This document shows positions 1 through 64,000 of a DNA stretch of 64,000 nucleotides, one piece after another. The DNA is taken from NCBI GenBank assembly GCA_030148915.1, contig JASBSN010000123.1, positions 1 to 64,000 on the forward strand, read 5' to 3'. The DNA is from Thiogranum sp. GTDB taxonomy: Bacteria; Pseudomonadota; Gammaproteobacteria; DSM-19610. The notes under the pieces were generated by a model. The model was not told where the DNA came from, searched no databases, and saw only the letters and a program-made list of their open reading frames with translations. The position numbers and the translations under genes were made by a program. Numbering within the stretch: position 1 is the stretch's first letter; each line of letters opens with the position of its first letter.

Positions 1-399
1 TGTAACTACGCCAACCCCGACATGGTCGGCCACACGGGCAACTTCGCCGCCGCGGTGCGGGCTATCGAGGCCGTCGATGAGAGCCTCGGGCGTGTGTTTG
101 CCGCGCTCCAGTCGGTGGGCGGGGAGGCGCTGATCACCGCCGATCATGGGAACGCTGAACAGATGCGCGGCACGGAGACCGGCCAGGCGCATACCGCGCA
201 TACCTCCAATCCGGTGCCCCTGTTGTATATCGGCCGGCCCGCGCGTGTGGAAGACGGTGTGCTGGCCGACGTCGTGCCCACGCTGATCGACATAATGGGT
301 TTGGCCCAGCCGACGGAAATGACCGGTCACTCACTCCTCGAGCGGCCGCAGGCGGTCGATAAGGCCGAGGCGTCGTGCAGCGAGGAGGCGCAAGTCTGA
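1..399 (+). CDS. gpmI: 2,3-bisphosphoglycerate-independent phosphoglycerate mutase, C-terminal part (truncated by window edge)
   Basis: In-frame [15 protein letters not shown]...[11 protein letters not shown]...[13 protein letters not shown] motifs typical of GpmI; 5' end lies outside window. Confidence 0.93.
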
Positions 400-425
400 G
401 CGTGGCGCCGGCCCGGGCGCATGGC

Positions 426-1598
426 ATGCCGCGCGGTACGCGGCGGCTGCTGGCGGCGTTGGTCGGCCTGCTGCTGGCGGCCGGCACTCACGCCGGCGAC
501 GATGCACAGCAAAAACAAGCCGAGCTGCAACAACTGAGGCACAAAATCGAGGTAATGCAGAACGCCCTGCAGGCCGACCGACACAAAAAGAGCCGCGCCG
601 AGAGGCAGCTGCAAGCGGTCGAGGAGCAGGTCGGCCGTACCCGCCAGGCCATGGCGCGCAGCACGCGGGAATTGCGCGCCATTGGCAGCCAGATCAACGC
701 CCTCAAAGCGCAGCGCCGCCGGGCTGCCAGCGGCCTGGGGCGCCAATCCGGCGCGCTGGGTCGGGAGGTTCGCGCCGCTTACATCATGGGCCGTCAGCAG
801 CGGGTCAAACTGCTACTCAATCAGCAGCGACCGGCCGAGGTTGGCCGCATGCTGGTGTATTTCTCCTATGTTTCACGCGCCCGCCAGGCGACAATGGCTG
901 ACATCCACCGTGCCATGCAGGCGCTCGATGCGCTTAGCGCCGAGATCGAGCTCAAGCAGCAGGCGCAGCTGGATCTGCACAAGACCGAGCAACAACAGGC
1001 CGAGCGTTTGTTGGCGCAGCAACAACAGCGCCGCGACGTGGTGGCACGCCTGCAGCTGCGTTTAAGTCGCCGGGGCGATGAGCTCAAAGGCCTGCGGCAG
1101 GACGAACAGCATCTGCAGGCGCTACTGGAGTCATTGCAGGAGCTGCTCTCGGATATTCCCGCCGAGACCGCTCGGGACAAGCCATTCAAGGCGCGCAAGG
1201 GGCAGCTGCACTGGCCCGCCCAAGGCCGCCTGGAAAGACGCTTCGGCACGCTACGCGGCAGCAGCGGCTTGAAGTGGCAAGGGGTGTTTATCGCCGCGCC
1301 CGAAGGAGGTCAGGTGCGTGCCGTGTCCCAGGGCCGGGTGGCGTTCGCCGACTGGATGCGGGGTTTCGGCCTGTTGCTGATCATCGATCACGGAGACGGC
1401 TACATGACCTTGTACGGCCACAACCAGGCGCTCTATAAGGAAGTTGGCGAATGGGTCGATAGTGGTGAGGTGGTAGCAACATTGGGTGCCAGCGGTGGTC
1501 ATACTGCTGCGGGCTTGTATTTTGAAATACGCCACAATGGACAACCGGTGAACCCGTTGGGCTGGTGTGCCGGTAAACCCGCTGCGGTGTCGGGATAA
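426..1598 (+). CDS. envC: Murein hydrolase activator EnvC-like, coiled coil plus C-terminal LytM/M23 domain (start uncertain; ORF opens at 375)
   Basis: Signal peptide, long Gln/Arg-rich coiled coil, C-terminal LytM fold (DHGDGYMTLYGHN...EVGEWVDSGEVVATLGASGG); directly downstream of gpmI. Confidence 0.88.
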   Translation: MPRGTRRLLAALVGLLLAAGTHAGDDAQQKQAELQQLRHKIEVMQNALQADRHKKSRAERQLQAVEEQVGRTRQAMARSTRELRAIGSQINALKAQRRRAASGLGRQSGALGREVRAAYIMGRQQRVKLLLNQQRPAEVGRMLVYFSYVSRARQATMADIHRAMQALDALSAEIELKQQAQLDLHKTEQQQAERLLAQQQQRRDVVARLQLRLSRRGDELKGLRQDEQHLQALLESLQELLSDIPAETARDKPFKARKGQLHWPAQGRLERRFGTLRGSSGLKWQGVFIAAPEGGQVRAVSQGRVAFADWMRGFGLLLIIDHGDGYMTLYGHNQALYKEVGEWVDSGEVVATLGASGGHTAAGLYFEIRHNGQPVNPLGWCAGKPAAVSG

Positions 1599-1613
1599 GC
1601 GCATTGTGCCATC

Positions 1614-1644
1614 TTGGCTCAAGCTATGGTATGGTCGCTATAAT
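1614..1644 (+). promoter_or_regulatory. Candidate sigma70 promoter upstream of ctpA (TTGGCT-N19-TATAAT)
   Basis: TATAAT at 1639-1644, TTGGCT at 1614-1619; the 19-nt spacer is longer than ideal. Confidence 0.4.
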
Positions 1645-1724
1645 TCGACAGGTCAACTCTTTGTAAGCCTTTCATTATTTTACTTTAATGGCAGTTTCAA
1701 GGCTGCCGGACCGGACGTTAATAG

Positions 1725-3050
1725 ATGAACATCAAAAGACAAAATATTGTGTTGGTTCTGGTCGGCATCCTCACCGGCGTGTCGATATCTATCGGTAGCG
1801 GCGTGTTCGCCGAGCGCGAGTCAGGCGCCACGCCGGTGCTGCCGGTCGAGGAGCTGCGCACCTTCAGCGATGTCTTCGGGCGGATCAAGAATGATTACGT
1901 TGAGGATGTCGCCGACAGCAAATTGCTGGAGAGCGCCATCCGCGGCATGCTCGCTGGCCTGGACCCGCATTCGGCGTACCTCGATCAGGAGCAGTTCAAG
2001 GAACTGCAGGTCGGTACGTCAGGCGAATTTGGCGGATTGGGCATCGAGGTCGGCATGGAAGACGGCTTCGTCAAAGTGATCGCACCTATCGACGACACGC
2101 CCGCGCAGCGCGCCGGCATCCAGTCCGGTGATCTCATTATCCGCCTGGATGATACCCCGGTGAAGGGCCTGACCCTGAACGATGCCGTCAAGATCATGCG
2201 CGGCAAACCCGGTACCGTACTCAAGCTTACCGTGGTCCGCGAAGGCGCCGAGCAGCCGCTGAAAATCGATATCAAGCGCGCTGTGATCAAGGTCAAGAGC
2301 GTCAAGCAACGCATGCTGGAGAAGGGCTTCGGTTATGTGCGCATCTCCCAGTTCCAGTCGAAAACCGCCGAGAATATGGTCGATGCGATCGACAAACTGA
2401 AGAAAGAGGCGGGCGGCCACCTGCGTGGCTTGGTGCTGGATCTGCGCAACAATCCCGGCGGCGTGCTCAACGGCGCGGTGGCCGTTTCGGATGCATTTCT
2501 GAAAAAGGGGCTGATTGTCTACACCGAAGGCCGCGTCAGTGATTCCAAACTGCGCTTCAACGCCACCCCGGACGATATTCTCGACAGTGCGCCGCTGGTG
2601 GTGCTGGTCAATCAGGGCTCGGCTTCGGCGTCCGAAATCGTCTCCGGCGCTTTGCAGGATCACAAGCGCGCCATCATCGTCGGTTCACGCACTTTCGGCA
2701 AAGGCTCTGTGCAGACCATTCTGCCGCTGAGCAACGGCACAGCGGTGAAGCTGACCACGGCCCGCTACTACACACCCTCCGGCCGCTCGATTCAGGCCGA
2801 AGGTATCGAGCCGGACATCAAGCTGGATCCGGTGCGCGTCTCGGCACTGGAAAACGCCTTCGACCCGATTAAAGAGGCCGATCTTTCCGGTCACCTGATG
2901 AACGGTGACGGTAAAGAGACGGCAGCGAAGACGGGTAAAAAGGTCGGCGATGACAAAGCAGAGAAGCCCCTGGCACAGAGTGACTATCAACTCTACGAGG
3001 CACTGAACCTGCTGAAAGGTCTGGCCATTCAGCGAGAGCAGATGCAATGA
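1725..3050 (+). CDS. ctpA: Carboxy-terminal processing protease, S41 family with PDZ domain
   Basis: PDZ (GGLGIEVGMEDGFVKVIAPIDDTPAQRAGI) and S41 catalytic core (VLVNQGSASASEIVSGALQDHKRAIIVGSRTFGKGSVQ). Confidence 0.95.
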   Translation: MNIKRQNIVLVLVGILTGVSISIGSGVFAERESGATPVLPVEELRTFSDVFGRIKNDYVEDVADSKLLESAIRGMLAGLDPHSAYLDQEQFKELQVGTSGEFGGLGIEVGMEDGFVKVIAPIDDTPAQRAGIQSGDLIIRLDDTPVKGLTLNDAVKIMRGKPGTVLKLTVVREGAEQPLKIDIKRAVIKVKSVKQRMLEKGFGYVRISQFQSKTAENMVDAIDKLKKEAGGHLRGLVLDLRNNPGGVLNGAVAVSDAFLKKGLIVYTEGRVSDSKLRFNATPDDILDSAPLVVLVNQGSASASEIVSGALQDHKRAIIVGSRTFGKGSVQTILPLSNGTAVKLTTARYYTPSGRSIQAEGIEPDIKLDPVRVSALENAFDPIKEADLSGHLMNGDGKETAAKTGKKVGDDKAEKPLAQSDYQLYEALNLLKGLAIQREQMQ

Positions 3051-3859
3051 GCCGAGGAACCGGTCTGTTTGGACCGGTTCTTATTTTCTGCACGGTGATG
3101 TTTCAGATGCCGGCGGCGGCTCAAGGTCCGTCGCAGCCGGTTATCAGCATTATTATCGATGACATGGGCAAAACACTGGATACCGGGCGCCGGGTGCTCG
3201 GGCTGCCCGGTCCGGTAGCCTGCGCCTTTCTGCCCCAAGCGGCGCACAGTCGCGAACTCGCCGGCGCCGCGCATGCCGGCGGTAAAGAAGTCCTGCTGCA
3301 TCTGCCAATGGACAGCGTCGACGGGCGCCGCCTGGACGCGGGCGCTGTGACATTGAATATGACGAAGCGGGAATTTACCGGGGCGGTGAAGGCCGCCTTG
3401 GCCGCCGTTCCTTACGCGCAGGGCGTAAACAATCACATGGGTAGCTTGCTGACTCGCCATCCCGGGCATATGCTCTGGCTGATGCAGGAGCTGCGGCGCC
3501 ATGCGCCGATGTTTTTTGTCGACAGCCGCACCACGGTGGCGACGGTTGCCCGCCAGGTGGCCGGTGAAACGGGGGTCCCCAGTACCCAGCGCAATGTCTT
3601 CTTGGACAACACCCTGGATCGGACTGCACTCGAGCATCAGTTCGATCGCTTATTACATCTGGCGCGTAAGCACGGCAGCGCGGTGGCCATCGGTCACCCG
3701 CATGTACAGACACTGGCGCTGCTGGAACGCCGGCTGCCGCGCTTGCGGCGACAGGGCATCGAGCTGGTGCCCGTGGCCAAGGTAATTGAAATTCAGCAGG
3801 AGGAGGCGCAGACATGGCAAGCGTCCTGGTCCCACTCGCGCAAGGCTGCGAAGAACTAG
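3047..3859 (+). CDS. Divergent polysaccharide deacetylase family protein (YibQ-like)
   Basis: SQPVISIIIDDMGKTLDTGRRVLGLPGPVACAFLP...HLPMDS...NNHMGS; start overlaps ctpA stop (ATGA). Confidence 0.88.
   Translation: MSRGTGLFGPVLIFCTVMFQMPAAAQGPSQPVISIIIDDMGKTLDTGRRVLGLPGPVACAFLPQAAHSRELAGAAHAGGKEVLLHLPMDSVDGRRLDAGAVTLNMTKREFTGAVKAALAAVPYAQGVNNHMGSLLTRHPGHMLWLMQELRRHAPMFFVDSRTTVATVARQVAGETGVPSTQRNVFLDNTLDRTALEHQFDRLLHLARKHGSAVAIGHPHVQTLALLERRLPRLRRQGIELVPVAKVIEIQQEEAQTWQASWSHSRKAAKN
3056..3087 (+). terminator. Terminator-like hairpin (GAACCGGTC-TGTTTG-GACCGGTTC-TTATTTT) inside the start of the yibQ-like CDS
   Basis: 9-bp perfect stem 3057-3065 / 3072-3080 followed by TTATTTT. Confidence 0.6.
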
Positions 3860-4368
3860 AAGCGGTCACCATCATTGACTTGTTGCGCCGTGCCGGGATC
3901 GGTGTGGTGAGCGCCGGCCTGGACGAACAGCCGGTGCGTGGCTCGCGCGGTACGCAGCTGGTCGCCGATGTAACGCTCAATCAGGCGGCCACGCAGCAAT
4001 ACGACATGATCGTCTTGCCCGGCGGACAGCCGGGCGCCGATAACCTGGATAACGATCCACGCATTCACGGCCTGCTCAAGGCCATGACCGAAAGCGGCCG
4101 CTACACCGCGGCTATTTGTGCCGCACCCAAAGTTCTAGCCCGGGCCGGGTTGTTACAGGGCCGGCGCGTTACCAGTTTTCCCGGGGCGCTGGAGGGCTAT
4201 GAAGGCTTTGAATACGCGCAGGAGCCGGTGGTCCAGGACGGCACGGTGATCACTTCGCGGGGACCTGGTACGGCCATGGATTTTGCCCTGCAACTGATCG
4301 AGGTGCTGACCGATCGCAGTAAGCGCGACGAAGTCGAGGCAGCGCTGCAAAGACCGCCCCGCGGCTAG
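3814..4368 (+). CDS. DJ-1/PfpI family protein (YajL/ThiJ-like)
   Basis: MASVLVPLAQGCEELEAVTIIDLLRRAGI...LPGGQPGADNL...AAICAAPKVLARAGLL. Confidence 0.92.
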   Translation: MASVLVPLAQGCEELEAVTIIDLLRRAGIGVVSAGLDEQPVRGSRGTQLVADVTLNQAATQQYDMIVLPGGQPGADNLDNDPRIHGLLKAMTESGRYTAAICAAPKVLARAGLLQGRRVTSFPGALEGYEGFEYAQEPVVQDGTVITSRGPGTAMDFALQLIEVLTDRSKRDEVEAALQRPPRG

Positions 4369-4681
4369 TTCCGGTCCGCAGCCGGCCTGCCCGGGGAGTA
4401 GTTTGCCAGGGCGGCACCCGGATCGGTGAGCTTGTGTCGAGATTCTTAACAGTGCCACAGCACACACGGAAATATTATGAGCGCGAGTAAGCACTTAATA
4501 ACCCTAATATATAAGTGTACTCTTATCCGAGGTTACACGTCGAAATAGTTTACAAGAGTAGCCGAAACAAGCTGGAAAAATTCTGTATCTGTTTGAATAT
4601 AAATAATTAAACATAGTAGGCACACGTTTTGCTATAAGTAACACCACCAATACCGCTCAGTATCGAAGAATACTCAGCCAT

Positions 4682-4697
4682 CGTGAGCAAAGTCACA
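4682..4697 (+). promoter_or_regulatory. CRP-like dyad CGTGA-GCAAAG-TCACA
   Basis: 9 of 10 conserved positions of TGTGA-N6-TCACA; centred about 42 bp upstream of the start expected from TACAAT at 4721-4726. Confidence 0.5.
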
Positions 4698-4730
4698 ATA
4701 ACGGTGTTGGAGGAGACGATTACAATAAGC

Positions 4731-4840
4731 GCTGAAAGGGAGGGGGCTACAGCGTATCCGTATAACAAAAAGGCTCGATGAGAATTCGAAGAAAAGATAC
4801 ACCCCAGAGCCAGATTTGACCCGCCACGGCGGGTTTTTTA
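4731..4840 (+). ncRNA. Candidate stand-alone sRNA of about 109 nt ending at an intrinsic terminator
   Basis: No plausible ORF, -10-like TACAAT upstream, CRP-like site, GGCTC/GAGCC internal stem, terminal terminator hairpin. Confidence 0.45.
4819..4840 (+). terminator. Rho-independent terminator ACCCGC-CACG-GCGGGT-TTTTT
   Basis: 6-bp GC-rich stem plus T run, oriented +; 450 bp after the DJ-1 gene and convergent with ubiB. Confidence 0.75.
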
Positions 4841-4856
4841 TTGCGCGCAAATCCGC

Positions 4857-6512
4857 CTAAGGGTCACCTTTAAAAGCGCCGAGAAGCAGCACCATTGCCA
4901 CTGCGCCGAGCAGCCAGGTCAGAAAAGGTGCGCCGCCGAGTACCAACAAGGGCGCGGAACCCGCCAGTGCATAGAGCAGCGTCGCGCAGATCAGTAGAAC
5001 TCCGCCGAGCAGGGCCAACAGCGTACGCCGTCCGGATCGTTGCAGCTGTTGGCGTAGTTTTTCCACATCCCGCGAATCCATTTGCAGGCGCAGTTTGCCC
5101 TCGGAGGCCTGCTGCAAGGTGCGATGCAGCAGACCGGGCAATTCCGGTAACCGCTCGCTCCACTCCGGCAGGCTGTGGCGTAGCCGCCCGGCAAAGGCGC
5201 GGACACCGACCTGCTCGCTCATCCAGCGTTCCAGAAAAGGCTTCGCTGTCTGCCACAGATCCAGATCCGGATACAGCTGGCGCCCCAGGCCCTCAATGTT
5301 GAGCAGCGTCTTTTGCAGCAGTACCAGCTGGGGTTGCACCACCATGTCGAAGCGCCTCGCCGTCTGGAACAGGCGCAACAGCAGGTGTCCGAAGGAAATC
5401 TCTTTTAACGGCCGTTCGAAAATGGGTTCGCAGACCGAGCGGATAGCGGCCTCGAATTCGTCCACCCGGGTGCCGTGCGGCACCCACTCCGATTCAACGT
5501 GCAGCTCGGCGACGCGCCGGTAGTCGCGGCGAAAAAAAGCCAGGAAATTTTCCGCCAGGTAGCGTTGATCCTCCGGACTCAGCGTACCCATAATACCGAA
5601 ATCAACCGCCATGTACTGGCCCTGCCGGGAGACAAAGATGTTTCCCGGATGCATGTCGGCGTGAAAAAAGTTATGTCGAAAGACTTGGGTGAAAAAGATC
5701 TCGACGCCGCGCTCCGACAGGCTCTTGAGGTCTACGTCGGACTGGCGCAACGTGCCCAGATCGTTAACCGGGATGCCGTAGATGCGCTCCAGCGTCATGA
5801 CGTTGCGCCGGCAGAACGGCCAGTAGACTTCGGGTACGTGCAGCAGCTCTGAGGTGCTGAAGTTGCGGCGCAACTGCGAGGCGTTGGCCGCTTCGCGCAG
5901 CAAATCGAGTTCGTCAAGGAGGGTTTTTTCGAACTCGGTCACCACTTCCCGCGGGCGCAGCCGACGGCCTTCACTCCAGTAGCGTTCCGCTAGTGCAGCT
6001 ATGGTTTTCAGTAACCCGACGTCGCGCCGGATAACCGTTTCGATCCCCGGTCGCAGGACTTTGACCACCACGTCCTCTCCGCTGTTGAGCGTGGCGGCGT
6101 GGACCTGAGCGATGGAGGCCGAGGCCAGTGGTCGGGTATCGAAGCGAGTGAAAATCTGGCCTATTGGCTGCTGGAAGGCCTGTTCCACGAGCTTACGGGC
6201 CAGTTCGCCGTCGAACGGCGCGACGCGGTCCTGCAACAAAGCCAGCTCGGCGGCAATGTCATCGGCAAGCAGGTCCTGGCGGGTGGAAAGGATTTGGCCG
6301 AATTTGACGAAGATCGGTCCCAGGTCTTCCAGCGCACGGCGGATACGCACCGCCCTTGGCGTTCGGCGCACAATCCGGTGCCAGGGCGCCAGGTAGCCGA
6401 GAAAACGTACCGGGCGGAAAAGATGCGTGGCCAGGACAATCTCGTCGAGACCGTTGCGCACCAGCACCCAGTTGATGTGCAGCAGGCGAAATACCTGCCC
6501 CGGTCTGATCAT
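4857..6512 (-). CDS. ubiB: Ubiquinone biosynthesis ABC1/UbiB atypical kinase
   Basis: [48 protein letters not shown]-terminal TM helices. Confidence 0.97.
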
Positions 6513-7123
6513 GGCGCCGGGTCCGCGAGGCCCAGCAGGCGTTCGAGGCGCGCGCGCAGACGTTCGCTATCGTCGCGCAGCCGATCGACGTCGTCGAAAA
6601 AATACTGCACTTCCACCGAGGTTGGCAGCAACCGTGCCTCTTCTTGCAGGTATTCGCTGCAATCGTCGGCCAGTGTTTCGCGGCTGTCGTGCCAAAGCTG
6701 TTGCAACTGCGCGACCAGGTGGCCGGCCTGGTGGGCGAGAACATCTCCACTGAGCCGCGACAACTGTTCTTCCCAGTCCCACTCGGTGCGGGCCAACAGC
6801 TGTTGGAATTGCTGGCCGATGCCGGTGTCTCCCTCGATGCTGACCGCCCCCTGAAACAGGGCATCTTCGCGCCGCGCCAGCCCCAGGCGCGCAAAGCCCA
6901 GTGGAGTGCCGCGCAGGTATGTATCAATATCGCCTTCATAGTGACTGAGAACCCGCACGCGCTCGGCGCCGGGAAGAAAGTAAAACGTCATGGCGCTGCC
7001 GCTGATCTCCAGGGCGATCACTTTGCCCTGCAGGGTGCTGGCGTGACGCAGGTTCTCCGGGTCCAGGCCGAGGTAGAGGTTGAGCGCGCTTTCCAGGGCG
7101 GCGGCCAGTGTCGAGGTGTTCAC
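6509..7123 (-). CDS. ubiJ: Ubiquinone biosynthesis accessory factor UbiJ (SCP2 domain), probable GTG start
   Basis: SCP2-like [28 protein letters not shown]; located between ubiE and ubiB; 4-bp overlap with ubiB. Confidence 0.88.
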
Positions 7124-7151
7124 GGCGGGCTCCTGGCGATACGTGGCGCGG

Positions 7152-7898
7152 TCAGTAACGAAAGCCGCGGTGCAGTGCAACAATGCCGCCGCTAAGGTTA
7201 TGGTAGTCGCAGTCTTCCAGCCCTGCCGCTTGCATCATCTGCGTCAGTTCGCGTTGGCCGGGGTGCATGCGAATCGATTCGGCCAGATAGCGGTAACTGC
7301 CTTCGTCCCCGGCGATGAGGCGGCCGAGGAGCGGGAGCAGCTTAAAGGAATAGGCGTCATAGGCATGCTTCACGCCCGGCAGTACCGGGTGGGAGAACTC
7401 CAGTATCAGCAATCGGCCGCCCGGCTTCAGTACGCGCTGCATCGAGGCCAGCGCCTTCGGTTTGTCGGTTACATTGCGCAGACCGAAGGCAATGGTGACG
7501 CAGTCAAAGCTGGCGGCAGGAAAGGGTAGGGATTCGGCATTGGCCTGGACGAATTCCAGGTTGCCGCTGATACCTTTATCCAGCAGCCGCGCGCGCCCGA
7601 CATTCAGCATCGAGGCGTTGATGTCGCCCACCACTACCGCGCCCCGCGGACCGACCCGGGGTGAGAGCTTGGCTGCCAGATCGCCGGTGCCGCCGGCCAG
7701 ATCGAGGATGCGCTGCCCGGGACGGGCGGCGCATTGTTCGATGGTGAAGCGCTTCCACAGCCGGTGAATGCCGAACGACATGACGTCGTTCATCAGATCG
7801 TAGTTGTGCGCGACAGAGTCGAAAACGCCGGCTACGCGCCGCTGCTTTTCTTCCCAGTCAACCTGCTGGTAACCGAAGTGTGTACTTTTTTCTGCCAT
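7152..7898 (-). CDS. ubiE: Bifunctional demethylmenaquinone/ubiquinone methyltransferase
   Basis: [44 protein letters not shown]...[11 protein letters not shown]. Confidence 0.98.
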
Positions 7899-7968
7899 GG
7901 CCGGTTAAGAGTATCTCTCTGGGCGCTTTTCGCAAAGCGCCGGTTATGCCGAGCGCCGGGCAAGCGCG

Positions 7969-8349
7969 CTAGGCTTGGGTGCCCAGCGCCGAATGTGGCG
8001 CGCCGGCGGCCTTCAGGCGCTCCAGGTAGGCCTGCCAGTTCTGGTCTTTCTCGGCGCCGAGCCGGTACAGCGTATCCCAGGAGAAAATGCCGGTGTGGTG
8101 CTCGTCGTCGAAATAGATCTGGATGGCGTAATTTCCCACCTGTTCAATGCGCTCGATGCCGATACCTTCCTTGCCGACCTGCAGGACGCCCTCGCCGGGG
8201 CCGTGCCCCTGCACTTCGGCAGACGGTGAATGAACGCGCAGATACTCGTAGCTCATTTCAAAGCGGGCGCCGTCATCAAAGGCGACTTCCAGCAGTTTCG
8301 ACTTCTGGTGCAGATTGATTTCAGTCGGGTGGGGGTGTTTTTGGGCCAT
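7969..8349 (-). CDS. DUF971 domain protein (gamma-butyrobetaine hydroxylase-like N-terminal domain)
   Basis: PTEINLHQKSKLLEVAFDDGARFEMSYEYLRVHSPSAEVQGHGPGEG...IYFDDEHHTGIFSWDTLY. Confidence 0.93.
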   Translation of the reverse strand: MAQKHPHPTEINLHQKSKLLEVAFDDGARFEMSYEYLRVHSPSAEVQGHGPGEGVLQVGKEGIGIERIEQVGNYAIQIYFDDEHHTGIFSWDTLYRLGAEKDQNWQAYLERLKAAGAPHSALGTQA

Positions 8350-8367
8350 GAGCTGTCTCGCGTGGGA

Positions 8368-9708
8368 TCAAAGTATGTAGCGGCTCAGATCTTCATCCTG
8401 GGCCAGGTCTGAGAGTTGCCGGTCGACATAGTGCGCATCGACACTCACCTCGTCGCCGCTGCGGTCCGAGGCCTCGAATGAGACCTGTTCCAGCAAGCGT
8501 TCCATCACCGTGTGCAGACGCCTTGCGCCGATGTTTTCGGTGCGTTCGTTAATATCCCAGGCGATCTCGGCGATGCGCTCGATGCCCTCGGCACTGAAGG
8601 CGACGTTCAGTCCCTCGGTGGCCATCAGGGCGCTGTATTGTTGTGTCAGGGAGGCATCCGGCTCGGTGAGAATGCGCACAAATTCCTGGATCCCGAGCGC
8701 CTTGAGTTCCACGCGAATCGGCAATCTACCCTGTAGCTCGGGGATCAGATCCGAGGGCTTGGATAAATGAAACGCGCCGGAGGCGATAAACAGTATATGA
8801 TCGGTGCGCACCACGCCGTGCTTGGTGGTTACCGTGCTGCCCTCCACCAGCGGCAGCAGGTCACGCTGCACGCCCTCGCGGGATACACCCGGATTGCTGC
8901 CCTGGTCGCTGCGCTGTGTGACTTTGTCGATTTCATCGATAAAGACAATGCCGTTTTGCTCCACCGCGTGCAGGGCGCGCAGTTTGAGGTTTTCCTCGTT
9001 GATTAACTTGCCCGCCTCCTCTTCGGCCAATACTTTGAGCGCATCGGTAACAGTGAGTTTGCGCGTCTTGGTACGCCCACTGCCGAAGTTCTGGAACAGG
9101 CCCTGCAGCTGGCTGGTCATTTCCTCCATGCCGGGAGGCGCCATGATCTCAACACCGACAGGGGCGGCCGAGACCTCCACGTCTATTTCCTTGTCATCGA
9201 GGCGGCCTTCGCGCAACATCTTACGGAATTTCTGCCGGGTTTCCTGACTGCTGTCGCTGTCGTCCTGTTCGGTATTGAACCCGACGCCGCGCGCCCTGGG
9301 CAGCAACACATCGAGAATGCGTTCTTCGGCGGCGTCCTGGGCGCGATGCTGCACTTTGGCCATTTCCTCCTCGCGCACCATTTTGATGGCCACATCCATA
9401 AGGTCGCGAATAATCGATTCCACATCCCGGCCGACATAACCGACTTCGGTGAACTTGGTGGCCTCGATCTTCATGAACGGTGCGTTGGCCAGGCGCGCCA
9501 GCCGCCGGGCGATCTCGGTCTTGCCGACGCCGGTCGGGCCGATCATCAGAATGTTCTTCGGCGTGATCTCGCTGCGCAACGGCTCCTCGACCTGCTGGCG
9601 GCGCCAGCGGTTGCGCAGCGCGATGGCGACAGCGCGCTTGGCATCGTCCTGGCCGATGATGTGTTTGTCCAGTTCCTGGACGATTTCGCGGGGGGTCATT
9701 GCGGACAT
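8368..9708 (-). CDS. hslU: ATP-dependent protease ATPase subunit HslU
   Basis: [34 protein letters not shown]...[15 protein letters not shown]. Confidence 0.98.
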
Positions 9709-9716
9709 GTGTGCTT

Positions 9717-10256
9717 CTAGTACTCGAGTGCTTCCAAAGTGAGATTGTGGTTGGTGAACACACAGATGCTGGCGGCGATATTCAGGGATTTTTCGACAAT
9801 TTCTCCCGCCTCCAGTTCCGTGGTGTCGAGCATGGCGCGCGCAGCGGCCTGCGCATAGGGGCCGCCGGAGCCAATCGCCATCAGGCTGTCTTCCGGTTCG
9901 ATGACATCGCCGTTACCGGTGATGATCAGTGAAGATTCGGTATCGGCCACCACCAGCAGCGCTTCCAGGCGACGCAACATACGATCGGTCCGCCAGTCCT
10001 TGGCCAGTTCCACCGCCGAGCGCACCAAATGGCCCTGGTGCTTTTCCAGCTTGGCTTCAAAGCGCTCGAACAGCGTGAAGGCGTCGGCGGTGCCGCCGGC
10101 GAAGCCCGCCAGCACTTTACCGTGATAGAGGGTACGCACCTTGCGCGCGTTGCCCTTCATCACCGTGTTGCCCATCGATACCTGGCCATCGCCGCCGACT
10201 ACCACACGGCCGTTGCGGCGCACGGAGAGAATGGTTGTACCGCGATACTGGTCCAC
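9717..10256 (-). CDS. hslV: ATP-dependent protease peptidase subunit HslV (GTG start inside the longer listed ORF)
   Basis: [41 protein letters not shown]. Confidence 0.97.
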
Positions 10257-10393
10257 ACTGAATTCCTGCTTAAGACTGAGCGAAAATGGCCCTAGATTGT
10301 ACACCAAGACCGGCTCCGGCAGCAGGACAAAACCCCTTGGCTGGCGGGGACATGGGCCAAGTGGGTGGGTTGGGCGCGATTGGCGCGGCTCGC

Positions 10394-11305
10394 CTAGGAG
10401 CGTTTTTTCTTCGCCCGCGCGCGCGGGTGGGCCCGGTCGTAGACCAGCGCCAGTTGTTGGAAGTCGAGGTGGGTGTAGATCTGGGTGGTACTGAGATTGG
10501 CGTGGCCGAGGAGCTCCTGCACGGCGCGCAGGTCGCCGCTGGATTCCAGCATATGAGTGGCGAAGGAATGGCGCAGCGCATGCGGGTGAAGTCTGCGCTC
10601 GAAGCCGGTGTGCCGGGCGCGGTGGCGCAAGCGCTGTTGAACACTGCGCGCGCTGAGGCGGGTGCCGTTACGGCTAATGAACAACGCCTCCTCCTGTGGG
10701 GCGCAGTGCTGGGCGCGTACCGGCAGCCAGGCCTGCAGTGCCGCAATTGCTTTACGCCCGATCGGCATAATGCGCGTCTTGCCGCCCTTGCCGAGCACGC
10801 GTGCCTCGGCGCAGCGCAGGTCGAAGTGCGCCAGGTTCATCGCCGTCAGTTCGGCCAGGCGCAGACCACAGGAATACATCAGTTCCATTATGGTCACATC
10901 GCGCTGCGACAACCAGTCGGGCGTGGCTGCCTCCAGCAGCGATTGAATCGCTTCGATCTCCAGGCTGTGCGGCAGATTACGCGGACTGCGCGGAGCGCGC
11001 ACGTCCTGCGCGGGGTTTTGCGTCAGGACATCGCGCTCAATCAGGTAGCGACAGAAGCTGCGCAATGCCGACAGGCTGCGTTGTACACTGCGGCCACCAA
11101 GACCGCCGCGATGAAGTTGTGCCGCCCAACCGCGCACCTGTGCCGGTTGCAGTTGCTGCCAAGTGGAAATGCCCTGTGAACGGCAATAGCGGAGTACACC
11201 GGCCAGGTCACGCCGATAATTGCTCAGCGTGTGCGGGGAGAGGCGTCGCTCCTCGCGCAGATGCGCCTCAAAGCGCTCCAGCCAGACGCTCTGGCCGGTC
11301 TCCAC
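10394..11305 (-). CDS. xerC: Tyrosine recombinase XerC
   Basis: [55 protein letters not shown]. Confidence 0.96.
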
Positions 11306-12006
11306 TAGGGTTTGAATCGGGTCAGCAGGCTGGCTACCAGTTCACCCAGGTGGCTCAGAAACAGGGTGCCCATCCCCGGGTTGAAGCGATGATTTTCGCG
11401 GCTGCCAATGGCGAGCAGGCCGAGCTCGGCGCGCTCGCCCAGCGGAATCACCGCGCAGGATTCTATCGCCGCGGACTGCTCGCCGAACAAAAATACGACC
11501 TGTTCGTGGGTTAAGCGTCCGCATTGTGGCTTGTAGTCGATCAACGGTGTAGGTAGCAGGGCTTTGAGGGTCGCGTCGACAGACAATGACCGGGCGCCGG
11601 TTTCACGTTGGCGTGCTTCGTTCAGGTCCCTCAGGTGGAGCACCAGTGCATCGGCCATGAAATCGTTGCGCAAGCCGTGTTCCAGCGTATCAAGTAGCTC
11701 GACCAGGGAGCCGGCCTTGAGTAGCTCCAGCGTCAGACGATGTATCCGTTCGCTGAGCCGGTCGTTGTCGCGCGCCACTTCGACCAATTCCAGCAGTCGT
11801 CTTCTGAGATCGTGGTTTTGCTCGCGCAGCACTTGAACCTGGCGCTCGATCAGCGATACGGCGGTGCCGCTGGCGTGGCTCAGTTTCAGGGTGGAGAGCA
11901 GTTCGGGGTGGGCATCGAAAAATTCTGGGTGACCGGAGAGGTAGTCGCGGACCTGCTGCGGTTCCGGTACGGCGACGCAGTTTTCGGCGTTGGCCTGTGT
12001 TGTCAT
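11305..12006 (-). CDS. DUF484 family protein
   Basis: VRDYLSGHPEFFDAHPELLSTLKLSHASGTAVSLIERQVQVLREQNHDLRRRL; sits between dapF and xerC. Confidence 0.94.
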   Translation of the reverse strand: MTTQANAENCVAVPEPQQVRDYLSGHPEFFDAHPELLSTLKLSHASGTAVSLIERQVQVLREQNHDLRRRLLELVEVARDNDRLSERIHRLTLELLKAGSLVELLDTLEHGLRNDFMADALVLHLRDLNEARQRETGARSLSVDATLKALLPTPLIDYKPQCGRLTHEQVVFLFGEQSAAIESCAVIPLGERAELGLLAIGSRENHRFNPGMGTLFLSHLGELVASLLTRFKP

Positions 12007-12833
12007 AGTTCTATTGTACCCTCGAATACAAAGGTGGCCGGACCGGTCATCATCACCGGCTCGTTTTCGCCCTTCCAGCTTACCACAAGATTGCCCCCAC
12101 CCAGTTCGGTGGTAACTGTTTCATCCACCAGGCCCTGCAGCCTGGCGACCACCACTGCCGCGCAAGCGCCCGAGCCACAGGCCAGGGTTTCGCCGGCGCC
12201 GCGTTCAAATACCCGCAGACGGATCCTGTCGCGCCCCAGCAGCTGCATGAAACCCACGTTGGCGCGGGCGGGAAAACGCGCATGGGATTCGATGGACGCG
12301 CCCAGGCTGGAGACCGGCGCGGTGGCCACCTCCGGTACCACCAGCACTGCGTGCGGGTTACCCATGGAGACGGCTCCGATGTGGTAGCTTTTACCGTCGA
12401 CCGACAGACTGTAACGTGCCGCACGCTGCTCCGCCGCGAAGGGGATGTCGCCGGGCTCCAGCCGCGGTGCACCCATATCGACGGTCACGCTGTCGTCCTC
12501 GTTAACCATCAGCTCGATACGTCCGCCGGCGGTGTGCACCGGGATGCGCCGCGCCGCAGTCATGGCGCGCGCGCGCACAAAGCGGGCCAGGCAGCGAGCG
12601 CCGTTGCCGCACTGCTCGACTTCACCGCCATCGGCGTTGAAAATACGGTAATGGAACAGCGTGTCGGCGCGTTGCGGGGCGGCGACCAACAGGACCTGGT
12701 CGCAACCGATGCCCCGGCGTCGGTCGGCAAGATGGCGCACTTGGGCGGGCGTCAGTGAGACCGGCTGGCTGATGGCGTCGATAACAATAAAATCGTTGCC
12801 GAGGCCGTGCATTTTGGTGAACTGGAGCTGCAT
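12003..12833 (-). CDS. dapF: Diaminopimelate epimerase
   Basis: MQLQFTKMHGLGNDFIVIDAIS...CGNGARC...ACGSGACAAVV; listed ORF is longer but the family start is at 12833. Confidence 0.97.
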   Translation of the reverse strand: MQLQFTKMHGLGNDFIVIDAISQPVSLTPAQVRHLADRRRGIGCDQVLLVAAPQRADTLFHYRIFNADGGEVEQCGNGARCLARFVRARAMTAARRIPVHTAGGRIELMVNEDDSVTVDMGAPRLEPGDIPFAAEQRAARYSLSVDGKSYHIGAVSMGNPHAVLVVPEVATAPVSSLGASIESHARFPARANVGFMQLLGRDRIRLRVFERGAGETLACGSGACAAVVVARLQGLVDETVTTELGGGNLVVSWKGENEPVMMTGPATFVFEGTIEL

Positions 12834-12929
12834 TGGCCCAGAGTACGGCTTGGCGGACGATTTGCAAGCCGGCCGTAGTCCTCGGCAAGTACCGCACGCA
12901 GGGACCGGCGAGCTACGGCGAACGGGTGT

Positions 12930-13463
12930 GTGGCAGGAGTGAGGACGACAGAGGTGGGCGAGAGCATAACCGCTGGGGTATTGAAGGTCGCAGACACCGG
13001 TCTCGAGCCGCTCAGCGAACTGTTGCGTGGCTACGGGTTGTGCTGCGAATTGCTGGCGGACAGCGAGCCGATCGCGGGCAGTTTCTGGGGCGACAGCGAG
13101 GCCGGGCTGATCGCCGGGCGGTTGCTGCTCAGGGATGACACGCCGATCCACTCGGCCCTGCACGAAGCCTGTCACTATATCTGCATGAATACCGAGCGGC
13201 GTAGCGGTCTGCACACCGATGCCGGCGGCGACTACGATGAGGAAAATGCCGTGTGTTACCTGCAGATTTTGCTCGCCGAACGCCTGCAGGGTGTCGGCAG
13301 CGCGCGACTGATGCGCGATATGGACGCCTGGGGTTACAGTTTCCGCCTGGGCTCGGCGCGCGCCTGGTTCGAGACGGACGCTGCGGACGCCCGCCGCTGG
13401 CTGCAGCAACACGGCCTGATCGACGCCGAGCACAAGCCGCTCTACAGGCTGCGTGGCGCATGA
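12930..13463 (+). CDS. Uncharacterised protein with HExxH motif (HEACHYIC), putative minimal metallopeptidase-like
   Basis: IHSALHEACHYICM...GGDYDEENAVCYLQ; intact 177-aa ORF between dapF and lysA. Confidence 0.75.
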   Translation: MAGVRTTEVGESITAGVLKVADTGLEPLSELLRGYGLCCELLADSEPIAGSFWGDSEAGLIAGRLLLRDDTPIHSALHEACHYICMNTERRSGLHTDAGGDYDEENAVCYLQILLAERLQGVGSARLMRDMDAWGYSFRLGSARAWFETDAADARRWLQQHGLIDAEHKPLYRLRGA

Positions 13464-13467
13464 GGGT

Positions 13468-14715
13468 TCAGAAATCCGGGATCGACTCGCCCTGGTATAG
13501 CTCCTCGATGCTTTCCCGTCGACGCACCAGGTGGGCAGTCTCGCCGTCGACGATAACTTCCGCGGCGCGTGGCCGACTGTTGTAATTTGAGCTCATGCTG
13601 AAGCCGTACGCGCCGGCTGAGCGGATCGCCAGTAAATCGCCCTCGGCGAGCGCCAGGGAGCGCTCCTTGCCAAGAAAATCACCGGTTTCACACACCGGCC
13701 CGACGACATCGTAGTCCCTGCTTGGCGTCTGGCGCGGGATCACCGGGACAATGTCCTGCCAGGCGCCGTACAGCGACGGACGCAGCAGGTCGTTCATGGC
13801 GGCATCGACAATGGCGAAATGTTTGGGCGCGTTTTCTTTCAGGTACAGGACCTGCGTCAGCAAAATCCCGGCGTTGGCCGCTATCGCCCGGCCGGGCTCG
13901 ATGAGAATTTCCTTGCCGCTGCCGGCCAGGCGGGCCAGCAGCGGGCGGACATATTCCGCCGGGGAGGGCGGGCGCTCATCGCGGTAGGTGACGCCGAGCC
14001 CGCCACCCAGATCCAGATGTTGGAGGGCAAGGCCGTCCGATTCGATGCGCTCTACCAGTTCGAGTACCCGGTTGAGGGCATCGACAAACGGGGTGATGGC
14101 GGTCAGCTGCGAGCCGATATGACAGTCGATTCCCGCTACGCGCAGATGCGCGGCGTCGGCTGCCTGACGATAGAGCGCCGGCGCCGACTCGACGCTGATG
14201 CCGAACTTGTTTTCTTTCAGCCCGGTGGAAATATACGGATGGGTTTGCGCATCGACATCCGGATTGACCCTGAGAGAGACCGGCGCGGTAACGCCGTGAG
14301 CGCCTGCCACTTCGTTTAGCCGGCGTAATTCGGTGCCGGATTCGACGTTGAAACAGCGGATTCCGGCGGCCAGCGCGCTTTCCATATCGCCCACCGTTTT
14401 GCCGACGCCGGAGAACACCACCCGCGCCGGATCGGCGCCGACGCGCAGCACGCGGGCCAGTTCGCCGGCAGAGACGATATCGAACCCGGATCCCAGACCA
14501 GCCAACAGCGCCAGTACGGCCAGATTGGAATTGGCTTTGACGGCGTAACACACCAGGTGCGGATGTTCGCCCAGCGCCTGGTCGAACGCTCGCCAGTGGC
14601 GCTCCAGGGTGGCGCGCGAATAGACGTATAACGGCGTGCCGTAGCGCTCGGCGAGCTGTTGCAGGTCGACCGACTCGGCCATCAGGCGCTGATGCTGGTA
14701 GGCGAAAAAATCCAT
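13468..14715 (-). CDS. lysA: Diaminopimelate decarboxylase
   Basis: YAVKANSNLAVLALLAGLGSGFDIVSAGEL...CHIGSQL...GPVCETGDFLG. Confidence 0.98.
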   Translation of the reverse strand: MDFFAYQHQRLMAESVDLQQLAERYGTPLYVYSRATLERHWRAFDQALGEHPHLVCYAVKANSNLAVLALLAGLGSGFDIVSAGELARVLRVGADPARVVFSGVGKTVGDMESALAAGIRCFNVESGTELRRLNEVAGAHGVTAPVSLRVNPDVDAQTHPYISTGLKENKFGISVESAPALYRQAADAAHLRVAGIDCHIGSQLTAITPFVDALNRVLELVERIESDGLALQHLDLGGGLGVTYRDERPPSPAEYVRPLLARLAGSGKEILIEPGRAIAANAGILLTQVLYLKENAPKHFAIVDAAMNDLLRPSLYGAWQDIVPVIPRQTPSRDYDVVGPVCETGDFLGKERSLALAEGDLLAIRSAGAYGFSMSSNYNSRPRAAEVIVDGETAHLVRRRESIEELYQGESIPDF

Positions 14716-14721
14716 GCCGCG

Positions 14722-14901
14722 CTACGGTTCCGTGGACGGCGTGGCGGGGATGGGCGCCGGTGTTTCGACTTTTTCCGGCGGCGTCTGCCCGGGCGGTTCA
14801 TCGGGCAGGTACAGATCGCCGTACTGTCCGCAAGCGGACAGCAGTGCGGCGATCAGCAGCATGGGAGGAGCGTAATACCTGTGGGAACCACCGATTTTCA
14901 T
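14722..14901 (-). CDS. lptM: Small lipoprotein (LptM/YifL-like)
   Basis: Lipobox LLSAC followed by GQYGDLYLPDEP; directly upstream of lysA; 59 aa inside a longer listed ORF. Confidence 0.8.
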   Translation of the reverse strand: MKIGGSHRYYAPPMLLIAALLSACGQYGDLYLPDEPPGQTPPEKVETPAPIPATPSTEP

Positions 14902-15021
14902 GACCGCTTCCGGGATAGCCAAAACAGGCAGTATACGAAGGCGCAGCGCAAAGCCCAAATCCTGCGCGTGCCAGGCAGGCGCCGAGCCGGTACCATGCGC
15001 GGAACCTTCATCGAGGGCGCT

Positions 15022-15702
15022 ATGCTCGAATGCATCGAAATCGAACCGCGAGACCCGGCTACCGGGGCGGTAATCTGGCTGCACGGCCTGGGGGCCGACG
15101 GGCACGACTTCGAGCCATTGGTACGGCAATGGGGTCTGGCGGACGAACTGCGCGTGCGTTTCGTGCTGCCCCACGCGCCGATGCGCCCGGTCACCCTGAA
15201 CGCGGGGATGCGCATGCGCGCCTGGTATGACATCTATAACCTGGAATTTGACGGCCCCGAGGACGGCGCCGGGCTGGAGCAGTCACGCCAGCAAATGCTC
15301 GCGCTTATCGAGCGTGAGCGCAGGCGCGGCATCGACAGCGAGCGCATTCTCCTGGCGGGTTTTTCCCAGGGCGCCGCGGTGATCCTGCACACCGCCTTGC
15401 GCTACGCGCCGCCCCTGGCTGGCGTGCTGGTATTGTCGGCTTATTTGCCCGTGCGCGAGCGACTGGCGGCGGAAAAAAAGGCCGATCCCTCGCGCTTGGC
15501 GCTGCGCGTGGATCACGGCGAGCACGACGCGGTGGTACCTTTGGCGGCCGCGCAGATCTCCGTTGGTACACTGCGGGCCGAGGGCTTTAAGGTCGATTTC
15601 CATACCTACAGCATGGATCACGGCTTATGTCCGAGACAGGTGATCAGTTTACGGGAGTGGCTCTCACGGCGGCTTGGCCCGCCCCCGTCGATACAACGGT
15701 GA
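15022..15702 (+). CDS. Carboxylesterase/phospholipase, alpha/beta hydrolase
   Basis: IWLHGLGADGHDFEP...VRFVLPHAPMRPVTLNAGMRMRAWYDI...LAGFSQGAAV. Confidence 0.94.
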   Translation: MLECIEIEPRDPATGAVIWLHGLGADGHDFEPLVRQWGLADELRVRFVLPHAPMRPVTLNAGMRMRAWYDIYNLEFDGPEDGAGLEQSRQQMLALIERERRRGIDSERILLAGFSQGAAVILHTALRYAPPLAGVLVLSAYLPVRERLAAEKKADPSRLALRVDHGEHDAVVPLAAAQISVGTLRAEGFKVDFHTYSMDHGLCPRQVISLREWLSRRLGPPPSIQR

Positions 15703-15748
15703 GGGCAGCCGCCGGCGCTCAACGCGATCTGCGGCGCGCGCCAGTGCG

Positions 15749-18691
15749 TTAGTCTGCCCGGGCATTCTGCAGCGCCCCATTGAGCAAGCTTTCAATACGT
15801 TTTTTATAATTCAGAAAGTGCACGGTCTGGATTCCGCTGGCGGCATCTTTGACCAACATGGATGGCTTTACGTCGATGTCGGTGATGTAGATTGGATAGC
15901 TGCTGCCGCTGTTTCGCCGGCGGGTAATGTAAAGCGCGACCTCCTGAAATAGCTTCTCGCCGTATTCCAGCGCGGTAAATTCCTGGTGGTCGCAAAAAAT
16001 ACTGAGAGAACCCTGCTGCTCCTCGTCAAGATCTCCGATCACCTGAACATGCATGAAACCGTCTCTGGGTGAGTACGACGGGCCGGTGCAGGCTTCCAGC
16101 CGATACTGGTCACGACCGTCGCCGCTGACCTGAAAATACTGGCAGTCGGCTGTTTCAGTGCGACGCTCGGGCGGATTCATGCTGCGCAGACGGTAGCGCG
16201 CGGCGTCGAGAAACTGCTGGAATTGCCCCAGCAGCGTCTGGCGGCTGTGAAAGGCCACGCTCTGATAAAACAGCGAGCCGCGCTCGTCGAGGATATAGAC
16301 ATAGGCGCGCGGACCGCGGACCTGAAAAAACAGCTGTACGATATCGGCTTTGTTGTGCTCCAGGATAAACGGCAGGGGCGAATCGTCCAGCGCCTGGCGG
16401 TCGATTTTTATCGGGCTGAATGATGCTTGCGCGCTGGCCAGGTGTTGCAGCAGTGCCGGCAGCGAATCGAATTCGACATAGCGGGGGATGTCATGCTCGC
16501 ACTGCAGCACAAAGTAGCGCTGACCGATGCGTAAGGCAAACCGCGCCTGCCGGCGCCAATAGCCGCGGTAGAAAAACTCGCCGACCTCGGCGAACAGTTG
16601 TTCCACTCGCCGCGCTATGATGGGGCCGCGCGAGGAGGAAAAGCTGAAGCAGGGGACCGGCGGCGGGGTGCGCCCTGAGTTTACCGGTGACCAGGCGAAA
16701 TAGTCGCACAGACAATCCGGCAACGCCGTGGGGCCAGAATATCTGAAAGTCAACGCTTCGCCCCAGGAGGTGACATTGATCATCTCGAAGCTGACCGCCA
16801 GGTTCTCCCACTGGCCGCCGTAACTGAGCGGGTCGATACGTTCGCTGACCAGATGCATACCGCTGCGGGTCAGTTTGGACATCGGATCGCGCGCCAGATT
16901 GATGAACAGTCCGGCCTGGCGTACGGCGGCCTGTTCGGCGAGCGCTTGCATGTCGGTTTCCGGTCGTTTGCCGTGAGGGAAAAGCTGTTGCAGGCAGTCG
17001 AGCACACAACTCAACTCCCATTGGCTCAATGGCGTATCCGGGGGTTGGATGCCGATTGTCGACGGGTTGCGATTGATCAGGCCGTTGAAGTGGCACCAGG
17101 CCAGCAGTTCCAGCAGGCCGGCGGTACGTTTCAGCGGCGTATGTTCGCCGCTCTCCCGATGCAGGACGTTGTCGCGGTAGATGGCCCAGCCGCGCTGCTC
17201 GCCGTCTTCGACCCGGTGCAATGACAGGCGTTCTTCCGAAAGATCGCTGGATATACCGGGGTTGATCAGTTCAATTTTTCCGGCCTTGCGCTCGAAGGCG
17301 ACATACAGCTTGCGCCCCAGCAGATTCAGGTCCTCGGAGCGGATCGCCGCAGCGGCCTGCTGATCGCGGCCGAACTGTGACAGCGCCCGGTAGCTGTGCG
17401 TCAGTTCATCGACGAGCATCTGGCGCTCGGCCAGCACGCGGCTGATCTTCCACTGCTTGCGCTGGTCCAATGAGGCCAGCTTGGCCTGACCCCAGCCCCA
17501 GGTCTGCACCAGATTGCTGATCGCGTCGCGACGCCATGATTGGGCGCTGCTCTGACCGGGCCGGCTCATCGGCTCGTTGACTTTGAAATAGAAGCAGCGG
17601 CGCACCAGATCCAGGCGTTCTAGCTCCTTGCGCGCAAACAGGTACTCCTCGACGGTGTTGCACATCATGACGTAAGGGTCCAACTGGTCGAGCTGCAGGT
17701 CCCCTCCGTGCACGGCTTTTTTAAAGCGCAGCGCCAGAATATCGATATCCGGATACTGGTTGGCGTAGGCCTCCATCAGCAGGATCTTGAGAATCGACTT
17801 GTAGGGCGAGTCTACGGCCTTGTACAGCTGCCACAAGGTGGCGCCGAAAAACTCGGCGCTCGGCAGATGGGACAGGCAGCCGAAATCGACAATGTCGTGC
17901 GGTTTGATAAAGCGATTGACGATTAACTTGTCGACGTATTCATCGTAGCGCTGTTCGTGTTCGGGCGGCACCAGCCACCAGACGGGGAAACGCCCGGCAA
18001 CCAACAGCGCGGTGCGGTAAAATTCGTCCAGGAGAAGGTGGTGTTGTGAGCTGCCGGCGTTCTCATTGGAAAGCTGTTGGTGTTGTTGCGCGCGGAAGGA
18101 GGTATCGTCCATCAGAAAAAAATGCGCTTCCAGTCCCAGCGACTCCGCCCAGCTGCGTATGCTTTCGCATTTTTCCCGCAGCTCATCCAGCTCATCCTCG
18201 GGCAACCCGGGGCGATGACAGACCCAGATATCGAAGTCACTGGAGGGGGAATAGGCGATGGTGCCGGTGCTGCCCATGAGGAACAGCGCGTGGATCGAGT
18301 GGCGCTGATGCGCCCGGCGTTGGTAGTTGAAACTTTTCGCCAGTTTGCGCGCCGCCTGGATGCAGCGCTTGCCCGGCGCGTAATCCGAAATGCCGCTGGG
18401 CGTTTTGTTCGACAGATAGCCGGGCAGCATCGGGTGGTTGAGATGAAACAGTAGCGGCAGCAGTTGAATGAACACGCGTTGGCGCGCCTCCAGCGAATCC
18501 TGCATACGCCGCAGCCGATCACTGTTGAGGGCGACAAAGCGGCGCTTGATTGCGCGTATCTCGAGGGCGTCGATATTGATCGGGGTTTCGCGCTGCGCGC
18601 CGAATTCGCCTTGCACCACGCGCCGTTCGTCGCCGGAACGCTGGCCCGGGTCGGGCTTGTGGGGGTTTTGATCGCGCGAGTGAGACAACAA
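15749..18691 (-). CDS. cyaA: Class I adenylate cyclase
   Basis: FLMGSTGTIAYSPSSDFDIWVCHRPGLPEDELDELREKCESIRSWAESLGLEAHFFLMD; 980 aa. Confidence 0.97.
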   Translation of the reverse strand: MLSHSRDQNPHKPDPGQRSGDERRVVQGEFGAQRETPINIDALEIRAIKRRFVALNSDRLRRMQDSLEARQRVFIQLLPLLFHLNHPMLPGYLSNKTPSGISDYAPGKRCIQAARKLAKSFNYQRRAHQRHSIHALFLMGSTGTIAYSPSSDFDIWVCHRPGLPEDELDELREKCESIRSWAESLGLEAHFFLMDDTSFRAQQHQQLSNENAGSSQHHLLLDEFYRTALLVAGRFPVWWLVPPEHEQRYDEYVDKLIVNRFIKPHDIVDFGCLSHLPSAEFFGATLWQLYKAVDSPYKSILKILLMEAYANQYPDIDILALRFKKAVHGGDLQLDQLDPYVMMCNTVEEYLFARKELERLDLVRRCFYFKVNEPMSRPGQSSAQSWRRDAISNLVQTWGWGQAKLASLDQRKQWKISRVLAERQMLVDELTHSYRALSQFGRDQQAAAAIRSEDLNLLGRKLYVAFERKAGKIELINPGISSDLSEERLSLHRVEDGEQRGWAIYRDNVLHRESGEHTPLKRTAGLLELLAWCHFNGLINRNPSTIGIQPPDTPLSQWELSCVLDCLQQLFPHGKRPETDMQALAEQAAVRQAGLFINLARDPMSKLTRSGMHLVSERIDPLSYGGQWENLAVSFEMINVTSWGEALTFRYSGPTALPDCLCDYFAWSPVNSGRTPPPVPCFSFSSSRGPIIARRVEQLFAEVGEFFYRGYWRRQARFALRIGQRYFVLQCEHDIPRYVEFDSLPALLQHLASAQASFSPIKIDRQALDDSPLPFILEHNKADIVQLFFQVRGPRAYVYILDERGSLFYQSVAFHSRQTLLGQFQQFLDAARYRLRSMNPPERRTETADCQYFQVSGDGRDQYRLEACTGPSYSPRDGFMHVQVIGDLDEEQQGSLSIFCDHQEFTALEYGEKLFQEVALYITRRRNSGSSYPIYITDIDVKPSMLVKDAASGIQTVHFLNYKKRIESLLNGALQNARAD

Positions 18692-18702
18692 TCTGTCCGC
18701 GC

Positions 18703-19533
18703 TCAGAGCGCGACGGCGTGCGAGCTGTGAGCCGATCGTGCCTCGGACAAGGCCGTGGCGGCGCGCGCCAGCAGCGTGTTGGCATTGTCGCTGCGACGCC
18801 AGCCGGTAATGCCGTAACAGGTTTCGATGGGCTGGGCGCCGTGCGCCTGGCCGGTCATTTCGCCGATTCGACGGGTCAGTTTGTCGGCGAGGCCAACGGC
18901 GGCCTCCGGAGTGGTTTCGGGCAACACGAGTATAAATTCGTGCCGGTCCGAGCAGCCGATCAGATCGGCCCAGCGTAACTGGTCTTTAAGCAGCCGGGCG
19001 GTATCCACCAGCAGGCCATCGTAGTCCGCTCCCCCGCTTATCTCCATCATGATCACCGCCATGGGGTTGTTATAGCGCCGGGAACGGGCGACCTGGGGCT
19101 CCAGAGCCAGCATTATGCCGCGCTGGTTGAGCAGACCGGTGAGCCGGTCCGTGAGAATATTCTGCCGGAGTTCTTCATTGAGTTTTTCATGCGCATGCTC
19201 CAGCGCGATCTGACTGCTGATGTCGACATAGACGCGTGCCTGCACCGCCTCGCCCTGGTCAAGACAGACCGTGAGTACGCGCAGATGACAATACTCACCC
19301 GCGCTGCCCTCCCACTGGACAGTGCTGTCGCCGCCCAGCAGCGCGCGGGCCGGGTGTGCCTGCAGATCGGCGTAGGCGCGACCTTGCAGGTCAGCCGCCG
19401 CGGCGGGTGCAACCAGGCGCTCGAAGGCGGGGTTGTAGCCGAGAACACAACCGCGCCGGTCCAGCACCAGGAGTGGCAGCGGACTGTTTTCGACAAAGGC
19501 GGTGGCGAGTTGTGCGGACAGGGTGGCCGTCAT
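18703..19533 (-). CDS. PAS domain plus degenerate GGDEF domain protein (signature DRHEF)
   Basis: LTDRLTGLLNQRGIMLALEPQVARSRRYNNPMAVIMMEISGGADYD...LRWADLIGCSDRHEFILVLPET; 11 bp upstream of cyaA on the same strand. Confidence 0.85.
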   Translation of the reverse strand: MTATLSAQLATAFVENSPLPLLVLDRRGCVLGYNPAFERLVAPAAAADLQGRAYADLQAHPARALLGGDSTVQWEGSAGEYCHLRVLTVCLDQGEAVQARVYVDISSQIALEHAHEKLNEELRQNILTDRLTGLLNQRGIMLALEPQVARSRRYNNPMAVIMMEISGGADYDGLLVDTARLLKDQLRWADLIGCSDRHEFILVLPETTPEAAVGLADKLTRRIGEMTGQAHGAQPIETCYGITGWRRSDNANTLLARAATALSEARSAHSSHAVAL

Positions 19534-19859
19534 TGAGGTGCGTCTCCGTGCAAGTCGTTGGGGGATCGTGCGTCTATCTGTTTCAGTAGCGGAAATTGTG
19601 ACGGATTCTTTATAGCTTCCGATACCTGCGTCACACCGTGGAAATTGTCCGACAGGCACTGGGGTTTCGCTTAGCTTTCTGAATTGCATGGAGTTCTCTG
19701 CGCGCGCCCGGTGCTCGGCGGCTCTGGCGTCGGGCCGCACCCGGCGGCGCGCCGGTAGCTTGTTGAAACAGCGACGGTATTCTCCTGCCGCGCCGGTTCA
19801 TTAAATGCCCGATCCTGTCGCTATGTCAGGGAACGCATGGGAATACGCTGACACCTCAA

Positions 19860-20588
19860 GTGATGAAAATTTCGCCGACTGACCAACGGATACTCACTGC
19901 GCTGGCAGTGCTGGCGTGCTTTGCGCCGCCGCTGCGGGGCGCCGAAGTGCGGGGCACGGTCGGTATCAGTTATCAGGGGCTCTATCAGCCGGACCAGACC
20001 AGCCAGGCCCATCCGGTGTCCGTGGCGTTGCTACCGGCGGCCGGCCAACGCTACCTGCGCCGCGGCCCGCAAACAACACGCATAGAGATTGTCGGTAACC
20101 GGATGCAGCCGCCTTTTCTGACGGTGCAGAAAGGGGATAGCGTTGAATTCATCAATCGCGACCACGTGTATCACGAATTATTTTCACTGGCGCCCGGCAA
20201 TCCGGTGAAAGCGCGGCTTGGAAAGGCGGGCGATCGCCGCCACGACCATAAGCGTTTCACCCTCTCCGGAGAGGGCACGGTGCATTTTTTCTGCCGTATT
20301 CACAACAAGAGCTATGCCCGCATCGATGTGGTGGCCACTCCTTACATCCGCATGATCGAGCCGGGGGGAGACTTCGAGTTCAGCGCCTTACCCGCGGGTG
20401 ACTGGCGCTTGCGCCTGGCCTCCCCCGCTGCGGAAACGCTGTGGTACCCGGTATCGGCCGTGACCGCGCCCCCGCCCGTGCAGGTGACGCTGAAATCGCA
20501 TCGCGGCGGCGCACATTCCGGCGCGGACCGGGCGGGCGATATCGATCGGCTCTACCGCGCCGGGGCCGCTCAGGGCGTGGCGCCATGA
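19860..20588 (+). CDS. Cupredoxin-like periplasmic protein (methylamine utilization/plastocyanin-like)
   Basis: Signal peptide; VQKGDSVEFINRDHVYHELFS...GEGTVHFFCRIHNKSYARIDVV. Confidence 0.85.
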   Translation: MMKISPTDQRILTALAVLACFAPPLRGAEVRGTVGISYQGLYQPDQTSQAHPVSVALLPAAGQRYLRRGPQTTRIEIVGNRMQPPFLTVQKGDSVEFINRDHVYHELFSLAPGNPVKARLGKAGDRRHDHKRFTLSGEGTVHFFCRIHNKSYARIDVVATPYIRMIEPGGDFEFSALPAGDWRLRLASPAAETLWYPVSAVTAPPPVQVTLKSHRGGAHSGADRAGDIDRLYRAGAAQGVAP

Positions 20589-23347
20589 ATATCGAGCAAA
20601 AGAACACCTTGTTTGTTATATCGCTGGTGCTGGTGGTGCTGCTGTCGGTGGCAGGGGCGACTTTCCTGCTGGTGCGCGATCACGTGGAGTCCAGTATCCA
20701 CGAAGATTTAGAGCGCGCCTATACGGTGTTCGTCCAGGCGCAGAAAAATCGTTTTTCCCAGCTTTCGGCGGCTGCCAGTGCGGCCAGCAATGAGCCGAGC
20801 CTGCTGGCGGCCACGCTGACCGGGGATATTGCCACCATACGCGGTGCGCTCGACGATCTTTATCCGCGGCCGGGCGTAGAGCTACTGGCAGTTTATCTGG
20901 ATGCCGGTCCGGGCGGCGTGGTCGGCACCGGTGATCGTCCGCACTACAGTTCCGCGCAAACCCTGCACTCGCCCGAGCTGCTGGCTTTGGTGCGCGATCT
21001 GGCCGGCGGCGCTCCGGTCGTCTACGGCAATGCCCTGCTGTATGGTAGTTGGCTGCAGCTGGTGGCAATCCCTATCGACAGTCCGTTGGGCGGGCGGCTT
21101 GGTGCACTGTTGGTAGGCAGGCGTTTTACAGCCGCCGATCTTAGCGATCTGCGTAAACTGGTGTACGCCGATATCGCCGTATATAACGGCTCCCAGCTGC
21201 TGGCCAGCAGCATATCCCGTCTGCGGTCATCACAGAGTCTGTTGAGCGCGACGGATAGCGGCGAGAAAAACGCCGTAGTCGATATCGAGGGCGCGCGTTA
21301 CAGCACGCGCAAAGTGCCGGTACTGGAGCGCGTAAACAGCGATAGGAGTTCGGTCACCGTCCTGTTGGCGGCACCGCACCAGCGTTACTGGGAGCCTTAC
21401 AAAATTCTCGGTCGGAACGCGCTGTATTTTTCTGCGCTCATTTTATTGCTGGCGGCGCTAATCGGTATCGGTGTTAGTCGCCGCTCGCTGACGCGCCCGA
21501 TTCAACTGCTGGCCCGCGCGACCAAAGCCATCGCCAACGGCGACATGCACCATCAGGTGAGCGTTGCGCGCACAGACGAACTGGGCCAACTGGGAGCTTC
21601 GTTCAACGCGATGCTTGGCGCCCTGAGTGCATCGCGTTGCGAACTGGAGCGCAGTCGTCAACGCTTCCGCGACTTTGCCGCGAGCTCCTCGGACTGGTTA
21701 TGGGAAACCGACCGTGGCGCGCATTTTACCTTTGTCTCCAGCAGTGTTTCTGAGACCCTGGAGATGCCGGCGGAGAGCTGGCTGGGACGCACTTTGTCCG
21801 AAGTATTCCCCTGCGCGAACCTCGACGAAGTGATGGGTCTGTTACGCCCCGGCGACAGCGCGACGCCGCAAAGTTTCCAGGACGTGGAAATTTGGGTGCA
21901 CGCACCGTCCGGCGTCCAGCATAGCCTGCGGCTGAATGGTGTGCCGGTCTACAGTGATGATCTGTTCAAGGGTTTTCGCGGCACCGTACGCGACATCACC
22001 AAAGTCAAGCACGACGAGCAGCGTATGGTCATTCTGGCCAACCAGGATCACCTGACGGGCCTGTCGAACCGCCGGCGATTCCTGCAGGATCTGAGCCTTG
22101 AGATACGCCGCGTGGAGAGTCAGGGGGAGCATGGTGTACTGCTGTTGTTCGATCTGGATCATCTCAAGCTGGTTAACGATACCACCGGACACGCCGCCGG
22201 GGACCAGATCATCGTGCAGGTGGCCGGACTGCTCAAGCGTGCCTCGGGCGCGCAGGATCTTCTCGCGCGCATCAGCGGCGACGAATTCGCTCTCGCCTAT
22301 AGCGCCGCGGACGAAGCGCAAGGCATGGAGAAAGCCTGCCAGTTGCTGGCACATATCAATGCACTTAAACCGCGCTTCGGCGGGCGTACGCTCAACATCA
22401 CCGCCAGCGTCGGTATGGTCAGCTTCCCGCAGCAGGGCAAGGTGCCGGTAGAGCTTTTAGCCAAAGCCGACGCGGCTATCTGTGCGGCCAAGACCAACGG
22501 GCGCAACCGCGTCCACCGCTATGATGAAACCGACATGATGCGCGAGCGGATGGACAGCCAGCTGGGGTGGAAGGATCGTGTGCTCGAAGCACTGGACAAC
22601 GACGGCCTGGTACTGGCGTTCCAGCCGATCGTCGGCGTCTCCAGTCAGAGTGTGCACCATTTCGAGGTGCTGGTACGCATGCGCGAGTCTCCCGGCCTAC
22701 TGATCGGTCCCGGCAAGTTTATTCCCGCCGCCGAGCACTTCGGGCTGATCCAGCGAGTCGACCGTCACATTGTCGCCAAGGCGATCCGGTACCTAGCCAA
22801 GTTGCCGGTGGGTATGACCTGCGTCGGTTTCTCCATCAATCTGTCCGGCCTGTCGGTCGGCAGTGCGGACATGTATGAACTGATCGAACGTGAGGTGCGC
22901 GACTCGGGTATCGCGCCGGCGCGCATCACCTTCGAGATTACCGAAACGGCGGCGTGTGAGCAGCTCAATAATGCGCTGGAATTCATCCAGAAGGTGCGTC
23001 GCCTGGGTTGCCATGTGTCGCTGGATGATTTCGGCGTCGGCTTTTCTTCGTTTTCCTATCTCAAGCACCTGCACGCCGACACCATCAAGATAGACGGCAG
23101 CTTTATTCGCGAGATACACCACAACAAGGCCGACCAGCTGTTCGTCAAAGCGCTGGTCGATGTGGCGCGCGGCATGGGCATGCGCACCATCGCCGAGTTT
23201 GTCGAAAATGAACAGGTTTATCAGCGCGTGCGCGCGCTCGGCGTTGACTACGTGCAGGGCTATTATCTGGGTAAACCGGAGCTCGATTTGCGCAGCCGCG
23301 TATTGCGCGAGACGGCCTGCCGAAAGCCGCGCGAGTCAGTCGCCTGA
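20585..23347 (+). CDS. Membrane sensor with periplasmic domain, HAMP, PAS, GGDEF and EAL domains
   Basis: Two TM segments, [17 protein letters not shown]...[18 protein letters not shown]...[29 protein letters not shown]; 4-bp overlap with the cupredoxin gene. Confidence 0.93.
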
Positions 23348-24775
23348 GCCCGCCAGCGGGGCTTCACCGCCGTGAGTGTCAGCCACTTCAAGTCGTTTTC
23401 GTGCCCGCGCACACGCCGCTCTGACCTGGGCGGGCGCAGTGGCGCCGAAATGATCGCGAGCCCTGACCGAGCCCTCCGGGGTGAGCAAATCGAATACGTC
23501 CTCGGCAATGTGCGGCGACAGCGACTGCAGCTCGGCCAGCGTCAGCTCGGCAAGTTCGCGCTGGGTGTCGATCGCCAGACGCACAGCCGAACCGACGATC
23601 TCATGGGCGTCGCGGAAAGCCACTCCCTGGCGCACAAGGTAATCGGCCAGATCGGTGGCCGTAGAGTAACCGCTGGCGGCCGCGCTAAGCAGCTTGTCGC
23701 TGCGCACCTCCACGGCTGGTACCATATCGGCGAAAGCGCGCAGGCAGCCCAACAGCGTATCCACCGTATCGAACAGCGGCTCTTTGTCTTCCTGGTTGTC
23801 TTTATTGTACGCCAGCGGCTGGCCCTTCATCAGCGTCAGCAGTCCCATCAGATGACCGACCACGCGACCGGTTTTGCCGCGCACCAGCTCCGGCACATCG
23901 GGGTTTTTTTTCTGCGGCATGATGCTGGAACCGGTGCAGAAGCGATCCGGCAGGTCGATGAAGCCGAATTGCGCCGAGGCCCACAGAATCAGTTCCTCGG
24001 AAAAGCGCGACAGGTGCACCTGAATGAGCGCGGCGCAACTGCAGAACTCGATCACGAAGTCGCGGTCGCTGACCGCGTCCAGAGAATTTTCTGCCGGCCG
24101 GTCGAAAGCCAACAGCTCGGCCGTGTAGTGCCGGTCGACGGGGAAGGTGGTGCCGGCCAGCGCCGCCGCGCCGAGCGGCATGACGTTGACGCGCTTGCGG
24201 CAATCGATCAGGCGTTCTCTGTCGCGCTGCAGATTTTCAAACCAGGCCAGCATGTGGTGGCCGAACGTCACCGGCATGGCCACCTGCAAATGCGTGAAGC
24301 CGGGCATAATGGTTGCCGCCTCGCGTTCGGCCAGCGCCACGAGGCCCTGTTGCAGGCGCCTCAGTTCGGCGCAGGCGTTGTCGATTTGTTCGCGCAGGTA
24401 GAGACGCAGATCGGTCGCAACCTGGTCATTGCGCGAGCGCCCGGTGTGCAGTTTCTTGCCAGCCTCGCCGATCAGCGCGGTCAGGCGCGACTCTATATTC
24501 ATGTGCACGTCTTCGAGCGCGATCGACCAGTCGAACTCGCCGCGCGCGGCGGCCTGTTCGATCTGTTCCAGTCCGCCGAGGATGGCGTCGCACTCGGCTG
24601 GGGTGATCACCTTTACATGTGCCAGCATGCGCGCGTGCGCCCGCGAGCCGGCGATATCGTACGGATACAGGCGCTGGTCGAAGTTCACCGAGGCGGTAAA
24701 TGCCTCGACAAAGGCATCGGTGGACTCGGTGAAACGCCCGCCCCAGGGTTTGTCTGTCGTCGGCTTGTCGGTCAT
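23336..24775 (-). CDS. argH: Argininosuccinate lyase
   Basis: [42 protein letters not shown]...[20 protein letters not shown]. Confidence 0.98.
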
Positions 24776-24890
24776 GGCGTTGCCGGTTGTGGATTAATCC
24801 GCCGCAGTATACCTGAAAGTCCCGAAAATCTTGGCCGATATGCTGAAAATCAGTGCCCGCAGCCGAGGTACAGCATCGACAGGCAAGGCT

Positions 24891-25949
24891 ATGCGTAAGG
24901 CGACCGACAGGTATCAGCTCGATCCCCGGCAGGACGCCCTGTTCCTGCCCAGCTTCTGTGAGATTCGTCTGGTATTTGCCGTGGTGGTAATCGCCGAACT
25001 GCTGGCTTTCGTGCTGGTACTGGCCGGCGATGCCCGCGATCCCTGGAGCGAGCTTGGCCTCACCTCGCTGTTCTTGCAGTGGATCGCGCTGAGCAGCGCG
25101 GCGATTCTGTGTCTGGCCCGGCCCCTGCTGGCCCGGGTCAGTAACAGCGCAGCGGCCCTGACTGCTTATCTGCTGTTGCTGCTGACGACTGCGCTGGTCA
25201 GTGAACTCGGCTACCGGCTTGGCGATTTGCTCCAGCGCGGCTCCAGTGCCGAACACGCCGGCTTTTTGTTTCGCAATCTCGCCATCAGCGTCATCCTCAG
25301 TGCGCTGGTGCTGCGCTATCTTTATGTACGCCATCAGTGGGGGCAGCAGATGGAGGCCGAAGCGCAAGCCAGGGTGCAGGCATTGCAGGCGCGTATCCGG
25401 CCGCATTTCCTCTTCAACAGTCTAAATAGTATTGCCGCGCTGACGCGCACTGACGCCCAGCGCGCCGAGCTGGCGGTACAGGACCTGGCGGACTTGTTCC
25501 GGGTGTCCCTGTGCGAGGCCAGTGAGCGGGTTACCCTCGAACAGGAGCTGGAGGTGGCCGAGCGCTATCTGCGCCTGGAGTCGCTGCGCCTGGGCGAGCG
25601 CCTGCAAGTCGATTGGGCGATCGATCGTTTGCCGCGCAAGCGCCTGGTGCCGTCGCTTATTTTACAGCCGCTACTGGAGAACGCCGTCTATCACGGTATC
25701 GAGCCGCTGCCCGCCGGAGGGCGGATCAGCGTGGCGGGGAACGCCGAGGGTCACCGGATCAGCATCTGCATCCGCAACCCGCGTGGTCCGGCAGGCGCTG
25801 CGGAGCATCGCGCCGGTCATCAGATCGCCCTGGAGAACATCCGCCTGCGTCTGCAGCTGGCGTTCGGCGCGCAGGCCGGCGTGGCCTTGCGGGAGATCGC
25901 CGACGGATTTGAAACGACGCTGTATTTTCCACGGGAGAAGCTGCGATGA
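24891..25949 (+). CDS. algZ: LytS/AlgZ-type sensor histidine kinase (start may be 24831)
   Basis: RIRPHFLFNSLNSIAALTRTD...PSLILQPLLENAVYHGIEPL; followed by a LytTR regulator and hemC as in the Pseudomonas algZ-algR-hemC order. Confidence 0.9.
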   Translation: MRKATDRYQLDPRQDALFLPSFCEIRLVFAVVVIAELLAFVLVLAGDARDPWSELGLTSLFLQWIALSSAAILCLARPLLARVSNSAAALTAYLLLLLTTALVSELGYRLGDLLQRGSSAEHAGFLFRNLAISVILSALVLRYLYVRHQWGQQMEAEAQARVQALQARIRPHFLFNSLNSIAALTRTDAQRAELAVQDLADLFRVSLCEASERVTLEQELEVAERYLRLESLRLGERLQVDWAIDRLPRKRLVPSLILQPLLENAVYHGIEPLPAGGRISVAGNAEGHRISICIRNPRGPAGAAEHRAGHQIALENIRLRLQLAFGAQAGVALREIADGFETTLYFPREKLR

Positions 25950-26683
25950 AATGCCTGGTGGTAGACGACGAACCGCTGGCGCGTGAGCGTCTGGTGCGCA
26001 TTGTGCACAGCTGCGAAGGCTGGCGGGTCTGCGGCGAAGCGGCCAACGGGGAACAGGGCTTGCATCAGGTTGAGCGACTGCAACCCGATGTGGTGTTGCT
26101 GGATATTCGCATGCCGGGCATGGACGGGCTGGAAATGGCGCGTCACATGCTCAACCTGGATGCCGCTCCGGCGGTGATTTTTACCACCGCGTTTGGCGAT
26201 CATGCGCTGGCCGCCTTCGATACCCAGGCGGTCGACTACCTGCTCAAGCCGGTGCATCCCGAACGCCTGCAACAGGCGCTGCAAAAAGCGCGTCGCCTGA
26301 GTGGCGTACAGTTACAGCAACTCCAGGCGGCGAACAGTGAGCGTGCCCGCACGCACTTGTGCGCGCGTGTGCGCGGAAACCTTGAGTTGATTCCGATCGC
26401 TGAGGTGGCCTATCTGCAGGCGGACAACAAGTATGTCACGGTCTGCTGCGGCGCCAGGCATATCCTCATTGAGGAATCACTGAAATCGCTGGAGCAGGAA
26501 TTCGCCGACAGTTTTATCCGCGTTCACCGCAACGCATTGGTGGCGGTGAAGGCTATTCGCGGCCTGGACAGGGATGGGCAGGGGCACCACCGTGTGGTGC
26601 TCGAAGGCGTCGATGAGCGTCTTGAGGTCAGCCGGCGCATGCTCGCGCAGGTGCGCCGGCGTATCAAAGTCGGCGCGACCTGA
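25946..26683 (+). CDS. algR: LytTR-family response regulator (AlgR-like)
   Basis: MKCLVVDDEPLARERLVRIV...DVVLLDIRMPGMDG...LytTR ADNKYVTVCCGARHILIEESLKSLEQEF. Confidence 0.93.
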   Translation: MKCLVVDDEPLARERLVRIVHSCEGWRVCGEAANGEQGLHQVERLQPDVVLLDIRMPGMDGLEMARHMLNLDAAPAVIFTTAFGDHALAAFDTQAVDYLLKPVHPERLQQALQKARRLSGVQLQQLQAANSERARTHLCARVRGNLELIPIAEVAYLQADNKYVTVCCGARHILIEESLKSLEQEFADSFIRVHRNALVAVKAIRGLDRDGQGHHRVVLEGVDERLEVSRRMLAQVRRRIKVGAT

Positions 26684-26729
26684 GGGTCGCGCACAGCGCG
26701 ATTTTGGGTTTGGCAAGCCGTTATGCGGC

Positions 26730-27233
26730 TCAGTCGCTGCAGCGCTTCTGTTGACGTAATTTATCGCGTGAGGCCTCCAGCGCCAGGTCGAGATAGCCCC
26801 CGTACATCTCCAGCGTGGTGACGCCCACCATGCGCTCGGTAAGCTCCCTCCCGCCGGCATCGACAAACAGCAGCGTCGGCGTCACCCGTACCCGATAGCG
26901 CTGTGCCAGCTGCGCTGCAGTCAAGTGGTTGTTGCCGTCAAAATCCTTCAACGGCGTCGAACTGTCGAGTAACAACTTGCGCATCAGCACCCGGGCGTCG
27001 TAGTCGCGGTTCAGTAGGGTTGGATTCAGCACTTCGCGTTCCAACAGGTGGCAATAACTGCAATCGGTGTCGGAAAACTCCAACAGCAGGGGCTTGCAGC
27101 CGTCCTCGGCTCGGGAGCCATCCGTGTGCAGGTTCTGCGCCAACGGTACCGCCAGGCCGCGTCCGGCCAAGGCTGTCAAAAGCGCCCCCAGTACCGCGCT
27201 CAGGGCTGTCGACTTGCGTCGTTTATGCTTCAC
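26730..27233 (-). CDS. Thioredoxin-fold protein with CSYC motif (SoxW-like)
   Basis: Signal peptide; [22 protein letters not shown]...[18 protein letters not shown]. Confidence 0.85.
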
Positions 27234-27278
27234 TCGCTATGCTCCCCGCTGTTTAAACGCCGGACTGCAAAAACCCCC

Positions 27279-28217
27279 ATGAGCCGATCCAGCCTACGTA
27301 TTGCCACCCGCAAGAGCCCCTTGGCGCTGTGGCAGGCCCGATATGTGCGTGAGGCGCTGCTGGCACGCCACCCCGACCTGGAGGTCGAACTCCTTACTAT
27401 GACCACCCAGGGCGACAAAATACTCGATACCCCGCTGGCCAAGGTCGGCGGCAAGGGTTTGTTCGTCAAAGAACTGGAAATGGGCATGCTCGAAGGACGC
27501 GCCGACCTTGCCGTGCATTCCATGAAAGATGTTCCGGTTGATTTTCCTCCAGGGCTTGGCTTGGCCGCGATTCTGCCTCGCGAGGATCCACGGGATGCAT
27601 TGATTTCCAATAATTTTACCAGTATCGACCAACTTCCCCAGGGTGCCCGTGTGGGTACCTCGAGTCTGCGCCGCCAGTGCCAGCTGCGCGCCCGCCGGCC
27701 GGATTTGCGGGTGCTGGACCTGCGCGGCAACGTCAACACCCGCTTGCAGAAGCTCGATGACGGCGACTATGAGGCCATCCTCCTGGCGGCGGCGGGTGTG
27801 CGCCGCATGGGCTGGGAATCGCGACTGACCGAGTTGCTGGCGCCGGAACAGTTTGTGCCTGCCATCGGCCAGGGTGCGATCGGTATCGAGATTCGCCTCG
27901 ACGACACCGCCACGCGGGAACGGGTGGCGCCGCTTAATGATGCCGATACAGCCACGCGTGTTGCAGCAGAACGCGCGCTGAACGAGGCCCTGCAGGGGGG
28001 GTGCCAGGTACCGATCGCCGGCTACGCGGAACTGGGTCATGGCGTCATTGTGTTGCGGGCGCTGGTGGGGCGCCCGGACGGCAGCGAGCTGGTGCAGGGC
28101 GTTATCAGCGGAAAACCAGAAGATGCGATCGAACTCGGTCAGGTGCTGGCGGACGATCTGTTGTCACGCGGCGCTGGTGAAATTCTCGCCGCAGTTTACG
28201 GGGACGAGCCGGGATGA
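27279..28217 (+). CDS. hemC: Hydroxymethylbilane synthase
   Basis: [24 protein letters not shown]...[31 protein letters not shown]. Confidence 0.98.
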
Positions 28218-28999
28218 ACGCAGCCGGGTCGCTGGCCGGGCTGGGCGTACTGGTAACCCGCCCGGTTCATCAGGCCCAGGGGTTGTGCCGGCTGATCGAG
28301 CAGCAGGGCGCACGGGCTTTCCCCTTCCCGGTGCTGGAAATTCTGCCACCGAGTGAGCCGGCAGCGCTGCAGGCGGCGGCACAGCGGCTGGAAGACTACA
28401 ATTGGGCGATTTTCATCAGCGCCAATGCCATAGAGCAGGCGTTGCCGGTGATTCTCGCCGCCCGCGACTGGCCGGGCAGTACCCAGATTGCGGTTATCGG
28501 GCAGAGTTCCGCGCAGGCCCTGGAGCGCCACGGATTGCAGGCCGATCTGTGCCCGAGCCACCAATTCGACAGCGAGGGGTTGCTGGCCCTGCCGCGCCTG
28601 CAACAGGTCGGCGGTTCGCGCATTGTCATCTTCCGCGGCAACGGCGGTCGTGGCAAGTTGGCGCAAACCCTGCGTGAACGAGGTGCGCAGGTTGACTATG
28701 TAGAAGCTTACCGGCGCGCCAGGCCAGAGGCCGACTTCACCCCGATCCTGGCTCCCTGGCGCGCCGGCGCAATCGATATCGCCGTAGTCAACAGCGCTGA
28801 AAGCCTGCATAACCTGGTCGCGATGGTGGGGAGGCAAGGTGGCGCATTATTGCGCCGCACCCCCTTGTTGGTGGTCAGTGAGCGCCTGGTGGCGCAGGCG
28901 CAGACGCTGGGGTTCGAGCGCCCGCCGGTAGTCGCCGCCAGCGCCACGGACGCGGCGGTGCTCGAAGCGCTGCTGGCGTGGCAAAAGGCGCGCCATTAG
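28214..28999 (+). CDS. hemD: Uroporphyrinogen-III synthase
   Basis: [35 protein letters not shown]; 4-bp overlap with hemC. Confidence 0.95.
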
Positions 29000-29046
29000 C
29001 TCACCGTCGCGCAGGGCAGGCGTTGAGCATAAAAATCGGCTAGCAT

Positions 29047-30246
29047 GTGCACATGACTGAACCTAATTCCCCTACTGTGACTGACGAAATGGCGCCTGCC
29101 CCCGCGCCGGACCAGCCGACAGCAGCACCGCAAAGGCGCTCGCGCTCCGCGGCTATCGCCCTGATGATTGCGCTGCTGGCTCTGTTGCTGGCCGTAGGGC
29201 TCGGCGTCGCCACCTACTTTATCTGGTATCAGGTGCAGCAGCAGGGCGACGAGCAGGCCGGTATCGAGACCGGGCTGAGCGATCGTCTTCAGCCGCTGCG
29301 GACCTCCACGGATGCGCTCGGCAAACAGCTGCAACAGAAAGCCAGTGCCCTGGAGCATCGCATCGACGGTTTCGACCAAGAGCAGCGGGCCCTCGCGCAG
29401 CGCCTGAGCGTACTCTCGGCGGTGATCGGTCGCAGCGAAACCGGCTGGTCGCTGGCGGAAGTCGAGTATCTGTTGCGTGTTGCCAATCAGCGCCTGCAGT
29501 TGCAGCATGACCCGCGGACTGCGTTACAGGCGTTGCGTGCGGCCGATGAGCGCCTGCGCGACCTCACCGACCCCCATTACCAGGGTGTACGTGAACAGAT
29601 CGCCAACGACATCAATGCCATCAACGCGGTGCCGGCGGTCGACGTGGACGGGCTTGCCGCCACGCTGAGCGCGGCGATAAAGCAAGTCGAGCAGCTGCCG
29701 TTGGTAGGGAGCCACTATCGCCCGGCAAGCAAGAGCGACGGCGAGACAGGCGACAGCGTTAAGCCGGCCGGCCGAATCGCCGAGCTGGGCAAGGTGGTGT
29801 GGGCGTCGTTGTCGAAACTGTTCCGCTTACGCGAGCACGATCAACCGGTCCGGCCTATGTTAGCGCCGGAGCGGGAGTACTTCCTGCGCGAAAATCTGCA
29901 GTTGCAGCTGGCTGCGGCGCGCCTGGCCTTGTTGCGCGAAGACCGTGCCCAGTACCGCTTGGCGCTGCAAACCGCGCAGGACTGGTTGAAACAGTATTTT
30001 GACCCGCAGGCGCCGGGGGTGCAGCAACAGATCGATCGGCTGCAGGAAATTGCCGCAGTGGATATCTCGCCGTCGTTGCCGGACGTCTCCGCCTCGCTGC
30101 GCCTATTGCGCCAGCAGATGCAACTCAGCGCGCAAGCCCCAGTGCTGCCGGTAGTGCCTGACGAGCCCGCGCAGGATTCACAGGATTCACAGGATTCACA
30201 GGAGCCGTCGGGCAATAAGGCCGGAGACGGAGAACCAGCGCTGTGA
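29047..30246 (+). CDS. hemX: HemX family protein
   Basis: N-terminal TM, coiled coil, WSLAEVEYLLRVANQRLQLQHD; between hemD and hemY. Confidence 0.94.
   Translation: MHMTEPNSPTVTDEMAPAPAPDQPTAAPQRRSRSAAIALMIALLALLLAVGLGVATYFIWYQVQQQGDEQAGIETGLSDRLQPLRTSTDALGKQLQQKASALEHRIDGFDQEQRALAQRLSVLSAVIGRSETGWSLAEVEYLLRVANQRLQLQHDPRTALQALRAADERLRDLTDPHYQGVREQIANDINAINAVPAVDVDGLAATLSAAIKQVEQLPLVGSHYRPASKSDGETGDSVKPAGRIAELGKVVWASLSKLFRLREHDQPVRPMLAPEREYFLRENLQLQLAAARLALLREDRAQYRLALQTAQDWLKQYFDPQAPGVQQQIDRLQEIAAVDISPSLPDVSASLRLLRQQMQLSAQAPVLPVVPDEPAQDSQDSQDSQEPSGNKAGDGEPAL
30172..30201 (+). repeat. 9-bp tandem repeat (CAGGATTCA)x3 plus CAG, encoding QDSQDSQDSQ in the HemX tail
   Basis: Perfect units at 30172, 30181 and 30190. 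Confidence 0.9.
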
Positions 30247-31493
30247 AATGGTTGCTGATCGCGCTGCTGGCTCTGGTCGGCTCGGTGGCCGTGGCGATAG
30301 TGGCGCTGCCGGATCCCGGCTACGTGCTGCTCGCCTACGGTAACTACAGTGTGGAAACCTCGCTGCTGGTGTTGGCGGCGGTGCTGGTGCTCATGTACGT
30401 GGGGGTGCGGCTTCTGGCGGGTTTGTGGCGCGTGCCCGCACAGCTGGACAATTGGAGTCAGCGGCGCCGTGATCGGCGCCTGCAGCGCTGGTACGACGAC
30501 GCTGTCCGCGCGTTGGCGGAAGGGCGGGCGGAGCGGGCCGAGCGCTGGCTGTCCAGGTTACTGAAATCACAGTCTGCAGCGCCGTTGCAGGCCTATCTGG
30601 CCGCCGCGCAGGCTGCCAGTCAGCGTGGTGACGGCCGCACTCGTGACCGTTACCTGCAACTGGCGCTGCAGCGCCAGCCTGAATCCGAAGCCACTATCCT
30701 GATCCAGCAGGCGGAGCTGCAGTTGTCTGCGGCGCAAACCGACCAGGCGCAGACCACGCTTGCCCGGGCGCACAAGCTGTTACCGCAGAACGCGCGCGTA
30801 TTGCGACTGCAGATGCAGCTATACCTGCAGCAGCGCGACTGGGCGCGGCTGCGGGACCTGTTGCCGGAGCTGCGCCGCAGCCGGGTACTGGCGCAGGCCG
30901 ATTGGCAGAAACTGGCGATACAGGTGTACCGGGAACAATTGCTGGGGCTTTCCTCAGCCGCCGACCTGGCAGATCTGAGCAGCAGCTGGAAGCAGCTGCC
31001 CTCCCCGGTGCAGGAGGATCAGGGCCTGCTGGCGGTGTATATCGAACAACTGTTACGCCTGGGCGCGCACCAGCAAGCCGGCAAATTGGTACGCCAGCAA
31101 CTACGCCGGTTCTGGGACCCGCGACTGGTGTATCTGTTCGGGGATATCCGTGAAACCGATGTGGTGGCACAACTCTCGCAAGCCGAGCGCTGGTTGGAAA
31201 AACACCCCGGTGACGCGGTGCTGCTGTTGTCGCTGGGCAAAATAAGTTTGCGCAACCGCCTGTGGGGTAAGGCACGCAGCTATCTGGAGGACAGTATCAG
31301 CCGGCAGCCGATGGCCGAGACCTATCAGTTCCTGGCCACCTTACTGGAGCAGTTGGACGAGGCGGAGGCGGCCGCCGAGTGTTATCGCAAGGGCTTGGCT
31401 CTGAACGTACTGCCGCAGGCAACGGGATCGCTAGCGAGTCTTGACAGCAGCGCTGATGACAGCGCTACCCTGCCGGTCAGCCGTTCCGCTTGA
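30243..31493 (+). CDS. hemY: HemY, TPR-containing heme biosynthesis-associated protein
   Basis: MKWLLIALLALVGSVAVAIVALPDPGYVLLAYGNYSVETSLLV; TPR region. Confidence 0.95.
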   Translation: MKWLLIALLALVGSVAVAIVALPDPGYVLLAYGNYSVETSLLVLAAVLVLMYVGVRLLAGLWRVPAQLDNWSQRRRDRRLQRWYDDAVRALAEGRAERAERWLSRLLKSQSAAPLQAYLAAAQAASQRGDGRTRDRYLQLALQRQPESEATILIQQAELQLSAAQTDQAQTTLARAHKLLPQNARVLRLQMQLYLQQRDWARLRDLLPELRRSRVLAQADWQKLAIQVYREQLLGLSSAADLADLSSSWKQLPSPVQEDQGLLAVYIEQLLRLGAHQQAGKLVRQQLRRFWDPRLVYLFGDIRETDVVAQLSQAERWLEKHPGDAVLLLSLGKISLRNRLWGKARSYLEDSISRQPMAETYQFLATLLEQLDEAEAAAECYRKGLALNVLPQATGSLASLDSSADDSATLPVSRSA

Positions 31494-32517
31494 TCTTGTC
31501 CAGTACGTCCTGAGCAAATTCAAACGCGTCCGAGTACAGATGGCCGAGTTGCGCCCCGTGGGCGACAAATTGCGGTGTAGCGGTTTCGATCATGGCGGGC
31601 GGTCCGCTCATGTAAATGTCGAATCCGTCCAGGGAGGGGTAATCTTTGGCCACCGCGTCGCTCACCAGACCGGTAGCGCCCTGCCAGGCGGGTACGCTGT
31701 GCGCGGGTTCTGAGAGTACCGGCGTGTAACGAAACCGCGGATGCTGTTGCGACCAGGCGCGCGCAAGCGCATCCATGTAGAGATCTTGCTGGGCGCGCAC
31801 GCCCCAGAACAGATGGATGGGTTGATCGAAGCCGGTGTGGAATGCGTGTTCCAACATGCCTTTGAGTGGTGCGAAACCGGTGCCTCCGGCCATCATGATC
31901 ACTGGGCGCCGAGACTCGTCGCGCAGGTAAAAGCTGCCGAGCGGCCCCTCTACGCGCAGCATCGCCCGGTCTTTCATTTCTTCGAACACATGGCCGGTGA
32001 ACGAACCTCCAGGGACGTGGCGGATATGCAGTTCGAGAAACTCGTCCAGATGCGGCGCGTTGGCGATGGAAAACGCCCGGCGGCGGCCGTCCTTGAGAAG
32101 AAACTCGAGGTATTGGCCGGCGAGAAACTGCATGCGCTCGGTCTCCGGCAGTTTCAGCATCACCTGCATGACGTCGTGTGACAGACGCCGCAGATGTTCG
32201 GCGCGGCAGGGCAGTATTTTAATGCTGATATCCGGGTTGGTCTGTACTTCACGCACGGCGATGACCAGATCACTGGCGGCGTGGGCGCGGCAAAGAACCA
32301 CCGGCTTACTGGCGCTGGACTCTTCCAGCGCCGGCGGCGCACCCTGCGGATAATGGATATCGCCGGACACCAGCGTGGCGATACACGAGCCGCAGGCGCC
32401 GTTGCGACACCCATAGGGCAGGCCAATGCCTTGCTGCAACGCGGCATCCAGAATCGATTGGCCCTCGCTGACGCGGAATTGATGGCCGCTGGATGCTATG
32501 CTGACCTGGAAGCTCAT
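31477..32517 (-). CDS. 2Fe-2S ferredoxin-type flavin reductase (CDP-6-deoxy-delta-3,4-glucoseen reductase-like)
   Basis: LPYGCRNGACGSCIATLVSGDIHY plus FAD/NAD-binding MMAGGTGFAPLKGMLEHAF. Confidence 0.92.
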   Translation of the reverse strand: MSFQVSIASSGHQFRVSEGQSILDAALQQGIGLPYGCRNGACGSCIATLVSGDIHYPQGAPPALEESSASKPVVLCRAHAASDLVIAVREVQTNPDISIKILPCRAEHLRRLSHDVMQVMLKLPETERMQFLAGQYLEFLLKDGRRRAFSIANAPHLDEFLELHIRHVPGGSFTGHVFEEMKDRAMLRVEGPLGSFYLRDESRRPVIMMAGGTGFAPLKGMLEHAFHTGFDQPIHLFWGVRAQQDLYMDALARAWSQQHPRFRYTPVLSEPAHSVPAWQGATGLVSDAVAKDYPSLDGFDIYMSGPPAMIETATPQFVAHGAQLGHLYSDAFEFAQDVLDKIKRNG

Positions 32518-32576
32518 GAAGGTTTCCGATGGCGAAAGTTTCGCATTTTCCTTGATTTGGGCGATCGGGTAAACGT

Positions 32577-33449
32577 ATGAATCCTGTGTTAATCATTGGC
32601 TGCGGTGATATCGGCGTGCGCGTCGCCAGCCGTTTGGCGCCCACCGCCGTAACGGGTGTGGTTAAGAGCGCGCCCAGCGCGGAGCGATTGCGCGCCCTCG
32701 GGATCGAGGTGGTCCAGAGGGATCTGGATGCATCATCGACGGCCCTTGAGCTGCCGGTACAGGGCCGTCAAGTGTATTATTTCGCACCCCCGCCGCCGCA
32801 CGGTGAACTCGATACCCGGGTCGCCCGGGTCTGCGCCGCGTGGCTGGGCGACGAGCTGCCGGCTAGGGTCGTCTACATCAGTACCAGCGCCGTATATGGA
32901 GATTGTGCCGGCGCCTGGATTGACGAAACCGCGCCGTTGCGACCGGGCACTGCCCGCGGGCGACGGCGTCTGGATGCAGAATCACGGTGGTTGCGCTGGA
33001 GCCGGCAAACCGGCGTCGCCGTGGTGTTATTACGCGTACCCGGTATTTATGCCTGTGACCGGCTGCCGGCCAAACGTCTGCGCGCCGGTCTGCCGGTGCT
33101 CGCCGCGACCGAGTCGCCTTTCACCAACCGTATTCACGCCGAGGATCTGGCCCAGGCGTGCATTCTCGCCATGCAACGCGGCGCCGCGGGTGTCGCTTAT
33201 AACGTTTCCGACGGTCAGCCCACGACGATGACAGATTATTTCAACCGTGTTGCCGAGCGACTGCATCTGCCGCGCCCCCCGGTGCTCGACCGTGAGGCGG
33301 CACGAGAGGCGCTCAGCGCATCCATGTGGTCTTTTCTCAGCGAGTCAAAACGCCTCGACAACCGGCGCATGCTGGAGCAACTCGGCATCCACTTGCAGTA
33401 CCCGCACCTGGCCGCGGGCCTGGCGGCCTGCGAGGGCGATGATCCCTGA
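32577..33449 (+). CDS. SDR/NAD-dependent epimerase (YeeZ-like)
   Basis: NPVLIIGCGDIGVRVASRL...VVYISTSAVYGDCAGAWIDE. Confidence 0.88.
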   Translation: MNPVLIIGCGDIGVRVASRLAPTAVTGVVKSAPSAERLRALGIEVVQRDLDASSTALELPVQGRQVYYFAPPPPHGELDTRVARVCAAWLGDELPARVVYISTSAVYGDCAGAWIDETAPLRPGTARGRRRLDAESRWLRWSRQTGVAVVLLRVPGIYACDRLPAKRLRAGLPVLAATESPFTNRIHAEDLAQACILAMQRGAAGVAYNVSDGQPTTMTDYFNRVAERLHLPRPPVLDREAAREALSASMWSFLSESKRLDNRRMLEQLGIHLQYPHLAAGLAACEGDDP

Positions 33450-33452
33450 CGC

Positions 33453-35882
33453 TTAACTTTCGCACACCGGAAGCCCGCGTTCTACACTCAGCGCGTCCAG
33501 TGGTTTAGGTTTGGCAATGGCATAGCCCTGTGCATAGTCCACGCCGATGACGGCCAGAGCATCGAGGGTTTCCTGGTCCTCGACAAACTCAGCGATGGTG
33601 CGCATGCCCATGGCGTGGCCGATCTGGTTGACCGCTTCGACCAGTGCCCGATCAACCGGGTCGCGCACCAGGTCGCGCACGTAGCTGCCGTCGATTTTCA
33701 GGTAGTTGACCGGCAGGTTCTTCAGATAAGCAAACGAGGACATGCCGCTACCGAAATCGTCCAGAGCGAATTCACATCCCATGGTTTTCAGCGCCGAGAT
33801 AAAGCGCATGGCATTGTCCAGGTTGGCGATCGCCGCGGTTTCGGTGATTTCGAAGCAGATCTGGTTGGCGTTGGCGTTCGAGCTCGTGAACATGTCTATG
33901 ACGATATCCAGAAAGGGCCGCAGCGAAAGCGACTGCCCGGACAGATTGATCGCCAGCCGCCGCACGCCGGTGTCGCCGTTGACGGTCAACCAGTCAAGGG
34001 CGTTGCGCAGCACCCAGACGTCGATCTCTGCGGTCAGGCCGAACTGTTCGGCCGCGCTCATGAATTGCCCGGGGGCCAACAGCCGTCCTTCTTCGTCGAG
34101 CATGCGGATCAATACCTCGTGGTGTACCACCGCGTAGTCGGCGCTTGTTACCGCAACGATCGGTTGCTGATAGAGCCGGAAACGGTCTTCTTTCAACGCC
34201 TGGCGGATGCGGTTCACCCACTGCATATCGGTTCGCTTGCGGCGTAGCTCGTCGTCGTCCGCTTCGTAGACGTGCACCCGGTCACGCCCGCTGTCCTTGG
34301 CCGCGTAGCAGGCCACGTCCGCGGCACTTAGCGCTTCGGCGACCCCGCCGGTGTCCGCCGACAACGGCACTACCCCGATGCTCACGCCGACCTCAAAGGT
34401 CTTGCCCTCCCAGATGAAATGATGCTCCCGGACCACTTTGCGTAATTTGGTCGCCAGTCGGCCGGCGTCGCTCAGCGTGCAACCCTCCAATAAGACGCCG
34501 AACTCATCGCCACCGAGCCGGGCGAGGATATCGTTTTCGCGCAACTCGTTTTTCAGCGTTACCGCCAGTTGACGCAGCAGCTCATCGCCGGCAACATGCC
34601 CGCAGGTGTCGTTGACCAGTTTGAACTGGTCCAAATCCAGGTAGCACAGTGTCACCAGAGAATTATCGCGGCCGGCCTTCTGCAGGGCGGCGCGCAGCCG
34701 AATCTCGAATTCGCGGCGGTTGAACAGACCGGTGAGCGTATCGTGGCTGGCCTGGTAGGAGAGTTTACGCGTCAGTTCGCGGTTTTGGCTGACGTCGGTG
34801 AACGCCAGCACCGCGCCAATGGTCTCGCCGTTGCCGTCGCGGATCGGCGCAGCGTTCTCCTCGATGGCGATTTCCCCGCCTCCGTGTTGCACCAGTAGGC
34901 GGCCGGTAAAGGCGCGAGCGACATTGTTGGTGCGCAGGCAGGTGGATACGCAGGACTCCGCAGGCTGATTATTGTGCTCGTTTTTCAGTCTCAGCACCTG
35001 GCCGATCGGCACGCCGCTGGCCTCGCCGCGAGTAACGCCGGTCAAGGTCTCGGCCGCCGGATTCATGTACTGGACACAGCCGGTGTTATCGGTGGTGATC
35101 ACCCCCTCGGCAATCGAGTGCAGCGTCACTTCGACGCGCTCTTTTTCCTCGCACAGCGCCTGCTCCGATCTCTGCGCCCGCTGCAGCGCTTGTACCGCCT
35201 CGTTCTGGCGCTGGGTCAAACTGTCCAGGGCGTGGTTGATAAAGCGAGCCAGATAGCCGAACTCATCGTTGCGCCGCTCGTTGAAGCGGGTCACGCCCCT
35301 GTTGCTGAAGATGCGCGCAGCGTCGACCATCTGCGTAATCGGTGTCGTCAGCAGACGTTGCAATATCCATTGCAAAATCATGCCGAACAGAAACACCAGC
35401 GTACCCATCTCTATCATCAGGAGCTTTTTTTGCGGCGCCAACAGCTCGTCGACGGGTGGCATCCAGATCGACACATACATATGATCGCCGCCGGGAAGCG
35501 AAAAGCTGCTGCTGTATTCGGTTAGCCCTTTGCGTATCTTGCCCGCGGCCATTCGCTCCAGGCCATGGTGGACGGTGATGGCGCTGGCGACGGTGTGGTC
35601 GACCAGAAGATCGAGCTGGTACTGCAGGTCTTGCGTTTTGAAATCGGCGTCATGGGTCATCAGCGAGCGGATCAGGAGTGTGGTCTGTTCGGCCGACGCG
35701 GACTGGCTTTTTTCCATGTCGCTGTGTAACCAGTGCATGGTTTCGGCGGCGAGAATCAGTCCGATGACCACCAGACCCCAGAACACAATACCGGTGATTT
35801 TCAACGGCAGGCCGATGCGCACCCCCTGCGCCAGGGAGTCGACCTTGCCGGCCTTGTCGGTGTCTATTTGAGGCCGGCCCAT
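33453..35882 (-). CDS. Membrane-anchored PAS-GGDEF-EAL protein (start chosen at 35882)
   Basis: LTGLFNRREFE...LARLGGDEFGVLL, HHEVLIRM...LDDFGSGMSSFAYLKNLPVNYLKIDGSYV. Confidence 0.93.
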   Translation of the reverse strand: MGRPQIDTDKAGKVDSLAQGVRIGLPLKITGIVFWGLVVIGLILAAETMHWLHSDMEKSQSASAEQTTLLIRSLMTHDADFKTQDLQYQLDLLVDHTVASAITVHHGLERMAAGKIRKGLTEYSSSFSLPGGDHMYVSIWMPPVDELLAPQKKLLMIEMGTLVFLFGMILQWILQRLLTTPITQMVDAARIFSNRGVTRFNERRNDEFGYLARFINHALDSLTQRQNEAVQALQRAQRSEQALCEEKERVEVTLHSIAEGVITTDNTGCVQYMNPAAETLTGVTRGEASGVPIGQVLRLKNEHNNQPAESCVSTCLRTNNVARAFTGRLLVQHGGGEIAIEENAAPIRDGNGETIGAVLAFTDVSQNRELTRKLSYQASHDTLTGLFNRREFEIRLRAALQKAGRDNSLVTLCYLDLDQFKLVNDTCGHVAGDELLRQLAVTLKNELRENDILARLGGDEFGVLLEGCTLSDAGRLATKLRKVVREHHFIWEGKTFEVGVSIGVVPLSADTGGVAEALSAADVACYAAKDSGRDRVHVYEADDDELRRKRTDMQWVNRIRQALKEDRFRLYQQPIVAVTSADYAVVHHEVLIRMLDEEGRLLAPGQFMSAAEQFGLTAEIDVWVLRNALDWLTVNGDTGVRRLAINLSGQSLSLRPFLDIVIDMFTSSNANANQICFEITETAAIANLDNAMRFISALKTMGCEFALDDFGSGMSSFAYLKNLPVNYLKIDGSYVRDLVRDPVDRALVEAVNQIGHAMGMRTIAEFVEDQETLDALAVIGVDYAQGYAIAKPKPLDALSVERGLPVCES

Positions 35883-36256
35883 TTCAGCGCCAAATAAGCG
35901 GGGCAGACGCCGCTCAACCCAGCGCCCATGATGGTGATTCCCATGAACCAGGGAAAAAACCACAATGTGTGAGGGAAAAGGACAACGCTCAGCAGCAAAA
36001 AGAACCCTACGATCAGGCGCCAGGCGCGTTCGGCCTCAAAACGCGTGCGCACCTTAAACGGTATACCCAGCGAACCTTCCTGCGGATCGCCGTCACGCCG
36101 GCCGCGCAGCCGGTAAACGAGGTTCGGCAGGCGCAGGTTGGTGAGGGCTTCGAGCGCCAACAGGGCGATCAAACCATACAGCGCCGGACGCAGATCGAAA
36201 TACAAAAAGATCAGCAACGCGATACCCAACGTCAGTCTGTACAAACGATTACTCAC
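35864..36256 (-). CDS. DUF2892/YgaP-type small membrane protein
   Basis: Several TM helices, C-terminal GLSGVCPAYLALKWAGLK. Confidence 0.75.
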   Translation of the reverse strand: MSNRLYRLTLGIALLIFLYFDLRPALYGLIALLALEALTNLRLPNLVYRLRGRRDGDPQEGSLGIPFKVRTRFEAERAWRLIVGFFLLLSVVLFPHTLWFFPWFMGITIMGAGLSGVCPAYLALKWAGLK

Positions 36257-36409
36257 GCGCCCTCCGCCACCCCGGTTCTCTAGTTGAGTGAGCGGCAGGG
36301 GGGGGCAAATATTTAGGCTTATTTAGCTGAAAACTATCGGCTTTATCAGGCTGCTCAGGGCTCTCGTGAGGTGGCTGCGGCGCTTTTACCCGCTCCTTGG
36401 TGGCGACTT

Positions 36410-37879
36410 TCAGAGGCCGATGCCGAGCTCTTCCCAGATGGCGTCCACGCGCTGCTTGACGGCGTCGTCCATGCGGATCGGACGCCCCCACTCGCGCGTT
36501 GTTTCTCCCGGCCATTTATTCGTTGCATCCATGCCCATCTTGCCGCCCAGGCCGGCCACCGGCGAGGCGAAATCGAGATAATCGATCGGCGTGTTTTCCA
36601 CCAACGTGATATCGCGGGCCGGGTCCATGCGCGTGACTATGGCCCAGACAACGTCCTTCCACTCGCGCACATCGATGTCGTCGTCGGTGACCACGACAAA
36701 TTTGGTGTACATGAACTGACGCAGAAAGCTCCACACACCGAACATCACGCGCTTGGCGTGCCCGGGATATTGTTTGCGGATGCTGACACAGGCCATCCGG
36801 TAGGAGCAGCCTTCCGGCGGCAGATAGAAATCGGTGATTTCCGGAAACTGCTTCTGCAGTATGGGCACAAACACTTCGTTGAGGGCCACCCCCAATATCG
36901 CCGGCTCGTCCGGCGGCCGGCCGGTATAGGTGCTGTGATAGATCGGCGCATCGCGGTGGGTGATACAATCGACAGTGAACACCGGAAAACGCTCCTGTTC
37001 GTTGTAATAGCCGGTATGGTCGCCAAACGGCCCCTCCAGCGCCTCTTCCCCCGGGTGAATGTGTCCCTCGAGGACGAACTCGGCACTCGCCGGGACTTGC
37101 AGCTCAAGCGTCTGGCATTTGACCAGCTCGGTTTTCGAGCCGCGCAGCAGGCCGGCGAAGGCGTACTCCGAAAGGCTGTCCGGTACCGGCGTCACGGCGC
37201 CCAGTATGGTGGCCGGATCGGCACCCAGCGCGACGGCCACCGGGAACGGCTCGCCCGGGTGCTGGGCCTGCCAGGCGCGGAAATCCAGGGCGCCGCCCCG
37301 GTGCGCCAGCCACCGCATAATCACTTTGTTGCGGGACAGAACCTGCTGGCGGTAGATGCCCAGGTTCTGCCGCTCTTTCCCCGGCCCGCGGGTGATCACC
37401 AGCGCCCAGGTGATCAGCGGCGCCGCATCGCCGGGCCAGCAGGTCTGTACCGGCAGGCGGCCCAGATCGACTTCCTCGCCGCGCAGCACATGGTGCTGGC
37501 AGGGGGCGCTGTTGAGCACGCGAGGGGCCATATCCAGGACTTTTTTAAACAGCGGAAGTTTCTTCCAGGCGTCTTTCAGGCCTTTGGGCGGATCCGGTTC
37601 GCGCAAAAAAGCCAGCAGTCTGCCGATTTCGCGCAAGGCCTCGGCAGAGTCGGCGCCCATCCCGGCGGCGACACGCTCTGGCGTACCGAACAGGTTGGCG
37701 AGCAGGGGTATCCGCGAGCCGTGGGGGCGCTCAAACAGCAGCGCGGGCCCGCCCGCCCGTAATGTGCGGTCACAGATTTCGGTGATTTCCAGGTGCGGAT
37801 TGGCGGGGTAGTGAATCCTTTGCAGCTGTCCGTTCTTTTCCAGTTGGGCGATGAAATCGCGCAAGTCTTTGTATTGCAT
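36410..37879 (-). CDS. ubiD: 4-hydroxy-3-polyprenylbenzoate decarboxylase UbiD
   Basis: [22 protein letters not shown]...[20 protein letters not shown]...[12 protein letters not shown]. Confidence 0.98.
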
Positions 37880-37932
37880 GCTATCCCCGCACCTGTCGGA
37901 TGGGATGCCGATTGTACCGCAATGCGCGCGGC

Positions 37933-39993
37933 TCAGGCGCGCGGGTTAGGCTCTGCGCTCGCTTGCAGCCCGCTGTGGCGCAGCAGTGCCGCGATGCTGG
38001 GCTCCCGGCCGCGGAAGGCTCGATAGAGCTCCATGGGCTCGCGGCTGCCGCCCTGGGCAAGAATTTCCTGACGAAAACGCGCGCCGGTGGCGGCGTCGAA
38101 AATGCCGTTTTCCTCAAACAGGGAGAAGGCGTCGGCGGAGAGCACTTCCGCCCACTTGTAGCTGTAGTAGCCGGCCGCGTAACCGCCCGAAAAAACGTGG
38201 GTGAAGCTGTGCAGATAGCGATTAAAGGCGGGCGCCTTGACCACCGCCACCTGCTCGCGCACCTGTGCCAGAATCTCGTCTGCGCGCGAACCGTGCCCGG
38301 GCTGATACTCATTGTGCAGCCGCATGTCCACCAGGGCGAATTCCAATTGACGCAACATACGCATCGCCGACTGGAAATGACGCGCCGCCTGCATCCGCTG
38401 GAATAACGCTTCGGGCAGTGCCTCGCCGCTCTGGTGATGGCCGGAGACCAGCGCCAAGGCGTCGCGCTCCCAGCACCAGTTTTCCATGAGCTGGCTTGGC
38501 AGCTCGACGGCGTCCCAGGCGACGCCGTTAATGCCGGCAACGCTGGGAGTGTCGACCCGGGTCAGCATGTGGTGCAGGCCGTGACCGAATTCGTGAAACA
38601 GGGTGATGACCTCGTCATGGGTCAGCAACGAGGGCTGTCCGTCCATCGGTGGGGTGAAATTACAGGTGAGGTAGGCGACCGGAAGCTGACTGCGCTGCGC
38701 GCTGTGCAGGCGCGAGGCGTAGCTGTCCATCCAGGCGCCGCCGCGCTTTTCCGCGCGCGCATAGAGATCGAGATAAAAACGTCCGCACAGGGTGCCGTCG
38801 GCCTCACGGATTTCAAAAAAGCGTACCTCCGGATCCCAGGTCGCGACACCCGGGCGCTGTTCGATGCGGACGTCGTAGAGCCGTTGAACCACCTGAAATA
38901 GTCCGCCGACCACCCGGTGGTCGGGAAAATAGGGCTTCAGCTCTTCTTGCGACAAGGCATAGCGTTGCTGGCGAAGTTTTTCCGAGAAATAGGCGATGTC
39001 CCACGCCTCCAGCGTATAGCCGATACCTTGGGCGGCGGCAAACGCTTCGACATCGGCGAGCTCTTCGCGGCCCTGTTGCAGACAGTGCCCGGCCAGATCG
39101 TTGAGAAAAGCCATCACCTGGTCGGGGCTCGTGGCCATCTTGGTTGCCAGAGAATAGTCAGCAAAGCTTTGAAAGCCCAGTAGCTGGGCGGTTTCGTGGC
39201 GCAGCGCGAGGATTTCCTCCAACAGCTCACTGTTATCCCAGCGGCCCGCGTGGGGACCCTGGTCGGAGGCGCGGGTGAGGTAAGCGGTGTACAGCTCTTC
39301 GCGCAACTGACGGTCGTCGGCATAGGTAATGACCGGAAAATAGCTGGGAAAGTCGAGCGTCAGCAGCCAGCCGTCGAGCGATTTACGCGCCGCGGCCTGG
39401 CGCGCCTGAGCCATCGCAGAGGGCGGCAGACCGGAGAGTTGCGCGGCGTCGCCGATCTGTTTCTCCCAGCCGGCGGTGGCGTCCAGTACATGATCCTGAA
39501 AAGTAGACTGCAGTTCGCTCAGGCGTTGCTGCAGCGCTTTATAGTGTTGTTGTTGGGCCGCCGGCAGGGCGACGCCGCTGAGGCGGAAATCGCGTAAGCG
39601 GTGGGTAATCGAGGCCTGCTGTGCGGTGTCGAGCTGGGTGAAGGTATCCGCATCGGCGACCGATTGGATCGCCCGGTACAGGCCGGCGTGCTGTCCGAGT
39701 TCGGTTTCGAAGCGGCTCAGCTCCGGCAGGCAGTGTTTGTAAGCCGCGCGAACAGCCGGTGTGTTGCGCACGGCATTCAGGTGGCTGACCGGTGACCATA
39801 CCCGGTGCAGTCTTTCCAGTGCCGCCTCAAGCGGCGCCAGGAGGTTGTCCCAACTGAAGGCTTCGTCGCGCTCCAGCAACGCATCGATGAGCCGGCGAGT
39901 GTCTGCCAGGGCGGTCTCGACGGCCGGAACGATATGTTCGGGCTGGATCAGATCGAAAGCGGGTAAATCATCGGTGTTCAGTAAAGGATTCAT
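37933..39993 (-). CDS. prlC: Oligopeptidase A (M3 family)
   Basis: [40 protein letters not shown]. Confidence 0.97.
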
Positions 39994-40056
39994 GCTGGCT
40001 CGCGGTGTTTGCAGTAGAATTCCCTGCAGCATTCGTTAACTGGAGTTGATTGCCTT

Positions 40057-41406
40057 ATGACGCAGCATTATGACCTGATTGCTATCGGTGGCGGTAGTGG
40101 AGGATTGTCCGTGGCCGAACGCGCCGCGCGCTACGGAAAAAAATGTGCCGTCATCGAGAAAGGGCCATTGGGCGGAACCTGCGTCAACGTCGGCTGTGTG
40201 CCGAAAAAAGTCATGTGGCTGGGGGCGAGTATCGCGCACACCCTTGAGCATGCCGCCGGCTATGGCTATTCGCTCGGCGAGGTGAGCTTTGACTGGTCCG
40301 CTCTGAAACAGGCGCGCGATGAATATGTACACGGCATCAACGACTGGTATCACACTTACCTGGCCGATTCGCAGATCGATGAAATCGTCGGCAGCGCGCG
40401 CTTTGTCGATGCGCACACCGTGGAAGTCGACGGCCGGCGTTACAGCGCCGAGCATATCGTTATCGCGCCCGGCGGAGTACCGACGCTGCCGCAGACCGAA
40501 GGCGCGGAGCTGGGCATCACTTCTGATGGTTTCTTTGCTCTGCAAAGTCTGCCGAAACGGGTCGCCGTGGTGGGTTCCGGATACATTGCCGTGGAGCTCG
40601 CCGGTATGCTCAATGCGCTCGGCGCCGATGTCACCATGCTGCTGCGCCGCGAACACCTGTTGCGCAATTTTGACGCCATGCTGCGGGAAAATCTGATGGA
40701 GGAAATGCTCGGCGACGGTATTGACATCCTGGCGCGTACCCAAGTCAAACGAGTAGTACGGCAGGACGGCCAATGTCTGAGCATTGAGTGTGAAAACGGA
40801 CAGCGCCTGGAAGGCTTTGATGTGCTGATCTGGGCCATCGGCCGTCGGCCATTGAGCGAGGAGCTCGACCTTGGCGCGGCGGGCGTGGAGAGCGATGCGC
40901 AGGGCTATATTCCCACCGACAAGTTTCAGCAGACGAATGTAAAAGGTATCTACGCTATTGGCGATGTGACCGGCCGGGCACAATTGACACCGGTGGCGAT
41001 CGCCGCCGGGCGTCGCCTGAGTGACCGGCTGTTCGGCGGCATGGCTGAGCGCTATCTGCCCTACGAAAACATCCCCACGGTGGTGTTCAGTCACCCACCC
41101 ATCGGCACCGTGGGTGTCACCGAAAGTGAAGCGCGCGAGACCCACGGCGAGGCGGTGAAGGTGTACCAGACGCGCTTCACGGCAATGTACGATGTGTTTA
41201 CCGAGCGTAAACAGAAAACCGCCATGAAGCTGGTAACTGTCGGTGCGCAGGAGCGTGTGGTCGGCTGCCATATTATCGGTCCGGGGGCCGATGAAATGCT
41301 GCAGGGCTTCGCCGTGGCTATCCGCATGGGTGCCACAAAACAGGATTTTGACGATACCGTGGCGATTCATCCGACCAGCGGCGAAGAGCTGGTAACCATG
41401 CGCTGA
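40057..41406 (+). CDS. gor: Glutathione-disulfide reductase
   Basis: [44 protein letters not shown]. Confidence 0.97.
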
Positions 41407-41424
41407 GGCGCTCCTCGGCACATA

Positions 41425-41451
41425 GGGAACCTCCTCTGATTGGTTCCTTTT
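41425..41451 (+). terminator. Candidate intrinsic terminator after gor (GGAACC...GGTTCC-TTTT)
   Basis: 6-bp stem, 10-nt loop, T-rich tail. Confidence 0.55.
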
Positions 41452-41560
41452 CCGTCATTCAGACCTATTCCATCATACTGGCGTAGGCCAGACAAAAGCG
41501 TTTGCGCGTTGCACGCCCGCAGGGCTAGCGAAGCGAGCCATCCAGGGGTTTCAATAACCT

Positions 41561-41615
41561 GGATACCGGCCTGCGCCGGTATGACGAATTGATACGCCGG
41601 TATGACGTATTGATC
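41561..41615. repeat. Palindromic element ATACCGGC-CTGC-GCCGGTAT with tandem partial copy CGCCGGTATGACG(A/T)ATTGAT
   Basis: Perfect 8-bp stem 41563-41570/41575-41582; 20-bp direct repeat with one mismatch at 41574 and 41595. Confidence 0.7.
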
Positions 41616-41657
41616 ATAGGTTCCTTAAATTAGACCGCGGCTTTAAGGCAGGGGCTG

Positions 41658-44143
<2,486 letters not shown>

Positions 44144-44214
44144 CTGTCCGGCGCCGGCGGCGTGGCGCCGATAATCTGTCATTATTTGACGGCACTTTGG
44201 CGGTTTGCGGTGGT

Positions 44215-44252
44215 CGAAACTTTCACAGCCACGGTAACGAAAGGGAGTTTCG
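44215..44252. promoter_or_regulatory. Dyad CGAAACT...AGTTTCG, possible enhancer-binding site upstream of the sigma54-like element
   Basis: 7-bp perfect arms at 44215-44221 and 44246-44252, about 105 bp upstream of the predicted start. Confidence 0.35.
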
Positions 44253-44311
44253 CGGGTTTCCAACCGGCAGTTAGTATAAAACACAGTGGGTTAGAGGCGC
44301 TCTGTACATGT

Positions 44312-44327
44312 TGGCATCGGGATTGCA
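44312..44327 (+). promoter_or_regulatory. Candidate sigma54 promoter TGGCAT-N5-TTGCA (GG-N10-GC)
   Basis: TGGCAT 44312-44317, TTGC 44323-44326, invariant GG/GC separated by exactly 10 nt. Confidence 0.6.
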
Positions 44328-44519
44328 TTACTTAGACCAAGGAGCAGGGAACGGTACCGATGGATCGCTAAAGACTTTACCGGACCGGCCGCTCAAGGAA
44401 TTAGGTCGGGACTCCTGATCCAGGGACGGACGCTTTCGGACTGCGTCTTCGCAGGGATGTCGAGGATGCAATCCGAAAGACAGACGAACAGATTTTTTTG
44501 TTGTGTGACGACTCCTCCG

Positions 44520-44537
44520 ACGCTGAAAAGCGTTTTT
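44520..44537 (+). terminator. Intrinsic terminator 1 of a tandem pair (ACGCT-GAAA-AGCGT-TTTT)
   Basis: 5-bp stem with GAAA loop followed by T run. Confidence 0.65.
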
Positions 44538-44565
44538 ACCCCACCTTTTAGGTGGGGTTTTTTTT
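44538..44565 (+). terminator. Intrinsic terminator 2 (ACCCCACC-TTTTA-GGTGGGGT-TTTTTTT)
   Basis: 8-bp GC-rich stem followed by T run. Confidence 0.9.
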
Positions 44566-44674
44566 GTCTCTGTCTCCCGACGCGCCCAGCTTGAGCCACG
44601 GTCTGTCACAGGGGCAGTTCCTGTCGCCCCGTGTTGTACCAAACCCTACAGTTCTGGTAGGTTAGCTGGCTACA

Positions 44675-47254
44675 TTGCCGCGCACGGCAATATATCCGGC
44701 TATCGGCGAGGATCGACGGTTCATGCGAAGACCGCAAAGCCAAGCTCCGTTGTGGTTTCTCGACGGGGAGGGTGTATGCGCGGCCGCGGCACGCGCCATA
44801 GATTGGTCGCGCTCCTCGCTGGGCGCACCCGAGGACTGGCCCTCAAGCCTTAAAAGCACCCTGGCGATGTTGCTGCATTCGCGCCACCCGATGTTCCTGT
44901 GGTGGGGGGAGGAACTCATCCAGTTCTATAACGACGCCTACCTGCCAAGTTTTGGCCAGGGAAAGCACCCTGCTGCGATGGGCCAACGCGGCGCCGAGTG
45001 CTGGGGGGAGATCTGGCCGATCATCGCCCCGCAAATCGAAGATGTCATGCAGCGCGGTGTGCCGAGCTGGAACGAAGACCACCTGGTGCCGATTTATCGC
45101 AACGGGCGCCTCGAGGAGGTCTACTGGACCTACGGCTACTCGCCGGTGTTTGGCGACCAGGGCGCGGTGGCCGGCACCCTGGTGGTGTGCACGGAAACCA
45201 CTCCGCGGGTACTGAGCGACCGGCGGCTGCGCGCTCTCCAGACACTTGCCGAGGTTGTCAACAGCGCCGCTGGCGCTACCTCGGTTTTCAACCGCGTGGC
45301 GACGGTGCTGGGTCAATTTCCGCATGATCTGCCTTTTGCGCTGATTTTTAAGGCTGCGGCGCAACACGGCGTCGAACTGGCCGCCTCGGTAGGGCTGGAT
45401 GAAGGCGCTCGACAACAGCTGAGCACCGAGTTAGGCCCCTACTTATCGGCCCCGGAAGCGGACGCCGGGTTGCGGCCGAGAGGCATGCAGCTGCTCACGC
45501 TGACCCTCGAGGTACCGGGCAGCCCCTGGCCAGAAGCGGTCACGCAGGTCTACATGGTGCCTCTGGCCCCCTCCGCGCCGGACAGTATGCCCAGTTGGAT
45601 CGTGTTTGGGCTGAGTCCGCGCCTGCTTTTCGATGCCGGCTATCGGGAATACCTGCAACATCTGGCGGAGCGAATCGGCCAGGCGTTGGCGCGCCGGCAT
45701 GCCGCGCGCGAGCGGGCAAGGCTGCTGCGCGAAGTTCGCCTCGAACAGGAGCGTCTGGCCGATCTGTTTGCCCAGGCGCCCGCTTTCATGTGCGTCGTAG
45801 AAGGGCCCGAGCATATCTACTCGCTGGCAAACAAGCGCTATTACGAGCTCATCGGGCGGCGTGACATCATCGGCAAGAGCGTGGTCGAAGTTCTGCCTGA
45901 GATGAAAGATCAGGGGTTCGTCCAATTATTGGACGAGGTTTATCGCACCGGTCGATCGCATTTCGGTACAGATATGCCGGTCCAACTGTCACGCCAACCC
46001 GATCAGCCGGGAGAGCAACGCTTTGTCGATTTTGTCTATCAGGCCTTCCGCGGATCCGATGACGCGATACTCGGCATTGTCGTTCATGGAATCGACCAGA
46101 CCAAGCGTCACCATGCCGAACAGGCGATGCTGGAAGCCGATCGCCGCAAGGATGAGTTCCTGGCAATCCTGGCGCATGAGCTGCGCAATCCGCTGGCCCC
46201 GATTAATAACTACGCTCAGCTGCTGGAGCAGCGAGCGCATGAGCCGGCGGTGGTTGCCACGGCCGCCGCCGCAATGTTGCGCCAAGTGCGCCAGATGGCC
46301 AGGCTGATCGATGATCTGCTCGATGTCAGCCGCATCAGCAGCGGCAAGATTGAGCTGCGCCGTGACAGGGTCGCAATGGATTCGGTGGTGCAGCAGGCCG
46401 TGGATGCCACACAGCTGTACTACGAGCGTGGGCGCCGGCAGCTGGAGGTGGTGCTCCCGGCGCAGCCTATTTACATTGATGCCGATGCAGCGCGCGTCAT
46501 TCAGATAATCGGCAATTTGCTCCACAATGCGGCCAAGTTCACCGCTGAAGGGGGGCAAGTGTGGTTGGGCGTAGACCGGGAACAAGCCACCGCGGTGGTG
46601 CGGGTGCGCGACGATGGTATCGGCATTGCCCCGGCCCAGTTGTGCACTATTTTTCAAATGTTCTCGCAGGCCGACACGTCTCTGGAACGTACCGGCGGCG
46701 GGCTGGGTATCGGTCTGGGTTTAGTGCGCAGTCTGGTCGAGCTGCACGGCGGGACGGTAGAGGCGCTGAGTGAAGGCATCGGGCGGGGTAGCGAGTTCGT
46801 GGTGCGCTTGCCGGTGGCACTCGAGGCGTCAACGCGAGACAGTAGCGAATATTCTCTTTATGCCGCTGCCGTGGCGCAGACTCGCATCCTGATCGTGGAC
46901 GATAATCGAGACGCCTGTGACTCCATGGCACAGTTGCTTCGAGCCACCGGCCACGACGCGCAGACCGCCTATGACGGTCTGGCAGGCGTGGAGATGGCCG
47001 AGCAGTATAAGCCGGACGTGGTCCTGCTCGATCTTGGTATGCCCAAGCTCAACGGCTACGGCGCCTGTCAGCGCATCCGCGCACAACCTTGGGGTCGGGC
47101 CATGACTGTGGTCGCGCTGACCGGATGGGGTCAGGCCGAGGATATGCGCCGCACAGAACAGGCCGGATTCGACGCGCATCTCGTCAAGCCGGTGGATGTT
47201 GCCGCCCTGGAGGATTTACTGCGCTCGATGAAAGCGGTTAAAGGGGTCGGCTAA
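44675..47254 (+). CDS. PAS hybrid sensor histidine kinase with C-terminal receiver domain
   Basis: FLAILAHELRNPLAPINNYAQLL; GGGLGIGLGLVRSLVELHGG; ILIVDDNRDACDSMAQLL...VVLLDLGMPKLNG. Confidence 0.93.
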   Translation: MPRTAIYPAIGEDRRFMRRPQSQAPLWFLDGEGVCAAAARAIDWSRSSLGAPEDWPSSLKSTLAMLLHSRHPMFLWWGEELIQFYNDAYLPSFGQGKHPAAMGQRGAECWGEIWPIIAPQIEDVMQRGVPSWNEDHLVPIYRNGRLEEVYWTYGYSPVFGDQGAVAGTLVVCTETTPRVLSDRRLRALQTLAEVVNSAAGATSVFNRVATVLGQFPHDLPFALIFKAAAQHGVELAASVGLDEGARQQLSTELGPYLSAPEADAGLRPRGMQLLTLTLEVPGSPWPEAVTQVYMVPLAPSAPDSMPSWIVFGLSPRLLFDAGYREYLQHLAERIGQALARRHAARERARLLREVRLEQERLADLFAQAPAFMCVVEGPEHIYSLANKRYYELIGRRDIIGKSVVEVLPEMKDQGFVQLLDEVYRTGRSHFGTDMPVQLSRQPDQPGEQRFVDFVYQAFRGSDDAILGIVVHGIDQTKRHHAEQAMLEADRRKDEFLAILAHELRNPLAPINNYAQLLEQRAHEPAVVATAAAAMLRQVRQMARLIDDLLDVSRISSGKIELRRDRVAMDSVVQQAVDATQLYYERGRRQLEVVLPAQPIYIDADAARVIQIIGNLLHNAAKFTAEGGQVWLGVDREQATAVVRVRDDGIGIAPAQLCTIFQMFSQADTSLERTGGGLGIGLGLVRSLVELHGGTVEALSEGIGRGSEFVVRLPVALEASTRDSSEYSLYAAAVAQTRILIVDDNRDACDSMAQLLRATGHDAQTAYDGLAGVEMAEQYKPDVVLLDLGMPKLNGYGACQRIRAQPWGRAMTVVALTGWGQAEDMRRTEQAGFDAHLVKPVDVAALEDLLRSMKAVKGVG

Positions 47255-47307
47255 GTGACGTGTCTGCGTACCGGTCGTTAGGATGCGCTAGAGCGCGGCT
47301 CATCGCG

Positions 47308-47472
47308 CTAAACAATGACCATTTCAAAATCGCTTTTGGTCACTCCACACTCCGGGCATTCCCAGTCCTCCGGAATGTCTTCCCAGCGCGTACCCGGGGC
47401 TATGCCGTCCTCGGGCAGGCCCAGCGATTCGTCGTAGATAAAGCCACATACCACGCATTCCCATCTTTTCAT
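47308..47472 (-). CDS. Rubredoxin (54 aa; not in supplied ORF track)
   Basis: Own translation: [54 protein letters not shown] with two CxxCG motifs. Confidence 0.96.
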
Positions 47473-47506
47473 TGTCTAGTGTCTCTTGAGTGCAAAATTA
47501 AGTGAA

Positions 47507-48454
<948 letters not shown>

Positions 48455-48546
48455 TTACGCCGGTGATAATCTGCGCTAGCGCGCGGCTTAGGCCACTGCG
48501 CCAAGTCGTCAGAGGGTGATAAGACAATGCATTTGAAGCATTAAGT

Positions 48547-49116
48547 TTAAGTTCGAACCGTTTTACCGGTGGCCAGGTCGCGAATGCAGGTGGGGTTTGT
48601 GTAGCCGCCGAGCGGGCCGGGCAGCCAGTCGTCGATTTTGTCGGCAAAGCGCAACTGAACCTGCAACAGCGTTCGCGCCGGGCGTTGCCGGCTGATATTG
48701 GCGCTGGTCGACACCAGGGCGCTACCGACGCGGCGGCACAGGCGACTGACCAGGGGATGATCGCTGACCCGCACGGCGAGCGTCGTATGCTCGCCGGTCA
48801 GCCAGCGCGGGCAATCGGTCGCAGCCGGCACCAGCCAGGTGACGGGGCCTGGCCAGCTCTCGCGCAACCGCCGCAGGCGCTCGCCGGATTGCGGTTGCAG
48901 CCAAGGTTGCAGTTGCGTCCAGTCCGCGGCTACCAGTATCAACCCCTTTTTTTGCGCGCGGCGCTTGATCGCCAACAGGCGTGAGACCGCCTCCGGGTTG
49001 GCCGGATCGCAACCCAGACCGAAGACCGCTTCCGTGGGGTAGGCGACAATACCGCCGCCGCGGATGCACAACGACGCCTTGCGCAAGCGGAAACTGTCTC
49101 CCGAGTTGCCGCTCAT
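48547..49116 (-). CDS. tsaC: Threonylcarbamoyl-AMP synthase (Sua5/YrdC)
   Basis: GGIVAYPTEAVFGLGCDPANPEAVSRLLAIKRRAQKKGLILVA. Confidence 0.95.
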   Translation of the reverse strand: MSGNSGDSFRLRKASLCIRGGGIVAYPTEAVFGLGCDPANPEAVSRLLAIKRRAQKKGLILVAADWTQLQPWLQPQSGERLRRLRESWPGPVTWLVPAATDCPRWLTGEHTTLAVRVSDHPLVSRLCRRVGSALVSTSANISRQRPARTLLQVQLRFADKIDDWLPGPLGGYTNPTCIRDLATGKTVRT

Positions 49117-49134
49117 GGCGCGATGAGGCAGCGT

Positions 49135-51444
49135 TTAGTTCGCGGCATCGGTTTCGGTGGCGTCCTGCTCCTCACACGGCTCGGCGAACTTGCACTCCGG
49201 TTGCGGGCAAACGCGTTCGGCGCCGCGTTTCTTGGTCGTTTTCAGCGTCAGGATCGGCCAGTTGCAGTCCGGGCAGGGGCCGGCCACCGGTTCGTTCCAC
49301 ACCGCGTAGTCGCAGTCCGGGTAGGTCGAGCAGGAATAGAAAATCTTGCCCCGCCGGGATTTGCGCTTGAGCATGCTCCCCTTGCTGCATTTTGGGCAGG
49401 CGACGCCGGTATCGGCGGGTTTTTCCAGCGGTTCGATATATTTGCAATCGGGGTAGCTGGAACAGCCGATGAATTTGCCATAGCGCCCGCTGCGAATAAT
49501 CAGCTGCGATTGGCACTCCGGGCAATTGCGTCCTTCGACTATTTCCGGTTCAGCGGATTCCGCGCTGTCGTCGAGGTTGCGGGTGTAATCGCACTCGGGG
49601 AAGCCGCTGCAGCCGATGAAGCGCCCGCGTCTGCCGAGGCGGATGTTCAGCGGCTTGCCGCATTTCGGGCAGTCTTCGTCGAGCGCCTCGGTGGTTACTT
49701 CGGCACGCGAAACGCTCTGTTCCTTGTCCTCGACCAGTTCCTTGAACGGATACCAGAACTCTTTCATCAGCGGTACCCACTCTTTTTCACCGCGCGAGAC
49801 TTCGTCCAGTTCGTCTTCGAGGCGCGCGGTGAAATCATAGTCGACGTAGCGGGTGAAATGGTTGGTGAGGAACTTGCTGACGATGCGCCCGACGTCGGTG
49901 GGCGCAAAGCGGCGTTTTTCCAAAATCACGTACTCACGCTGCTGTAGCGTCGAGATAATCGTCGCATAGGTGGAAGGGCGGCCGATGCCATGCTCTTCCA
50001 GAGTCTTGACCAGACTGGCTTCGCTGTACCGCGGAGGGGGTTCGGTGAAGTGCTGTTCGGGGCGGATTTTGAGCAGCTTGGCTTTGTCGCCTTTTTCCAT
50101 CGGCGGTAACCGGTTTTCGTCACCGGCGAGTTTTTTAGCGTCGTCGACGCCCTCTTCGTAGACGGCCATGAACCCGGGTTCGACTACGGTTGAGCCGGTG
50201 GAGCGTAGAATATTGCCCTCGCCGACGGCAAAATCGACGCCGACGGTGTGGATCGTGGCATGGATCATCTGACTCGCCACCGTGCGCTTCCAGATCAGGT
50301 TATAAAGTTTGTACTGGTCCGAGGATAAATGCGCCTTGATGTTCTCCGGTACGTTGTGCGCAGAGGTCGGGCGCACCGCCTCGTGCGCTTCCTGGGCATT
50401 TTTGGCCTTGGTTTTGAACGTGTGCGGCTGTTTCGGCACCTTGTCCGCGCCGTAGCGTTCACTGATCATCTGGCGCAGCTCGTCGAGCGCTTCGGTGGCG
50501 AGCGTTACGGAATCGGTACGCATGTAAGTGATCAGGCCGGTGGCGCCCTCACCAATATCGATACCTTCGTACAATTGTTGGGCCACCGTCATGGTGCGCT
50601 TGGTGCTGAAACCCAGCTTGCGCGAGGCCTCCTGTTGCAGCGTCGAGGTGGTGAAAGGCGCCGCCGGATTGCGTTTGCGCTGTTTCTTTTCGATGCTGCT
50701 GACGATCAGTTCGCCGTTGGCCGCGCCGGTCAGTTCCTGTTCGGCGGCGTGCGCCTGGTCTTGCTGGTGAATACTGAACTGGGTGAGTTTTTTGCTGTGC
50801 AGGTGGGTCAGCCGGGCGGAGAAGGCCTGCCCGTCTTTTTCAGCATCGGCCTCGATGGTCCAGTATTCGCGCGCTTTGAACTTTTCAATTTCGTCTTCGC
50901 GCTCGACGATCATGCGCAGGGCGGGGCTCTGTACGCGGCCCGCCGACAGGCCGCGGCGGATTTTCTTCCACAGCAGCGGCGACAGGTTAAAGCCCACCAG
51001 GTAGTCGAGCGCCCGCCGCGCCTGCTGGGCGTTGACCATGTCAGTGGAAAGTTCGCGCGGGTGTTGGATGGCTTCGTTGATGGCCCGCTTGGTGATCTCA
51101 TGGAACACTACCCGATAAACGCCTTTATCCTTGAGCGAGTTACGGTCTTTAAGGAGTTCATAAAGGTGCCAGGAGATGGCTTCGCCCTCGCGGTCGGGGT
51201 CAGTCGCCAGATACAGGTTCTCGGCTTTTTTCATCGCCTTGGCGATGGCGTCCACATGCCGCGCGTTACGTTCTATCACCTGGTACTTCATGGTGAAGTC
51301 TGCCTGGGGGTCGACCGCGCCCTCTTTGGGGATCAGATCGCGCACGTGACCGTAGGAGGCGAGCACTTCAAAGCCCTTGCCCAGATACTTTTTTATAGTC
51401 TTCGCCTTGGCGGGCGATTCGACGATGACCAGATTCGCGCTCAT
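49135..51444 (-). CDS. topA: DNA topoisomerase I with four C-terminal Cys clusters
   Basis: MSANLVIVESPAKAKTIKKYLGKGFEVLASYGHVRDL; several CPxC...C zinc-ribbon repeats. Confidence 0.98.
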   Translation of the reverse strand: MSANLVIVESPAKAKTIKKYLGKGFEVLASYGHVRDLIPKEGAVDPQADFTMKYQVIERNARHVDAIAKAMKKAENLYLATDPDREGEAISWHLYELLKDRNSLKDKGVYRVVFHEITKRAINEAIQHPRELSTDMVNAQQARRALDYLVGFNLSPLLWKKIRRGLSAGRVQSPALRMIVEREDEIEKFKAREYWTIEADAEKDGQAFSARLTHLHSKKLTQFSIHQQDQAHAAEQELTGAANGELIVSSIEKKQRKRNPAAPFTTSTLQQEASRKLGFSTKRTMTVAQQLYEGIDIGEGATGLITYMRTDSVTLATEALDELRQMISERYGADKVPKQPHTFKTKAKNAQEAHEAVRPTSAHNVPENIKAHLSSDQYKLYNLIWKRTVASQMIHATIHTVGVDFAVGEGNILRSTGSTVVEPGFMAVYEEGVDDAKKLAGDENRLPPMEKGDKAKLLKIRPEQHFTEPPPRYSEASLVKTLEEHGIGRPSTYATIISTLQQREYVILEKRRFAPTDVGRIVSKFLTNHFTRYVDYDFTARLEDELDEVSRGEKEWVPLMKEFWYPFKELVEDKEQSVSRAEVTTEALDEDCPKCGKPLNIRLGRRGRFIGCSGFPECDYTRNLDDSAESAEPEIVEGRNCPECQSQLIIRSGRYGKFIGCSSYPDCKYIEPLEKPADTGVACPKCSKGSMLKRKSRRGKIFYSCSTYPDCDYAVWNEPVAGPCPDCNWPILTLKTTKKRGAERVCPQPECKFAEPCEEQDATETDAAN

Positions 51445-51455
51445 GTGCTCTATAG

Positions 51456-51482
51456 CTAAAAAGCCGCACCAGGGTGCGGCTT
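51456..51482 (-). terminator. Intrinsic terminator after smg (AAGCCGCACC/GGTGCGGCTT with T run on - strand)
   Basis: 10-bp inverted repeat 51461-51470/51473-51482. Confidence 0.7.
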
Positions 51483-51506
51483 GGTAAGTGGATACGGTTG
51501 CCGCGG

Positions 51507-51986
51507 CTAGTGGAGGTGGCCGCCCGGCATACTGTCAAATACCAGGTCTTCCATCCAGGCGTAAGCGGCTTCGGCGCCGGGCTGATTGAACAGCACCATC
51601 AGCACCACCCATTTCAGTTGGCCGATGTCAAAATCATCGGTGTCCAGAGCCATGGCGCGGTCGATGACCCGTTCGCGCGACTCCGGGGTCAGAATACCCA
51701 TTTGTTCCAGAAACAGCAGAAAACCGCGGCTTTCGGTGTCCAGGCGCTCGCTTTCGCTCTCGGCATAGATGCGCAGCGCGTGTTCGGTCTGGGGTGCGTG
51801 TACCTGGTGCGGTTGTACAGCCAGATCCTCCAGCCACTCAAAGGCCTGATTGATATCGCTGGCCGGGAAGCCGGCTTCCACCAGCTCGGTGTGCAGAGAC
51901 TCCCGATCGGAGCTCAGTTCAGTCTCCTCATCCATGTAATAGTGCTCGAACAGGTACATGAGCACATCAAACATATTTTCTTTCAT
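51507..51986 (-). CDS. smg: Smg family protein (DUF494)
   Basis: MKENMFDVLMYLFEHYYMDEETELSSDRESLHTELVEAGF; adjacent to dprA. Confidence 0.95.
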   Translation of the reverse strand: MKENMFDVLMYLFEHYYMDEETELSSDRESLHTELVEAGFPASDINQAFEWLEDLAVQPHQVHAPQTEHALRIYAESESERLDTESRGFLLFLEQMGILTPESRERVIDRAMALDTDDFDIGQLKWVVLMVLFNQPGAEAAYAWMEDLVFDSMPGGHLH

Positions 51987-51995
51987 ATCAAGCCT

Positions 51996-53135
51996 CTACC
52001 TTGCGCGTATATAGCGCCCGCCGGCACTGGAGTGTACCCTGCCCTCGAGCTCCAGCAGAAGCAGCATGGAGGAAACCTCTTCCGGCGTCAATCCGCTGCG
52101 CTGCACCAGCTGATCCACGGCAACCGGATCGTAACCCATGGCATCGAGCAGTTTCCGGTAGTCGCCGGCGAGCGCGGACGCCTGGGCGGGCGGCTCGCCA
52201 GGGTGCATCGACGGGGGCTGCTCGGGGGCTCGGGCAACGCTCAATAAGGGTGCCAATTCCTCCAGCACATGCTCACCGTTCTCCACCAGTTTCGCCCCTT
52301 GGCGTATCAGTGCATGGCAGCCGCGCGCCAGCGGATTGTGGATCGAGCCGGGGATAGCGAAGACTTCCCGTCCCTGTTCCAGCGCCTGTCGGGCGGTAAT
52401 CAGCGAACCGGAACGCAGTGCCGCCTCGACCACCAGGGTGCCGACACTCAGACCGCTGATGATACGGTTGCGGCGCGGGAAGTTGGCCGCCAGCGGCGGC
52501 GTGCCGGGCGCAAACTCGCTGACCAGGGCGCCCTGGTCGGCGATCTGGTGGGCCAGCTGACGATGCTCCGCCGGGTAAACACGGTCCAGGCCGGTGCCGG
52601 TGACCGCTACCGTGCCGGCGGCGCTGCGCAGGGCGCCGCGGTGCGCAGCGGCGTCGATACCGGTGGCCAGACCGCTGCAAATAGTCAGCCCGCAATGGCC
52701 CAGAAACGCAGCAAAATCCTCGGCCAGCGCCTGTCCTGCCTGGCTCGGGTTGCGGCTGCCCACCATCGCCAGCATGGGTTGCTGCAGATAATCGGCATCG
52801 CCGTGAACGAACAGCAGCGGGGGCGGATCCGCGATGGCGGCGAGCAGCCGCGGATAGGCGGCGTCGGTGAGGCGCAGCAGGTGATTGCCGCTGCTGTTCA
52901 GCCAGGCCAAGTCGGTGTCGACCGCCCGCCAGTCGGGTTGTTTAAGGGCCTCGACCGTACGCTTTGGCAGGCCGAGCGCGCTCAGGTGGGCGGCGTCGGC
53001 GGCCAGAACGTCTTTGGCCAGCGCGAAGTGGTGCAGCAGCCGCAGCACGCTGCGCCCGCCAATACCGGGGGTGTGATAAAGCGCCAGCCAGGCAGGCGTG
53101 TCTTCGTCCGCGGGCGTCGGGGTGGTTGCACTCAT
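51996..53135 (-). CDS. dprA: DNA-processing protein DprA
   Basis: MVGSRNPSQAGQALAEDFAAFLG...LATGIDAAAHRGAL...FPRRNRIISGLS; SD AGGAG before 53135. Confidence 0.96.
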   Translation of the reverse strand: MSATTPTPADEDTPAWLALYHTPGIGGRSVLRLLHHFALAKDVLAADAAHLSALGLPKRTVEALKQPDWRAVDTDLAWLNSSGNHLLRLTDAAYPRLLAAIADPPPLLFVHGDADYLQQPMLAMVGSRNPSQAGQALAEDFAAFLGHCGLTICSGLATGIDAAAHRGALRSAAGTVAVTGTGLDRVYPAEHRQLAHQIADQGALVSEFAPGTPPLAANFPRRNRIISGLSVGTLVVEAALRSGSLITARQALEQGREVFAIPGSIHNPLARGCHALIRQGAKLVENGEHVLEELAPLLSVARAPEQPPSMHPGEPPAQASALAGDYRKLLDAMGYDPVAVDQLVQRSGLTPEEVSSMLLLLELEGRVHSSAGGRYIRAR

Positions 53136-53172
53136 CCTTGAGTCTCCTGGCATAAAAAACCGGTGCCTCGGT

Positions 53173-53191
53173 GCATGGTCTTATACCATGC
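53173..53191. repeat. Perfect inverted repeat GCATGGT-CTTAT-ACCATGC between the LysM gene and dprA
   Basis: 7-bp arms, 5-nt loop. Confidence 0.7.
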
Positions 53192-53229
53192 CCGAAGGTA
53201 GCGGTGTTTACCAGTCGTTCAGGGAGTGC

Positions 53230-54264
53230 TCAGGGCGTGCGGACGCGGTCCCCCACGTGCAGCGCGCTGGTGGCTTTGAGTACCAGCCCGAAGCTGACCT
53301 TGTCAAAACTGCGGAACACCATCAGCAGGCCGGCCTCTTCGTCGGGAAGTTGAACGGTGCTTTTGCGTGCCCCGTCGCTGCGCACCTGATCGACGATCAG
53401 GTCGCCGCGCTGGTCGATGGCGAACACAGTACCCACATCGACGCCTTCGCGCGTGCCGCGATTGAGCACGACGATCTGGAACTGGCCAATCTGGCTGACA
53501 CCGTCAAGCACCGAAATGATGGTGCCAGCGATCGGGGTGTCCGGCGCATGCGGGGTGAAGTACGCGTAGACGTCCTCTCGGGTCACCGGCAGGACGCGGT
53601 CGCCGATATTGATTTCGCGCGTGGTGCGGGTGAGCTTGAGGGTCGCCGGGTCGCCGAATTTTTGCGCGTCGGCTTCACCCAGAAAGAGCGCTTCGTAGCC
53701 GAGAATTTCACCGCTGTCGGGATCCGTGTAGGGCCCGCCGGGACGGAAAACGTTATATCGGTTGCCCTGGTCGGCGGTGATGCCGCGGACATAGACGCGG
53801 TCACCGGAGCCGACTATCAGGTGCTCGTCGGCGCTGGACACCACGTAGGCAGCGGCTTTCAGGGTGGCGTCATCGGCCACCAGCGGTTGGGTCAGGAATT
53901 GCTGGATGGCATCGATGGGAATTGTCGGAATGGCTTTGTCCAGGCGTTCGGCTCGCGCCCGCGGTGAGAGCTTGAACGAGCCCTTGCCGCGCTGCACGCG
54001 TAACTGCGGCTTGCCGTCGATATACACCAGACTGATGATGTCGCCCGGATAAATAAGGTGTGGATTCTCTATCTGCGGATTGACGTACCAGACTTCGGGC
54101 CACAGCCAGGGGCTTTGCAGAAAACGTGCGGAGATATCCCAGAGTGTATCTCCCTTGACCACTACGTAGCGGTCCGGGTGCCCATCCTTGAGTGCCACCT
54201 GATCGGCAAAGGCCGCGGTGCCCAGCAGCGCCAGAGCCAGCGCCAGCGATTTGAATATCGACAT
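53230..54264 (-). CDS. LysM peptidoglycan-binding domain protein
   Basis: Signal peptide; DRYVVVKGDTLWDISARFLQSPWLWPEVWYVNPQIENPHLIYPGDIISLVYIDGKPQL; divergent from def. Confidence 0.95.
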   Translation of the reverse strand: MSIFKSLALALALLGTAAFADQVALKDGHPDRYVVVKGDTLWDISARFLQSPWLWPEVWYVNPQIENPHLIYPGDIISLVYIDGKPQLRVQRGKGSFKLSPRARAERLDKAIPTIPIDAIQQFLTQPLVADDATLKAAAYVVSSADEHLIVGSGDRVYVRGITADQGNRYNVFRPGGPYTDPDSGEILGYEALFLGEADAQKFGDPATLKLTRTTREINIGDRVLPVTREDVYAYFTPHAPDTPIAGTIISVLDGVSQIGQFQIVVLNRGTREGVDVGTVFAIDQRGDLIVDQVRSDGARKSTVQLPDEEAGLLMVFRSFDKVSFGLVLKATSALHVGDRVRTP

Positions 54265-54463
54265 AAGGCGATCCCTTTTATTAAGTACCGAATTTATCCG
54301 TTCCCGGCCGCGGCGAAGCCGCAAGGCATCCTAATTCGATGATATATAACGGCAGTTGGCGCATGGAGTGTAGCGGAATTTGCTGCCTGGCAAAATATTC
54401 GCCCCGGCTAAACGCGCCTACGATCATTATGTTAGAGTATAGGGGTGTGCAGAAAGCTTGATT

Positions 54464-54479
54464 TGTGACCTTTATCACA
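54464..54479. promoter_or_regulatory. Perfect CRP/Vfr-type dyad TGTGA-CCTTTA-TCACA abutting the def start codon
   Basis: Both half sites match consensus exactly; last base is the A of ATG at 54479. Confidence 0.55.
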
Positions 54480-55024
54480 TGGCGATTCTCGATATTTTAC
54501 ATTTTCCCGATCCTCGCTTGCGCCAACGCGCCCTCGAGGTAGAGCGGGTCGACGCGTCCTTGCGGGCGCTCATCGACGATATGTTTGCAACCATGTACCA
54601 GGCACCCGGCATCGGCCTGGCGGCCACCCAGGTGAATGTCCACCAGCGGCTATTGGTCATTGATGTTTCCAAGGACCAGGATCAGCCGCAGGTGTTCATC
54701 AACCCGGAGATCCTCGCGCGCGAAGGCGTCGAGGAAATGGACGAAGGTTGTCTTTCGGTGCCGGGCTTTTACGAGCGCGTGCAGCGCGCCGAGCGCATCA
54801 CGGTGCGCGCCCTGAATCGTGACGGCGAAGCTTTCGAGCTGGAAGCCGACGGCCTGCTGGCTGTGTGCATCCAGCACGAGATCGACCACCTCGATGGGAA
54901 ACTGTTCGTCGACTACCTGTCGCAACTAAAGCGCCAGCGCATTCGCAAAAAACTGGAAAAGCAGCGACGCCTGGGTATCGAGGACAACGTGGACCACGAC
55001 CGGCACGCCGAACCGGTCATCTAG
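54479..55024 (+). CDS. def: Peptide deformylase
   Basis: [18 protein letters not shown]...[12 protein letters not shown]...EGCLSVPG...[13 protein letters not shown]. Confidence 0.98.
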
Positions 55025-55175
55025 CCGGTTTGGCCTGCCGGTCGCCGATCGAGAACATTGGATGTCTATTTCACCCGCGACAGCGACGCAGTATCTGCCT
55101 GTGCCCTCCCTAATCCTGACGCCAGGTTTGCCGGTGGTCACCGTGGCAAACCGCTGAGCCCGGGTCGAACCCGCA

Positions 55176-56099
55176 ATGCGCATTGTCTTCGCCGGAACCC
55201 CGGATTTTTCCGTGCCCGCCCTACAGGGGCTTGTGCACAGCGGCCACCAAGTGGTCGGCGTGTATACGCAGCCGGACCGGCCGGCCGGCCGGGGGCGCAA
55301 GCTCGCGCCCGGCCCGATAAAGCGCCTGGCCGAAACCCAGGGTCTGGCGGTATTTCAACCGGCCACGCTGAAAGAAGTCGAGGCGCAGCAGCGTCTGGCC
55401 GCGTTGCGGCCCGAGCTGATGGTGGTGGTCGCCTACGGCCTGTTGCTGCCCCAGGCGGTGTTGGATATTCCGCGTCTTGGCTGCGTTAATCTGCACGCCT
55501 CGCTGTTGCCGCGTTGGCGTGGCGCGGCGCCGATACAGCGCGCCCTACTGGCCGGTGACAGCGCAACCGGGGTCTGCCTGATGCAGATGGAGGCCGGGCT
55601 CGACAGCGGCCCGGTGCTGGCCGAGGTGCGCACGCCCATCGCCGCCGATGAAACCGGCGGCTCGTTGCATGACCGTCTGAGCCAGCTCGCCGGCGAGCTG
55701 CTGATGCAACAGTTGCCGTACCTGGCCGCCGGCGAGCGGCAGGCACGGCGTCAGGACGAGGCGCTGGTTACCTACGCGCATAAGCTGGACAAGCGCGAGG
55801 CGGCCATCGACTGGCACCAGCCGGCGCGACAAATCGAGCGCCAGGTGCGGGCGTTCAATCCCTGGCCGGTGGCGCAGGCGCGCTACCAGGGGCAGCCGCT
55901 GAGAGTGTGGCGGGCGCGTGTCGGCGCCGGGCCAGAGGCCGCGCCTGGGACGGTAGTGGCGAGCGGCAAACAGGGTATCGATGTGGCCTGCGCAGAGGGG
56001 TGTCTGCGGCTGTGCGAAGTACAACTCCCGGGCGGCAAGCGGTTGGATGCCGCGGCGTTTCTCAATGCCCGGCGCCTAGACGGCGCTGTACTCGGGTAG
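55176..56099 (+). CDS. fmt: Methionyl-tRNA formyltransferase
   Basis: [20 protein letters not shown]...[21 protein letters not shown]. Confidence 0.98.
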
Positions 56100-56101
56100 C
56101 C

Positions 56102-57448
56102 GTGCCGGTGCCCGCCGAGCGTACCCACGTGAAAGGCTCGGCCGATGCCGTGAGCAACCCGCGCCTGCTCGCCGCGCATCTGGTAGTGGCCGTTCTCCAG
56201 CAGGGAAATTCCCTCAATAGAGTGTTGGCGGCGCAGCTCGGCGAGGTGACCGATCCGCGCCAGCGGGCTTTGGCGCAGAAACTGGTTTACGGCACGTTGC
56301 GCTGGTATCACCGGCTGGAGGCGGTGCTGGCGCAATTGCTCGGCAAGCCGATGAAGAGCCGGGATCGAGACTTGCACGCCCTACTGCTGGTGGGTTTGTA
56401 CCAGCTGCTGGTGATGGAAGCGCCAGCTCACGCTGCGGTGAGTGAAACAGTGCAGGCGACGCGCGCGCTCGGTAAGGAGTGGGCCCGCGGCCTGGTCAAC
56501 GGCGTGTTGCGCAACGCCCTGCGCCGAGGTGAGGCGCTGCTCGCCCAGGCCGATGCCGAGCCCGTGGCGCGCTGGTCGCATCCGCGCTGGTGGTTGCAGC
56601 GCGTACAACAGGACTGGCCGCAGCACTGGCAGGAAGTGATGCGGGCAGATAACTGCCAGCCGCCCATGACACTGAGGGTCAACCTGCGCCAAGGCAGCCG
56701 GGAGCGCTATCTTGCCCGGCTGGCCGCAGAAGGCTTGCAGGCGCGGCCGCTGCCCGATTCCGCCACGGCGCTGCAATTGGCCACGCCGAGTGCGGTGGAC
56801 AAGCTGCCCGGTTTTTTTTCCGGTGCGGTCTCGGTGCAGGACGCCGCCGCGCAGCTCTGCGCGCCCCTGTTAGAATTGCATAGCGGCCAGCGGGTGCTTG
56901 ACGCCTGTGCCGCGCCGGGTGGCAAGACCGGGCATATTCTGGAGTCTGCGCAGTTGGACGCGGTGCTCGCCCTAGACAGCGACGCGCGGCGTCTGGAGAA
57001 GGTCGCTGAGAACCTGAGCCGTCTGCAGCTCTATGCGGAGTGTGTCTGTGCCGACGCCGGCGCGCCGGATACCTGGTGGGACGGGCGGACGTTCGAGCGC
57101 ATTCTGCTCGACGCTCCCTGCTCGGCCAGCGGCGTGGTGCGCCGTCATCCGGACATCAAAATACTCAGAAGAGACGAAGACGTGGAACAGCTGGCGCGCC
57201 AACAGTTGCGTCTGTTGGAAGCGTTATGGCCCTTGCTGAGCTCTGGCGGTATCCTGCTTTACGTGACATGCTCCGTATTCAGCCAGGAGAACGGCGAGGT
57301 TATCCGGGGGTTTTTGCGGCGCCACGCCGACGCCCGCACAGCGCCGATAGAGGCGCACTGGGGGCTGGCGCAGGCCGGGGGGCGTCAACTACTGCCTGGG
57401 GAGCATGGCATGGACGGATTCTATTTTGCGCGACTGGTAAAAAACTGA
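56102..57448 (+). CDS. rsmB: 16S rRNA (cytosine-967-C5) methyltransferase RsmB (GTG start)
   Basis: NusB-like N-terminus; VQDAAAQLCAPLLELHSGQRVLDACAAPGGKTGHILE. Confidence 0.96.
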   Translation: MPVPAERTHVKGSADAVSNPRLLAAHLVVAVLQQGNSLNRVLAAQLGEVTDPRQRALAQKLVYGTLRWYHRLEAVLAQLLGKPMKSRDRDLHALLLVGLYQLLVMEAPAHAAVSETVQATRALGKEWARGLVNGVLRNALRRGEALLAQADAEPVARWSHPRWWLQRVQQDWPQHWQEVMRADNCQPPMTLRVNLRQGSRERYLARLAAEGLQARPLPDSATALQLATPSAVDKLPGFFSGAVSVQDAAAQLCAPLLELHSGQRVLDACAAPGGKTGHILESAQLDAVLALDSDARRLEKVAENLSRLQLYAECVCADAGAPDTWWDGRTFERILLDAPCSASGVVRRHPDIKILRRDEDVEQLARQQLRLLEALWPLLSSGGILLYVTCSVFSQENGEVIRGFLRRHADARTAPIEAHWGLAQAGGRQLLPGEHGMDGFYFARLVKN

Positions 57449-57459
57449 TACCAAAACCG

Positions 57460-58068
57460 GTGACGGAGCACTCGACAACCACCACACAGTACCGGCCAGT
57501 GCCTCGCTCTGGCTCGCACTTGCCCTTGTTGTTGGTGCTGATGTTGGCGTGCCTGGTGATAGCCAGGCCTTCCGCGGCGCGGGAGACGCGTATTGTCGAT
57601 GCCCGCACCCTGCTGGTGGAAGGCGTCTATCGCCTGGGCGCCCATGTGGATTTCGATTTTAACGACACCCTGAACGATGCGCTGCAAAACGGTGTGCCGT
57701 TGTTGATTGAGTTGCGGATCGAGGTGTTGCGCGAGCGGGGGTGGCTGTGGCCGGAGTTGATCGCCGAATTGCGCCAGCGCTTTAAGCTGGAATACCATGC
57801 GCTTAGCAGACGTTATCTGGTGCAAAGTTTCAGTACCGGTGGCCAGCAGAGTTTCGCCACCCTGAGCGAGGCGCTGGACAATATCGGCAATATCTACGAC
57901 CTGCCTCTGATCGACGCTCAGCTGCTGAACCCGACACAGCGATATCTGGTGCGAATGCGCGCCGATATCGATGTTGAGGCGCTGCCGACGCCGGTACGTC
58001 TGTGGGCCTATCTCGGCTCCGAATGGAGCCTGAAAAGCAAGTGGTACGAATGGCCGCTGGTGCCGTGA
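57460..58068 (+). CDS. DUF4390 family protein
   Basis: Signal peptide; DFDFNDTLNDALQNGVPLLIELRIEV...RYLVRMRADIDVEALPTPVRLWAYLGSEWSLKS; between rsmB and ntrY. Confidence 0.9.
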   Translation: MTEHSTTTTQYRPVPRSGSHLPLLLVLMLACLVIARPSAARETRIVDARTLLVEGVYRLGAHVDFDFNDTLNDALQNGVPLLIELRIEVLRERGWLWPELIAELRQRFKLEYHALSRRYLVQSFSTGGQQSFATLSEALDNIGNIYDLPLIDAQLLNPTQRYLVRMRADIDVEALPTPVRLWAYLGSEWSLKSKWYEWPLVP

Positions 58069-60230
58069 AAAACCGGCGCCTGGGCATCTGGCCCATGCTG
58101 CTTCTCTTTGTGCTGTTGCTGATGTCGCTGTCACTGATGAGTGACGCGACCAACAACTCGGAACGGTTCGGACGGCTGTATTCCTGGTTACTGCTGATCA
58201 ACGCGCTCGGTCTGGTGGTGCTGATCGGGCTGATCGGCTCGAATCTTTACTGGCTGGTGTCGCAGTACCGCGCCCGCGCGCCCGGCGCCCAGCTGACCTC
58301 GCGCTTGGTGGTGACCTTCGTCATACTCGCGGTCGTGCCGATCGGCGTGGTGTATTATTTCTCGCTGCAGTATTTGCAACGCGGTATCGATTCCTGGTTC
58401 GATGTGCAAATCGAACAGGCGCTGGACGATGCGCTGGAACTCGGGCGCGGCGCCCTGGATGTGCGCCTCAACGATCTGTTGCGGGTGACGGAAAAAATCG
58501 CCGACGAAGTGGCCGATATGTCGCCGGCGACCATTCCTATCGGTCTGTATGACATGCGCGTGCTCAGCAGCGCCGCGGAACTCACCCTGTTCGGCCGGGA
58601 TGGCCGGATCATCGCCTCGAGCACCGCCGAGGGCATCGACATTGTCCCGGACCGGCCGAGTCAGCAGGTGCTGATGTCGCTCTCCCAGGGGCGCTCGTAT
58701 GTCGGCATCGACCCGGTGGGCGATTCGGGCTTGCACGTGCGCGCGGTGGTACCGGTGTTGACCGCCAAAACCGGTGCTGAGCCGCAAACGCTGCAGGCGC
58801 TCTATCGGATACCCAAGCGTCTGGACGTGCTGGCGAACAACGTCGAAAGCCAGATCATCCGCTACAAGAAGCTGGCGTATCTGCGCACGCCCCTGAAGTA
58901 CAGCTATATTCTGACACTGTCGCTGGTGCTGGTGCTGAGCCTGTTGTCGGCGGTCTGGGCGGCATTTTATTCGGCGCGACGCCTGGTCGAACCAATCGCG
59001 ATTCTGGCCGAGGGCACGCGCGCCGTCTCCGAGGGTGATTACAGCAAGCGTCTGCCGGTGACCAGCGAGGATGAGCTCGGTTTTCTGGTGCGATCGTTCA
59101 ACGACATGACGCGGCGGCTGGCCCGGGCGCGCGAGCAGGAGCTCAGCAGCCAGGGTGAAGTGGAGCGCCAGCGCGCCTACCTGGAGACGGTACTCGCCAG
59201 CCTGTCATCGGGGGTGATCAGTATCGGGCAGGATAACGAACTGCGCACGGTGAACGAGGCTGCCAGCCAGATACTGGGCATGGATTTGAGCAGTCAGCTG
59301 GGTCATCGGTTGAGTGAAATAGGCAGGCGTTTCAGCTTCGTGGAGCCGTTGCTCGCTTCGATCGAGGGCCACCAGGCGAGCGACGAGAGCGACTGGCAGG
59401 GGCAGGTGGAGCTGGCCGATAGTGCCGGGCGCCGGGTGCTGATGTGCCGCAGTACGGCCCTGCCGGTCAGCGAAGATCTGGCCGGTGGCCAAGTGGTGGT
59501 GTTTGACGATGTCACTGATCTGATACGCGCACAGCGCGATGCCGCCTGGGGTGACGTGGCGCGGCGTCTGGCCCACGAAATAAAAAACCCCCTTACCCCG
59601 ATCCAATTGTCGGCCGAGCGGCTGCGGCGCAAATACCTGACCTCGATGCGCCCGGAAGACGCCGAGGTGCTCGATCGCGCCACGCGCACCATTGGTCAAC
59701 AAGTCGAAACCCTGAAAGAGATGGTGAACGCTTTCGGCGATTACGCCCGCGCGCCGCAGTTGCAAATGGAACCGGTGGACCTGTACGAATTGATCCGTGA
59801 CGTCGCCGATCTTTACAAGGGTTCCAGGCTGCGCATTAAACTGGATCTGGCCGACCCAGCGCCGATGATGGAGGCCGATGCCGGGCGTTTACGCCAACTC
59901 CTGCACAATCTCTACAAAAACGCGCTGGAGGCGGTGCGCGAGCGCTCGCGCGGTGAACTGAAGTTGCGCTCGCGCTGGGTGCTGGAAACCGGTGAGCGGT
60001 TCATCGATTTGAGTTTCGAGGACAACGGCAGCGGCTTTTCCGAACCCGTGCTGGAGCGGCTGTTCGAGCCTTATGTCACCACCAAGACACGCGGCACGGG
60101 ACTGGGTCTGGCGATCGTGAAAAAGATCGTTGAGGAGCACAATGGCCAAATCCGGGCGCACAACAGCGCCGCGCATCACGCCGTTATTGATATCCGCTTT
60201 CACGCCGAAACACAAAGCACTGTTACCTGA
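58050..60230 (+). CDS. ntrY: NtrY-like sensor histidine kinase (start uncertain)
   Basis: TM-HAMP-PAS-HisKA (VARRLAHEIKNPLTPIQLSAERLRRKY)-HATPase (TRGTGLGLAIVKKIVEEHNG). Confidence 0.92.
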   Translation: MAAGAVKNRRLGIWPMLLLFVLLLMSLSLMSDATNNSERFGRLYSWLLLINALGLVVLIGLIGSNLYWLVSQYRARAPGAQLTSRLVVTFVILAVVPIGVVYYFSLQYLQRGIDSWFDVQIEQALDDALELGRGALDVRLNDLLRVTEKIADEVADMSPATIPIGLYDMRVLSSAAELTLFGRDGRIIASSTAEGIDIVPDRPSQQVLMSLSQGRSYVGIDPVGDSGLHVRAVVPVLTAKTGAEPQTLQALYRIPKRLDVLANNVESQIIRYKKLAYLRTPLKYSYILTLSLVLVLSLLSAVWAAFYSARRLVEPIAILAEGTRAVSEGDYSKRLPVTSEDELGFLVRSFNDMTRRLARAREQELSSQGEVERQRAYLETVLASLSSGVISIGQDNELRTVNEAASQILGMDLSSQLGHRLSEIGRRFSFVEPLLASIEGHQASDESDWQGQVELADSAGRRVLMCRSTALPVSEDLAGGQVVVFDDVTDLIRAQRDAAWGDVARRLAHEIKNPLTPIQLSAERLRRKYLTSMRPEDAEVLDRATRTIGQQVETLKEMVNAFGDYARAPQLQMEPVDLYELIRDVADLYKGSRLRIKLDLADPAPMMEADAGRLRQLLHNLYKNALEAVRERSRGELKLRSRWVLETGERFIDLSFEDNGSGFSEPVLERLFEPYVTTKTRGTGLGLAIVKKIVEEHNGQIRAHNSAAHHAVIDIRFHAETQSTVT

Positions 60231-60310
60231 CCGGGGCTGCTCCTATAATGGCCGCACGCGTACGCACGACAATAGAACTCCCGGACAAGAGAAGAGAAAC
60301 AGGAAGCCTT

Positions 60311-61687
60311 ATGTCATCCGGCCACATCCTGGTGGTAGACGACGAACCGGATATTCGCAATCTGGTCAAAGAAATCCTTGAAGACGAGGGCTTCGAGGTC
60401 AGTGTTGCGCACAGCGGCGAGAGCGCCCGCCAGGCGCGGCGCATGCGCCGCCCGGACCTGATCCTGCTGGATATCTGGATGGATGACGTGGACGGCATCA
60501 CCTTGTTGCGGGAGTGGGCCGAAGGCGGCAGCCTGCCCTGCCCGATCATCATCATGTCGGGCCACGCCACGGTCGAAACCGCCGTCGAGGCCACCCGTCT
60601 CGGCGCCTATGACTTTATCGAAAAGCCCATCTCTCTGGCCAAGCTGCTGCTGGTGGTCAACCGCGCGCTGGAGGCGGGAAAACTGGAGCAGGAAAACCAG
60701 GGGCTCAAGCGTCAGGTGCTGCCGGTGTCCGAGCCGGCCGGTAAGAGCGACATCATGCAAAGCCTGCGCGAGCAGGCAAAGAAGATCGCTCAGCACAACA
60801 CCTGGGTACTCATCAGCGGCGAACCGGGCGCCGGCAAGGAAGTGGTGGCGCGCTACATCCACGCCCAGAGCCCGTTGCGCGAGCGCCCTTTTGTCGAAGT
60901 CGCCGTCGGCTCGATGTCCGCCGAGCATTCCGCCGCCGAGTTGTTCGGTTCCGAGGACGGTGATCGTGTCGTCTACGGTCGGCTGGAGCAGGCCAACGGC
61001 GGCACCCTGCTGCTGGCCAGTATCGCCGATATGGATCTGCAGACGCAGTCCCGGTTGTTGAGCGTGTTTCAGACCCACTCTTTTTTGCGCATGGGCGGTA
61101 CCGCGCCGGTGCCGGTGGATATCCGCGTCATCGCCACCACCTCGCGTGACCTGGATCAGGAAGTGCGTGAGGGGCGTTTCCGTGAAGATCTGTACTATCA
61201 TCTCAATGTGGTGCCGCTGACAGTGCCGCCCCTGCGCGCGCACGCAGCCGATGTTCCAGAGCTGCTGAACTTCTATGTCGACCGTTTCGTCATGCAGGAG
61301 AACCTTCCCTACCGCGAGTTTTCCATCGCCGCGCAAAACCGGCTGCGCCACTACAACTGGCCGGGAAATAACCGCGAGCTAAAAAATCTGGTGCAGCGCC
61401 TGCTGATTCTCGGCCAGGGGCCGGTGATCGATACGGAGGAAATCGAAGGCGCCCTGCAGCAGTTCAGCGAAACGCCCGAGCCGCCGGTTGCCGCCAGCGC
61501 CAGTCTGCCGCTGAATCTGCCACTGCGCGAAGCGCGCGAACAGTTCGAAAAGGTGTATCTGGAACACCAGTTACAGGAGGTGGGGGGCAGCGTTGGCAAG
61601 CTCGCCAAGCGTGTTGGCATGGAGCGTACACACCTCTACAGAAAACTGCGTGGACTGGGTATCGATTTCAAAAAAGGCAACGATTAG
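60311..61687 (+). CDS. ntrX: NtrX-like response regulator, AAA+ domain lacking GAFTGA and Walker B acidic residues
   Basis: ILVVDDEPDIRNLVKEILEDEGFEV; GEPGAGKEVVARYIH; ELFGSEDGDRVVYGRLEQANGGTLLLASIADMD; C-terminal Fis HTH. Confidence 0.92.
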   Translation: MSSGHILVVDDEPDIRNLVKEILEDEGFEVSVAHSGESARQARRMRRPDLILLDIWMDDVDGITLLREWAEGGSLPCPIIIMSGHATVETAVEATRLGAYDFIEKPISLAKLLLVVNRALEAGKLEQENQGLKRQVLPVSEPAGKSDIMQSLREQAKKIAQHNTWVLISGEPGAGKEVVARYIHAQSPLRERPFVEVAVGSMSAEHSAAELFGSEDGDRVVYGRLEQANGGTLLLASIADMDLQTQSRLLSVFQTHSFLRMGGTAPVPVDIRVIATTSRDLDQEVREGRFREDLYYHLNVVPLTVPPLRAHAADVPELLNFYVDRFVMQENLPYREFSIAAQNRLRHYNWPGNNRELKNLVQRLLILGQGPVIDTEEIEGALQQFSETPEPPVAASASLPLNLPLREAREQFEKVYLEHQLQEVGGSVGKLAKRVGMERTHLYRKLRGLGIDFKKGND

Positions 61688-61699
61688 GCGGTCCGCTGG

Positions 61700-63073
61700 A
61701 TGAAAATAATTATTCTTGGCGCCGGCCAGGTGGGCTCCTCGGTGGCGCAGAACCTGGCCAGCGAGGCCAACGATATCACCGTCGTCGACAGCCGACCGGA
61801 GATCCTGCGTGATTTGCAGGATCGCATCGATATACGCACCGTGGTCGGTGCCGCCTCGCACCCCGAAGTGCTGACCCGGGCCGGCGCCGAAGACGCCGAT
61901 ATGATTCTGGCGGTGACCAACAGCGATGAAACCAACATGATCGCCTGTCAGGTTGCCTATACCCTGTTCCACACTCCGATCAAGGTGGCGCGGGTGCGTG
62001 CCCAGCCGTATCTGCGCTTTCCCAAACTGTTCACCCAGGACGCCCTGCCGATTGACGTGTTGATCAGCCCGGAACAGCTGGTCACCGACTATATCTGCCG
62101 CCTGATCGAGCAGCCGGAAGCCCTGCAGGTGCTCGATTTTGCCGGCGGCCGGGTGCAACTGGTGGCGGTGCGCGCGGTGCAGGGCGGGCCACTGGTGGGG
62201 CAGGAGTTGCGCCAACTCAAACAGCATATGCCGGGTGTCGAGGCGCGCGTGGCGGCGATATTCCGCCGTAGCCGGCCGATTCTGCCCAAGGGCGACACCG
62301 TTATCGAAGCTAATGACGAGGTGTTTTTTGTCGCCGCGCGCAAGAATATCCGCGCCATCACCAGTGAGTTGCGCGACCTCGATAAACCGGTCAAGCGGGT
62401 GATGATCGCCGGCGGCGGCAATATCGGTCTGCGCCTGGCTGAGTCTATCGAAGCGCGTTATCAGGTAAAACTGATCGACTGCGACGCTGAAACCGCACGC
62501 CGTCTGTCGGAACAACTGGATCGGACCATTGTGCTGCTCGGCGATGCGGCGGACGAGGAACTGCTGCTGGAAGAGAATATCGAGAACACGGACGTGTTCT
62601 GCGCGCTGACCAACGACGAAGAGGCGAACATCCTGTCCGCGATGTTGGCTAAGCGCCTGGGCGCGCGCAAAGTGATGTCGCTGATCAACCGGCCTTCCTA
62701 CGTCGACTTGGTGCAAAGCGAGGCGATCGACATCGCCATCTCCCCGCAGCAGGCCACCATTGGCAGCCTGCTGACGCACGTGCGCCGTGGCGATGTCGCC
62801 GCGGTACATTCACTGCGCCGCGGCGCCGCCGAAGCGATCGAAGCCGTGGCCCATGGGGACAACAAAACCTCCAAGGTGGTGGGGCGCGCCATCGATGAAA
62901 TCAAGTTGCCGCCGGGCACCACTATCGGTGCGATTGTGCGCGGCGAGGAGGTCATCATCGCCCACGACGACACCGTGATCGAAAGCGAGGACCACGTCAT
63001 CCTGTTCGTCGTCGACAAGCGGCAGATATCCAGCGTAGAGCGGCTGTTCCAGGTCAACGTCACCTTCTTCTGA
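61700..63073 (+). CDS. trkA: Trk potassium transporter peripheral subunit TrkA
   Basis: [30 protein letters not shown]; two RCK modules. Confidence 0.98.
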
Positions 63074-63079
63074 GCGGCC

Positions 63080-64000
63080 ATGCGTTTCGCGACCATACAG
63101 CGAATTCTCGGCCTGCTGCTGATGTTCTCGGCCGTGACCATGTTGCCGCCGATGGGAATCGCGCTGGCTATGGACGAGCGCGGCTACAGCGATTTTTCCC
63201 TGACCATGCTGGTGGTGCTCGCCGCGGGGCTGTTCGCCTGGTATCCGGTACGCCGGCGGCGCCAGGAATTGAGGGTGCGCGACGGTTTCGTGATCGTTTC
63301 GTTGTTCTGGGTCGTGCTGGTGGTGGTCGGAGCGTTGCCTTTTCTGTTTGCCGACCAGCCCGAGATGAGCATTACCGATGCCATATTCGAATCCACCTCC
63401 GGGCTGACCACCACCGGCGCCACGGTGTTGGTCGGTATCGATCATCTGCCCTGGTCCATTCAGTTTTATCGACAGGAGCTCCAGTGGCTAGGCGGCATGG
63501 GCATCGTCGTGCTGGCAGTCGCCGTGTTGCCGATGCTGGGCATCGGTGGCATGCAGCTGTATCGCGCCGAAACCCCCGGGCCGATGAAAGACAACAAACT
63601 GACACCGCGGATCACCGAGACGGCCAAGGCTCTGTGGTATATCTACCTTGGGCTGACCGTCAGCTGCGCGGCGGCGTATTGGCTGGCGGGAATGGACGTG
63701 TTCGACGCCGTCTGTCACAGTTTTTCCACCGTGGCGATTGGCGGCTTTTCCACCCACGACCTGAGCATCGGTTACTTCAACAGCCCCGCCATCGAAATGG
63801 TCGCCGTGGTGTTCATGTTGCTGGCGGGAGTGAATTTCTCTCTGCACTTCCTGTCCTGGCGGTCGGTGAACCCACTTACCTACTTCCGCGACTCGGAATT
63901 CAAAGCCTATATTTTTGTCTTGGGCACGGTGGCGGTGGTCACCGTGGCTTATTTGTACCTCAGCGGCGCCTTCCCCAACATCGGCGATGCGCTACACCAT
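63080..64000 (+). CDS. trkH: Trk potassium transporter membrane subunit TrkH, N-terminal part (truncated by window edge)
   Basis: Own translation: MRFATIQRILGLLLMFSAVTMLPP...FESTSGLTTTGATVL...LQWLGGMGIVVLAVAVLPMLGIGGMQL. Confidence 0.96.
   Translation, partial: MRFATIQRILGLLLMFSAVTMLPPMGIALAMDERGYSDFSLTMLVVLAAGLFAWYPVRRRRQELRVRDGFVIVSLFWVVLVVVGALPFLFADQPEMSITDAIFESTSGLTTTGATVLVGIDHLPWSIQFYRQELQWLGGMGIVVLAVAVLPMLGIGGMQLYRAETPGPMKDNKLTPRITETAKALWYIYLGLTVSCAAAYWLAGMDVFDAVCHSFSTVAIGGFSTHDLSIGYFNSPAIEMVAVVFMLLAGVNFSLHFLSWRSVNPLTYFRDSEFKAYIFVLGTVAVVTVAYLYLSGAFPNIGDALHH

Follow-up and report, generated by a model that had tools for sequence, protein, structure and literature searches.

What is encoded in the roughly 230 nt between a hypothetical gene and a hybrid histidine kinase gene in Thiogranum sp. 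is the question raised by this locus, where a first-pass annotation proposed a GGA-rich small RNA (sRNA) with tandem terminators that titrates CsrA as CsrB and RsmZ do. The neighbours in the window (the whole stretch of 64,000 nt that was analysed) are those named there: a 203-aa hypothetical protein (43532-44143, ending ...HRDTLD and without a Pfam match) and a hybrid histidine kinase with PAS, HisKA, HATPase and REC domains (44675-47254). Conservation, RNAfold and covariation delimit on the forward strand, to which the parts and promoter sites of the gene given below also belong, an sRNA of about 229 nt (44338-44566), reaching from a predicted sigma-54-dependent start up to and including the second terminator. 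The annotation contained neither this sigma-54 promoter nor the sigma-28-like promoter, the invariant CTCCTCC module and the 6S-like relatives described below.

A DNA search recovered the gene from the majority of genomes in its genus, the conserved stretch beginning at 44310, with the sigma-54 promoter, and stopping past the last T-run. The RNA folds with an RNAfold z of -5.3. In a comparative alignment of 14 full-length sequences of the window's own form, which we call class A (243 columns), six helices were paired in 97.5% of cells and 16 pairs showed compensatory, both-side changes; none of 500 shuffles matched this structure, and sliding the partners collapsed the pairing. R1, a covariance model built from the class A body alone, matched in 14 of 20 genomes of the order (the Thiogranum/Thiohalobacter group; 10 of the 11 near-complete ones) and recovered the sister-genus copy, absent from the model, at E=2e-14, with no match outside the order among 387 genomes drawn from the class. 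A second copy was looked for in the same genome and none was found; no Rfam family reached its threshold, whether in the window or among those related loci that were scanned, and the literature that we searched does not describe this sRNA. The earlier view that the region holds no convincing ORF agrees with the ortholog indels, which are not multiples of three and therefore argue against one. Judged by conservation, covariation and the R1 matches across the order, 44338-44566 is a true, conserved small-RNA gene, so that this part of the annotation is strongly supported.

The GGA-rich body (44341-44466) contains, as had been counted, 11 GGA (at 44341, 44348, 44362, 44382, 44397, 44409, 44424, 44428, 44438, 44455 and 44464), with 7 ANGGA, and GGA is absent from 44467-44566 up to and through the terminators. 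No other 126-nt segment on either strand is as dense: 11 GGA per 126 nt was reached by 1 of 127,748 such segments (both strands; mean 1.6). Against dinucleotide shuffles of the sRNA itself the excess was milder (11 versus 7.1, p=0.02), and since the shuffles already yield 7.1 GGA, a GG- and GA-rich composition accounts for part of it. The CsrA-type motif ANGGA showed a clearer excess (7 versus 1.8 in shuffles), which is harder to explain by composition than the GGA count. Class A orthologs carry 6-12 GGA and 4-8 ANGGA each (1-2 expected), with ANGGA enriched at each of the 16 class A loci that were scored. The sister forms of the locus are mostly without GGA enrichment; GGA richness is confined to one lineage and is not family-wide.

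Folding did not bear out the expectation that the GGAs lie in loops: they were 0.31 unpaired versus 0.30 for the rest of the RNA, and exposure as a proof of sponge function was discarded. Helix 1 is formed by 5' GGAs with TCC partners, and only two GGAs are reliably looped in all orthologs. The loop of helix 3 (44384-44410, with 44384-44390 pairing 44404-44410 and 3 compensatory pairs) carries AAGGA, whose GGA is kept in 14/14 orthologs despite indels. Helix 4 is a long hairpin (44435-44477, with 44435-44450 pairing 44462-44477) whose loop is GGGATG, the GGA being present in part of the genus only. A small covarying hairpin with an NNGGA loop occurs in about half of the orthologs (examples are UAGCCA-NNGGA-UGGCUA, AGUCA-CUGGA-UGACU and AGCA-ACAGGA-UGCU, and AGGC-AGGGAAA-GCCU in the sister genus). 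The complementarity of CTTTCGGA and TCCGAAAG pointed out earlier does exist, whereas the CTGCG-TCTT-CGCAG hairpin placed within it is unsupported and was dropped, because the comparative structure pairs CTGCGTCTTC with GAGGATGCA in helix 4 instead (98% of cells paired, 7 compensatory pairs). Finally, GGACGGA at 44424-44430, a conserved GGANGGA, could pair with the CTCCTCC of the 3' module (GGANGGA:UCCUCC); its GGA letters are invariant in the 14 sequences.

Expression of the gene is predicted to start at a sigma-54 promoter (-24/-12) of the form TTGGCAT-N5-TTGC at 44311-44326, the only match in the window where 0.07 were expected. The predicted transcription start, 12 nt past the -12 box at about 44338, is the one that had been chosen by eye in the first-pass annotation. 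The element stands at the same place in 17/17 class A loci and is also found in most other loci of the family, and many of the distant loci found by the module model R2 (see below) have a sigma-54 promoter too; the predicted promoter is thus a conserved -24/-12 element at the 5' end of the RNA, the feature that marks a sigma-54-dependent sRNA. A FleQ-like inverted repeat, GTCATTATTTGAC (44178-44190), is a candidate activator site 133 nt upstream of this promoter. Perfect GTCA-N5/6-TGAC repeats were found in 6 of 29 loci, this one included, at 106-133 nt upstream, as compared to 0.5% of background stretches; a FleQ consensus of this type is one proposal and is itself disputed (PMC6120874). A search for common 5-mer palindromes upstream of the loci, as activator sites, retrieved none.

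A second fixed element, TAAAGACT-N11-GCCGCTCA at 44369-44395, resembles the sigma-28 (FliA) consensus TAAAGTTT-n11-GCCGATAA (PMC2859248) and would start a shorter RNA near 44400. The match is imperfect in the window (12/16 consensus letters; background p ~0.02), as scored with the published consensus. Family-wide the element takes the form T(A/C)AAG...N11...GCCGNTAA and lies between the sigma-54 site and the module; its distance from the sigma-54 element is 57-60 nt in this genus, against 47-50 nt for most other families. Of 38 loci, 36 match at least 11 of the 16 letters, compared with 8.6% of background stretches, and 27 match 12 or more (1.9% of background); these counts overstate independence since the loci are related, yet they cover several families and unrelated bodies. 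Two Thiogranum class B copies (L017 and L019) lack the element. A 5' TAAAG...CGCTA motif that had been considered as an RNA element was later recognised as this sigma-28-like promoter.

The same genome encodes FliA (315 bits, cut-off 201), and a single cluster in it carries FlhA, FliF, FlhF and sigma-54 activators of the flagellar type. Since the sigma-28-like element is held at a fixed spacing across several families, we read the gene as that of a flagellar-regulon sRNA, and, as far as its sequence tells, it appears to be switched on by both flagellar sigma factors, sigma-54 and sigma-28.

The 3' end consists of a 28-nt module, GACTCCTCCGACGCTGAAAAGCGTTTTT (44510-44537), in which CTCCTCC (44512-44518) precedes a GAAA-loop hairpin that forms the first terminator (44519-44537; 6-bp hairpin and 5 T), followed by a second intrinsic terminator (44538-44566) that is strong and shows compensatory changes. 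The back-to-back arrangement reported from the single sequence stands; the first terminator was overlooked by the scanner but does not vary among any of the class A relatives. The module is nearly identical in RNAs of classes A, B and C, whose bodies are unalignable, and its covariance model (R2) matched in 17 of the 20 genomes of the order and in further families of the class. The invariance of the first hairpin, set beside a second terminator that varies with compensation, suggests that the module is recognised by its sequence rather than serving termination alone.

In layout the tail resembles the betaproteobacterial double-hairpin sRNAs (RF02278: ncS03/05/27/62 and bdhR1; relatives S17 and anti-hemB, RF02837), with the CU-rich anti-RBS stretch, short hairpin and terminator hairpin with its T-run in the same order. 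For the Burkholderia double-hairpin RNAs, the CU-rich part is predicted to cover ribosome-binding sites (RBSs), with an effect on growth (PMC5688073). One known member of the RF02278 group has a longer 5' part, which is processed off; the sRNA described here differs from the group in its long 5' body and flagellar-type promoters. Scores of 21-31 bits against RF02278 and RF02837 (gathering 50 and 49.5) are too low for membership, the window reaching 24.3 bits and its relatives up to 30.7 with RF02278 (cut-off 50). The sub-threshold Rfam match of lowest E in the window, at 44513-44565, was Burkholderia anti-hemB (26.7 bits); this locus also adjoins hemB, and a distant common origin with anti-hemB is possible.

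Across families the locus keeps the order hemB-hypothetical-[sRNA]-hemF, and 12 of the 15 best-scoring distant loci (L102-L116) lie near hemB, the 203-aa hypothetical gene or hemF. In the window this order recurs, except that the hybrid kinase intervenes between the sRNA and hemF. The 203-aa protein is conserved beside hemB and the sRNA in several gammaproteobacterial families, and the hybrid kinase, which parts the sRNA from the rubredoxin/hemF neighbourhood of its relatives, looks like an insertion of this genome.

At this one syntenic place the bodies A, B and C differ, with the same promoters and tail. In other genera a class B body forms an unbranched rod between them, and the Rfam 6S model (RF00013) spans class B bodies from end to end with 41.7, 35.6 and 32.5 bits, below its cut-off of 46.4; the canonical 6S RNAs of those genomes lie elsewhere and score 73-105 bits. 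Conversely, a model built on six class B bodies (R3) recovered canonical 6S RNAs, precisely positioned, in about 12 loci, several at E < 0.001. The 6S model does not match the window's own class A RNA, whose genome has its canonical 6S elsewhere (82 bits). Class A and class B occur together in two Thiogranum genomes (G001 and G002). Class B bodies, about 160 nt upstream of the module, were seen at L020, L031, L032, L035, L102, L103, L107, L111 and L115, with sigma-54 and sigma-28-like promoters, the same 3' module and, in the genomes tested, a canonical 6S elsewhere. Class C was seen at L037 (CP070821, ~6100-6380), where a TGGGTCC/GGACCCA hairpin has a 21-nt loop with four GGAs and only the sigma-28-like promoter is recognised. 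By comparative sequence evidence this is an undescribed gammaproteobacterial RNA locus, in which the body depends on the lineage and the promoters and the predicted anti-ribosome-binding-site tail are constant; a second, 6S-like RNA in class B is possibly more surprising than the RNA of the window itself.

Several known sRNAs share single features with this one. CrcZ, GlmY/GlmZ and Qrr are likewise intergenic and have a -24/-12 promoter, but no sequence relation to them was found, and they differ from the present gene with its second, sigma-28-like promoter. Flagellar sigma control is also known for E. coli UhpU, MotR, FliX and FlgO (sigma-28) and for Campylobacter CJnc170 (FliA) and CJnc230 (RpoN); those sRNAs depend on a single flagellar sigma factor each and are UTR-derived or otherwise placed, whereas here both promoter types are predicted on one intergenic gene.

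Which function the RNA serves can be weighed from these observations. We lean, by a modest degree, towards an independent flagellar-regulon sRNA gene that would pair with RBSs through its tail and whose lineage-specific GGA body would dock CsrA. A less probable, though serious, reading makes it mainly a CsrA sponge, the genus's analogue of CsrB/RsmZ, in which GGA loops titrate several dimers and the module is a terminator only. Like CsrB and RsmZ, the RNA is intergenic, rich in GGA and equipped with its own promoter and terminator. The top GGA density of the window, the ANGGA enrichment in every class A locus scored, and the GGA retained in the helix 3 loop and in the covarying NNGGA hairpin would fit this, as would four csrA copies in the genome (one broken by an in-frame TAG). 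No CsrB (RF00018) was found at gathering score in the window or the 20 genomes, where the E. coli control was detected, and no PrrB_RsmZ (RF00166) over cut-off in the 20 genomes, which would fit as well; the same searches fail to place this RNA in either family. The GGAs, moreover, are mostly paired, two pairs of them engaged in helix 1 and as a possible cover of CTCCTCC; a start at the sigma-28 element removes five of the 11 and leaves six; the module is conserved far beyond the needs of a terminator, and relatives at the same locus are without the GGA richness. The sigma-54/sigma-28-type promoters also set the RNA apart from CsrB and RsmZ. The original sponge proposal finds partial support: the enrichment in orthologs, the two conserved loops and the presence of csrA speak for it, the pairing of most GGAs against it. 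Given the pairing, the loss at the sigma-28 start and the unenriched sister forms, we rank CsrA docking as likely but secondary. Among the csrA loci, L044 (G000:C25:32147-32341) encodes an unusual paralog with an insertion of about 20 residues past the first strand, and L045 (G000:C45:19322-19528) a similar one carrying the in-frame TAG.

The interchange of bodies A, B and C between constant promoters and tail, and the scoring of class B as 6S, could also mean that the body is a lineage-specific decoy for another protein (RNA polymerase, for the 6S-like form in related genera) and that GGA richness arose as a side effect of complementarity, both with the CU-rich tail and within helix 1. TCC partners do explain two of the GGA pairs, but pairing does not account for a looped GGA that survives register shifts, and we consider this improbable. 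That the sigma-28-like element is a conserved RNA motif, leaving sigma-54 as sole driver of a stress or nutrient sRNA in the manner of CrcZ, GlmY or Qrr, is a somewhat better prospect but still unlikely: the class A element coincides in part with helices 2 and 3, for which RNA covariation was seen, yet loci whose bodies are unrelated, and loci in which no sigma-54 site is recognisable, still preserve its N11 spacing and consensus. That the sRNA serves the hybrid histidine kinase as a leader or attenuator, as its same-strand position ahead of the kinase gene might suggest, is refuted by synteny and retains hardly any probability; two terminators intervene, and at other class A loci this place is taken by hemF or another gene, often in opposite orientation.

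In the flagellar-regulon reading that we favour, the sigma-54 promoter, for which a FleQ/FleR-type protein is the probable activator, would give the ~229-nt RNA and the internal FliA/sigma-28 promoter an RNA of ~165 nt, both with the invariant double-hairpin tail as their 3' end. CUCCUCC in the tail would pair with ribosome-binding sites and so repress chosen mRNAs. The GGA body may act in cis, by covering CUCCUCC through GGANGGA:UCCUCC, and in trans, by docking a few CsrA dimers, so that the tail would be tuned by CsrA or coupled to it.

More tentatively, and with more doubt than belief, the whole family might constitute a flagellar checkpoint locus of Gammaproteobacteria, in which tandem sigma-54/sigma-28 promoters and a constant tail are combined with bodies exchanged as decoys of different global regulators: in Thiogranum a GGA body that binds CsrA, in Thiohalobacter and others a second, 6S-like RNA as sigma-70 polymerase mimic. 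We know of no other 6S-like RNA under sigma-54/sigma-28-type promoters. If true, an undescribed and widespread sRNA gene would read out both steps of flagellar assembly and relay the signal to translation by RBS pairing, to CsrA and, in sister lineages, to RNA polymerase via the 6S-like body, and post-transcriptional flagellar control would become testable in sulfur-oxidising bacteria.
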